Source of the DNA: Sistotremastrum niveocremeum HHB9708
Taxonomy: Eukaryota > Basidiomycota > Agaricomycetes > Sistotremastrales > Sistotremastraceae
Direction of reading: 5' to 3'
Assembly (NCBI GenBank): GCA_001630475.1
Contig: KV419470.1
Location: 1 to 59,003 of the forward strand
Length of the DNA: 59,003 nt
Both the position numbers and the translations under genes were made by a program. A model generated the notes under the pieces. That model was not told the DNA's origin. It saw only the letters and a list, made by a program, of their open reading frames with translations, and did no database searches. This document shows positions 1-59,003 of the stretch, in pieces. Every line of letters begins with the position of its first letter. The first letter of the stretch is position 1.

Positions 1-815
1 ACACCAGCAGACGCCCGCGCAGTATTTCTACTCTCAAAGCTCCCAATACAGTCACCCCACGCGTCAATCGATCATGATCATCTTCCATCCGACCCTGAAT
101 TCGAACGTCCTCCGGCACGAGAATGCGGACTCTTCATCCAATGATTCCAATCTGCGATAATCAGAAAATCAGGTTCGGATTCTCGGCTTCCGGTATTTCT
201 TAAGTGGCTGCGAGATCTCGTCTGAGAGGCACAAGCTGATGCTTTTTTTCTTCCTATGCTTCTTACATGGGTTATACGGAGATTCCTACGATCTAGGGTA
301 CAACAAACAAGAACCACATCCGTCATCGAAATGCTGGGGGCCCTGTCATCTCGAATGGATTGCTTTGCTTCCGACTGCTATCTGAACGTTACTGAGATTC
401 CGTTCGTGTTGTGTTCGGTTACTCCGGGAGATTAGACCTCTGTATCAGTCAGCGTTGACTGAGCAGCATAGATCCGAAGCGCTCCCCTCGACGAGACCAT
501 AAGCTTATCGCATTATGAAAGCGTAGATCGCAAAAGAGCAAGGGCAAGTAGCGCCCAAACTCGGGTAGTACCCTTATCGGAATCGGATTTCAAAAATCTT
601 GTGCAGCGCCGGGATGTAGCAGAAATCTCCCTCGATACCTATAGACATCTATATACGGTTACATGAGAATCTTGATTGATACCTCGCTGTTTAAAAACGT
701 GCAAAAATGAACAAAAGGTAACATTTAACATTTCCAAACCGACTCTTTCAATCGTGGTACTGCTACATGTAGAGTTTTCCAAAAATACATCAGTTGATCG
801 GACGTGTAGGGCTAG
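1..815. other. Intergenic, no gene recognised
   Basis: No open frame here shows coding character on either strand; the longest is about 80 codons and has no recognisable motif. The segment lies downstream of the minus-strand F-box gene that ends at 816. No tRNA or repeat was seen. Confidence 0.5.
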
Positions 816-2414
816 CTAGTAATGGATAATGAAACGAGACATGAGGTTAGTCCTTCCAGTGCTGTCTACCACCTCCACGATGAGTTTTCCTTGCACAGGG
901 TCAAAGTTTGTAGCGACGGCCGAACCCATGCTTGTCGGCAGAACGAAGGTTCCCACCTCAAGTGTGCGCCCCAAACAAGAGAAATACGACAGTATCATAA
1001 TTCCATCTCCCCATAAACCCATCGTCGGCGATTGAGAACCCACGCCACGAGGAACGAACTCGAATGGCCTATGTAAATGGCCCAGTGACGCAGCAACTAG
1101 AGTGTTGTCCGGGGTCAAACACACAACTGTAGCATGAGTGCGACCCTCAGAATCTCGAAGCGAGAGCTGGTGGAGTAGTGTGTATGATTCTGGAAATTCT
1201 GGGAAATATGAAATATCAGGCGTCCAGTTCATAGGCGCAAGAAATTCGCTGGTGACGGTAGTTTCGACTGGTGTCCATGTGATCGGAATGTCGGTATCCA
1301 CATCCGGTTGCGGACCCGAAAATACATTTGGAGGGATATCGATAATCCAAACGGCACACGTGAAAGTCTCGGGCGGCCTGAACACGCGTACGAGAAGTAT
1401 GAGCTTTGGAAGGGAAGGATGTATTTGCGCCGAGGAAAACTCGAAGAAGCTCTAGATGTTCATTAGAGGATGTCCGGAGAATATTGCACACGTCGATCAC
1501 TCACTAGACTTCCTGCCATAAGGAGATACTGGATTCCAATTCGCCGTTTGTAGTCCAACAAGTAAACGAAACCTGGATCGTTCATGCCCCAGATTATCAT
1601 GAAACTGTCTGTGATAGACAGTACACGCTCTGCGTCCACGCCAGGAATGGGGATGGGTCTTCCTGATATGTGCGGAACTTCGTTATCGGTTGCAAAGGAG
1701 TTGGGGAAGCAGATGTCGACAATGTGAGGAATTTTGAGACGTTGGGGATCTCTGTCAAACAGTAAGCTATGCATCATAGACACCGAAAGATCTTACTGTG
1801 GAGTTTGCTCCTCGACTTGCGCTTGATCTACTGGCATGGATTGCACTGAACGAAAAACCCCGCCTCCTCGATCAACGACGATGCTTCGAGACAAGGAACT
1901 CCCAGGTAAGACAAGAGAATCAGAATCGTCCGGGTTTTCATTTCGTATGTTGGTATCACGACAGCGGATGCCGTGCTCGCTGTCATAAAGAGACCATCTT
2001 CCGCCGTGAACCGGCATGTTTGAATGCATGACACCATCTTCTATCGGTCCAGCAGCTGAGAAACGTTTGGGTACAATCGATAATTCTCGAAGTGATCGCG
2101 CTATGCTGATAGCTCGCAAAGCCAGTCCAAACAATCGCTCGATAGGGACATCGTCGATGTTGTATTCGGCCGGAAGAGGTAGAATAACGTGGTCCGCGGC
2201 ATTTCTCCAAAGCACCCGGCTGGTCCGTCCAAGAATATACGGAGAATGAGAGGTCTATGTTGAACGTGAGATTGTTGATGGCGAACGATGAATTTGATGG
2301 AGAGGTTTCACATGAAAGCTTACTTACCAGGACCACCGAAAGGATATCAGCAACGGTCGCACCGTTCAAAATGTGAAGTAGCATTTCATGAGGCATGCCA
2401 GAGAATGAGGGCAT
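816..2414 (-). CDS. F-box protein, copy A (intact)
   Basis: Probable substrate adaptor of an SCF ubiquitin ligase. The ATG at 2414 was chosen because it aligns with the ATG of copy B near 42 kb. Exon 1 encodes the first half of an F-box (MPSFSGMPHEMLLHIL) and ends at a GTAAGT donor. Exon 2 continues with TSHSPYILGRTSRVLWRNAA, the second half of the box. Exons 3 and 4 follow after GTAAGA and GTGAGT donors, and the protein ends in SRFIIHY. The roughly 400 residues after the box match copies B and C segment by segment (for example HGGRWSLYDSEHGIR against PGGRWTMYSTESGIR, and RPIPIPG against PPIPIPE) but contain no LRR, WD40 or Kelch repeat that I recognise. All four exons stay open, so this is the only intact member of three. 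The open frame extends upstream to 2690, so a longer N-terminus is possible. The target is unknown. Confidence 0.8.
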
Positions 2415-3234
2415 CGTGTGAGGTTGTGGCTTTGTCTGAGTACGGCCGAATTGTTCTTCACTCGCTCTCTGGATAGCAGCAAGGCAGGCGCGAACGACGA
2501 TGTCGCTGTAACCATGACGAGAGCGCTCGTCGGGTAGGGTTGGGCAGGATAAGCGCTCATGGGTCCTCTTTGGAGCGGACGAAATTAAAGTCGAAGTTTT
2601 TCTGACTGGTCTTAACATTGATTGCAAGGCGATCCTATCTGATACGGATAATCCCTCTCTATAAGCAGTCATAGGGCCCTCGTCCATCACCTATGTTCCC
2701 GTCAGAACTGCGACTATCTCGATCAGGCTTATTTTGCAAAATTTCCGAGCGCTGTCAAGTATTTTCGAATTCCTGAGCTTCACATTCACTATCATTCCCG
2801 GATCTCAACTCACTGAAACCGATACCTAGGTTCATTCAAGGTTTTGTTATTCTATTTCTCAGGGGCTGTCAAGGTGAATTTATATTTGCGAGCGATGCGG
2901 ACCACGAGACAACGGAGTTTGAATGAGCGAGGTGAGAAGCTTAGTCAGATTCTGCATAGGCGCCACTCAGAACGTAATCAGACTGTTTCTACGTTTTCAC
3001 AATTTTGCTTCGCCGATAGTGACCAAAACGGATGCAGATTCTCTGTTTGATCTCCTTCATATCATTGGTTCGAAACGACAGGCCTCTTCGTCTGCTTTTT
3101 CCGACGTTCTCCTCGCCTGCCGGCTGGGCCTCCGCATATTCCCAGCGCTTAGAGTATGAACTCATGGCTTGTCTCATGGATTGCGCTGGAGCCGACATCG
3201 ATGCCATACGGTAGCTCCTTCTCTCGATTAAGGC

Positions 3235-3832
3235 TCAGTCATGCCCAAGTTCGCACCCCAATTTACGCTCTGTGAACATATGAAAGTTTTCACACTCGCA
3301 CTTAAAATACCCCGTCGCGGTATTCCCGGAGTCCCTTGTGCTGTAGCGATTGATGTGGATAGCTTGAAGATGCCATGATGTGGCGGGTAATGTTCCATTT
3401 ATGAACTTAATTGACTTACTGTTCGGATTGCTGACAGAAAGCTCTGGTAACGCTCAACCCCGGTAGGTAAAGAGAAACGGCGCTTCGAGTTATTGAAATG
3501 GTCTTCTTGGAAGACCTCAGTCTCTTTTTCTTTTCCCCCATTGAACTTTCCTTGGTGATCTCGTTATTATTCACCAGATCTCGCTTCCCGCTGACTCGGA
3601 TCGTGAGGGTGATGGCACGGTCTTCGAAATGGGGGTCCTCGTCTGGACTGATCAAAACTGAAGGACTATTCAGACTTGGTAGGAATACTTCATAATGTCT
3701 CCACCCCAGAAAGCGCCAACAGAAGAAAGAGTGAGCTGTAGGCACCGTCATCATCTCAGCTACGACGCGAAAGACTGCATCATCTGTACAGAATTCAAGA
3801 TTCGCATTCCAGCCGATAGATCGTATTTTCAT
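3235..3832 (-). CDS. Hypothetical protein, two putative exons
   Basis: Unrecognised. A 138-codon frame begins with ATG at 3832 (MKIRSIGWNANLEFC) and runs into a good GTAAGT donor at about 3419. An acceptor (CTACAG) roughly 85 nt on restores an open frame that includes GYFKCECENF and ends at a TGA at 3235-3237. The total would be about 170 residues, with a basic Lys/Arg/Ser stretch in the middle and no signal peptide. It lies between MFS copy A and F-box copy A; the matching 435-bp spacer of the duplicated pair near 41.5 kb has no counterpart. A separate 72-codon frame at 2989-3207 (MASMSAPAQSMRQAMSSYSK) might be another small exon or chance. The 2415-2988 stretch holds nothing else I can support. 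Confidence 0.28.
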
Positions 3833-3995
3833 GACCTCTGAGAATCTCTAGGGAATATATTGTTGTTGTTTGATTGACGTCCAATCTCGAGAATCCGGAT
3901 GATGAGGGCTGGAATTTATTCACTTCATCTATGGTCTGAATACTATTACGGCATGAAACCGGGGGAGAAAGTAATGTCAGAGCCCGAGGAGGGGT

Positions 3996-5914
3996 CTATG
4001 TATCGGTTTTCCCTTCTCTAGCTACACTTTGACCTTTCTCTAACTCAACTTCAACTTCCTTCGTCTCAACTTCCTCAATCGGTGTAGCAGCCTCTTTGAA
4101 GAACAATACGAAAGCGATCAACTCCAAAGCTACGACGGTGAATACAAACCACAAAGCAGCGCTTCTTCCTTTGAAAGTCTGCGCCCCTCCCTCAGTCTTT
4201 TTCTCAATATTACTCTCGATAGAAGTAACGATCGAAATACCGACAGCTGCTCCTACTTGAAGTGCAGAGTTGAATATCGCTCCAATCGTTCCTGCCATGT
4301 GGGGAGGTGCAACTCGGAATATCGCGATATTGGCATTTGCAAAGACGAGACAACATCCTAGGGTTCCGATGCAGAAGGCGGGGAAGACAATTGGCCAGTA
4401 TCGGTCGCGAGAGTTTCCGATGGTTAGGAGACCGGTGGATATGAGTGTTAGAACGAGTCCGAAGACTGTGGTTCGTTTGAGGCCGAAGAAACGGGAAATG
4501 GAGCCCGCGTAGATCAACGGGAAGAATGAAACGACGTTTATTGGGAGGCTGGCAAGGTGTCAGATTTTCATTTTGGGATGAAAAGTGGACGAACAAGCGG
4601 ATCGCAGACATGATTGGGCTCCAGTGTATGGCTGTTTGCCAATAAGATAAGAATATATAGAATCCTGATGACCACCAAAGGTATGGAAGAAGAGCAGCAG
4701 CGAAGAGGACGGCAAAGTTTGGATAGAACCACATCTTAGGAGGCCTGTGAGGGAAGACGAATGGTGAGCACCCAAACTGAATGCAATATATGGTCTAACT
4801 TACAATGCGGCACTATCTTCGGGAATCCGCGTCTCGTACCAAAAGAACGCAATCAAGAGGAAGAAGGAAAGTATGACGGGAACAAGGACGATAGCGGTAG
4901 TCCAGCTATGGGTGGTTCCACTCGTGAACCCGAAGATCAACAGGATCAGAGCCGCGGTAAGGATAGTCACTCCGATAATATCCAACCCTTTGAGCTTTTC
5001 TACCTTCTCGAATGGAGAATCGTCCTCGACGGACTGCGAGGCCGTAGTTTCGGGGACGATATCGAGCGGAATGATGAAGATGCAGATGATGGCGATTGGC
5101 AGTATCATGATAGCGGCGAACCAGAAGACCCAGGACCAAGATGTGTATTGAACAAAAAGAGCACCAATGATCAGACCAAGCACTGGAGCGAAATATGACG
5201 GTCAAGAGAAGCAGTCTGGAGTTTGAAGTTTGACGTACTATTTCCTATAGATCCTGAACTGCCGAAGAAGCCGATAGCTCGAGCTTGTTCCTTTTCTTCT
5301 GGATAGAGGTGAGCGATGAGATTTAATGCAGAGGGAATTGTCAAGGCTCCGCCTGAAAAATGGTCAATCAGGACGTATATTCGGATATCTCAAGCGACAT
5401 ACCCAATCCGCATAGTGCGCGAAGAATGATCAGCCCAAATTTATTCTTCGTAAACCCAGCTGCCAGACAGAGAGAACCCAACCAAGCTGCTCCACCAACG
5501 AACGAATATTCTGAACGGTGATGGTTCAGTAATTCAGGTGTGCGGAAACGAAGTTGATTATACCGTGACTTACTGGGGTGATAGACGTCACTGACACGAC
5601 CGCTCTGCCCAATCTATTTTCAGACTCATACAGCGGGACAAAAACTGAGAATGACTGACTAGCAATAAGAATGCAGCAAATGTGAGCTGATATGCACTGA
5701 TGACCCAGATCGCTTGACCGGCGTTCATCTCGAGGGAGGTGGTGAGCACGGGTAAGGCAGCGAATAATGCGGAAATATTGAAGATGTCGATAAATTGGGC
5801 GAGGGAGAATAGCAGCAAGAGAAGAGATCTCAAGGCCGTTGAACGAATGGCTGGTTCGGACGACTTCTCATTTTCCACTTCCACGATAGTTGGTGTGTTG
5901 GAGACAGATTCCAT
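3996..5914 (-). CDS. MFS transporter, DHA2-like, copy A
   Basis: Plasma-membrane or vacuolar major facilitator; the substrate cannot be told from sequence. The ATG at 5914 opens a hydrophilic N-tail (MESVSNTPTIVEVENEK) followed by TM1 (LLLLLFSLAQFIDIFNISAL). A short exon carries the loop 2-3 motif SGRVSDVYHP, corresponding to motif A. Later exons contain LGLIIGALFVQYTSWSWVFW, ILLIFGFTSGTTHSW, NFAVLFAAALLPYLWW, FGLKRTTVFGLVLTLISTG and GTIGAIFNSALQVGAAVG. An acidic C-tail ends at 3996. About 14 helices are visible, which fits the DHA2 or low-affinity ammonium-transporter-like family. All exons join in frame. It has one intron, after ...LCGLG at about 5345-5410, that the paralogue at 39.5 kb lacks. 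It is transcribed toward F-box copy A, the same order as the second pair. Confidence 0.88.
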
Positions 5915-7216
5915 AACCGGCTGAGTATCGTTTCTGTCAGATAGTGAAGTAAAGGTTCGAACTAGCAAAACCTGCGGGCTCATTCAAAGCTTGACACGGA
6001 AACGGTAGACAAACAGCGATTATTTTAAAGACCTCGCGGCGTCGGACGGATGGATGGTAGCATGAATGTTGGAGACTTCAGATTCTGCCCGCATCCGACC
6101 TCCAGTGAGCTTGCCAGTGGCTTACTCAGCCTCTCCCAGGGCAGCCAATCATGGAGTTCAACGTACGATATTTTGGGACCTTGGCTTACCAAGACTCCCG
6201 AAAACGGCACGTTCGTATATACGATTCTACCAAAAAGGGCGAGCTTAGGTCGATTTTCCGAGTCGGAGGGGATGAGTCATCAGATCGACGGGGACTCGTT
6301 GAGCCTATGCACCCCATCGACGGGGGTATAATGACATCAAGGGAAAGAAAATCGATGATATCGAGCGCGCTTGGTCTGTTTCGGTGGGGACATCGGCGGG
6401 ATTGTGATTCACCGTAGCGAAGCGGAGGTGAATTTAAGTGTCCGGTTCTCGTCTTACGTCATCACGGGGTTAGCGGCGGAAAGGGATTGCTGGGGGGCTC
6501 TCGGATTGAAACTTGTGCATCTGGGATGTCGAGCGTCACTACTCCTTTTCCTCACCGTTATTCCCCAAACTAAAGAGACAAGTTTGGTCTATATACTCTA
6601 TTGTTCCATAATATCGCGTTGCAGCTGCCCATCCGCAGTATTGAGCGAGCTGGATCAACGCTGCACCGGCTGTGGGCGCTTAGCTGTGACCCGAGGCCGG
6701 AGTTATCGGCGATATCATTGCTTTTACTGAGAGCAAGAAAAAATGAATTCGATTTACATGCCAGTCTACGTGCAAATTCTCGCCGTGTGTAATACGCTTG
6801 AATTCAGCTCCCTTCGCAAGGTGGGCTAAAGCACCGCGTGCTACGATGTTAGTTGCTTTGGGCGACATGACTCGCGCACGGCGGGAAAGCTCGCACGAAG
6901 GAACGAAGAGCTCTCAGGCACGTAATAACGCCTTGAACTGGCCAGGTAGGACCGAGACACTCGCAGCTATAGCATAGGATCAAAGAGAAGCGAAGAGTCA
7001 CGACTTTCTCTCCATTTTCTCGTGGGGGACCAGGAGATTTGTCTCAGGAGGGAGTCATTTAGCCGGAAGCGGAAGCGTCTGTTCGGTCGGAAAGTGTCGG
7101 GCTAGAACGCTTCTATTATATGCAAAGTTGACTACTTGGACAACACCTGTATAGCACAACGACATCACTATGTATATGCAGGAAACAATGAATATATGCC
7201 ACGAGACGCTGATCCA
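5915..7216. other. Intergenic, upstream of MFS copy A
   Basis: About 1.3 kb between the MFS start at 5914 and the ARB1 stop at 7217. It must hold the MFS promoter and the ARB1 3' UTR. Frames on both strands are short and look random. No repeat or RNA gene was recognised. Confidence 0.5.
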
Positions 7217-9974
7217 CTAAGCCTTTGTCTTGCTAGTAGTTTTACTGAATAGTTTGGCTTTCTCAATGGCGTCACGACCTGAGTAGTCAAGATGTCAGTC
7301 AACGCGTTCAAAGGGAAGCAGGATAAGACGTACTGTTCTTTGCGAGCATCTTCTTGTAGTCGACTATGCTTATTCCCTCCTTGGTCAAGTTGGTGATTGA
7401 TTTGTTCTTCACTTCCCACAGCTCCTCTGCGACTTGCGATATTAATCCTGGGTTAAGAGGAATTGAGTACAGCTATCCCGTCGCAATGCATCACGGGAAA
7501 CACGTACTGAAATCGTGGGAAACAATGACGACACCACCCTCGAATTCTTTGATGGCGGTCGCGAGGGCGTCGATTGAAGTCATGTCCAAGTGATTCGTAG
7601 GTTCATCTGCATGCAGTCAATAAATGAGGCATGGACAGGGTATTAATTGCGCACCCAGAAGGAGAATATGAGGATGCTCCATGGCAAGCTGCGAGAACAC
7701 GACACTTGAAAACGGTAAGTCTTAAGTCGAAGAACTGGCAATCTACGCTCACCGATTCCGCAGACCATCAGAGAGTTGTTTGATAGGCGCAGTTTGGTGA
7801 CTTCCGCTCAGACCGAACCGACCCAACTGTGCTCTCCAGAACTGTACGACGGCCGTCAGAATCGATAATTTAATCATCAAAGCGGAATGAACGTACCATC
7901 ATATCCTTGTCCGGGTATGCCTGCGAGTACAACGATTGGAAATATTCAATCGGACTCTGGTCGTAAGGCAGTTGATCAGCAGAGTGCTGACTGTACTTGG
8001 CCAACTTGAGTGATGCGTGCTTGGAGACAGTTCCTTCCACAGGCTGAAGAGCGCCGGTAATCATATGCAGTAGTGTCGACTTTCCGGTACCGTTCTTGCC
8101 GAGAATCGCAACACGTGAATCCATGCTAGAGAAGAACAATGTCAGATAGATGAGAGACAAGACTGGAGCGATCGACGAACTCGATACCGAAGTTGAGTCC
8201 TTTGTAGAGATAGTCTTCCTTCTTCCCCGAGTAGCTGAAGGCGACTTCATCGAAAGCGATGATAGGAGGTGGCAATTTCCGGATATCTTCGAAGTGGAAG
8301 CGGAGGGGTTTTCCTTTCTCGATGGGTTCGATCAGACCAGCAGCCTCCATCTTGTCGATAATCTAATCGGCAATCACAATTCAGTTCGAGTCGTGCAACT
8401 GATGGAGAAATATGAACCTTCTGTTTCGACTTGGCTTGCTTGACCAAGTTGGCGTAAGTACCGGCACTCGCGATGAACCTTGGAGCGTTTGATCAGTGTA
8501 GTTCGGAAGCAGAGGTGGAAGCACTCACTTCTTGATGTGAGCAATTTCTTCCTGTTGTTTAGCATATGCCTTCATCTGATTGACCTCGTTCTCCTTCTTC
8601 GTCCGAACGAAAGTAGTGTAGTTACCGGTATAGTAAACCATCTAGACGAACGTTGAGTACAGCCTTCGAGGTACAAGACATTTGCAGTACCTTCTTCTTC
8701 GGCGTGAGCTCCATGATGTTAGTACAGACACTGTCCATGAAATCCTGCGAGTGAGAGGTGATCTAGGGTACGTGGTGAGCGAGGCCTCATACACGATGAC
8801 TGTGTACGTACCACGAGGATGTGATTATATGTTGACAGATAAGCTTCCAACCAGACGACAGCCTCCAAATCCAAGTGATTCGCTAACGAAGCCACCATCA
8901 GCAATTAAGTCGATAAACGAAAGGTATGACGTCATACTTGGTTCGTCTGCGAAAAAGTCAATCAATGTCTGGACGTGATTCGGAAGGCATGAAACGCACC
9001 AAGCAACAGCAAATGAGGCTTCACAAACAAGGCTCTCGCAAGCGCCACTCTCATCCTCCAACCACCACTCATATCCTTCGTAGGCTTCTTCATCATCGTC
9101 TGCGTGAAACCCAAACCATGCAATATACTGCCAGCCTTTACTTCGAACGTGCTAGGATCGAGCTCTTCTAATTCTTCGTACGCGGCGTCTAAGGCCAATT
9201 CGTCGACATCATCCGCAACAGAGAGTTCTTCGATGTATTTTTCTAGACGGGCGACTTTTTCGCGTGCGGAGTTCACGATGTAGTCGATTGCGTTTGTGTC
9301 CGAGGGATCGGCTTCGCCGCGGACCATGTAGATCTGGAGAATGAATTAGGAGGAGTACATATGGGGTATGCGGGACATACATCAATGTGTTCGGGGATAG
9401 CAATGTCGCGTTCCGCCATCGATTGGAGGAAAGTTGACTTGATGGGCAGATTAGCGAATACACAGTCGTCAGGAGGAACATGCACACACTTTTCCTGAAC
9501 CGTTTTCACCCAGCAGACCATATCTTGGCATCGATGAGCAAAGGGAATTGAAGTGAGCGAATGTCACTACTTACCGCTGACCGTAATTCAGTGATACCTC
9601 CGCGTTCTCAACTAATAATCGTCCGTGGAACGAGAGCGTGTAGGAATCGATCTTCACATCTCTCCCCTTCGCGTCGGATACCAGAACACCTGCCGCACTC
9701 CTGCATGGCTCATCAGCAAAATTTTCGGTCTGAACATTAGGTGGACTAACCGATCCGTCGCAAGCTGCAGCTTCTTCATGGAAGTCAAATCTTCCTGACT
9801 TCCCGCCGCACTATTACTAGTCAATGGTGTATTGGTGGCACTCCCTCCATTGACCGATTCCGAGGGTGTATTCGTTGATGTGCCATTTGGACTTGAGTCG
9901 ATGCCCCCCTTTTTCAAGTTTTGCTTTGCAGCTTTCTCCGCAAGACGCTTTTGTTTTGATGCCGAAGGTGCCAT
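7217..9974 (-). CDS. ARB1: ABC-F ATPase ARB1 (ribosome biogenesis)
   Basis: Cytosolic and nuclear ABC-F protein, known in yeast to be needed for 40S and 60S subunit assembly; it has no membrane domain. The ATG at 9974 begins the basic tail [20 protein letters not shown]. Domain 1 has Walker [13 protein letters not shown], signature [16 protein letters not shown] and Walker [18 protein letters not shown]. The linker arm is charged and helical ([20 protein letters not shown]). Domain 2 has Walker [12 protein letters not shown], signature [17 protein letters not shown] and Walker [14 protein letters not shown], then [14 protein letters not shown]. The protein ends TTSKTKA at the TAG in 7217-7219. 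Total length is about 610-630 residues, usual for ARB1. Apparent breaks in the single frames are all explained by short GT-AG introns. GCN20 is the closest alternative, but its long N-terminal extension is absent. Confidence 0.95.
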
Positions 9975-11672
9975 TATGTGATGTCGTTAGTGTTGAGGGA
10001 AGATCTAAGGGCGAGTGGGACGACTGTGACGAGCAGGCAAAATTTCAAGAGGCTGTGCTGGGCAGCGGGCTCGAAAATACGGGTTTTGCGACATCTTATC
10101 TCCGGATTTCGTCCTCGTCATCATCAACAAATGCCGGAAGTCTTCAAAATATATAGCACTCTCTTCGACTGGCATCTAGACTTTATCGCAAGACACCACC
10201 TCCACTTGCGCGCATGGCCCGGAAGCCACGCAGCTCTTTTGCCTCGTGATTTCTTTCCTGAGGTTTTCCCATGACCTACGGATGCGGACTGATAAGCCAT
10301 GGGAGCATCTTCTTCCCTGTCTCGCCGTTGTACCTGAGGTATAACCAAAGCTAGAAGAGAGAGATCATACTATGTCTGGCGACCAACGCAAAAGGTTCCG
10401 TCGTACCGAGGAACCGACGCCGTCCAATCCCGTATCTCCTCTCTGGGGCATAACGCTCGCTAGAGCTTTTCTTTCTCCAAGAAAAAAAAAATGATGCTCA
10501 GGAACGAAGGAGCAGCTCCAAAGGAAGCGTTAGAAATACTCCCCAGAGCGTCGGGTTTTGTCACCTGAGCCGCACCCGCTTGCAAGCTAAAGACATAATA
10601 TGAGGCTTTTAGACTAAGCCTTCTTGGGAGCTTCATCATCGAGATTCACTTCGGGTCTTGGGGCCCGTTGTCAAACAAATTGTTCCCGTGCTATGGCTCC
10701 AAAGGCTTTTGCTCCCGCGTTTTCCAGCTGCTGTTCCCTAAGGGTGCCAGTCCCTCTCCACTCACAATCTTGACTTTCTGATCGATCGAACACCCTGTAG
10801 CTTGGCTGGGATCCACGACTCAGGGGACCATTCTCCGCGCTTTCCGCCCGCGGGGCCTCATTTCATTCAAATAGCAACTCCCCTGGCCCCTATCATCCAC
10901 ATCAACTCGCCTAATTCTCTTAAGCAAAGCCAGTGTCAAGATGTTGTCAATCGTATCATACCATGGTTCCGCTAATAGGCTTAGGCATCTTTTTTGGCAA
11001 TAGCACGACGAAAGCGCCATCAATTTCATATCATCGAAGAACCGGTCAATGGGTCCCGTGGATCCACTTCTTTCGCTTGTTTGCGACCAATGAAGAGGAG
11101 ACAGGAGCACTCTGCTTTCCGCTTTGTGCCTTGAATGCGGTCGTCGTCGTTTGTGTCATGTGCAAAAGCCTGCGAGAGGAATAGCCTGGGCTTTTAGATA
11201 AGATCCGCACACGTAAATCAGTAAAAGTAGAAGCAAAAGGCTGGAAAACGAACTGAGGGAATTATAAAGTAATCATGCCATTGATCGCCTCGTTTTTCCG
11301 CTCCGTTCGTGCATTCACTCGTACATGAGCTCGGTCTTCTGTGACATTAACATCTATAGCTTTCATGTGCCGTCCGTGCCTTCATGGCTGCCGTTCTCAA
11401 GCTCTCGACCCACATATGTTCCGTTTTGGTCATAAAACGCTAACTTACTGTATTACGTGATTTTCGGATCTCAGTCGTGAGGCTTAAACGCCGTAGTAGC
11501 AAAAACGTGCGGGATTATATTACGTCGTGACGACGGAAGGTAGAAGATCTCAGCTCCCAAGCAGTAAATACAGAAGGACTATCTACTGTTGGTGATCGCG
11601 TGCGAGGCTTTGAATGCAAAAATCGGTACCAACTCCACCACGGCGAAATAAGAAGGACGGAGGAGGAATGAA
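9975..11672. other. Intergenic, ARB1 promoter side and uL1 3' side
   Basis: About 1.7 kb with no supported gene. The ARB1 promoter should lie next to 9975. A short A-run is present near 10485. Open frames are short, overlap each other and have no motif or splice context. Confidence 0.5.
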
Positions 11673-12634
11673 TCAGAAAAGACGGACGGGCTTGCCCATC
11701 GTAGACTTGATGTGCAAGCTCTTGATGTTCTGCCAGTTCTTCTTGAGGAGAGAGACGAGGAAGTTGATGCCTGCAGGCGGATACCGATTAATCATCGCAA
11801 GATAGAAGAAGACGGACACAGATACGTACTCAACATGACGTTGGCGAGAACCTGCTCGTCAGTCATATCGACGTGACCAACAGCGACACCCAAACAGAGG
11901 ACCTTCTTCAACTGGAACTTGATGGTCGAGCGGACTTCGGTAATCTTGCCGGAGAGATCTTCAGCATGCGAAACGGGGGTGGGGAACTTTCCAGCTAGTG
12001 AAAACGTAACACATGAACACGCCATTTCATTGTGGAGGAAATGCGGAGAAGTACATACCTTTGGAAAGACCGGGACCGAGTAAACGAGGAATCTGCTTAA
12101 TCAGAGTCTCCGAACTCAAGAAAGAGTCGTATTTTTTAGCGAGCTTCTTGACAAGCTTCTTGTTTTTGTTGAGTCTGGACGAATGCGGCTTTAACGGTTA
12201 TGGAATGGTACGAGAGAACGACGACGTACTTCTTAAGATCGTCAACGGACATGTATTCCAACTCGATATTCTTGGCGCGGTCAATATCGGCGGCATCAGC
12301 AAGAATGCAGATAGACATGCGGGGGCGGGGGATGTTAGGGAGCCTAACGAAGTGGACAATTCCAGTCAGCTTCCGAATATTTTTCTCAGCAGATCGACAA
12401 CTCACTTGACAGTTCCAGAGAAACGCTTGTCCCTCTGGGGGTCGTAGTTCTTGAGACCGATTTGGAGTTCAATCGTCTCTACGAATTTCCTCTTCTTCTC
12501 GCCATTGGACTCTGCCAAAAGGTCCTTGATGGAGCCTCGCACGCTTGCCACTGAGAGCTTGCTACTGTGGAACGCCGAAGCAGTTCAGTACCTACGGTCA
12601 CCAATGAACATAACAGAAAGCGTACGAACCTCAT
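11673..12634 (-). CDS. RPL1: 60S ribosomal protein uL1 (L10a)
   Basis: Component of the L1 stalk of the large subunit, near the E-site tRNA. Exon 1 is only ATG plus two bases (12634 downward), interrupted by a GTTCGT...CACAG intron, after which [17 protein letters not shown] continues. Typical family blocks follow: [90 protein letters not shown] and the C-terminus [15 protein letters not shown] with TGA at 11673-11675. The length of about 216 residues is normal. An intron splitting codon 2 and several small introns are typical for a fungal ribosomal protein gene. No oddities are seen in the protein. Confidence 0.96.
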
Positions 12635-15536
12635 TTTGAGGGATTAGTGTCTTGAGGACGACGAAAGTCGAAGGTTGAGTATAAGCGGAAAGAAAATAAG
12701 GTTTGCCCAACACCTACTGTAAGTTTTTCAGTCTCCGCTCGAAAGCCCAAGCACCGGGGTTATCGCACTTTAGAAGCCGAGAATCGGCAAATCCCTCCTT
12801 GCCGACATTTGCCGAAGCGGCACCAAGCGGCACAAACCTTGCCCTGACCAGATCTAACCAAAGTCGCGCGGAAATACTACACCCTTTGCAGGTTAAGCTG
12901 ACTCTCCGACTGAACGACTCACTTCGACTCCTGACAAGCCTTCAGGTAGCCAGGAGTCAATCCAACCTCCCGTCTTTTGCTGCCCTCCTCGCCTTCGACG
13001 CCAGCTAGACTCTCGCATCATCCGAACCGACGACTCTTTTATTCCCCTGAAGCGCCAATCTTCCGAGCCGCAAAAGCCTAATCCACCTTCGACATCAAAG
13101 ATCACTGCCAGCACGCTGCGAAAATGGCCTGACAAGAGTTACAATATTGACCCTCGGAAATACTGTACTAAAAGGACCATAGCGGATGGTCCCTTGTCCC
13201 CAGGGTCTGCAGCCCCGCTATATTTTGCGGTTTGTCCCTTGTCCTTAGCATGTATTTAGACCAATAAATAATAAATATATTCCGAAAAATCACAAAGAAT
13301 ATTCTAAAGTGTGCAGAATCACTGCAGACTCACAATAGACAACCATCCGAGCCCCAACAACCCTAAAAGATAGAGAACATTGCAATTTATTGTATTTTGA
13401 GTCGATTATTTACAAGTTGTCCCTTGTCCCCGACAGTCCGGCCGCATCACCGCAACGTAATTTTCGCTGTCCCCTGTCCCCACCCGCTCCGCAATGGTCG
13501 GTTTAGTACAGTACTCTATTTTCCGGCGTTCGGCTTTCTGCCCTCCCCTCCCTCCCCCAAATTTTAGAGGACTCAATATCCTTTCTATCTCGAGCTTGTC
13601 TATCAGACTTGGGAAGAAATCGTTATCAGCAGCCTCTCGAGGTGAATAAGCGATATGATCGTATTGATGAGCGCTGGCTTGTCCTCCCATTCGATTCCAC
13701 CTCATTTTCCTATTCAACTCTCATTATGTCTCCTTCCATATCTCATGTCCAATTGATGGTCAACCGACCGGTCGACGTTCCAACTCTGGCACGACATTGA
13801 ACGCTCAGGCCATCATTATTCAGCTTCTCCTCGATTCGGGTAGGGATTATTCCACAAACTGATCTATCCGTCTCTCACCCAGTGCCTACCAGCGCGCTTC
13901 AAGACACGACTCCTGCCAAAATAACATCTCGGTGTGGTCGGACAACTGGACGCCGAAATTACCAGCGTTAGAACCTGGTAACTCTCTGTCCGCCCCCTTT
14001 TCCCACACTTCCTCCGCGCGATCAGATCCTCTGTCCAAAGCAACAGTTAGGGGCCGATTGGTAGGGGACCCAAGGGAATTCAAGGGCCAATGAAACGCTC
14101 AGTAAGAACATAGATCCTGTGATTGGCAATCTGTCTTCCCTCTCCGCCATCCCGGGACATCGAACGCCATCCGTCCCTGATAGGTCCCTTAAATCCTGAT
14201 TCCAAGACCCTGTACCCAAATCCGAATCATGGATGACTTTTTAAAGCAATGATTCACCACTTGGACGCCGACCAGTGGCATGTATACATAATATCCCCTC
14301 ATGGACGGTCCGAGAATATGGCCACCGTGCGCTTCAAGATTTCGGCATTCGAATCGAGATCACGGATAATACTTTGCTATTCGAAGCGAGGGCGAAGAGC
14401 TGGCAGAAGTTAGTAGGAGGTGTGTTTCCATTTCATTCGCGGACAATGTGGTCCAATCGTGGGTATAGAAGACTAACAATTGGAAGACACGATCCGGTTT
14501 AATCGATCGCCCAGACGTCTCGCCTCGGGATCACTGATTCCATGGGACGGTGCTTCGTGAACGTTTTATCGCCTTGCTATCACCCACTATCCAAAGCCAT
14601 CTGCATATTTTTGGCGCTCGTCCACACGGCCACACGATACATACTAACATTTCCGGTCGTTGGTCCGGTTTCACATTATACCGCCGCGTCGACGTTCGTT
14701 CTTCGACCAGTCAGTGATATGTCGAACAGAGCGTCTCATAGCTTATCGTTCTGCTCGTAGAAACTCCGGATCACAAACCATTGCTGTCCTCTAGTCAAAC
14801 TTGCGCTCTAGTCGAAGTTCGAAAGTCGACTTTACGCATCACCATCAGTCCTAGCCGGCCCGGGCGTCTACTTGCCTAAGTCCTATTAATGCTCTAATCG
14901 CATAACGATGCCGGGATAGCAATGTCGCCATCGGTTCACAGAGTCATGGGAAAGAAGCTTTAACGAAGGCTGCTTCGTATCAGATACAAGGCGAGCGACT
15001 ATATGTCCCAGTGTGTACGTATACATGAAGGCACAGGGGTCCGTTCTAACATCCATTCATTCGTCCACAGAGCTCATTCTATGCGCATTAAATCCCTGCG
15101 AGGTGGAAGCGAGCACAACACCTCACAGGCACACCATTCGTATCTTGACTGTTTGCAAAACTAAGTATGCCAAGATATACTACGCGGTGAGCCATAGCAT
15201 GGCGATCTGATTGCGATCACCGAGATCGACCCAAAATCAGTGAATACCGAATGCCGAACAGGACATAAGCGCCGAAGCGCCCATTATCTTCGCTTAGCAA
15301 GTGCAATGCCTGTCGAAAGGCAAGAGCAGCGAGAGCAACGGATCAATCGGACCTGACATCCGATAAGCCGTTGTGTGCGTGTATGCGGTCCCCATGCCTA
15401 TGTCGTTCATCATCCCACACTAAAGTCGCCCACACCGGGATCGGGTCTTCCTATTAATGCAAAGGCCCATTAAGTTGTCTACCACACGACGACCATCAAA
15501 CCGTGGAAGCCTTACGGGATGGTGATTCCGGAGATA
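12635..15536. other. Long intergenic region with a recurring motif
   Basis: About 2.9 kb. The first few hundred bases are the uL1 promoter. The 13.19-13.48 kb stretch holds four copies of a GTCCC(T/C)TGTCC motif, annotated separately. An AT-rich patch with AATAAATAATAAATATAT lies near 13263. Frames of 60-100 codons between 13.4 and 15.2 kb show no motif, splice context or family resemblance. Confidence 0.45.
13189..13481. repeat. Four dispersed copies of GTCCC(T/C)TGTCC
   Basis: Copies lie at 13189-13200, 13234-13244, 13419-13430 and 13469-13481, all in the same orientation, each extended by C-rich bases (GTCCCTTGTCCCC type). Each copy is itself a near-duplication of a GTCCC half-unit. The spacings of 45, 185 and 50 bp are irregular, so this is not a simple tandem array. 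It lies 550-850 bp upstream of the uL1 start, and a binding-site cluster or degraded minisatellite is possible. Confidence 0.6.
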
Positions 15537-15827
15537 TTAGATCGAGTCCGGTTTCACGGTGGTTCTTGCGAGTATGTCCGCATGCCGTTCCTGTGAGCTT
15601 TTGTTGAGAGTCTTGAGAGCCCAGTTTGGAAGCGATGATGTAATAGGATCACCGGCATCAGGATTGTGCTGACGCTGAATGTAAGTTCTCAGACCATCAT
15701 ACCAGATAGCGCAGACTGCTGCCGACGAGGACTTACGACGAGGAACATAGACAAGATAGCTACGGATACGCGGGACGAACGATGGAATGCGGTCCTTTGG
15801 CTGCGCCGCCGATGTGATGGACGACAT
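15537..15827 (-). CDS. Small conserved-looking protein, unknown
   Basis: The ATG at 15827 opens MSSITSAAQPKDRIPSFVPR, continues through IRSYLVYVPRR, and then has an intron with a strong GTAAGT donor and a CATTCAG acceptor at about 15676-15735. Exon 2 resumes with QHNPDAGDPITSSLPNWALK and ends TTVKPDSI at the TAA in 15537-15539. The spliced protein is about 75 residues. The intron length keeps the frame, so an unspliced reading also stays open, but canonical splice sites favour removal. There is no clear signal peptide. The basic, hydrophobic start could suit a mitochondrial or membrane-associated protein, but I do not recognise the family. Confidence 0.5.
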   Translation of the reverse strand: MSSITSAAQPKDRIPSFVPRIRSYLVYVPRRKSSSAAVCAIWYDGLRTYIQRQHNPDAGDPITSSLPNWALKTLNKSSQERHADILARTTVKPDSI

Positions 15828-18702
15828 TATCGCAGCCTTTTCGAGTCAAGAGCAGTTTTGTCGATTCGAGGGCTCAGTGACAACATCAGCGTTCCTATTT
15901 TGAGTCGAGCATTTAGTCTCGCGTGAAATGCTGCGTTCTCATTCGCAGATAAGATTCTCTCTGTTGCAATTCAAACTGTGACTCCCATCTCTCATATCGC
16001 CCTCTCCTATCAATCAAACACTCCATAGGCCAAAGTGTTGGAAAAGCCAGCGAACAAAAACGAATCGGTCATTTGGCGTCAGTCATCAAGTCTCGTGGTG
16101 TCGGTCTAAGCGGCAGTCAAGCCCCAACTCAGACAAGGATTTTGCGTTTCTCGGCCGGCACTCCCCACCAAGGCGACGCCTTCTCATGCGACACCTGAGT
16201 GCTTCGTGATGAATACGCAGAGGGCCCCATAATAGGAAAGTAAATGCATCACCGAATGGCCGTGAACATCGCGCACGATGTTGTGTCCCTTACCTTGTGA
16301 TAAGTCCTCATATCTACTAGCGATACTTCAATTGAATTGCGTCTTGCGCCTTTGCGTCTCGCTTAGACCCTTCAGTTCCCGATCTACTTTGATCAGGTAC
16401 TGAGAAACGAAGGTCGAACGATGGTAAGCTCAATCTGATATGCTGTTTCTACTTCGACAGGGCTTGTTGCTGAATGGCTGATCTGATTTTCAAGGTCAGA
16501 TGACGTGTTTCATGGCTCGTATGATCCTATCTCTGAGTCCTCCGCACTATCTAAAAAAAGCTGATCATGTAGTGGAACATGGACGACGGAGGCGGCCCAA
16601 CGAACGTGGGTGGACTCCACAACCGCCACGCCACATGTTCAACTGTAAACTGGCATCGGCTAACGCTTGTGAAATCAGCAGGCACTTCTCGGAAGGTCCG
16701 TTAGGACGGATGCAAATTTTGTTATCCTGAAGGTGTGGGGTCTGGAGGGACGGGCTGGATGCCGGCATGGGGTGCTAGGCCCTTTTTCTCGCTTGTGGCG
16801 GGAGCTGATTCTTTTCTTTCCGATCTCTGGAATTACCGACGTGTGGAGTCAAGCGAGGGATCGATTTGTTGAGTCTGGGGCCTGGACACCGACGTTCTGG
16901 AGCTTGTGGATCTGGATTTACAGGCTCCCAGTGCTCCTCTTTGTTTGCTGACGACGAGCGACGATTTCTTGGTGTGTTGATTAGTGTCCGCGGGGTGAAG
17001 GGTGCCAATGTCCGACGATTCCGTTATGATGATCTTGCTCCGTCCTTCGTGTGTGCGTCCGCTATCCATGGTCCGAGAGCGAAGATCAGTATTGATATGC
17101 AGATGATGAAGATGGCATGCTTGCATGCCCAATTGTCAAGTATGAAACTAGTGCGACTTAAACCCCTGTACATGTAAACGAAGTGCTCGCGTACCCACAA
17201 GATCCATCCCGGGTATTATGCGTTATGCCCAAATTCTCAGTGTCAGAGTCCGGGATCTATAAGAACCACCCTCTCAAACGAAGTACGAACTCCTGAAGGA
17301 GCTACCAAGTCGTAGATACAGATAACAAGAGTCTTGTTGATGTGCTTCTTAATTGCGCGCGCCTGAAATCGGAGGAACTGGAAACCGGGAACGAGATCTG
17401 TGGATGGCGTGCCTTGATTTGGGGAGATCTAGCAGACTCTCAGGAATTCGAAGATGGTCGTCTTCCTGTGTCCTGCGGGGCGTAGGAAAACCTCTTTACT
17501 TCCGCCGGTTAAGTGGAAGATAATCGCGAAGCGGCGCCGGTAGCGATACGGGACCAGGTACCGATACCTTGCCGTTCTGTTATTAGGCGAGTTGGCGGAA
17601 GGATTGGATCCGACGGATAAGAAGGCTGTGGAATGGATGTTGGAATTGCCTTTTTCGTTTTGAGTGAGCTTGAGGGGGAAGTTGTCTGGCTGATGGACTC
17701 AGGCTTGTCGATTGGGCGTTTATCCTCGGTCAATCGGTCTGTCGTTCGGTCAATGTACCACTCTTGGAGAGCGTCCTCTCATGCTTAGTGTTGGATTAGT
17801 AATGCAATTTGTACACTTGTTCAAAAGTATTTAACCAAATCCTAACACTTGCCTTTTGTTACAGTGTGAGTGTATTACTCCATGCCGGACATACTAATTC
17901 TTATCACAAAGCACTCACGAGTCCAGTCCGCTCCACTTTCAATCAGAATAAGCTCCAACATTGAAGCTGATAGCCCCAGCCGGTATCTGATCGACGATCA
18001 AGCCATCAGACTACGAATTGCTTCGTCAACGAATCGATCAAAAGCGTAATTCCATATGTCCATGCGCAAGTAGCATACAATACACAAGCGCGCCGCAACG
18101 CCTCCAATCTACGCAAGCGTGTGATCCTCGAGACGCCCAAGGGACTCAAACGAGCCTTTTCGCACTGGCTTCTCAATAGTTTCTTTATCGATAACGAAGC
18201 AAGTTTGATGAACGATGTTTTGAACCCTTATGCCCGTCCGGGACCTTGGAAGTGGATAAAATCTAGCTACAGAGTTTCAGGTGATTCTGAGCAGGGTGGC
18301 TCACGTGCTGTGTGGACTGAGCGAGGAGAGCAGCGCAGGAATTGCAGGAACAGGTCATAGCGAGAAGGGAAGTGGGAAGTGAGGGGAGAAGAGCGGAGAA
18401 GGGTTCTAGTCCCTAGATCTTGCCGATGCGATAGGGCACGGTGTACCCTTGATCGTATCGCATTGTGGGCTACCCTGGAAATAATTCGGGCCGGGAGAAC
18501 TTCCGAGGAAAGGATCTCTTCGATTACCCGCTTCTGGAAGCACGCAGGACAGAAAATAGCACAGTATCAAAAATATATGCGTGTGTTGCTATATGAGCGC
18601 TCCGTCATTTCAAGATGAAAGGCTATGTATATATATGGAAGGAGTTGCACATCCCATCAGAAAGTAAGTGAACGAAGAGAGGCAGTCACGCAATGCGGAT
18701 GA
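15828..18702. other. Intergenic or unresolved region
   Basis: No gene is confidently resolved. On the minus strand, 17509-17733 reads MTEDKRPIDKPESISQTTSP and continues Ser/Pro-rich to TRLITERQGIGTWSRIATGA; this looks like a real disordered N-terminus, and further basic Pro/Arg-rich minus frames lie at 16775-17132. I could not join them into one model, so they are left as a candidate gene only. The rest shows short frames on both strands and no repeat. Confidence 0.35.
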
Positions 18703-19113
18703 ATGGAAATGCGAAGAGGGAGGTGTGTTGCCATACACGAGACATGTTGGCTGCCTGATTTAGAAAAGTGCGAGGTAGTGAGACTGTCTGCGGAACAACG
18801 TTCGTCCTCGTTGACATCGTTTCATAACGGCACTAGTGTACCTGTGGGATCGTCTGGATCGTCGTCGACGGAGGCAACGACTTTGTTCGAATCCAAGCCA
18901 AACCCTGACGAGGGCGATCGTCTTCATGAGAGACCCTCCTCAGGCTCAGGCTCCCGCCGTCATCGCGTCATGGCATCCCGTCCGCCCTGCATTAATTCAG
19001 TAGATCTAATACAGCCTCAAGGCACGCAACGTGAGCCGCCCACAGAGTCGGTCTCCCATTCAAATGGACTGGCGCAGAATGACAGACCGTCGCCGCCGCA
19101 CTATAGCTGGTGA
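18703..19113 (+). CDS. Hypothetical disordered protein
   Basis: A 136-codon frame starting MEMRRGRCVAIHETCWLPDL and continuing Ser/Thr/Pro/Glu-rich (VPVGSSGSSSTEATTLFES, later SHSNGLAQNDRPSPPHYSW) up to a stop. Its composition is like a disordered C-terminal tail. There is no recognised domain, signal peptide or helix. An upstream exon is possible. It could equally be a chance frame, and the next gene (TMA22) starts 700 bp further on in the same direction. Confidence 0.25.
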   Translation: MEMRRGRCVAIHETCWLPDLEKCEVVRLSAEQRSSSLTSFHNGTSVPVGSSGSSSTEATTLFESKPNPDEGDRLHERPSSGSGSRRHRVMASRPPCINSVDLIQPQGTQREPPTESVSHSNGLAQNDRPSPPHYSW

Positions 19114-19682
19114 TCTGACTGCCCGCCATCAAATTTTAGCATTTTACGCTGGAAATGGGTTTTCGTCGTGTTGGTTATTTCCATATTTGGGACATAACGA
19201 AGAAGAAGCAACGGACGGCTCGATCGCTATTTGAATCGCGTCTCTCCGGAGGCTCTACCGTTCTTCCGATCACGCCTTGCTTCGCGCTGGCCAGGAACCA
19301 ATGAGAAGAATTCAGTCATCAAATGGCGTCTATCTGATAAGCTGCCCGCCTCCTCTAATTCTCTAATCCGTTATTCTTCTACCTAGTGCGACTCGCTCAA
19401 TGACGAGCTATCGACGTCGACTGTCGTTCTGGGCAATGTCATCGCGCAGACGACGATTTGGATCGAAGTAAGATGAATATGGGGCGCTAGCACTTTCGTT
19501 CCTTTTACCTAATCGTTTTCTAAGCGAGCCGGATAACCGATCCGAAAACACGAGTGCTGCGCAATGCCAATATCAGCACTCTGCAAGAAACGCTAAAAGC
19601 GAACGAACGACGGGGAAACGGACGACTCTGGGAGCGGAGAAACCGGAGAAACGGAGTGAGAGCAGAGAGCAGAAGGACTTGT

Positions 19683-19703
19683 GGACCGAGGACCGAGGAC
19701 CGA
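19683..19703. repeat. Three perfect GGACCGA units
   Basis: A 7-bp unit, GGACCGA, is repeated three times head to tail about 105 bp upstream of the TMA22 start codon. It is too short to classify further. It may be polymorphic, or lie in the 5' UTR or promoter. Confidence 0.7.
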
Positions 19704-19806
19704 ATGCCGAGCCGGGCGTCACCGTCGAGCGTGGGTGTGGGAAAGGCTGGCTCCAATTTTGGGTGGAGAGACGGAGCAAGTGATGACGTAAGCCAGATTT
19801 CGGAAG

Positions 19807-20658
19807 ATGGGCAAGAAGAAGAACGTTCAACCACCACCACCGTCGACGTCGACGCTGCCTGAATTGACGGCTGATGGCGAGGGAAACGTTGTTGGCGAAG
19901 GCCCTGTTGTTGTGGAGGAGGCGAAGAAGGAAGGTGTTAAGCCTTTGGAGGTGCTCTATTGTCAAGGTGAGTTGCGTTATCCGATTGATGTTGGGTGTGA
20001 TGACGATCTGGTCATAGTTTGCTCGTTTCCGCCTGAATTTTGCGAGTTTGGATCGTCGTTGACGAGGTGCAAGGCTTGGTTGCATGAAGAACATCCTGAT
20101 CTATTTGACAAGTACTATTCTGAGGGTATTATCCTCTTACAATTCACGCAATATCATCATTTCATTCGGTCACGTAGATGCATTGGTCGAAAAGACGGCA
20201 TTACTATCAACGGAAGCTGCTACGAAATTGGAGAAGGATACGGCGAAGAAAGAGGCCAAGGCTGAAGCAAAGGCGCGAGCAGAGGAGGAGCGCAAGAAAG
20301 AGGCCAAGGTCATCGTGAAGCGCATCGAACGGAATAAACGCAAGTATGTGACGAGTATTTCGGGACTTGAAGCCTTTGGTACGTTGTCAGACGAGACGAT
20401 GCGACGGCGCTGATGTCGTTGCCAGGTATCGATCTGAAGAAAGCTGCCAAGTTGTTTGCGCAAAAGTTTGCAACTGGGGCGTCGGTGACGAAGACGGTGA
20501 CGGGAGGCGAGGAGATCGTTGTGCAAGGCGACGTGAGTGATGAGATTGTGGACATGTTTGAGGAGGCGAACGAGAGCAGCAAGGAGAGCGCACTCAAAGG
20601 GGTGCCAGAGGACAACATAGAGGTAGTGGAAGAGAAGAAGAAGAAGGGTGGGGATTAG
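19807..20658 (+). CDS. TMA22: Translation machinery-associated protein 22 (DENR)
   Basis: Homologue of yeast Tma22 and animal DENR, which with Tma20/MCT-1 recycles post-termination 40S subunits and supports reinitiation. The ATG at 19807 starts MGKKKNVQPPPPSTSTLPEL. Exon 1 ends ...EVLYCQ and joins VCSFPPEFCEFG to give the expected Cys cluster (YCxVC...PPEFCEF). Next come CKAWLHEEHPDLFDKYYSE, the lysine-rich middle, KRKYVTSISGLEAFG, and the SUI1-like domain IDLKKAAKLFAQKFATGASV with KTVTGGEEIVVQGDV. It ends in KKKKGGD at 20656-20658. Three introns split the gene and all joins keep frame. Length is about 210 residues, as usual for the family. Confidence 0.95.
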
Positions 20659-20914
20659 GTCTTTCGGGGCAAGGCAGACGATGGCGAGCGTTAGTGTTAC
20701 TCCGCCGATGCTCGGCTTCCGCTATTGAGTCAACTCGGCCGAGAGAGCGAGCGAGAGGGATATTTGATAAAAAGGATAAATGGATAAGGAAATCAGATAT
20801 TCCGGAAAGGGAAATTGTTCCCGCGTGCCTGAAGGCAAAATTGATATGAACCCTTTTTATACGAGACTCGCATCCTCCACTTCTTTCTCTCCCTATTTCT
20901 TTCCCTTGCTTCCA

Positions 20915-22535
20915 ATGCTCTCCGCCCCTTCCGGCAAAGCATCAGTCACTGCCCTCCTCAACAACGCCAACGACGCCAACACCGCCCCCAACAACTCCAT
21001 CGCCGTCGTCGCCGACCACCCCAGCTTGCACTACACCCCCACCTCCACTGCATCGTCTTCACCCGCGCCCTCGAACAACATGTCTCGTCCAGCAACTGTC
21101 CCCAGTCCTCCCCCGTCGTCAGCCACAACGCCGACCCCAACGCCCGCGAAAAAGAAGCACATCTGCCTGACGTGCAAAAAAGGCTTCACGACCAGTGGTC
21201 ACCTTGCGCGACATACACGCGTCCATACCGGTGAACGAAACCACAAGTGCCCTTTCCCTGGTTGCGAGACACGATGCTCGCGACAGGATAACCTCCAACA
21301 ACAGTCAGTTGTCTCGCTTTTACTCCACGTGAAAATTTTGTCTCAGACTAATATCGCGTCGTTTTTTTTTCAGTTATCGAATTCATCTTTCCCCTGGCTC
21401 GCGTCGTTCGTCGTCCTCTGCGACGCGTGCTGCTATTGCTCGTGCGATGGAACAAGTCCCGCACAACCAGCAGCAGCAGTCGCAGCAACAACAGGCTCAG
21501 CAACAACAGCACTCTGGGCCTCCTTCGATTCTCACCCCTGCCAACGTTCCCAACCCTCTCAACTCCTCTATGGTCGCAGGAGGAGCTCACCAGCACCATC
21601 CTCATCATCATCAGTCCAACCACCATTCATCGTCCCATCATCAGCAATCCCCGTTGTCGCTCTCGGGTAATTCCGGTAGCGCGGGAAGCACGCGAAGTCT
21701 CTCTAGCGTGTCGCTGAACGGATCGCCGGAAGAGAAAGCTGGCATTTTGAACGGCACTCACGGACTCAACGGATCGGGTCCCGGTGGCGCTTATCAGAAC
21801 TCGTCGAATGCGCTTGGGCTGCAGAGCGTGCCTGGGCCAAACTACCATCAGCAGTATTATAGCAATGGTCCGTGCTTTATTTCGGTGTGCGAGTCTGGAA
21901 CTGATCAGTTGCGTTTCGCAGGCAGTGTGAGCGATCTTCGGTCGCCGATTACGCCCTCGACTGCGGGTCCGAACGGTCCCCAGTCTGCCAACGGCCAGAG
22001 TCTCGCCAATGGCTCTCCTATCTCTCCATCGCTCTCTGAATCCTCATCCCACTCCCTCTCCCATTCTTCCTCGAATAACTCGAATGGAATGAACGGGAAC
22101 CGCCCATCATATTCTCTCGAACCCCGCTACAGTCCTCCTCCCATCCTTCCTCCCATCCACACGAACGGCGGAGGAAATCCCCCTCAATATACTTCCTACC
22201 ATCGAACACATACTCCCCAAACATCGTACTCGCATCCCTATTTCTCTCCTCACGCGAATGGAAATGGAACTCTCCAACATTCGCCCGTGTCGCCGCCTTT
22301 GAACCATCCCGTTCCACCAAGCTGGAAAGACGGCCTCGGCGGATATTTCAACGGGAATCATCATGGAGGTCATAGCGGAAATGGGAGTTCGAACGGGAGT
22401 CCTGTGAATGGGACACCATTGATGGGTCATCATCATGGGTTTGGCGGAGGGCATGGAATGGGTGCGATGTTGACGACGGGGCCTGTTGGTGGGATGCAGT
22501 CTATTGCCGCTGGGGACGTATATCGGCGCAAGTGA
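20915..22535 (+). CDS. C2H2 zinc-finger repressor, Nrg1-like
   Basis: Nuclear DNA-binding protein. The ATG at 20915 is preceded by a strongly CT-rich leader; an in-frame ATG at 20780 is less likely. A Pro/Ser/Thr-rich N-tail leads to two adjacent C2H2 fingers: HICLTCKKGFTTSGHLARHT, then HKCPFPGCETRCSRQDNLQQ with the last finger completed across an intron as HYRIHLSPGS. The pattern FTTSGHLARH...GC...SRxDN..QHYR is that of yeast Nrg1/Nrg2 (glucose- and stress-responsive repressors). The remaining 400 residues are low complexity: Gln runs, a His-rich run near 21595-21640, and Asn/Ser/Gly/Pro tracts with SPPL- and SPPP-type motifs. A second intron (GTCCGT...CGCAG, 21868-21921) is a multiple of three with no stop, so retention would add residues. 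The C-terminus is DVYRRK. Confidence 0.88.
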
Positions 22536-24576
22536 TCGTTCTCGCTCTTCATCGACCTCTCAAAATCTCGCCTTCCGCCTCTCTCGATTGTTCTGTCCTG
22601 TCCTTGCTTTTCTCTCGCGCTTTTCATTCATCTGTGCATATTGTCATTTTCTATTCCTTTCGCATCGTCCCTTTCTTCCTGTCATCGTTCCCATCATCCT
22701 GTTCATCTCGCTTTCTACCTCAAGAGGGCTCTTTGGTATTATCCTCATTCATCATCGACTATGCATTCTCCCGAGTCGACCTTTCTGGTATTATTCTTCC
22801 TCTTAATAATCTTAATTCCTCTTTCTCATCTCCACCGTCCCTGTCTCATCTTGTGTTAACCCGTTCTGTGTTCCTCTTTTTTTGTTCTTTTAGATCGATA
22901 TCCATTCTCGCTCGCTGTTTCATCTTGGTTGATTACAAGTAAAATCACAGTCGTACATAGTGCCTCTCATCATTGTACAAAAAAGAGAATACCTAGCTGG
23001 AAACTAAAAGCCAATTTCCACTCCGCGTTGTGAACGTTCGTACTCGTACGTGTACATGTACATGTGAAACTGCTAAGCTAAGCGAGAATAGCTGCCCTTG
23101 AATTGACTCAGCGATCACTTTGCGCGTACGGCCCCTCCGCGCGCCCTCGACTAGCTCCTAACTTGTGTTCAGGAACAGAAATTGGACGTAAGCGATAATG
23201 TGAAATTGACATTGATGGGCGATAAAGACCAGTATGTTGGTCCGCTCGATATGATCCATTTAGCGAATATATGAACCGAATAAATACCGGAAATTAGACT
23301 CTGATGAGAGTGCTTGGGACCTGTCACCCTCTTTTATATATGTTGATTGATTGAGCGTACTAGACTCTTTTCTTATCGAATATAATATGGCGGGCTCGGA
23401 GGATTGATGATTGCTCGGCTTGGATGACATTTCGTCACTCCTATTTTTTGGACGACTCGAGCTCTAGTCTTGATCTAGACCCGTTCGGTTAGTGGGAGTG
23501 ACGTCGGTTAGGGGATGGGATCGGTACCGTCATTCCTCTTTTATTCCTATGAGTAGCAGCTAGACTCGGTATAGATATGTAATAGATTGATTAGTATGCA
23601 CGACGCAGTGGTAGTGCGACTTTCAATGTCTTAGAAAGATGCTTTCAAATCAGCGCTTGAAGCTTTGCATACGAATTTCGAAACAGTAGCATACTAGTCA
23701 TTGATTGCAACTTGAGAGTGCGAAGAAGCCCGATGACCGTGATCGCGAATCATGATCAACCTTCGCCAAAGCCATCAGTGAATATCACAGACTGATTCAC
23801 AGTACAGTATAGCCTATATGCGCTGTGCGGGTCTAGCCTTTCAAGTCGATATCGTCTCTCCGCTAGCACTCAGTAGTATCAATAGTAACCCACTCTTATG
23901 GCCTCCATCGGAATTCTGATCTACTCCATAACCGGTCTGTGACGATCGCCGTAGCACATTCTCCAATCAAAACTGATTATTTAATAATTCTCTTCCCTAT
24001 TTTGGAAAAAGAGAGAAGGAGGCGTTATCTTTCCAGCGGCTCCAAATGAACTTCGGGAAAGGAAGCAGGCGGGAAGCGAGCGTGGCGTGGATGGCTTGAT
24101 GACCCTGAACATTGAGGATGACCCGAAAGGAAATAAATTTTTAGGGCGGCAACAGCGTAACTCAAAGTGTGCTGATGCCGATCGTCTAGTGCGCGCATGT
24201 GTACTTTTCTTTCTCCGCACGCACATTCGTATTGATTTCCGTGTGCCTCATTTTTTCTCATTTGGAATTTCGTGATGGATAACAACATCGTGTCTTCATA
24301 CCGATAGCAGCGTCAACGTCAATTAAGGTATGTAAAAGCGATACTTAAAATAACAGATTCGCGTGAAAATCATCCGATAATTAACCTAATTTTCCCGCAA
24401 TTCTCCATCTCCACCGGAACGAGCCAATTTCCCCTCTCCGACTCTCGGAAAACATGGGTTATTCCTCCGTCCGTCCCCCCTCCCCGCCAGTCAGACGTCA
24501 CGTCCCATGACGAGGATATATCTCAACTTCTCGTCTGGGCCCAGCCCACCGTCCTCTCTCGTGAGCTTCACGCAAA
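22536..24576. other. Intergenic between convergent genes
   Basis: About 2 kb between the 3' ends of the Nrg1-like gene and dynactin p150. The first 400 bases are T/C-rich and look like a 3' UTR or terminator. A compact palindromic stretch with GTACGTGTACATGTACATG lies near 23048. No coding frame shows family features. Confidence 0.5.
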
Positions 24577-27500
24577 TTACCGTCTCGGCACGCCAAGGGC
24601 GTTCACACGCTCGAGCAACCCCTGCACACGTCTACCCAGCTCCTGTCCTTGCACTTTCCTCTCCTGAACTTGATACGCAGGCATTTTCTTCCGAGGTATC
24701 CATCCGCGCGTCGTTCGTGCAGACACGTCGATCATGCTCACGTCCGGTGACTTGTTCTGCGATTGCGATTGCGACTGAACCTCAATTTCGGCATCGGGAA
24801 TCCCCGGGGTGTTGGCAGGTGAGAGCGTAGAGGTGGTTGGAGGGGGGTGATCAGAGGGTTGATCGACGTTGGAAGGTGGGAGACGGTGAATAGCGTTCAG
24901 CTGGGTGCGTGGTCTCGTGTTATAAACGGAGAGATCGACGACTTTGGGAGTAGCGGAGTACTGAAGTACTTCGCGATACAACAGCTTGGCCTCCGTATCG
25001 AGTTCCCGGATAGAAGGGTTGGTTTCGTCCTCCTTATCGCCGACCATGGGGACGTTTATCACATCTTCGACCTCCTTCAACTCTTCATCTTCATGATCGT
25101 CGGTGTCATCGGTATCCAGAGGAGGTGTTGGTGGGGCTTTTCGGGGGCGACCATGACGCCCTGGATGACGACGAGAAGAACGCAGCGGTGGAAGTGCCTG
25201 AATTTCTTGAAGGAAGTCTTGTCCTTTGAGGAACTGGTTTTCGGATCGCAGGAATCGGACTGTCCCGCGCAAAGCCTCGAGCTATGGATGGAATAAGATG
25301 ATTGATGACGTCATTCATACCGGGTGAAAAACTAACCTGTTCGAGCAAGTAGGATGTTTCCAGACTCGTTTCCACGGTCACAGCCGATATTTCTTGAGCA
25401 TTCGGACCTGTACCTGGACGAACAATGAGCCGCCGGTACACTCTGCTATAACCGAGCATCGATGACGTCACGCGACTTACTCTCTCGTTTCTGTCCAGCA
25501 GCAGCAGTCCGAAGCTTCATGTTCTCCTTATCGAGCGCGTCGAGATCCTTCTGGATTTGCTCGAGAGCTTCTTCGTAGGCCCGTTCCTGCTTCCTCGCCT
25601 TCGCTGCTTCATTCTCGAGTTCGCTGATCGTATCCGATTGCTTCTTAACGGTCTCCATTCGGCGTTCCATGTGCTCGATCTTAACACCCGCTTCTTGCAG
25701 GGATTGATCCTAAAAGAAGTTAGAGATGACTGATTTACGTAGTAACCGATACATAGATATGGCGTACCCGCGCTTTGATCCCGCGAACGAGCTGCTGTAC
25801 TTCTTCGCCGAGTTGCGCAACCTTGTGTTCCGCATCGACATTGATGGCGAGACTGGCTTTAATCTCTTCAACTCTCATATCCCAAGGTGCTGGACCGACA
25901 ACTGTGAAGGAATTGTGAGAAACTCGAAAGATAAATTCCGTGACAACTTACTTTTGATGACATTGCTGGCCTCCATCATAATCGGATAACAAGCATTGCA
26001 CTCGCGCAGAAGGTCGGCAAAGAGTTGCTGTACCGCATCCCATGATGTTGCACCGTCGATAGCTACCGTCGCCGCCGCAGTCTCAGCGACAAGGGAGGTG
26101 ATACTGGATAGCTCAAAGGGATGGCGCGAAGCCCGTACATCATTCAGATATAGTCCGGCCTTTTGAGCGAGCTGGACAGAAGGTCAGCGTGGATCGAGTT
26201 AAAGCATAAGAAGCACACCTCGATAGAGAAGTTGAGAGCTTTAGAAAGAGCATTGCTCAAAGCCTGTAATTGGGGGAGGATATCAGGTTTCACCGCCGAT
26301 GACTCTCCGAGAAGCCCTTCGATTCGAGTGACGATTTTCCTATCACACGAATTAGTCTGTTATATAGCCGGCTGATAATACAATACGCACCGAGCAACGT
26401 TCTTCACACTTCTACAATTCTCTACCAATCGCTCGAGAGGTTCGAAGACCACTTCGTTCGGATCCATATCGCCAAACTGTAAAACAACATCACGATCATT
26501 GAGAACCGCAGATAATGATGTCTTCGTGAGCAGCATCGCGGCCGAGAACATGTCGAGGTCGTAGTCGATCGATTGAGCGATGTCAGCTGCACGTTCGCCG
26601 AGATCCCATTCGTAGCCAGAGAAATAGGCTTCCGAAAGGTGATCGAATTGCGCGAGAATCCTAATCAAATCGTAGTCAGTTTCGATAATTAATCAGAATG
26701 AGTTGCGACTTACTTGGCAACATCGGCAACACACTCCATCTCGCGGAACTCATTCCTTCTCAACAGATCAATGTGCATGTCAATCCTCTTCTCTATCCCC
26801 ACAAGATCGCCCAGCAACCGTCCCATCCCCAGGAAAGCATCAACATCGCAATGCCGCAGAACTGCGGCGAAGCGCCGGGCTTGACAAGCAAGATGGGATA
26901 TTCGGGTTCGCATCTGATGGATTTACATGTATCAGCTATCCGTCAGATCCCTTGAGAGAACAGGAGGTGAGACTTGCCTCGCATACACCGACAACGCCTT
27001 CCGTAACTTCGCCTCCAACACCACTGACTCCCTTTGCGTCTGCGCTTTGCCCGGCACCAGTCAAATTTAATATTCCGGGTAATCCCCACACCTCCCCAAC
27101 CACTTCGCCTAGCACCTCCGCCTTCCTTCCGACTCGTCCGAACCATGCATAAACCTTAACGCATTCAAGATCTTCCTTAATCCATAATTCAGGTAAGAGG
27201 GGATCTTGAATAGATAGAAGTTCTTGAGCTTCAAGGAGAGAGATGCGGGTAAGATGGAGATCGAGAGTCTTTGAACGATTCTTAAGGGCTATGGACTGGA
27301 GTTTAAGATTGGCGGAGTGGATGGATGACAAGTGAGATTGGGCGGCGAGGGTGGACGATTGCTGAGTTGCTGATTCGTGGCGGAGGGCATCAAGGGAGCT
27401 GAATTATACGAGTTGATGATGAGCATTGAGTAGGGACACAACGGATGGGGGAGCATACCTCTGCAACGATGTAACTAAGTCCCGGAATTGCGTAATCGTA

Positions 27501-29645
27501 TTTTCGTAATCCAATATCAAGTCTTGCAGTTCTTGGATCTTTCGGGCTTGTTCTCCGGTCCGTAGTTCGTTCTCATCTACGGCATGTCGCATTAGCAGGA
27601 TCTCGACGTCACGAACTTTGGATCCAGGGTACACACCAATTTCGGCTTGTAGCGCTTTCTCCGTCTCAACATGTTGTTCTTCGATCTCATCGGAAAGCTC
27701 CTTCAAAGCCTCGAGCTCCTCGATATTAATTCTCATGTCTTCGATTTTCTGCGAAATTGGTTCCAAATGAGCCCTCGGACGATTGGGTCTGCGTCGAAGA
27801 ACTCACCTCGCCAAGCATAAGATTTCGCTCCGTTAATTGCACCAGCATCTCTTCCGCGCCAAGGGCATCATCAAGCTGCTCCTTCAATTCTTCGATTTGT
27901 TCGTCGGCGGACTGAAGGCGTGTTAATGCCATTTCGTATTGCGCTGCTAATCATCAGTATTTCGGTCGGGGATGAGAGCACTTGGGAAAGTACCGTGAAG
28001 ATCATCCACTCCGGCTAATTCGCGTTCCAGCTCCATAATTTGGCGTCGTTGGTCGGCTTCGGTTTGTTGCGAGAAATCGCGCACTCTAGGGAAATCATTT
28101 AATTATCGGCTTCCATCAGGGGTGAGATAACGTACTTGATCAGCGCTTCTTTCAATCGCTCGTTGTGTTTCTCTAGCTGGACGATCTTGATACCCATCGC
28201 AGCAGATCCGGGACCATCATCTCCGCCTCCGCCTCCAGCATCATCCCCGCCTTCCGGACGTTCAGGACCATCCCCACCTGCTGCATTTATCTTCTCTTTC
28301 AAACTTGCGAGCTCGATCTCGACGCTTTCTAACCTCTCCTTCAGGCTCTCCACATCTGATTCGGCTGCTTCGGCGCGTTCTTCGGCCATCTCCTTATCGA
28401 GCGTGGCCATTTCGAGTTGATCAGATGAGTCTGTGAGACGTGATTCGGTGAGCGTAAGGAGTGACTGGGAGTCTGCGAGGGAACGCTTCGTTGTTTGAAG
28501 CTCGGACGCGAGAGATTGTAATTTGGCTATACGCATGAGCAATCAGTATCGGGCTACGGAGATACGGAGGGCTATATAGAGTAGTACCTTGAAGCTTCGG
28601 ACGAATCGCAACGAAAGATTCTGCTTCGGATAATCGGGTCTCGAGTTCGCGGACATGACGAGTATCTTCGGTTCGTTTGGTTTCGAGGACGCGAATCTTC
28701 GCTCGGAGTTCTGTCAATTCTTGATCTCGATTGAGTCGCTGCATGCGCGTTAATATATAACGGTATCCAAAAGAGACAATACTCACTGATAGCGAAGATG
28801 CTGGTCTTGAAGGAGGAGATTCATCCTTATCAAGAGGGCTTGGAAGAAGCGGTGATGAGGGAGAAGGTGGAGGTAAAAGAGCACTCGAAGAGACGCTCTC
28901 TGTGGCTGATAGGGCAGAAGGCGAAGAAGTTCTCCGTGGAGAAGCCGTAGTGAGACTGATCTCTGGTTTCTCCAGTCGCTCGGGTTTGTCGATTCGTTCA
29001 GGTCTCGCTAAAAGACGTGACGAGGAGGATGAACCTGCAGGTATCGCAGGAGGTACTGGAGAGGGTGTTTGTGTTGGAGGAATTGGGGTGTGCGGTTTCG
29101 AAGATGGTCGCGACAGGCTCGGTGTGACGCGTGCGCTTGTGAGTGGTTTCGCAGGAGACGCAGCGCGGGAAGATACGGAAGCAGAGGTGCTGGCTGCTGA
29201 TGAAATGACGGAGGAAGGTGGATGTGCACGTATTGAAGGTGTGCGCGATATGCTAATTGATTGACTGGACGTTCGGTGGTGTCCGAGCCGGGGCTGGTCA
29301 TGAATCAGATAACAAGCAAACCAGGATAAGAAGACACTAACTCTTGTCGCTCCAGGAGTTGGAGGAGGCGCCAGCTATATCGCTCATGAGTATGTCAATG
29401 GCTTCCTCATATGCCAGAAGGCTTACCACTTTCACCTGACTGGGTCGCACGAAGACGCCGTAGTTCATGCGACATGAGAAGTACTGAACGCCAGCAACAC
29501 TCCCATCGTTCTTCCCCTTGGGCTCTTCAAGCTCAATCCCAACCCATTTTCCAGCCGCAAATGAGGTAGAACCAATAAACCTAACGACTCCCACTCCGGG
29601 CGGAACAGAGACTTTCGCACCGACGGCTGGCTCGACGACGCTCAT
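24577..29645 (-). CDS. NIP100: Dynactin large subunit p150Glued
   Basis: Microtubule- and dynein-binding subunit of dynactin, needed for nuclear migration and retrograde transport in hyphae. The ATG at 29645 starts a CAP-Gly domain: [48 protein letters not shown] Ser/Pro/Ala-rich basic linker follows (about 28.80-29.34 kb). A long coiled coil comes next (28.8-27.4 kb; [40 protein letters not shown]) with a Gly/Asp-rich break ([20 protein letters not shown]), then a globular alpha-helical region and a second coil (25.4-25.7 kb). The protein ends ALGVPRR, with TAA at 24577-24579. About a dozen short introns are present. Total length is in the 1,200-1,300 residue range typical of p150. The reading frame appears intact throughout. 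Confidence 0.93.
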
Positions 29646-31752
29646 AATTTTGCAGAACGTGCAACTAAGAAGAAGAAAGTGTTATCAGGAAAGGATTAAG
29701 ATTATAACATATAGAATAAACGATAGATGGTGAAGTCTTGACGCGTTTTGGGCGGGAAGCGTGGATGGGTGGTTGTTTATGCTTGTTTGCAAATCTACCT
29801 TCAAACGGCATCAGTTGGGGCGCCTATTTACCGCGATGTTTCTTCGAAGCGTCATCCACACGGGCCTACACGCGTAGAGACTGAACGGCGAGAGTCAGGA
29901 TCCTACAGAAGCATGGTTTCTGGCCCGCTGATGTCTTCACATTCTCAACCAGGTATTCATTTCTACTCCGTTTGCGCTCCCTCGCTCCAAGACTCCCGGA
30001 TCAAGACTCTAATTTGATATGTAGGTGGTACTGCATCCTGCGTCGAGATTGTTTCATCTACCCTCTTAATGAAACATTTTGGATGGATAAAATACATATC
30101 GGCTAGAACTCTATATGGGTTAGATAATGTCGAAAATTCTCACACGTCGCTCTGCGGTTCTGGACCGGGACCGGTAAGCATTTCTTTGCGAATTGCGTTC
30201 AAGTTTATGAATCGATACTCAGTTGATAATGATTTTTAAGATCCCAACCCGATATACTTTCGGGACTCCGCGCGACTCTCTCGCGAGCTCGGTCATCCGG
30301 AAACTCAACAGACGGATGCGACGAATTGAAGCCAGTGCAACGGAGCGGAGCTGGAAAAGCATTGATCCAGATCCTATCTGGTCGCAAGTGAAATGGAAGT
30401 GCTTGTCCACTTCTTTCCACACGTCAATGAGTGGATTTACGCGTGTTCTGTCATCCTCATGCGGAGATGCTCTCGGAGCTGACACTTCGGAAGACAATGA
30501 CGGCGCAGGTTCTAAAATTAAAATGTGCGTTAGTTCCAACACTTAGCTAAGATTTCGTTACACACTTAAAGTAAACCGGGGATGGGGTTTAGCTTAAATC
30601 ACAGGAGAGTGATGAAGCTGGTCAACTTCTTTCTGCCTCGACGATCGCGCTCGGACCAACAACCGACCATTCATCGTTCGGTCGTGATCTCTGATTTTCA
30701 ATGTGGGCGCCCTCAATCTTAGTTGCTGACTGATACTGACGTGATACCTGTCATGTGCAGCCAGCCAAAGACAGGACCATCGAGAACTCAAATGAGTTTA
30801 GGTAGCGACTGGACTCACCGAGATTGAATGTCATGGCAAGTCACCCGTACACTTCCATGCTTCCTATAAGCCGTATGCGGGGCGTATTCCTTCAAACGCT
30901 GGACATTGATAACGGCCGATAAGTGCAGGAACCTCCGAATCAGAAGATCAAACACGTCGTACCTCTCAAACGAGATCTGGCAGCTATAAAAGGGACGTCA
31001 GAAGCCGGTTCGCATATCGTGCCGGAGAGGACTCAGGGTCGGAAAGAAGATGATCAATCAACTGTGGCTTTTATCTAGAAGGGGTGGCGGACCTCTCATC
31101 AGAGATTGTACAGGAAACACTAGGCAGGTATGCTCACTTGGAGCCGGCGTCTATCAGTGCAGATCGGTAAGCAAGGAGCCCTATGACCGTTTATGGTGTT
31201 AGCTTCACTGATAGAAGCGTAGCTGACAAAGACGATCTTCAGGAGGCTTCCGCTATCGAGCGATCCAACTGGTTGTGAGTGCCTTCAGACTCTTTGATCC
31301 AGTGATTGCCCAGTGAGTTCTTCCGCGGTCTCAATGGAAAAGGACCGTCATGGAGTCCTGATGTTTAATGACAATGATCACTCGAAAGGATGGATGCGTA
31401 TGCAACAGACACTGGCTCCATATGCACGAAAGTACATACGACTTCTTGAACAGTCCGGATTCGTCTCGGGGATCCGACATCGATCGAACTGAGGCTGAGT
31501 AAGCGCTGCTCAATTCTACGACTTAGCAAATCCCAAGTACCGCAAGTCATTCTTCCCATCATACGACGACCTGTTCCTGACCCTTCTACCTATGTTACAA
31601 CCCCGACAAATGGACGCTAATTGAATTTACAACAAAAGTACACCTACTAAAGAGTGAAAAGATCAGATTACGATATATCAATACACTTCAAATAGCTGCG
31701 CGGATGGTACGTATATATCACAAAGACGAGTGTATGAACTGATCATGAATGC
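29646..31752. other. Intergenic with possible degraded gene
   Basis: The first 200 bases are the dynactin promoter. From about 30,800 to 31,490 the plus strand shows several coding-like blocks in different frames: HGKSPVHFHASYKPYAGR, then VVPLKRDLAAIKGTSEAG, EGVADLSSEIVQETLGRY and MQQTLAPYARKYIRLLEQ. They are separated by stops and not joined by convincing splice sites, so this may be a decayed or poorly modelled gene. No family was recognised. Otherwise empty. Confidence 0.35.
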
Positions 31753-33258
31753 TTAAAATATAGTGTGAATCCGTTTATACCATTTTACGGTCTCCTTTAA
31801 TTGATCACTTGGCCCTTGCTCAAATTCGACGTCGAAACTTGGGAGAATGCCGCTATCCTCCAAGAGTTGCAAAAATATGCATTCATTGGTTGTGAGAGAT
31901 GCGTACAGCGCGTGAGGTCGACTTCTCGATATGTCAGATTACAGAATGACAAACCGATTGAATACTCACGACCAAAAACTCGGCTTCGTCTCGCTGAAAC
32001 ATTGAACGACACCCGCGTCGCCAAGATCGGGATCTGCTGACCAGAACCCCCAAGGTGTCGGCGGCAACCTGTGCTCATCCAGTGGTCTTCTAAAGAAATA
32101 AAGTGTATGAGTTTCTTGGGTGTCTATCTCTATTGCCTCTTCCGGAACGGTAATTCGTGAGAATAATTCATCCCCCACTTCGCAAACTAACGAAAGCATG
32201 AATGAGAGATTTGCCAATAATTCTGAAAAAATACAAACCGAGAGAAAGTTCAGCTGGAGATATATTTGCCTTCCTCGATATCGCCAGACAATGCATGAGA
32301 ACATATCGGTCAAAATGTATTGGAGATGACGAATAAAGTTGGCTTCGAACAACAATGTTCGATCCCGGGCTTGACTCTATTGCATACCTGGACTCCGTGA
32401 GCAATGAGCATGGGTAGGGCTAAGACAGTCACGAATTGAACATACCGTTGATACATTCCGACTTGATCCCCCTGAATATATCGGTTCAGACCCTCGATAT
32501 ATAGTGTCGGAAGATGGGTCGGGTGAGGCAAGTTCAAGTCCAGACCATGAACAATCGGTATGGGGTTCCAGTGCATTGATCCAGGCTCCGTGTCGGCAGT
32601 AAAATAACCGATCGAACAGACGGGAGGGGGGCCCGATTGGACGATATTAACTTCAATCGGTTGAGCGGGTCTGGTGCGAATCCATGCGTCTACGAAAGTG
32701 CTCAGGTGATCTAGGCTTGGGGTTCGTTCTAGATTATTAAAGCAAAGAGATAGATAGTCATAGTCGCCCGAGTGATCCTCGAGAGTCCACCTCGAGTAAT
32801 AATCCTCGTCTTCGATGACGTAAGTTACTCATTATTGGACGACAACGGAAGGATGCATTACCGTCGGAATTGATGAACTAGAGAAGTTAGAGGGGCGCAT
32901 ATTTTCCCATAAAACTGAGATACCTGGTTGTAGCACTTCCATGCTTGGTTCGATGATTCATGGATATCGTGATTCAAGAGGCCCAAAGCTCCGACCGTCA
33001 CATTGAGGTTTTGGGGGTGGAGAAGTATATCCGATCTCTAAGTAAGAATTAGCGGAAACTGTACTTCTAAAGTGATCAAGAGAAAATTTACGTTACCACT
33101 CCATGAAGTGTCCATACTCATCAAGTATACGAGAGCAGTCTGTCGCAATATTTCATTAAAATGTGAGGTATCCTCTGAATGTATTTTCTCACAGAAACTT
33201 CCGCAGACTGGGGTTCCGAGGCGGGGCATGAGACATGCCCAAAATATTCAACTACTAA

Positions 33259-33266
33259 ATATTCAC
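33259..33266. repeat. Candidate target-site duplication, left copy
   Basis: ATATTCAC immediately left of the inverted-repeat element; the identical 8-mer lies immediately right of it at 36595-36602. An 8-bp duplication would suit hAT- or KDZ-type DNA transposons, but eight bases could also match by chance in this AT-rich flank. Confidence 0.45.
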
Positions 33267-33270
33267 AGGC

Positions 33271-33413
33271 CAGGCAGATTGAAAGAGGCACCTCGGAGGG
33301 GGGTTCGTGCCTATGGGCAGTCCTTGGAGCGATTAAGCGAGGATGGGCAAGCCCTTCGGCGAAACTCCTCGCTTAAGAGTCCGGGGTGTGGGCAAGCCCA
33401 AATGGGCTTGCCC
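33271..33413 (+). repeat. Left terminal inverted repeat
   Basis: Contains CAGGCAG, the GGGGGGTTCGTGCC block, and three subterminal 10-mers at 33345-33354 (GGGCAAGCCC), 33390-33399 (GGGCAAGCCC) and 33404-33413 (GGGCTTGCCC). The last two form a hairpin-capable pair, GGGCAAGCCC-AAAT-GGGCTTGCCC. Confidence 0.7.
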
Positions 33414-33635
33414 ATTGCGATGTGGACGTCGGGTATGCTCTTCAAGGACGGACTTCTCGACTCACGAGAGTAGGCACGGGGTCACGGGATTAACGCAATA
33501 GTCAAGCGAAGGCAGCGTTGTCCAAACCGAATCTTTGACCGATCAAACATAAATCAGTAGCGCATAAATAGAGTATAAATTGTATATTGGTTGATCAGTA
33601 CTTGAGAGCACTCATAGTTGATTGCCTACAGACAA

Positions 33636-34594
33636 TCAATCAAGAGAGAGAGAGATTTGGATCGCTGAGGTCAACATCATGCCAGTGACTGCGAACAAGA
33701 TCCGTGAACGGTTCAATGTGATATTGATCAAAAAATGGCCTTGAAAGGCCATCCGAAGTGCAGTGGACTTGTCCAATTCTAGAGTCACATGATACGTCTC
33801 GTCTTGATGAATAGTCTCTGATCTTGATTCATGAAAGACCGACGTCAACGATCTTTCGAGAAAGAAGGACAATATAAATGCCAATGACGTGGCCAATGGC
33901 GGAGGACGTGTGATGGATTTGAGAACGTAGTGTAGCTCGGAATACCAGGAGAACAAGAATCAGCATTGCGAAGGTTGAGAGAACGGGTAGAGGATGCCTT
34001 GGATATAAATCTAACACACGAGCCAGCGGGAACGTGGACTTTGGCGTAGCAGTGTATGACTGACAAGGAAATGACCATCCAAATTTGAAGACGATAACGA
34101 AAGCGGTGCTGTGAGTTGACGTTGAATAGCAGCAACAGGTACGGAGCCGGGGTTCAGAACTAAGAATCGGGCAAGCGTTCAGTCAAAATGAGGTGGAAAA
34201 GCTGGAGAAGTGATCTAACGACTACGGAGGGTCGATAGACTCCATATTTCGTCTGACGCGACGCACCTAAGTAGGATCGCCGCAAGTCGTTCGCCTGGAG
34301 GGGTCGTTTACAATTCTTGATGTTTGAGAGGGACAAAATTCAAATGTTTTGCTTGCGGGATCGGAAGGAAGGAAGCTTGGTATACTGCTATCGTCGGTCG
34401 GTTTTGAGTCATATCACCATAAGTGAACACTCACCACAGTCCGGAGAGTACACGCGGAAGACAAACGGGTGTTGGTTTGATGTTTTGGAGCATTAGAAAT
34501 CAGTCGTCATCCGTCGTGATCCGCCCAGTCGGGGTGCGGATAAAGCAAAGATGTACGCTAGATTGGCTGCCAAAGAAGAGAGATAAAGCTGCAT
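33636..34594 (-). CDS. Possible multi-exon membrane protein inside the element
   Basis: Minus-strand coding-like segments. A possible start at 34594 reads MQLYLSSLAANLAYIFALSA, signal-like. A middle segment reads LLLLFNVNSQHRFRYRLQIW then MVISLSVIHCYAKVHVPAGS. The last exon continues into VFHESRSETIHQDETYHVTL and ends RILFAVTGMMLTSAIQISLS at 33636. Several hydrophobic helices are present. I could not build an unbroken model across 34.15-34.55 kb and recognise no family. It could be cargo captured by the element, a gene older than the inverted repeats, or a pseudogene. Confidence 0.3.
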
Positions 34595-36386
34595 GACTTG
34601 GAGAGATTAATGGAGAATCTGAGAGGCTATTGATAGAGTAGAGTGCGAGGATAGATGGCGAAATGGCACATGGGAATGCAGTTGACGTGCAAGAGTGCTG
34701 TGGAAATTCAGTGTTATCAAAATGTTGCTATAAAGGGCCGTAAGCTTCAGCGAACGAGTGAGATGATAGGGGATGTCTGACGCACCATGGCTTGTGCTGC
34801 AATGTACTAGGTTCGGTAACGACGCTCAGTCTCAGCTTTCCCGTCATATCCGATTCCAAGTGTCCCGTATAGACCTCCGAGTCTTTGACTACGTGATTAC
34901 AACTGGAGGTGACTTTAGTCGGGTGAAAATATCCGAGCACTTATTGCGGCTTCATTTATCTGAGTTCACCATTCAGACGCATCTGTTCTCTTGTAGGTAT
35001 TCTGTACCAATGACCCATGATATGCGGGTGATTAGGGAACGAAAGACAACGCAGAACAGGAAGCAATACACCTTCGTTCTGGTCGCACGACTTGTGACCG
35101 GTATCTCCGAGCATTATACATCATTGAAATATGTTTTTGTGTGTTGCTGTAGGTAGCATCATTATGGCCGTGCTGAGGTGAGACGCGAGGTGCTGGTCAG
35201 GCGAAACCAAGCCTGAGGACGAAACTGTTTTTCGAAGGTTGCCAGATGTGCCAGTTTCGTCAACTTCATCGCAGCATTCCAGCGATATATAGTCTGTCGC
35301 ATGTTGCTGGATAACTTAGAGCCGGGGAAAGTCGTTTGGGACGGGTGATGATGATCTACAGCTCGTGGTGGAATAAGCGCACATCAAAGCTTTGCGCGCT
35401 TATTCTCTGCTCGCTCAGGCTCCGGATCCAATGGATTTTGCGCTCTCCGGGCTCTGGCTCGTGAGGCTAGAAGCTTTCGACTAGAACCGAACCATACACT
35501 GTCAGAATAACGACACAATGATAAGCATTGCTTATACATCAGGGTATTGGAGTCACTGCTCATCACCACTTGGTGCTCCCGCTCAGCACACATCTCAGGT
35601 CTACCAATATCCCTAACGGTCAAGCCGATGTCTTAGGTGTCACCCTTTCATTCGCCGCTTTCAATTCTCTCATAAATGACGGGAAATCGTATAATATATT
35701 GGGGACTCTAGTGGACCAGCATCCGATCAATGAGAGGAAGTCTACGAATTGGTGATGGAAAGGAGTCAGATCTCCCAAGCGCGACATCTCCTCCAAAGTG
35801 CGCCGTCCGATCATTCTACACATCGCTATGCACTTATTGCGATCTATTTGGCTTGCTTATCGTTCAAACCAGTATTCTGCTCTCCCGCTCCTCCTCGAAA
35901 CCGCCCTCCGTCATGCTGTCCGGCTATGAGAACCCGATTACCCACTCTCGTTTTCTTTCTCATTATTGTTCCTGTGGTCTTCTCAACTCCCATCCACCTC
36001 GGCCTTAAGACATCTGCTGCCATAAGAAAGTCATTGTCGTCGTGAGTTTCATAGCCATTATGCCGTTTCCGTCGGCAGTCCTCTGACTCCTCTCCCTGCG
36101 CGGCTTCCTTCTGTTGCTGTCTACGGCCTCCGTCTCTCATATGCGCAGTCATTTCGAAGAATAAATAGGCAATGCCATCGCCAATTGAACACTTCTATTC
36201 AGTGGTACGATACAAGCCTGAGTGACAAGAAATACAAAGCGAGGCCGAAACGCCCAGGTCCTTTGTCGGCAAAGCCTCAAGCAGATACAACACAACATAT
36301 AGTTCCAAATAAACGAAATCCGGAAGGATATTCGTCTCGAGTCGACACGTCAAGAATTGATCTTCTGGGAACTCCCAACCAAAGTT
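34595..36386. other. Interior of the insertion, no clear gene
   Basis: Frames of 60-130 codons on both strands (for example 34773-35156 plus, 35844-36152 minus) lack motifs and splice context. There is no DDE, RNase H-like or helicase signature. This absence is the main reason to call the element non-autonomous. Confidence 0.4.
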
Positions 36387-36594
36387 GGGCATGCCCAATG
36401 TATCTACAGTAGGGCTGTCAGCGGGGAACGGCGTCGAGAGCGGAAAGGGCATGCCCAAGGTGAGGCAGGGGTCTTGAGTTTCGCCGAAGGGTCAACATCG
36501 ACGGGAGGGCTTGCCCAGTACTCCCTCGCGAGGCCTCTCCTGCCCATGGGCACGAACCCCCCTCGCAGGCCCCAAATTTGGTCTGCCTGTATTG
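36387..36594 (-). repeat. Right terminal inverted repeat
   Basis: Carries GGGCATGCCC at 36387-36396 and 36447-36456, GGGCTTGCCC at 36507-36516, the palindrome TGCCCATGGGCA, the inverse of the GGGGGGTTCGTGCC block, and terminal CTGCCTG. It is similar to the left end over about 130 aligned bases with gaps. Confidence 0.7.
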
Positions 36595-36602
36595 ATATTC
36601 AC
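36595..36602. repeat. Candidate target-site duplication, right copy
   Basis: Second copy of ATATTCAC. Removing 33267-36594 together with one copy leaves the kinase frame open across the junction, which fits insertion into an exon. Confidence 0.45.
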
Positions 36603-37759
36603 TCACTATTCTCGCAACTTCAGAGAAACGCTTCACTGGATCGAGACCGTTGATGTAGTCTAGAGCTCCTACAGAGCATAAGCAAAGATTCAACCCTTCT
36701 AAGACGATCTCACCTCCTGAGAGAACGGTAAATCGGTGACGACGATTTGGACGAGCGAAACCTATCAGTTGAGAAATATTCGGATGCCTGACGAAGCACT
36801 TAGCTGAGAGCGATACATATAAGTCAAGGACGTACCACAGGCTTCGCAAACGGGCTAATTCCGCCTGATAACCGCTCTCAACAAGATCTTCTGTCTTTCC
36901 CTTTTCAAAGTTACGAACGATAATACGTTCGCCTTGTAGATGACCCGTCGATACTTGGACACAGTATGTGGAGCCAATAAATGTCCCTATAATTCTCTCT
37001 AGCCGTATCTCATGGATAGCTAGAAGTCGATGCTTCGTACGATGAATAGTGAGATTTGTGGGAAACTTTTAAGCTCTCACCATGCCGTCCTCCGTTGTCG
37101 TATGGGAAGGCTGGATGATAGAAGATTCGAGTTTCTTAGGTAAATCTTCAATTTTGCGATGTATAGACATGGCATTCTCAAACTATTAACAAATAAGATA
37201 ACATCGAATCGAGCACCACCTATAATACTTACGTCGAATTGCCTCCAAGCATCGTGGAGACGGAGTTCACAGCGTTTCAGTTCGGCTGCAGCCGCTCGAT
37301 GGGTGAGCTGGAAAAGGCCCCGATGGTCGAGTTGGCGTTGTAGCAAACCCTTGATGTCCGAAAAAATCCTGATTCTTGTTGAATGATAGATAATCAGATT
37401 AGAAATTTCCATCCTTACTGTTGAATATCAAGTATTCGTCTTATCATATCGTCTGACAAGGTGATGGTGTCATCCAGACTTTGGTTCATCATGATGACGA
37501 AGTTGCCAATTCGAACTGCCATCTCGAGAGCAACATCCTTATTATGTCTGGCTTTCTATTGTCTCCGCAGTTAACCCATGAGAATATCATCTTGGAAGCA
37601 GAAGCTTACATGAGCGGACTCAATAATGGTCAAAGCAATCCCGGCAAGTCCACTTAAAAGTCCTCCAACTCCAGGTACCATATCACCAACGCCTTGCAAT
37701 ACTTGAAGGGCGGTCTTGACAATATCGACATCATCGTCTCCAAGACTTCCCAATGGCAT

Positions 37760-39080
37760 ATTGTGCGGGGGTCGAACGATCCGCACTGAGAAGCGGAGAA
37801 ACGTCTAACGGGGGTGCTTGCGACCTATCACGATAAACGAGTGGCTACGGATATATAGGGTATTATCGTGGCTGTGTAAGAAGCCGCCGCTATCGTTCAG
37901 ATAAGCCTGGGAGACACGATCAGGACAGCTTTGAGATTTAAGCACTTAGCCTCAATTATAACAAGAATTTCCCTTCGCCGATGGACTGAAGAGTGCATAT
38001 CGCCCTATATATTCGAAAGAAATGATCCAGGCCGCGGTTTTCATGCCCGTTTCCTACCAACCTGCCCACCAGTGATGGATCGTGCAATTTCACTCAATAT
38101 CTTTTCGACTATAGTTTCCAGTAATGTTACCGCTCCGCTGGAAGGATTCACTGATAAGATTGATGATTGGTTGATAAGAGTCGATCTAGACCGTATCAGG
38201 TTGCTTATCACGGATGAGCGAGGAGGTCGTCGCGGTTGGTTCACCAATGGAAGGACCTGATTGTGAGAGAGTCGATTGCCATTTACAGTGGAAAGACTCG
38301 AAACACTTCCGAATGCGCTGAGAGTCGGTAGCGCCACCTCCTTTGTTGGTGCAATGATGTCTGAGATGCGATTCCGTATCAAAAGGTTTGATTCCCAAAA
38401 CTCGCTGTATATAGATATGAGATTAAGAAAATCGTGGAAGAAGGTCAGAACCTACATCTGTCGAGGCGTTCCGCACCTGAGGATTTTCTAGAGTTGAATG
38501 GTGTTACCAGCTTTGGCGTATTCCAGATGCCTTACGATAAGGATGAAATGGCGTGGGGAGATACCGCACCTTTCCAAAAGAGTGCGAAATGAGCGCTGCT
38601 CGATATCAGTTAAGTTACCAGTCGCGTGAATAATAGTTACTCAATCCCGAACTTCGGGCGCTTGCCTCATTACCTTCTGAAAGAATATACTCATCCATGG
38701 GAATAGCGAATCCATGTCCTTGTCGTACTCACAAGACCGAAGCGTGTCGAATGGATACGTACCGTGATTTCGTGAGTGAAGCGAGCCGTACATGGCTGGA
38801 ATATCTTTGCAACTCATTGGCTAATAGCGACAGTATGATCTCCGGTTCATTTCGTCTTCCAGAACACACTTGAATCGAGCATTTCGTTGCTGTTTTTATC
38901 CCGGCCCGCTGGATCCAATTGAAGCTCTGTGTTTTCGGCCGGTTATGTCGACGGCAGTTCCTGGGTTACGGGTTACGCAAAACATAATAGCACTGGTTGA
39001 CAAAAGCAAGGATAAAGGGCTTTAATTTATTCCAACCAGACCATTGGAATAATTCTGGGTTCTATGAGACCATCGCTGAA
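37760..39080. other. Intergenic, upstream of the pseudokinase gene
   Basis: Holds the pseudokinase promoter. A minus-strand frame at 38041-38382 (ending near VTLLETIVEKILSEIARSIT) has an amphipathic look but no start or splice context I trust. No repeat was found. Confidence 0.4.
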
Positions 39081-39290
39081 ATGTCGACAGTTGATCAGCA
39101 TGAGGATTCGGGATTCGAGCTCGAGTCACAGACAGCAGACGCTTTGCAGGCGCTCACATCAAGTTCCGAGTCGTCCGAGTCGGGTAAACACGTTCAAGCC
39201 GATGACGTGAATTATCCGAAAACGGTATTTCCGGAGCGGCTTCTCACGGACTTGGTAAGCGTACTGAGGGCGATAGCAACAGGTTGAGTC
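39081..39290 (+). CDS. Hypothetical acidic protein upstream of MFS copy B
   Basis: ATG at 39081 reads MSTVDQHEDSGFELESQTAD and then ALQALTSSSESSESGK, ending near PKTVFPERLLTDL at a GTAAGC donor. A CAACAG acceptor 36 nt later would continue VESASAAPFDAMLFLKVPLR, but that reading runs into the MFS start region at 39507 and cannot be terminated convincingly. It may be a small gene, an upstream frame in the MFS leader, or chance. No family recognised. Confidence 0.25.
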
Positions 39291-39506
39291 AGCAAGTGCA
39301 GCTCCTTTCGATGCCATGCTATTCCTCAAAGTTCCACTTCGGAATGAAGACGCCATGTTCGGATTACAAATTTCTTCACTAAGCAATGACTTGGATTGTC
39401 TATCACTTCAGAGATGGCAGATAAAAGCGGCCCATTCGAGTCGACCAACATCATCCCCTCTCCGCTTTTCCCTTGCAGTTGCCTCCCCTCATTCCACCAG
39501 ATTTCA

Positions 39507-41428
39507 ATGTCTGCTCCCGCCATCCAAGGCTCAGAGTCCGAGCTCAAATACGGCGTCCCCTTCTCTGAGTCTCCTACCCTCGTAGAGACTTCAGCGCCTT
39601 CGAAACCGGCCGAGACCTCGAATTTACTGAGGATCTTCCTACTGCTTCTGTTCTGTTTGGCCCAATTTCTCGATGTGTTTAATATTTCGGCCCTATTTTC
39701 ATCGCTCCCCGTCATCACCTCGGAACTAGACATGACTTCGGGACAAGCCATATGGGTGATCAGCGCCTACCAATTGACGTTCGCCGCGTTCCTGCTTCTC
39801 GTCAGTTGGTCCTTGAATCTCGCCGGTTAAGATTCTTACCTTTCTTATAGAGCGGAAGATTGAGCGACGTGTATAATCCTAGTAAGTATCCTCGATATGC
39901 TATATCTGCCGACAAGCTAATCCTTATGCAGAATATTCGTTTGTTGGTGGAACGGCTTTCCTCGGTGTTCTTTCTCTCGGTGCTGGATTTACGCGCCAGA
40001 AAATAGGCCTTATCGTCCTTCGAGGCATCAGCGGCTTAGCTGGTGCCATGACGATCCCAGCTTCTTTGAACTTGATAGTCCATCTATTCCCTGAAGAGAA
40101 GGAGCAGGCTCGTGCCATTGGAGTGTTCGGAAGCTCAGGGGCAGCGGGCAATAGTAAGTCTCCATTGGTAGCCGTGACTTAAGTCCATGATCTGACTTTT
40201 CCCAATCAGTGCTTGGGCTGATCATTGGTGCGCTTCTTGTGCAATACGCATCGTGGCCTTGGGTCTTCTGGTTCGCGACGATCATTATTCTCCCCATCTC
40301 CGTTCTCTGCATATTCCTTATTCCCACGAAGATGGCCGAACCTGAACCCGTCATCAAGAACGGTGAAATCGTGAAAGTCGAAAAGGCGAAAGGCTTGGAC
40401 ATTATTGGAGTCGCCATTCTCACAGCGGCTCTAATATTATTGATCTTCGGCGTCACTAGCGGGACGACTTCAGGCTGGGGCACCGCGATCGTCCTCGCAC
40501 CCCTATTCATTTCAGTCGCCTTATTCGCCTTGTTCTTCTGGTATGAGACTCGCATTCCGGAGGAGAATGCAGCACTGTAAGTCCTTTCCCTATCTTCGGT
40601 ATGCAATTTCGACTCTAATTCCGCTCTTCTAGACCTCCTAGCGTCTGGTTTTATCCTAACTTCGCCGTCTTATTTGCGGTCGCGCTGTTCCCATATCTCT
40701 GGTGGACTGCGGGCTTCTATCTGTTCACGTCTTACTGGCAAGACATCATCGGATGGCAGCCGATCATTTCCGCTATTCACTTGTATGTCTTCATTCCCGA
40801 GTCATTTTGAATCCGACGCTGACTACGTGTTAACAGCCTTCCCATCGGAATGGTAGCTCTACCTGCCATGCCCTTCGCGGGCAACATCTCTCGCTACTTT
40901 GGTCTCAAGCGCACCATTCTATTCGGATTAGTACTTACGCTGATCTCAACCGGGCTTCAAACCCTGGGCGCCAATAAATCTCACTACTGGCCGATCATCT
41001 TCCCCGCGTTCATCATCGGCACTTTCGGCACGACATTAGCATACGCTAATACTAGCATTGCTATGTTCCACAATACTCCCGCGAGGATGGCCGGTACCGT
41101 CGGTGCAATATTCAACTCTGCTCTGCAGGTTGGCGCTGCTATCGGCATATCAGCCGTGACTTCTATTGAAAGCAGCGTTGAAGCAAGGTCACCTGGCGGC
41201 GCTGCGAGCTTCAAGGGACGAGAGGCGGGATTTTGGTTCGCCTTTGCGATTGTCGGGGTTGAACTTCTTGCTGTCTTGATTTTCTTTAGAGACGAAAAGA
41301 AGCACAACGATGAACGTCAGTCGGTGGATGCGTCGACCACCTCTTCTTTGGACATCTCCAAGGCTAGCTCATTGGATTTGGAGAAGAACACCGTTCCTCT
41401 TTCTACGACTCCGACGTTATCTGCTTAG
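39507..41428 (+). CDS. MFS transporter, DHA2-like, copy B
   Basis: Paralogue of the transporter at 3996-5914. The ATG at 39507 was chosen by alignment of the N-tail; the open frame extends further upstream. TM1 reads FLLLLFCLAQFLDVFNISAL. The short motif-A exon gives SGRLSDVYNP. Then come SFVGGTAFLGVLSLGAGFTR, VLRGISGLAGAMTIPASLNL, LGLIIGALLVQYASWPWVFW, ILLIFGVTSGTTSGW, NFAVLFAVALFPYLWWTAGF and GTVGAIFNSALQVGAAIGIS. The Ser/Thr-rich C-tail ends TTPTLSA. All exons join in frame and roughly 14 helices are present. Compared with copy A it lacks one intron in the GLAG/GLG region. Substrate unknown. It sits 435 bp upstream of F-box copy B in the same direction, repeating the copy A arrangement. 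Confidence 0.88.
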
Positions 41429-41789
41429 ACTCAATAGACGAAACATCCATCGATTTCATTGTATTTTTAGATTTTTGATCGTAACTTCCTCCGCATAGCA
41501 TAACATCTTCATCTAAAAGGTAGACGAGCTTCTGTTCATTGTTCTCTTCCATCATAGAATTTTAAACTATTGTACAAATAGAAGCACTAATCATTGGCGA
41601 TCATTGATTTTTCTCTGCTTCCATAATGGAATATGTCCAATAGTCAAAGCTTCTGAAATATGGGATCAAAATTTGACAGCCAGGCATCTGCAAAGGGTCG
41701 ACAGAGATCTATCTAAAGATTGGCTCCGGGCCATAACTGACTTGTTCTCTGCCTCCTGCAGCGTAATGACTTCACGATCCCGATTCGAC

Positions 41790-41803
41790 TTACGTAATCG
41801 TGA
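41790..41803 (+). promoter_or_regulatory. Conserved TTACGTAA site, F-box copy B
   Basis: TTACGTAATCGTGA ends 60 bp before the ATG of copy B and is identical to the motif in the same place before copy C, although surrounding bases have diverged. TTACGTAA is a palindromic site of the type bound by Yap/AP-1-like bZIP factors. Function is inferred only from conservation and palindromy. Confidence 0.45.
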
Positions 41804-41863
41804 TCGACTCAACCTCCACGTCAGTCTTTCTTCTCGCACACTTTGCCTCTAGTATCTGGGAAC

Positions 41864-43437
41864 ATGCCAATTTTTTCTCGTCTTCCTCCGGAGATTCTGC
41901 TGCACATCTTGAGGGATGCGTTCCTGAGAGAAATCGTCAACTTTGGCTAGGTGCGAAAGTCGTTTTCGTTCATTCGATTCATCCATCTTAGGACTTGACC
42001 CAGACTTCAAGGCGACTGTACCGCTTGGTCAAGAATGAGCGCATTGTCTGGAGGAATGCCACAGATACCGAATACCTTCCTCTCCCTACCGGTCACACAA
42101 TCCAGACGGTACCAGTCGAACTTTTGTTCCCGATAGCACTGCGAGCCTGCAGCATCGCCATAGCGTTCCGGCAACCGATAATAATCCCCAAGAGATACGC
42201 TCCCATCGCACCTCTAAGTATCGGAGATGATGAAATGCCATATAATGTGGAGATTCCGGGAGGCCGCTGGACGATGTATAGTACTGAAAGCGGTATTCGA
42301 TTTGATGACTCCTCCAAACCCCCGCTCGAGAACGATACCATTATCTCTGATGGGAGGTTGTTTCGTAATGCCATGGGGACTATGGGAGAAGGAGTGGTTC
42401 GTTGTATTCAACCAATCAGCACTGACTGGGATCCCCCATGGTAAGTGACTTCTCAGAGTGTTCGGAATGGCCTCATTGGATTAACAGTAGTATCGCCCCG
42501 GGATCTGGTCACGCTATCGACATCTATTTTCCCATCGGGAACATCGGAGACTCGAAGACTGAGCAAACGCCCAAAATCCACTCGCCTCCGATCCCTATTC
42601 CTGAGATCAACGTGACTGGTGTATCAGATATGATGGGGCCTTTGATTCTTTCAGTTGGTGCAAAGACCTTTGACTTCCTCCATTTGTGCGACATCGATGC
42701 TCGTACTGGATTTGTGTTGAACTTCACGGGTCACAACAAGGTATTCATCATTCTGACATTCCCTCGGACTCAGCTTATCATGTACATAGAGGTGGTTTCA
42801 AATAATTAATGCGCAATTTCAACCCGCTCGGCGAAAAGTTGTTCTAGATGTCTTTCTACCTGGCATCATTGACGCCTATGATTTTGCCGTATGGGTATTC
42901 GACATCCCTGAAATGCCTCCTTCTGATGCCGCAAACGCGTCGACTGCGTTGGAATTTCACTGGATTCACAAAACCATTCATATCCAACCCGTTTCCCAAT
43001 ATATCCAGCCTCTCGAATGGAACGTAGACAGTTCCGAACCGTCAGAATTTCCCGACACGCATGTTTGCGTTCACGACTTCATAATTCAATGTCCCCAGTT
43101 TCCCGGCAGCCTCGCGATGATAGTCGTATGTCTGACAGCTGACGACCGATTGCAGGCGGTATGCTTGGGTTTGTTCGATCGTCCAACTCAATTTGGTCCC
43201 TTCAAGGGACGCGTCATTGGAGCTACATGCGTTGCTGACAATCATCTGCGAATTGTTTGTACTGATCCAGCTAAAAAACGACTCTTCCAAAAAACATTCG
43301 AGATTCCCGGTGGAGCGGATTTGAAAGGAGAGTCGATGATCACGAGGGTCGATCTTGTACATGGACAGGTTTCTCTGCTCAGACGTAAAGGTCGTGCCTT
43401 CTTGGATATCGTGCCTTGTTTTGTTATACAGTATTGA
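41864..43437 (+). pseudogene. F-box protein, copy B, premature stop in F-box
   Basis: Exon 1 begins MPIFSRLPPEILLHILRDAF at 41864 and ends LREIVNFG followed by TAG at 41948-41950, immediately before the GTGCGA donor. Copy C has CAG (Gln) at this point, so this is a C-to-T nonsense change inside the F-box. Exon 2 (TSRRLYRLVKNERIVWRNAT), exon 3 (GHAIDIYFPIGNIGD; PPIPIPEINVTG) and exon 4 (VVLDVFLPG; YDFAVWVFDIPEMPP; IPGGADLKGESMITRVDLVH) are all open, ending VPCFVIQY. A weaker GTCAAC donor nine bases upstream of the TAG would skip the stop and keep frame, so rescue by alternative splicing is conceivable. Otherwise truncated to 28 residues. Confidence 0.75.
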
Positions 43438-44278
43438 AACTGGTGTTTATCGCCACTTGTACTACTAGTAATGAAATGTAGTCAAACTATCACAATGAAT
43501 TTGCATGGCTTCTGGCGGGTTGGGTTATTCAGCGGGCGTTCAAGTCTTCGAGAGAATATTCTGCACCTTGTTCTGCATCGTCTCCTTCTATCCCATACTT
43601 GCACAATAGCGTGTCTTTCGATAACTATACTTCTTCAGCTCCACCTTTACCCGACAACTAGAGCCTTCATTGGGCTAGACCTATATTGAAGTTTTGTACG
43701 GACGTGGATCAGCGACATTCGACTGCGGAACGCTTTCCTCAATTGGTTTGATCAAGAAAAGAACACCGCTGAATTCTCCATCGAACATCAGAACGCGAGA
43801 GAAACTAAACCGCTGAACCCTTTGTCTCAGGTTCATGAACGATCGAAAATTTTAGTAGCTTGACGCCGTCAGACCTTTTGTTGTGGTGCTATGTAATTCG
43901 AGCAATCACTAGGTCAGACTCCTTCAAACGTCTTAGAAGCTTGCTTGGAAGCTTTCGACACGTTGTGTCACACGTTATCCAGCTATGTACTGCACGCTAT
44001 AACCTGTAAAAAGTGGGCTGTGGTTGTAGAATAAGCAAGAGAAAAGAAAAACGTCAGATATGCTTGCAGATATATCTGTTTGAATTCGTGCCTTTCCGGA
44101 ACTCAACTATTTAGCGCAAAGGATTCTAGAGTAATATGCCGCTAACCAAAGCTTGGACGGCCGAGGTTTTGCCGTTTTGCCAAGGATCGACTGCTATATG
44201 ATTAGCATCGGACCATAACTGACTGTGACTCTGTTTTCTGACTCTCGCTGCATGATGATTTCACGGCGCTGGATGAGA
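43438..44278. other. Spacer between tandem F-box units
   Basis: Holds the 3' flank of copy B and the upstream part of the second unit; much of it can be aligned with 45.93-46.43 kb and 41.6-41.79 kb. No gene. Confidence 0.5.
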
Positions 44279-44292
44279 TTACGTAATCGTGA
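44279..44292 (+). promoter_or_regulatory. Conserved TTACGTAA site, F-box copy C
   Basis: Same 14-mer as at 41790-41803, 57 bp before the position corresponding to the copy B start codon. Its persistence in a copy whose ATG is lost is consistent with recent duplication. Confidence 0.45.
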
Positions 44293-44349
44293 ACAACTCA
44301 ACGTCCACGTCGACATTTCTTCGCTCAAACTCTTTGCGTTTTCGAAATC

Positions 44350-45929
44350 AGGCCGCCCTTTTCGCTTCTTCCTCCGGAAATTCTGTTACATATATTGAAG
44401 CGCGAGTGCTTAAGAGAAATCGTTGACTTTGGCCAGGTGCAGAGGTCGTTAGCTGATGCATGATCAACTGATCTTAAGGCTTAGCCCAGACTTCGAGACG
44501 ATTGTACAGCTTGGTCAAGAATGAGCGTATTGTTTGGAAAAATGCAAAGGATGCTGAATACCTTCCTCTTCCTACCGGTCATACTATCCACACGGTCCCT
44601 GTCGAACTTCTGTTCCCGATAGCACTGCGAGCCTGCAGCATCGCTATCGCACTCCAGCAGCCAATAGTCATCCCCAAAAGATTCGCTCCCGTCGCACCTT
44701 TGAATATTGAAAGAGACGAGATGCCATATAATCTGGAGATTCCGGGCGGCCGCTGGACAATGTATAACACTGAAAGCGGTATTCGATTCTATGACTCCTC
44801 CGAAACTCCGCTCGAGAACGATACCATTATCTCTGATGGGAGGTTGGCTCGCAGTGCTATAGGGACGGTGGGAGGAGGAATTGTTCGGTGTCTTCAAGCA
44901 ATTTGCACTGACAGCAATCCACCATAGTAAGTGAGTCCTGGAATAGTTCGCCTCGGTCTAATCGGATGAACGCCAGTGTGCCTCTCGGATCGAGTTATGT
45001 TATCGATATACAGTTCGCAGTTGAGAACACTGAAAACTGCTCAGCCAATCAAGCTCCTCAAATCAATTCGGTCCCCATTCCTATCCCACGAATTAATGGT
45101 CCCGACGTGAGCGACATCATGGGGTCTTTAATTCTATCAATTGGTGAACAGAGCTATGATTTTCTCTATCTGTGCAACGTTGAGTCTCGGACTGGACTTA
45201 TATTAAGGTTTACTGGTCACAACAAGGTGGAGGTTCAATGACGCTCTCTTCGAATGCCGCTCATCATTTGTCCAGAGCTGGTACCAGATAAAATGTGCAC
45301 AGTTTCTCCCATCTTTGCGGAAGGTTCTCTTGAATATCCAGTTACCGGAAAATCATGGCGGTTATGATTATGATTTCGCTGTATGGGTGTTTGATATTCC
45401 TGAAGTTCCCTCCCCAAACGCTTCGGAGTCGTCAACTACATCTGAATTTCTCTGGATGGACCAAATGCTCCATATTCAAAGCGATCATCAGTACATCGAG
45501 CCGCTCGATTGGGATGGAGACAACCCTGATCCGTCAGAAATGCCTGACTCGTATGTCGGCGTCGACGAGTTCATTCTTCGATGTCCCCAATTTCCTGAAG
45601 CCTTCGCAATGAGTGTCGTGTGTCTAACACCTGAGGATAAATTGGAGGCGGTTTTTCTGGGGTTGTTCGATCGTGCGCCTGAATATTGTCCCTATGGGGG
45701 ACGGATTATCGGAACTAGAAGCGTCTCCGAAAATCGTTTGCACGTTGTTTGTACTGATCCCCTCAGACGAAAACTACTGGAGAAAACGTTCGAGATCCCC
45801 GGTGGAGCGGATTTGGAAGGAGAGTCGATGATCACGAGAGTCGATCTTGTACATGGACAGGTTGCTCTGCTCAGACGTAAGGGTCGCGGCGTGCTAGATA
45901 CCGTTCCTTGTTTCGTCTTACAGTATTGA
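44350..45929 (+). pseudogene. F-box protein, copy C, start codon lost
   Basis: At 44350-44352 the codon aligned with the copy B ATG is AGG. The frame upstream is open to a TGA at 44290-44292 but holds no ATG. From there exon 1 reads RPPFSLLPPEILLHILKREC and ends IVDFGQ at a GTGCAG donor (44437). Exon 2 starts TSRRLYSLVKNERIVWKNAK and keeps the family blocks (TVPVELLFPIALRACSIAIA; IPGGRWTMYNTESGIRFYDS). Exon 3 gives VIDIQFAVENTEN and SVPIPIPRINGPDVSDIMGS. Exon 4 gives KVLLNIQLPENHGG, FAVWVFDIPEVPSP and IPGGADLEGESMITRVDLVH, ending VPCFVLQY. No internal stop was found, so initiation at an upstream exon or a downstream ATG in exon 2 (losing the box) remains possible. Confidence 0.72.
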
Positions 45930-47208
45930 AGCTCGTGTTCGCGGCACGTTCTAGGAATAAAATGTCATGATTCGAAACCATCTCAACAAGGCATCCATAT
46001 CGCTTTGCCAGGTTTATTGAATTTACTCCACTTCGTCAGATTTTCGGGTTCTCGATAGATACGTACGAGAAGTCGCGAGGCATGTCTTTCGTTACCTACA
46101 CTTCCACACTTAGACCTTTTACGATGCAGAAGTCTCGATTTTTTGCTGTAGGAAGTACTCGAGTGCGGAATAATTTCCGCAATTGGCTTGATTGAAAGAC
46201 GAACGTCTGTGAATTCTCTTTAGAAGATCAGAAAGGTCGATGAGCGGATTTAACAGATTGGCAACTTTATATGGTATAAATAAGTTGACCCGTCATGTCA
46301 TGGTCGTGAATGATTCGAGGGAATTCTAGTAGCACAACGCTCTCAGACTTTGGTGTTGGGTAGTTATATAGTTATCGCAAGTCCTTAGACAACGTGCTGG
46401 AAGCCTTTGACTCACAGTATGCTGTTATTTGACGCTACAGACGGAAACAAATTGATCCTGGGCGAACTGAGAGCTCACGAAACGATATGGTACAATACTG
46501 GGGCCCTTCACTTGGCCCTTCAGGAACTGAGACAGTGACATCGGCGGGACGAAATGAAGTCGTGCGAGCACATCCATGTGGATGAGCCCTGACGAACCCC
46601 AATGTCCCTGAGCTCGGAACCAATCTGTTCGGCCGAAGGTTTCGGCACCGCACAAAGTCTATCTGGAAAAGGCAAGGACTGGGGGATTGGAAGCACTGAA
46701 GAGACATGAATCCGAGTCTGCCTTCGACCTTTGAAATCTGAAGCGTGTTTGATAAAAGTGGATGTCCCTCAAAAGGAATTACATGGAGAACACGCGTGAG
46801 CGGTGTGAAAACCCCGGATCATATCGCTAGGATACGGCCTCCCACAGGACTCCCAAGAATAGCCGAAGGCTCACACTCGGCGACCGAATTTTCCGAAACA
46901 AAGCTGGATTTCAGCGCATCCTACAACGCAGAAAGTCAGTTGTCGATACAGAAATACGTGTTGTAGTTGAAGAGACTCGTGAAATGAAGTAATTCATGGA
47001 TCGGTGATCTAAGCTTTTGACTTCGGCATCTCGGCTCGGTCTTCCGAGATCATTTCCCCGAAAACACGTGTCAGCGCTAATCATATACAAGGAACAAGCC
47101 TCGATTCGAGCTCATTTTTTCGATCCCTCGTTCGACTATTCGCTTCGCTTTGCTCACCCCAATCCGCTCTTTGGCCAGGCCCTTTCACTCTTTTCTCCCC
47201 CAGCCGTC
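45930..47208. other. Intergenic after the F-box cluster
   Basis: The first 500 bases repeat the 3' flank seen after copy B. Two overlapping minus-strand frames at 46425-46707 have no recognisable content. The end of the segment is T/C-rich and looks like the leader of the next gene. Confidence 0.45.
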
Positions 47209-48120
47209 ATGTTCTCCTCGTTTACCACCTTTGTCGTCGCGACACTGTTATTCATTGCTCCTGCTTTGGGTACGTTTGAACGGGGAAACCGTCGTGTAGC
47301 CTTTTTATTCATCGCGGTGTGAACGTAGCAACCATCAACATCACCGTGCCTTCAAGCTCTGCATACTGGTGAGTCCTCGAGTTTATCCAAGCGAATATGA
47401 ACTCATGAAGAGTCTAGGGTACAGAACACCTCGAATCCTATTCAGTGGTCATCCCAACCGGGAGATCCTAGTCCTATTTCGTTCGTCATAATCTGCGTCA
47501 TTCGTACTGCCGAGATATTGAAATCGTGCCTCGCAGGATCATCGTGACTAACCCAGACAACTCCATTCTCAATGGACCGTTCTCTGTATACTGATTTTCT
47601 AAGCTGATCGACGCGTAGACTGACTCGCTTCCAGATCCACGAGTTCGTGAACATCACTGATGGATCTTTCACCGTGACCAACGTCACGCTTCGCGTCGAC
47701 AAGGGTACGTATTTCGACTACCTCTCTGCGCGTGAGAAGGATCTCATCGCATCCAGGTTTCTTCGTCAATTTCGTCAATCCCAGCAATGCGAGCCAGATC
47801 TATGCTCAATCTCAGCCCTTCGAAGTCAAACCTCCTGGAAGTACGTACCTTCTATAGTTTCAATTTGGACGCGGATTGCTGATCGATCACCAGCTAACGC
47901 TGCTGCTTTACCTACGGTCTCATCTACCTCTACCACCGCGTCCTCCACCTCGACTCACTCCTCGACTCACTCGACCACCTCCACAAGCTCGGCTTCCGAC
48001 GCTTCGTTCTCCTCCAATCTGAACGCTGCCATGGGATCTTTTGATGCGAACACTGCTGCCTTCCGTGTGATCCTCGTAGCTGGTGTTGTCGGGACGGTCG
48101 GCGCACTGGCAGGACTCTGA
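47209..48120 (+). CDS. GPI-anchored Ser/Thr-rich surface protein, Kre9/KNH-like
   Basis: Probably a secreted cell-wall or plasma-membrane protein. ATG 47209 follows a CT-rich leader. The signal peptide MFSSFTTFVVATLLFIAPAL leads into TINITVPSSSAYW. Short exons then give VQNTSNPIQWSSQPGDPSPI, IIVTNPDNSILNGPFS, IHEFVNITDGSFTVTNVTLR and FFVNFVNPSNASQIYAQSQP ending FEVKPPG. This is the beta-sandwich region seen at the N-terminus of Kre9/KNH-like fungal GPI proteins. A Ser/Thr tract (STSTTASSTSTHSSTHSTTS) and a hydrophobic tail (VILVAGVVGTVGALAGL) behind SFDANTAAF complete a GPI-signal architecture. Five introns interrupt about 190 residues. Several NxS/T sequons are present. The exact function is unknown. 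Confidence 0.82.
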
Positions 48121-48478
48121 GGACGTCAAAAGTAGACCTTTTATAAGGACTTGTCGGGACATTCGAGATATACGTCCGAGGTAGTCAGGACACGTTTCGA
48201 GCGACGCTTCTCCGATTTCCTTATCATTCTTCATTTATACCTTGTTCAAAGTTTTTTGTCTTATACTTGGGTTTTATTTCTTGTATCGTATTTTGAATCC
48301 GTTGCTTTCCCTCGTCATACAGCAAGTGCTTTACGATTTTTCCGTGAAATTTACGGCCTCGCTCGTTTTTCCACGTGCCGTCGGCGATTGCCGAACTTCA
48401 AGTCCCGCGATGACGCAGGGGCCAGATTCGGCTCTTTCCTTCATCCCGCCCCCTTACTGAGATTTCCCACTTGCACGG
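48121..48478. other. Intergenic, hexokinase promoter
   Basis: About 360 bp between the GPI-protein stop and the hexokinase ATG. T-rich stretches and a pyrimidine-rich leader lie just before 48479. No gene. Confidence 0.5.
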
Positions 48479-50616
48479 ATGTCGTCTTTATCTCAAAACC
48501 CTCAGCGTCCAGAGATGCCGTCGTCGCGCAGAGGGAGTGGTAGCGTCGTACTGCCATCTGGGCAGACTCTCGCATATCATACCAGAACTCAAGATGAAGA
48601 AGATCTTCCTCATGCGAATAAAAAGTGAGCGATAGCGTCCCTGGAGATGAGAGAGTTGACTGATCTCGATTCGGTGATCTAGGACGATGGCTGATCACCT
48701 TAGGAAATACGATAGCTTGTGAGCGGTCGACAATTTGGTTTGATTCTGGCGACGTCTGGCTGAGATATCCGTGGGCTTTGATTCGTATAGGTTCACGTTG
48801 ACTCCACAGAGGATGAGGATGATCGTAGAGGCATTCAGGGACACGTTGGAAACTGGGTTGCAGAAGAAGTGCCAGATCGTCGTGCGTATATCACAACTAC
48901 CTTCCTATCTATCGCACAGTCTGATACCGCAATGCTCTTAGCCTATGATTCCCACATTCGTATTCGGGTGGCCAACTGGAGAAGAGAAGGGCGATTTCCT
49001 TGCCGTTGATCTTGGCGGAACTAACCTCCGCGTCTGTCTCGTCACACTTCAAGGCGAAGGAAAATTCGAGTTGACCCAGTCGAAATACCGGCTTACGGAG
49101 GAGCAGAAGCAGGAGGAAGGGCAGAAGTTGTTTGATTTCTGTGCGGAATGTCTCGGAAACTTTGTGAAGAGCAACATCGTCAGCGCTGGTGGAAAGATTG
49201 AAGAGGGAAAGAATATACCTCTGGGATTTACGGTACGTGAGTATCCCTCTTGGACGTTCGACCTCCCCGTTCACAATGATTATACACCCTTCAGTTCTCG
49301 TACCCCTGCTCGTAGGTTTTCTGTGCGCGAATCACTTCAGTTAAACTTATTCGAATCCTTCCAGACAAGAACGAATCGATCATGGAGAATTGATCCGCTG
49401 GACTAAAGGCTTCGGCGCTCCAAATACCGAAGGTCATGATGTCGCCGCTATGTTTAGAGAAGCTTTGGTCAAATATGTCAGTGTCTTGCGGTCTCTTCAA
49501 TGCGCTGGTAATTGAACATTGTATAGGAAGTTCCTGTGACATTAGAAGCACTCATCAACGATACCACCGGAACACTCATCGCATCACACTACGTCAACCC
49601 CAGCACCAAAATCGCCGTCATATTCGGGACCGGTTGCAATGCCGCTTATATGGAAAAGCTACCTGCCATCGAAAAGCTCGGAAATCTCGGAGAAGGTAGC
49701 GCTGACGAAATGGCTATCAACTGCGAATGGGGTGCTTTCGATAGTTTCGAACACGAGCATCTTCCGCGGACGACGTATGATATCATTGTGGATGAGACGA
49801 GCAACAAACCGGGGGAGCAAAGTTTTGAGGTGCGTTATTCGCTATCGCTCATCAGGGGTCTTGTCTGATCCAATCGTAGAAATTGATTTCTGGTCGATAT
49901 CTGGGAGAGATTCTTCGGCTTGTCATTTGCGAATTGATAGATGAAGGTGTTCTGTTCCTCGGCCAGAACACTTACAAGATCGAAATTCCTTACGTCTTTG
50001 ATACTGCTTTCCTTTCGCTCATGGAGAGGTATGCTATTCGACTTTGTCATGCTACGGAAACTTATGGTCATCCAGTGATCCCACTGACGAGCTGTTGATG
50101 ATTATCGGCATATTCACGCATTTCTTCGCTTTGGAGACTACGTTAGCGGAACGTCAATTCTTTAAGGCTCTGGCGAAACTTGTTGGACGAAGAGCGGCAC
50201 GGTTGAGTGCATGTGGTATCGCGGCGATTGTTAATAAGATGGGATATCTCGAGGATGGTTGCTCGGTTGGAGCTGATGGAAGTTTATACAATGTAGGATC
50301 TGATCATCGCCCCGCTTGCGATCCATCGGAGCTTACATGTATCAGAAATATCCTGGGTTCGCTGATCGAGTGCATGAGGGCTTGGTGGACATCTTCGGCT
50401 TGAAGGGAAAGTAAATTGGCTATCCGTTGATGTTTAACGCTGGTTCTTATATCTTCTAGAAATATCGTTACGCATCACGCTGAGGACGGAAGTGGTGTTG
50501 GAAGCGCTATCATTGCGGGTACGTCCCACGACATTATATTGCGTCTTCTTTGGCTGAAATGTTCTGTAGCGATGACAAAGAACCGAAAAGAAGCAGGAAT
50601 ATTCGTCAACGTATAA
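48479..50616 (+). CDS. Hexokinase
   Basis: Phosphorylates glucose or other hexoses with ATP, the first step of glycolysis. Start MSSLSQNPQRPEMPSSRRGS, then MADHLRKYDSL and LTPQRMRMIVEAFRDTLETG. Small domain: MIPTFVFGWPTG, FLAVDLGGTNLRVCLVTLQG (phosphate 1). Sugar-binding LGFT joins FSYPCS, carried on a 17-nt exon (49295-49311), then RIDHGELIRWTKGFGAPNTE. Catalytic LINDTTGTLIASHY (Asp) and IFGTGCNAAYME (phosphate 2) follow, with INCEWGAFDSFEHEHLPRT, SGRYLGEILRLVI, GCSVGADGSLYN and DGSGVGSAII. The end is KEAGIFVNV, TAA at 50614-50616. About 11 introns; apparent frame breaks are all introns. Full length (about 500 residues). Hexokinase rather than glucokinase is favoured by overall motifs but not proven. 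Confidence 0.93.
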
Positions 50617-51090
50617 TATCCCTGCGACATCGTGAGGCCGACCTCTCGTTTATCGGATGCCCCACAATGACGCTACTTGACGCAGGACTTTGAATATGCA
50701 TCCTACGTCTGACACATGGGTCCAAGTGTGTCATTTTATCAGTTCTATTGTTCCAAAGTCTAACAGCTCTTTCAAACTTTTGCAGACCCGTCGGTATAGG
50801 CCGCATCGATACCCCAAACAACTAAAACGAAGATCGTGTATTCTAGATGAAGATTGCCTTGAATGTTGTAAAACTAATAGCACTTCAGTACATCGGACAA
50901 ATGGAATCGTATCCCTCCCTATTCTTACTGCTTGCCAACCCTTCCAGATGAGTTTCCTCGAAGTGGCGTAGCATCGAGCCAAAATACGATTGCGGGCCGT
51001 GACCAAGGCTGCTAGGCCGAGATATGGGGTAACGAACGGAGACACGGGTCAGAATGACAGCAAATACATTTGAGGTGAACTTCCAGTTGA
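50617..51090. other. Intergenic between convergent genes
   Basis: About 470 bp separating the hexokinase stop from the 3' end of the minus-strand membrane-protein candidate. Short frames only. Confidence 0.45.
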
Positions 51091-53176
51091 TCATTTGAAG
51101 TGAGAGTGGCCGGGATGACGGCGAAAATTGAAAGTCGAAACCCGAGCCAGGAAATGAATGGCAAAAGAGAGATGAGCAGGATCCGATGCATAGTTGATTG
51201 CTGCCTCTCGCAACGTGAGAATGACCAGCTGAGTCGTAAGGGTAAGCGTAAAATAGGAGGGTGCGATGCACGCAAACAGACCGGAACGCGGTTTTCGACC
51301 CTCAGCGGACTTCTCGTAGTTTTTGACCATGTTGAAGGCGAATCTGATGAATCATGTACCCCAAATTGAGACACTTGCTATGAGATAAGACCGCGCGATG
51401 TACATCTCGAGTCATGACCTGTACATCTGTCAAACTCAGATGACGACTAGATGAACCAAAGAGCCAACAAAATATAATCCTTCCGAGTGTGAAGACGGCG
51501 GGGGCTTATCCGTTTCGAACGCGAAGTAAACGAGGGGCAAGTCCAGAAGGCAGCGTAGATATGAAATGGCATTCAATTTGCGACGTATCATAGAAAGTTT
51601 CGGAACGCAAGGGAATAAATGGCAGTACGCAAGCTCAGCCTGAAGTCCCTCCGGCATCGGCTCAGGTCGGTCCAGATCGCGGCGACAAGTGAAGATGGTC
51701 GAAGACCACACTGATCCAGGCAATAAATAGCTCAATCTGACAGAGAGCAGGCGTAAATAATGTTGACGATGTGTTCGATGCCGATAGTCCTTTCGCTAAA
51801 GATTAGGTGATCTTGCTATTTAAGTGGTTCGGGGTCACTGCAAGGCAAGTCGAGAATTTTGTAATCTTGATCATGAATCGGATTGGCCGTGGCGAGTTAC
51901 GCTTCTTCTAATCATTCATCTCCCGCCGAGAAAGCCGTCGAGTGTTCCTGATTATATAAATGCGATACGATATTTACGCTGAATGAAGTCGACGTAGAAG
52001 ATGAAAGAATGCCGGGCGGTATATCCTGCGGCGGATTCGGACAATTCAAGCAGGGAGATCCTTCACCAACGGGTAGCATAGTTGGAACAGTTCATCAAAG
52101 CCGAATACCATGATAGTACGTTGATGCCGACATCATGTTTCGTGTCGAGAGACCGAAAGATATATTGGTAGAGATAGCGAGACGTGGGGTAATCAAAACA
52201 ACCCGATGGGTGAAATTGACAGTTGAACGTTGTCGAATTGAGCTGAATGAGCATCTGGATCTATAAGCAGATTACTCGTGCCTGAGATCGCGACTGTCCT
52301 TCGATTCGTGCTGATTCGATGACGGCTCCACATGTCGAAAGAGGCTACGTTGGGTAACTGTCAGCGGCAGGGAAAACAGATGAGTCGGTCAAAGACCGTC
52401 ATCGAGAACAGCGAAATAATTGTCGAAGTAATAACTCACTAAATTGAACGCTAGTTCCGCTTTGGGATAATCAAGGCTTGTTCTGAGTGAATCCAGGTGA
52501 AGGGTGAAAATGTCTGATATAGAGGGAGATTATATATCGGTGTTTTGAGGTGGACTGGGAGGGTCAGACGTCGGCATTCGTGGCAAGGCGTTGACAGCTT
52601 GGGAAAGGCCGTGACGATCGGGTGGTACACTACAGGACTGAATTGTTGAGGAGATTTGATTAGGAGTTCGATAACATCTGAACGATTTCGAACCTTACTG
52701 ATTAACTGATTTGCGGCAAAGGAATAGTTTCTCAGTGTAATCCAGGAACATAAGTTGAGAACCGGGAGTAGAGAATATTGCCTCGCGAATGTTCTGGGTC
52801 CGTGTTGGAGCTCCCTTCTTTCGAAGTTTTAATAGATCGTGTTGGAATGAGCACATGGTGGTGCAACTCACCTATTTTGGTGAACTGTCAGAGCGCAAAT
52901 GAGAGAACATCAATTCAGACGATACCGCCATAGATCCACTCCTTGACCGTGATTGGCTTCGAGATAGGGCTTTCCCGTTCCTGTGCGAGCTTCCAATGAC
53001 TTCCTTGTGCCTTTTCGCACCTCAATCGCGCGGGCGCCATTCTCTGAACCCATACGGGGACCCGGCGTCGACAGAATTGTCGTACATGGGTCCAGAAATC
53101 ACTTGAACGATGATTTGAGAACTGAAGTGAAACTGAGGAGTTGAACGACGAGGACAAGAGGAGTCAGTGGCTGCAT
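51091..53176 (-). CDS. Putative multi-exon membrane protein
   Basis: Start at 53176 reads MQPLTPLVLVVQLLSFTSVL, a signal-peptide or signal-anchor sequence. A splice to CEKAQGSHWKLAQERESPIS and KPITVKEWIYG, then a tiny exon (VHQNR), leads to RTFARQYSLLPVLNLCSWIT, which looks membrane-spanning. Further coding-like pieces lie at 52.06-52.26 kb and 51.44-51.74 kb. The last exon reads FNMVKNYEKSAEGRKPRSGL, SYFTLTLTTQLVILTLREAA and HFLARVSTFNFRR, stopping at 51091. The arrangement of a helix pair ending in an Arg-rich segment recalls DUF6533-like seven-helix proteins, but I am not confident of the family. The middle exons are not resolved, and the gene could be partly degraded. Confidence 0.38.
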
Positions 53177-53425
53177 GGTGGCTGAAGCCAACTTCATGGG
53201 CGGGCGAAGCGAAGCTGTGATCGGAGTTACGACGGACATAAGCGCCCAGCAGATCTTTAGATTTTCTTCGACGAGCTGCGTTCTTACCAAGTCTAGAATT
53301 TTGTACAGCTTCTGCCGTCTTCAATATGCGACGATGGCATCTGGCTTCAGCTCCCTCAGCATTCCCATCCACGTGTATCGCCTATCCTCTCATCTCCTCA
53401 CCGCGGACACGTTGTGCTCATCGTC

Positions 53426-54998
53426 ATGGACGTTCATCAACGGTCGCCTTCACCTGCGTCTACTAATGGATCCATATATCACGAAACTATTAATGTCAAT
53501 AATAACGACTTGACGAGCTCATCACAGCCTAATACGACTGCGTCTGCCAACTCTACGAGACCGCCGTTGCCAACTAGGCCCCTCCCCTCCACACCCACTC
53601 AAGCAGTTGCATCGTCCTCCAAGCAGCCAGCCACACCCCGAATCAATCATGCTAGTCTCGTTGATGTCGGAGCATCGACATCTGCGCTCAATCAAGCAAC
53701 AACGTCCACTTCTCATGAGGGTACATCCGCTAATCCACGTTCATCTCCCTCCCTTCGTCGTCCAAACGAACCCCTCCCTCTATCGTTCGACGCAACATCA
53801 TCTCCGGCATTGGGAACCCTCAATATTCCGCCGGCCACATATTTTGACCAACATCCTCCCACTCATACGCATACGCATACGCAATCCCAGTCCCACATCC
53901 AATTTCCTGCTCGACCCCAATCTCATACGCCCACTCGAAACTCGACGGGTGGATCCTACGCACCCAATAGTGTCGTGAGAGTAGCGGTGAATCATGGTGA
54001 TGGGTATGACATGGATATAGCTGCGCAGGGGACGGGTCATGATGAAGAAAGGCGTCCGAGACCGTATACTCCCCTCCCGCCTCCTCAACGTCTCGATCGT
54101 CTCAACAGCACGAGAACGCAAGCCTCTCATATTAACGGAAATGCTAGATCGCAGAAGGATCTCCATCGTACCGAAGACGAGGTACTTGTTCCAGTCATTT
54201 CAACATGGCTGATCTCACTATTGATACAGGTGCTCACCGTTAAGGAACGACTGAAGCCAACGATGAAAGCAGCTAAAGCACGTTATCTGCATTACAATTT
54301 CATCGCCGAATTCTACGGTATTGGATCGAACCTCGCCATTGGTCTTCAGGTAGTTATCGGAGCTCTGATCACCGGACTCGCCGCCGTCACCGTGGGACGC
54401 TCTACGAGCGTCATCACGGCCATCTTGGGAGGGTGTAGTACGATCATCGCTAGCTTTCTCGCGAAGGCGAAGGGTAGTGGAGAACCCGAGATCAGTCGTG
54501 ATAAGAGTCATGAGTTGGCGAAGGTACGTATCATCTACTGTTACGATTGTCTCGAGAATGAAGCTCATTCTCTGGGGGCAGCTTGTGAGGGAGATGGAGG
54601 TATTCATTCTTGATCATGGCAATAAGCGTCCCCGTGCCGCTTTCAAGGCAACACTCGCTCCGTCAGCCTCGACCTCCGACCCTGGTTCACCCGGGACATC
54701 CATGGAACATGCCAATCCGATGTCGCCAATTCATGGAGTCCAAGCTGAGGAGACCGTTCGGAAACGCACGCAGATAAGGGGTGTTGACGAGTATGAGAGT
54801 CCGGAAGATCGGTTATTGGAGGGAATGATTGAGAATTTCCGGATGAGACTGGAAGAAATGGATCGACGGCATTCTAGAAGTCGAAGGTGAGTGTCAATCA
54901 CAATTATCGGCGACATGATGCTGATCGATGGTGTTGTGGATCGTAGCTCACAAGCGCAGGCTGAAGCGGCTCAATCGACCAACCCGAATCCTGCCTGA
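53426..54998 (+). CDS. SLATT (2-TM effector) domain protein, fungal type
   Basis: The ATG at 53426 opens MDVHQRSPSPASTNGSIYHE. About 260 disordered residues follow, rich in Ser/Thr/Pro/Gln, with a His-Thr run (THTHTHTQSQSHIQ) encoded by repeated CATACG. After an intron comes the SLATT-like region: LTVKERLKPTMKAAKARYLH, AIGLQVVIGALITGLAAVTV (TM1), SVITAILGGCSTIIASFLAK (TM2), AKGSGEPEISRDKSHELAK, then LVREMEVFILDHGNK in the next exon. The tail contains SPEDRLLEGMIENFRMRLEE and ends STNPNPA. Three short introns. SLATT domains (Pfam SLATT_fungal) are proposed pore-forming or membrane effectors related to bacterial SMODS/SLOG conflict systems; in fungi the function is not established. No sensor domain or nucleotide-generating enzyme is adjacent. 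Confidence 0.8.
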
Positions 54999-56485
54999 TC
55001 TAGATTCCCGCGGCTTCTCGGTTTTCCTTCTGGTTATTTCGAGTTTCGGACGAGTAAATTCGACGGTCTTGGTAAATCTACTCGATTAGCTTCAATTCAA
55101 TTTTGATCTCTCGACCCGCCGCCTCCATCAAATTCCTGCCAAGTTGAAACCAGTTCCAACGACGTTGCGATAAGCTGCTATCTGCTGCATTCGCTATTTG
55201 AAGCAGTTGGCGACTCGGACTTACTGCGGAGCGACGACCCTCACGACTTCTTCATCGTCCGACGCACAAGTCACTTCAGTACATATTCGAGAGTGAAACA
55301 CTAAGACCGGATAGAACATAAAATAATAGCCTTGGCATAGCAGAAAGCCCTGAAATTTGAAAAACAATTCTGGGAGGTGGATGGATGTCTGTAAGATAAT
55401 ACTATGTTCGGAAAGTAGAAGAAAGTGAGACGCAAGGTGCGGAAAGTGAGCGATTGCTCTGTCCGGTCGTTGGAAAGCTCCGGAATCCGATTGAAAGAGC
55501 TCGGTCGGCTTCCGAATTAAGCGCCTAGCCTTTTGCTAAGCACGAACATCTCTGGCTACGACGACTGCGTGCATGGCTTTCTGATCTACGACGACGGCGT
55601 ACTTCTCTGATGCTATGAATGGGACCGAATATCTCATGGTTTTCAACGAGTTTCACGGTCCGATCTGAGCCTGCCGTCGTACCATCGATACAAGCAGCTT
55701 ACTTGGATTTCGGGCTTCACTTCTACCATCGCTGATTCAAATTCGTGCCCTCGGACCTGCACTGTGGCTGAATCAACTACCCAACAACATCTCTCCGTCT
55801 GTCCTTAGTCAACGAAGCATACCGTAGTCTCACGCGTCACGGAATCACTTCGTTAAACAGTGCGTACGATTATTCTCGTGATCTGATCTGATATTTGATA
55901 GCTAGCAGAGGCAAAAGGCAATGTTACCTCATCAATGAAGTCAGTATCTAGACCACATGAAGATGGAGGAGGCTTGTGACCGGAGGGGGAGGAAGACTGG
56001 GATGGCCTGCCTTCGGACGATGACGATAGAAGAGTGGAATTGGATATTGCTCGTCGTACGTTCATTAGTTTTATCTGTTCAAGGATATTCATTTAATGCC
56101 TACTCAGACACACCGTGTTACACGAAGGCCTGCTATCCATTCATTCTTCGACAATTCCTCCTCCTTCGTCACTCTTGGGAACTCCATCCCTTCTTTTCAT
56201 AGAGTCTCGTAGCCTGAGATACTCAAGCCCGTTCTACTCCGGCGCGGGCCTATCGGCGTTAGGATTTCCTTTGTTTGGTTGTTGTTGTCATCCGACGCGC
56301 CTTCGTAGAAGGGCTTGAGGAAAGTTACATAGGAGGGGGGGGATTACTTAGTGAATCGATGAGACTTAGCAGTTTTTTTCTTGCAACTCGCCTGCCCGCC
56401 GTGTCCCGTCCTTGATCCCGCCTGCCCGCCCGCTGCCTTCGCCATCGCCGACCTCTGATCAGGCACTGGTTCCCTGCTCAGGGTC
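54999..56485. other. Intergenic, subtelomeric
   Basis: About 1.5 kb. The only coding-like piece is a minus-strand Ser/Pro-rich frame at 55853-56092 ending at a possible GTAACA donor after LDTDFIDE; no partner exon was found. Otherwise short frames. A C/G homopolymer tract and T-run lie near 56330-56380, upstream of the helicase gene. Confidence 0.4.
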
Positions 56486-58786
56486 GATGCTTACTAATCC
56501 TGACGCGTCCGCCAACGCGTCCACCGATGCATCTAACGCGTCTGAGCAGCACAACATGCGCGACGAACTGGCCGAAAAGTGCCTTGAAAGAACTGGCTTT
56601 ACTCCTCGTGACTGGCAGCTAGATGCTTCTACGGCCTTACTCGATGGAAAGGACTGTGTAGTGATAGCTGGAACTGGTGAAGGGAAGACACTACCTTTCG
56701 TGCTGCCATGCTTCGTTCGACCCGACATCACCACGTACATCATATCCCCTCTCAATGCACTCCAAAATGATCAGGTATATATCTACCCTCACGTGCTATG
56801 GAGTCTGGACTGGAGCTGACCACCCTTGACAGGCACATCGTTTTCGAAAATGGGGACTGAAAGCTACATCTGTGAACGCGAGAGTGATGCAGAATGACAA
56901 GAATTTACTGAAGGTGCGCAACAGCTACTTCCCTTGTATCCAGGTGATGACTTCTGTTCGTACAGAAAATCAAAGAGGGCCACTTCGACATCGTTATCAC
57001 TTCCCCCGAAAACGCTCTCGCATCCAGCCATCTCCGACCCATACTCACCGACCAGAAGCTCTCCAAAAAATTCACCATTGTCATTGATGAAGCACACTGT
57101 ATCTCGCAATGGGGGGGAGAGTTTCGCCAGGCATGGGGCAAGCTCGGCAACCTACGCTCGTACTTACCTGTCGGCGTTCCTTTTCTCGTCACTTCTGCAA
57201 CTCTTCCACCCAGCATTCTCGAAGAGGTCAAAACATCATTGCATGTTCGCGATGATCATATCCTCATTCATCGCGGAAACTTTCGCAAAAATCTTGTGTG
57301 GGAGACACACATCCTTCGTACAGCTGTTCATGGTTACGAAGAACTCGCCGACTACCTTCTTTCCAAACCGACCAATCCTAGCGAACCGCGCCTTCCCATT
57401 CAAACAGCCCTTGTGTATGTCAACAAGATCTCCGACTGCCATCTCATCTGCAACTACCTTCGCTCTTTACTTCCCGACGACGAAGAAATTCGATACCAGA
57501 TACAGCCATTCCATGCTGTTCGCGCTGAAGAAGGCAAGTGTCGAGTCCTTCGTCACTTCAGGAGCGGTCGGATTGTCATCCTCATCTGCACTGAAGCTGC
57601 CGGCATGGGCTGTGACTTTCCTCGCATCCTCATCGTCATCCAGTTCCTGTTACCCAACTCTCTCATATCATGGATTCAGCGTGCTGGGCGGGGAGGAAGG
57701 AGTACTGAGGAGCTATGTCGATGCATACTAATGATCGAACCTGCTGCTGTCACCACCGTCGCTGCCAAATCCTCTTCCGACTCGACCTCTTCCACCTCCA
57801 CCTCTTCCGCCTCGACCTCTTCCGCCCCCTCTGACAACATTACTACTCTCTCCGATCTCATTGGCCCAATTTCTGAACTTAACCCAGTTGACCCCGACGA
57901 GGACGAACAGAACGAAGCGCCCACCAAAGCGCCTGTCGAAGCGCCCACTAACCCAGCAACTGTAGGTCGATCCAAGCAAATCGAAACCGGCCTTCGACTC
58001 TTTTTCGAGACACCTAACTGCCGTCAAGATATTATCGACACTTACTCCGCTAATCCAAGACACGAAAAGCTCACTGTTGGGTGCTGCGAGAACTGCATAC
58101 GCGCTCGTCTGTCTGTTACGACTCCCGCGCCTCAGACAGAGAATGCCGACGTCAACTTGCAACAAACCACCGAAACAACTGAAAGAACACTGGCTCCGCT
58201 CCCTCGTCGACCTATTGCTTTAACAAAACAAGTTCAAGAAGCACTGTTAACATGGCGGGAGAAAGTTTGGGAGGAGGAGTGGTATTGTAGCCTTCCGATC
58301 AGTTGGATAATGGGCGACAAAACTCTGGCTTCTCTATCCAAGATGTTTGCGGACGAGTTCGATGTTGCAAAGCTTTCGCCTTCATGGGAGCAACATGTTC
58401 AATATTCCCCTGCCGTGCAACGAATTCTCAAGGAAACAGAGGCCGACTATTACAGTATGATGAGTGCCCAGACTGCCGAACGTAACGAGGAAACACGACG
58501 GAAAGCAGAGATCAAGCGTCAGGAGAAAGAACAAGAGAAGGAAAGGAAAGCACGAGAGCGGGAGGTTGCGAGGATAGAGAAACTGAATAAGAAAAAACAA
58601 GAGAAGCTTGAACTTCAAAAGGCGAAATATCGAGAATATCAGGCGAAGACAAAGAAGGGTGCAGGGAGACCCCCAAAGAAAGTCGTATCACCACCTGCGT
58701 CGCCGGCCTCGCACCTTGTAGGTAGTAGGGTTGCATCTGTCGATAGTCACTCTGTTCAAGTTCTGGCGGATCTTTCTAATCAATAA
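56486..58786 (+). CDS. RecQ-like DNA helicase, subtelomeric
   Basis: ATP-dependent DNA helicase of the RecQ family. Start MLTNPDASANASTDASNASE (56486); MRDELAEKCLERTGF at 56556 is an alternative. Motifs in order: FTPRDWQLDASTALLDGKDC (motif 0), AGTGEGKTLPF (Walker A), ISPLNALQNDQ (Ia), then across two introns ITSPENALASSHLRP, IVIDEAHCISQWGGEFR (DEAH, motif II), VTSATLPP (III), CTEAAGMGCDFPRI (V) and WIQRAGRGGRSTEE (VI). An Asp/Glu/Ser spacer follows, then a Cys set resembling the RecQ zinc site (CRQDIIDTYSANPRH; VGCCENC). The C-terminus has a charged coiled coil (KEQEKERKAREREVARIEKL) and an AT-hook-like GAGRPPKK. Ends LADLSNQ. All key helicase residues appear present, so it may be active. 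It resembles telomere-linked helicase genes of other fungi and faces the terminal repeat, 112 bp away. Confidence 0.88.
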
Positions 58787-58898
58787 CCTTGATGACAATA
58801 TTTTAATTTCGACTTTACTGCTCTACTATGTCCATGCGTTCTTCTGCTGTGCCAGCGGTACCAACTTGATTTGTGTTTCTCACTGTCATTTGACCATC

Positions 58899-59003
58899 TT
58901 AGGTTAGTGGTTAGGTTAGGTTAGCGGTTTTTAGGTTAGCGGTTAGGTTAGCGGTAGATTAGGTTAGCGGTTAGGTTAGCGGTTAGGTTAGCGGTTAGGT
59001 TAG
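58899..59003 (+). repeat. Telomere-like array, unit TTAGGTTAGCGG
   Basis: From 58899 to the last base the sequence is a run of TTAGG- and TTAGCGG-type pieces. The distal part is regular: TTAGGTTAGCGG repeated, a 12-bp unit. The proximal part contains variants (TTAGGTTAGTGG, an extra TTAGG, an expanded TTTTTAGG, TAGATTAGG). The G-rich strand runs 5' to 3' toward the window end, as expected for a chromosome terminus. The unit is not the TTAGGG usual in fungi. Confidence 0.82.

Follow-up and report, generated by a model that had tools for sequence, protein, structure and literature searches.

Mixed TTAGG and TTAGCGG words at contig ends of Sistotremastrum niveocremeum: probable chromosome ends and a proposed single long telomerase template

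The stretch of Sistotremastrum niveocremeum HHB9708 DNA analysed here (the window, 59,003 bp, contig C77 of the assembly) breaks off inside a G-rich repeat built of two words of unequal length. This raises the question of whether the contig ends at a true chromosome end and, if so, how such a repeat could be written. We put at roughly 70% the probability that these are fungal chromosome ends at which telomerase writes both words from a single template of at least 13 nt.

The terminal array and its distribution

As read from the sequence, the contig ends at 58899..59003 (plus strand) with an array mixing TTAGG (A) and TTAGCGG (B) with one TTAGTGG (b), and the G-rich strand of this array points outward. 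Both this reading and Tandem Repeats Finder, which reported a 12-bp unit in 6.9 copies at 58914-59003, bore out the preliminary description, in which the 105 terminal bases had been assigned to the words TTAGG and TTAGCGG with an outward G-strand. The array is read as A b A A B [TTT] A B A B [TAGA] A B A B A B A TTAG. It is irregular close to the junction and regular from 58959 onward, in agreement with the earlier claim that proximal units are degenerate and distal ones homogeneous. In addition, the 17-mer TTAGGTTAGCGGTTAGG has four copies in the window, all of them within the terminal array, and was absent from 100 dinucleotide shuffles. The features considered in the window are the following:

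58899..59003, plus strand: terminal array, very probably telomeric, a TTAGG/TTAGCGG mix ending where contig C77 ends
58959..59003, plus strand: regular distal part of the array, ABABABA then TTAG
57239..58786, plus strand: reading frame with a Helicase_C domain (Pfam), which stops 112 bases short of the array and is the outermost gene seen here
56412..56819, plus strand: reading frame with a DEAD helicase domain (Pfam)

The whole assembly (34,710,156 bases, 34.7 Mb, in 111 contigs) was then searched for the same array. All 45 occurrences of TTAGGTTAGCGGTTAGG were terminal, at most 140 bases from a contig end, and they were distributed over 13 ends on 13 contigs with zero internal copies. Copies at left ends were on the minus strand and those at right ends on the plus strand, so that the G-strand was always directed outward (45/45). 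The right end of C6 was also picked up by both TTAGCGGTTAG (73 places, 9 internal) and TTAGGTTAGCGG (63 places, 4 internal), and the array-bearing ends are thus 14, on C6, C22, C25, C27, C40, C41, C43, C49, C53, C63, C71, C77, C81 and C88. Array length ranges from 40 to 140 bases, and every array is cut by the assembly. Since several of the carriers are large, including C6 (1.2 Mb) and C22 (0.5 Mb), small foreign contigs are no explanation for the array.

An inspection of the other contig ends had been proposed as a check, and its outcome was favourable as far as it went: 13 further ends carry the TTAGG/TTAGCGG array and none a terminal TTAGGG array, as judged by a search of the assembly for three TTAGGG in tandem with one mismatch allowed. 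The TTAGGG arrays that would mark the ends of a vertebrate-type telomere were accordingly not what was found. The sole triple TTAGGG-like run, with one mismatch, is internal (C7:339676-339693). As regards the left ends of the large contigs C1-C15, three start with N and the other 12, which are readable, are array-free, with no CTAACC in 300 bases, as fits a fragmented assembly.

These data bear on the alternative that the assembly broke at internal minisatellites, with no chromosome end involved. The contigs do stop within repeats, which are common assembly break points, and related TTAGG-like repeats are found internally on C6. However, a break of this kind would leave one outward and one inward flank, whereas 14/14 arrays are outward; moreover, the confinement of TTAGGTTAGCGGTTAGG to the ends and the mostly unrelated neighbours of the arrays also speak against it, and we regard this explanation as the most improbable of those considered.

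Subtelomeric neighbours and the telomerase protein gene

The sequences that border the 14 arrays on their inner side are all different. When the outer 10 kb of the ends were compared, pieces of more than 100 bp were common only to C25/C71/C77, to C43/C81 and to C41/C63, with 68-91% identity. The sole feature common to all 14 ends is the terminal array, as would be expected for a sequence that an enzyme adds on any end.

In the window, the Helicase_C frame is a neighbour of the telomere and lies outside it, and the DEAD helicase frame upstream is probably the 5' portion of the same gene. A helicase family common to chromosome ends was considered and rejected, as none of the other 13 ends had a match to the frames in its outer 10 kb. 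A further reading frame, with a SLATT_fungal domain (53414-54610, plus strand, Pfam E-value 4.5e-23), is located about 4 kb from the telomere. Apart from the window, the stretch of C31 from near 425863 to the contig end (L075) holds the last part of an 18S rRNA gene together with the start of ITS1, and is a eukaryotic rRNA fragment; no rRNA was recognised by Rfam in the sequence preceding this 18S end.

The RNA-binding domain of TERT (PF12009) was identified above cut-off at C17:593650-594161, in two exons whose E-values were 6.4e-20 and 6.8e-8 in one search and 9.2e-24 and 2.4e-9 in the other. The frames that follow it include KVDVRACFDSI, GIPQGSILS and LIDDYLLIT, which by eye resemble reverse-transcriptase motifs, and Pfam RVT_1 gave a weak match (E-value 0.048) on these pieces. 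An outward G-rich repeat present only at ends, unrelated subtelomeres and a TERT gene, as belong to a telomere made by telomerase, were all found. Based on the 14 contig ends of one polarity, their differing neighbours and the TERT gene, C77 very probably stops at a genuine chromosome end, and its array is very probably a telomere.

Recombination between chromosome ends might also maintain them in the absence of telomerase. Several ends do have a few subtelomeric pieces in common, and the distal arrays, where copying would show, are absent from the assembly. Nevertheless, no two of the 14 strings of A and B are alike, most neighbours are unshared and the TERT gene is present, which makes this manner of maintenance very unlikely, scarcely more credible than minisatellites.

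Order of the words and the proposed template

In total, the 14 arrays contain 113 A, 67 B and 4 TTAGTGG units. The last is a recurrent variant of TTAGCGG, found once each at C6, C49, C77 and C81, and it may come from a T placed opposite a template G or from a methylated C that was lost. Taking TTAGTGG as B, the 160 steps from one word to the next comprise 37 AA, 62 AB, 55 BA and 6 BB. In other words, B is followed by A in 55/61 cases and by B in 6/61, while A is followed by B in 62/99 and by A in 37/99. The 117 alternations observed exceed both the mean (79) and the maximum (100) of 20,000 within-array shuffles. The runs of A between two Bs have a length of one (32 cases), two (11) or three (1), and runs of up to seven A occur near the junctions, the array of C43 opening with seven consecutive A. 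The 12-bp alternating unit of the preliminary description consequently holds for the distal part of C77 but not as a strict rule, given the AA and BB steps. Irregular units are found in 10/94 cases in the proximal halves of the 14 arrays and in 3/100 in the distal halves (4/100 with the distal-end TTAGTGG of C6 included).

Given that TTAGG is copied from CCTAA and TTAGCGG from CCGCTAA, both words must be templated. Two telomerase RNAs or template alleles, one per word and used in turn, would account for the presence of both words and for the runs of up to seven A near junctions, as in C43. Their independent use would not yield the strong alternation and the rarity of BB, and so we consider this possibility unlikely, although it is the least improbable of the alternatives. 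The same two properties favour one template with both words. The telomerase RNA would then carry both CCTAA and CCGCTAA in a single template of at least 13 nt, the most probable order being 5'-CCGCTAACCTAA..-3', and a full pass would add TTAGG followed by TTAGCGG (12 nt). The order 5'-CCGCTAACCTAA-3', with A copied first, is weakly suggested by the fact that the first word is A in 12/14 arrays and that 8/14 start exactly at TTAG; the probability was 0.0007 for the start phase (uniform starts) and 0.006 or 0.05, depending on the null, for A as first word, in a post hoc argument in both cases.

As GGTTA would recur within the template, the DNA end could re-align on it: early release with re-alignment at the template start would produce TTAGG TTAGG (AA), and re-alignment one word deeper would produce TTAGCGG TTAGCGG (BB). 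We think it rather probable that a single long template, encoding words of 5 and 7 nt that share the GGTTAG core, is read with a biased, nearly alternating switching of register. With similar confidence, each chromosome end would keep a natural record of telomerase release and re-alignment, and the two mixed words would report the register choice of the enzyme. A long template and slippage had earlier been offered as alternatives: a template of more than 12 nt and register slips, combined, fit the array grammar, and what falls is the opposition between the two. The GGTTAG core is kept at every word boundary. A telomere protein of the Myb type could still bind it, and with the mix one could test to what extent an altered spacing of these cores is tolerated by telomere proteins.

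All 14 contigs break off directly after TTAG, which is the only point in this two-word language where the next base is ambiguous (G or C). From this we infer that the assembler halted at a branch, and assembled array length is then a lower bound. Such a branch would be expected if molecules or ends differ in the distal order of the two words.

Telomeres of 12 nt and mixed telomeres are already known elsewhere, and the TTAGG/TTAGCGG mix adds a variant to them, whose motif did not turn up in the open papers searched. Schizosaccharomyces pombe has a different telomere sequence. Its likeness to the present arrays, in the excerpts of the sources used for this comparison, is that of a fungal telomere with heterogeneity inside the arrays (PMC4839565). 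That of Aspergillus oryzae, TTAGGGTCAACA, is a 12-nt fungal telomere on a TTAGG core; it has one fixed 12-nt word, in place of the intermixed 5-nt and 7-nt words seen here (PMC3603654; PMC10100673). Allium (CTCGGTTATGGG) also has a 12-nt repeat, copied from a template of 18 nt, that is 1.5 repeats, the length earlier proposed for the template of the C77 telomere; it differs in being a plant with, as described in the excerpt, one 12-nt unit of unrelated sequence (PMC6765143). The arrays of S. niveocremeum are not built of one fixed 12-nt word like these homogeneous telomeres, but of two words of unequal length intermingled within the same arrays, as in the mixed telomere of Genlisea hispidula. 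In that plant TTCAGG and TTTCAGG are intermingled in one species, but they differ by one T, and the excerpted text makes no mention of near-alternation (PMC6765143). Among basidiomycetes, departures from TTAGGG through template change or slippage are described in Malassezia (TTAGGA, TTAGTG, TTAAGTG), these being, in the excerpts, single short words of which none equals TTAGGTTAGCGG (PMC12506658; PMC10100673). The basidiomycete motifs named in the fungal section of TelFinder are others. None of the open papers searched contained TTAGGTTAGCGG, the papers listed on telomerase RNA and on the telomeres of fungi, basidiomycetes and mushrooms did not show it, and no title among the matches listed concerned a telomere with TTAGCGG, CCGCTAA or GGTTAGCGG.

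Candidate loci for the telomerase RNA

A long motif should ease the finding of the telomerase RNA, an approach that succeeded in Allium and also in A. oryzae (PMC3603654; PMC10100673). In exact searches and structure scans of the assembly, no telomerase RNA with a matching template was identified. The search used five words from the 12-nt cycle, which together touch every stretch of at least 14 nt and 9/12 of the 13-nt registers; two of them had no internal place. Eight internal cycle stretches of at least 14 nt were obtained, none convincing as a template. That at C6:1074782-1074798 (17 nt, a length of match for which about 0.05 are expected by chance) was rejected because, by eye, it lies within an ABC-transporter-like gene, in an apparent short intron, and that at C5:228212-228226 (15 nt) because it falls, also by eye, within an F-box-like reading frame. 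Four on C6 (1145447, 1145482, 1145641 and 1170788; 15-16 nt) are inside a repeated element. The remaining two, C38:134669-134682 and C14:466801-466814 (14 nt each, about 3 such matches being expected by chance), have a reading frame about 180-270 and about 300 nt downstream, respectively.

Rfam yielded no telomerase RNA in 11 candidate loci, its two matches being both to Hsp83_3_UTR below the gathering score, and folding of three loci gave z values of +1.85, -1.40 and -0.69. Among the 11 loci scanned, only L053, which is within the transporter gene, combined a P6.1-like hairpin with an Sm-like site downstream of the template. With up to 2 mismatches allowed, the Ustilago P6.1 word had 81 matches and its reversed control 89; judged by coordinates, no candidate had a match to the word in the 2.5 kb downstream of it. 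Downstream of the PF11326 gene, which we take to be of the EMI1 type, no template was present. This is the position of the telomerase RNA in Ustilago (PMC12506658). The telomerase RNA gene may sit in stretches of the assembly that read N.

The template put forward in the preliminary description, CTAACCGCTAACC, has six internal places (C5:134463, four on C6, and C38:134669). None resembles a telomerase RNA gene, and this template would favour TTAGCGG runs, which are rare here. The first of these places is an example for a further alternative, namely a template with TTAGCGG only, such as C5:134463-134475 (13 nt), from which TTAGG would arise by regular single-base mis-alignment. This stretch has no obvious gene, and 619 nt downstream is a P6.1-like word that departs from GAGTTGGGCTC at one of 11 positions; a match this close occurred in 0/48 window segments of 1.2 kb. 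Against this, pure TTAGCGG should dominate the arrays, which is at odds with the scarcity of BB; a strict scan detected no Sm-like site downstream; and the P6.1-like word, found after ten loci had been tried, has an altered loop base, presumably at a critical position, in a locus of ordinary folding (z -0.69). We judge such a template quite improbable, more so than two RNAs and slightly less so than recombination, and retain the single template with both words. At this locus (L043, C5:133000-136000), CTAACCGCTAACC is bordered by an apparent 10-bp inverted repeat, and L043 is a weak candidate for the telomerase RNA.

Finally, the repeated element on C6 (L044, C6:1144000-1147000, and L045, C6:1169500-1172000) carries cycle words of 15-16 nt next to repeats of the CTCACCTAATCTAACC type. 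Its copies lie about 28 and 53 kb inward from the telomeric right end of that contig and are perhaps relics of old telomeres.
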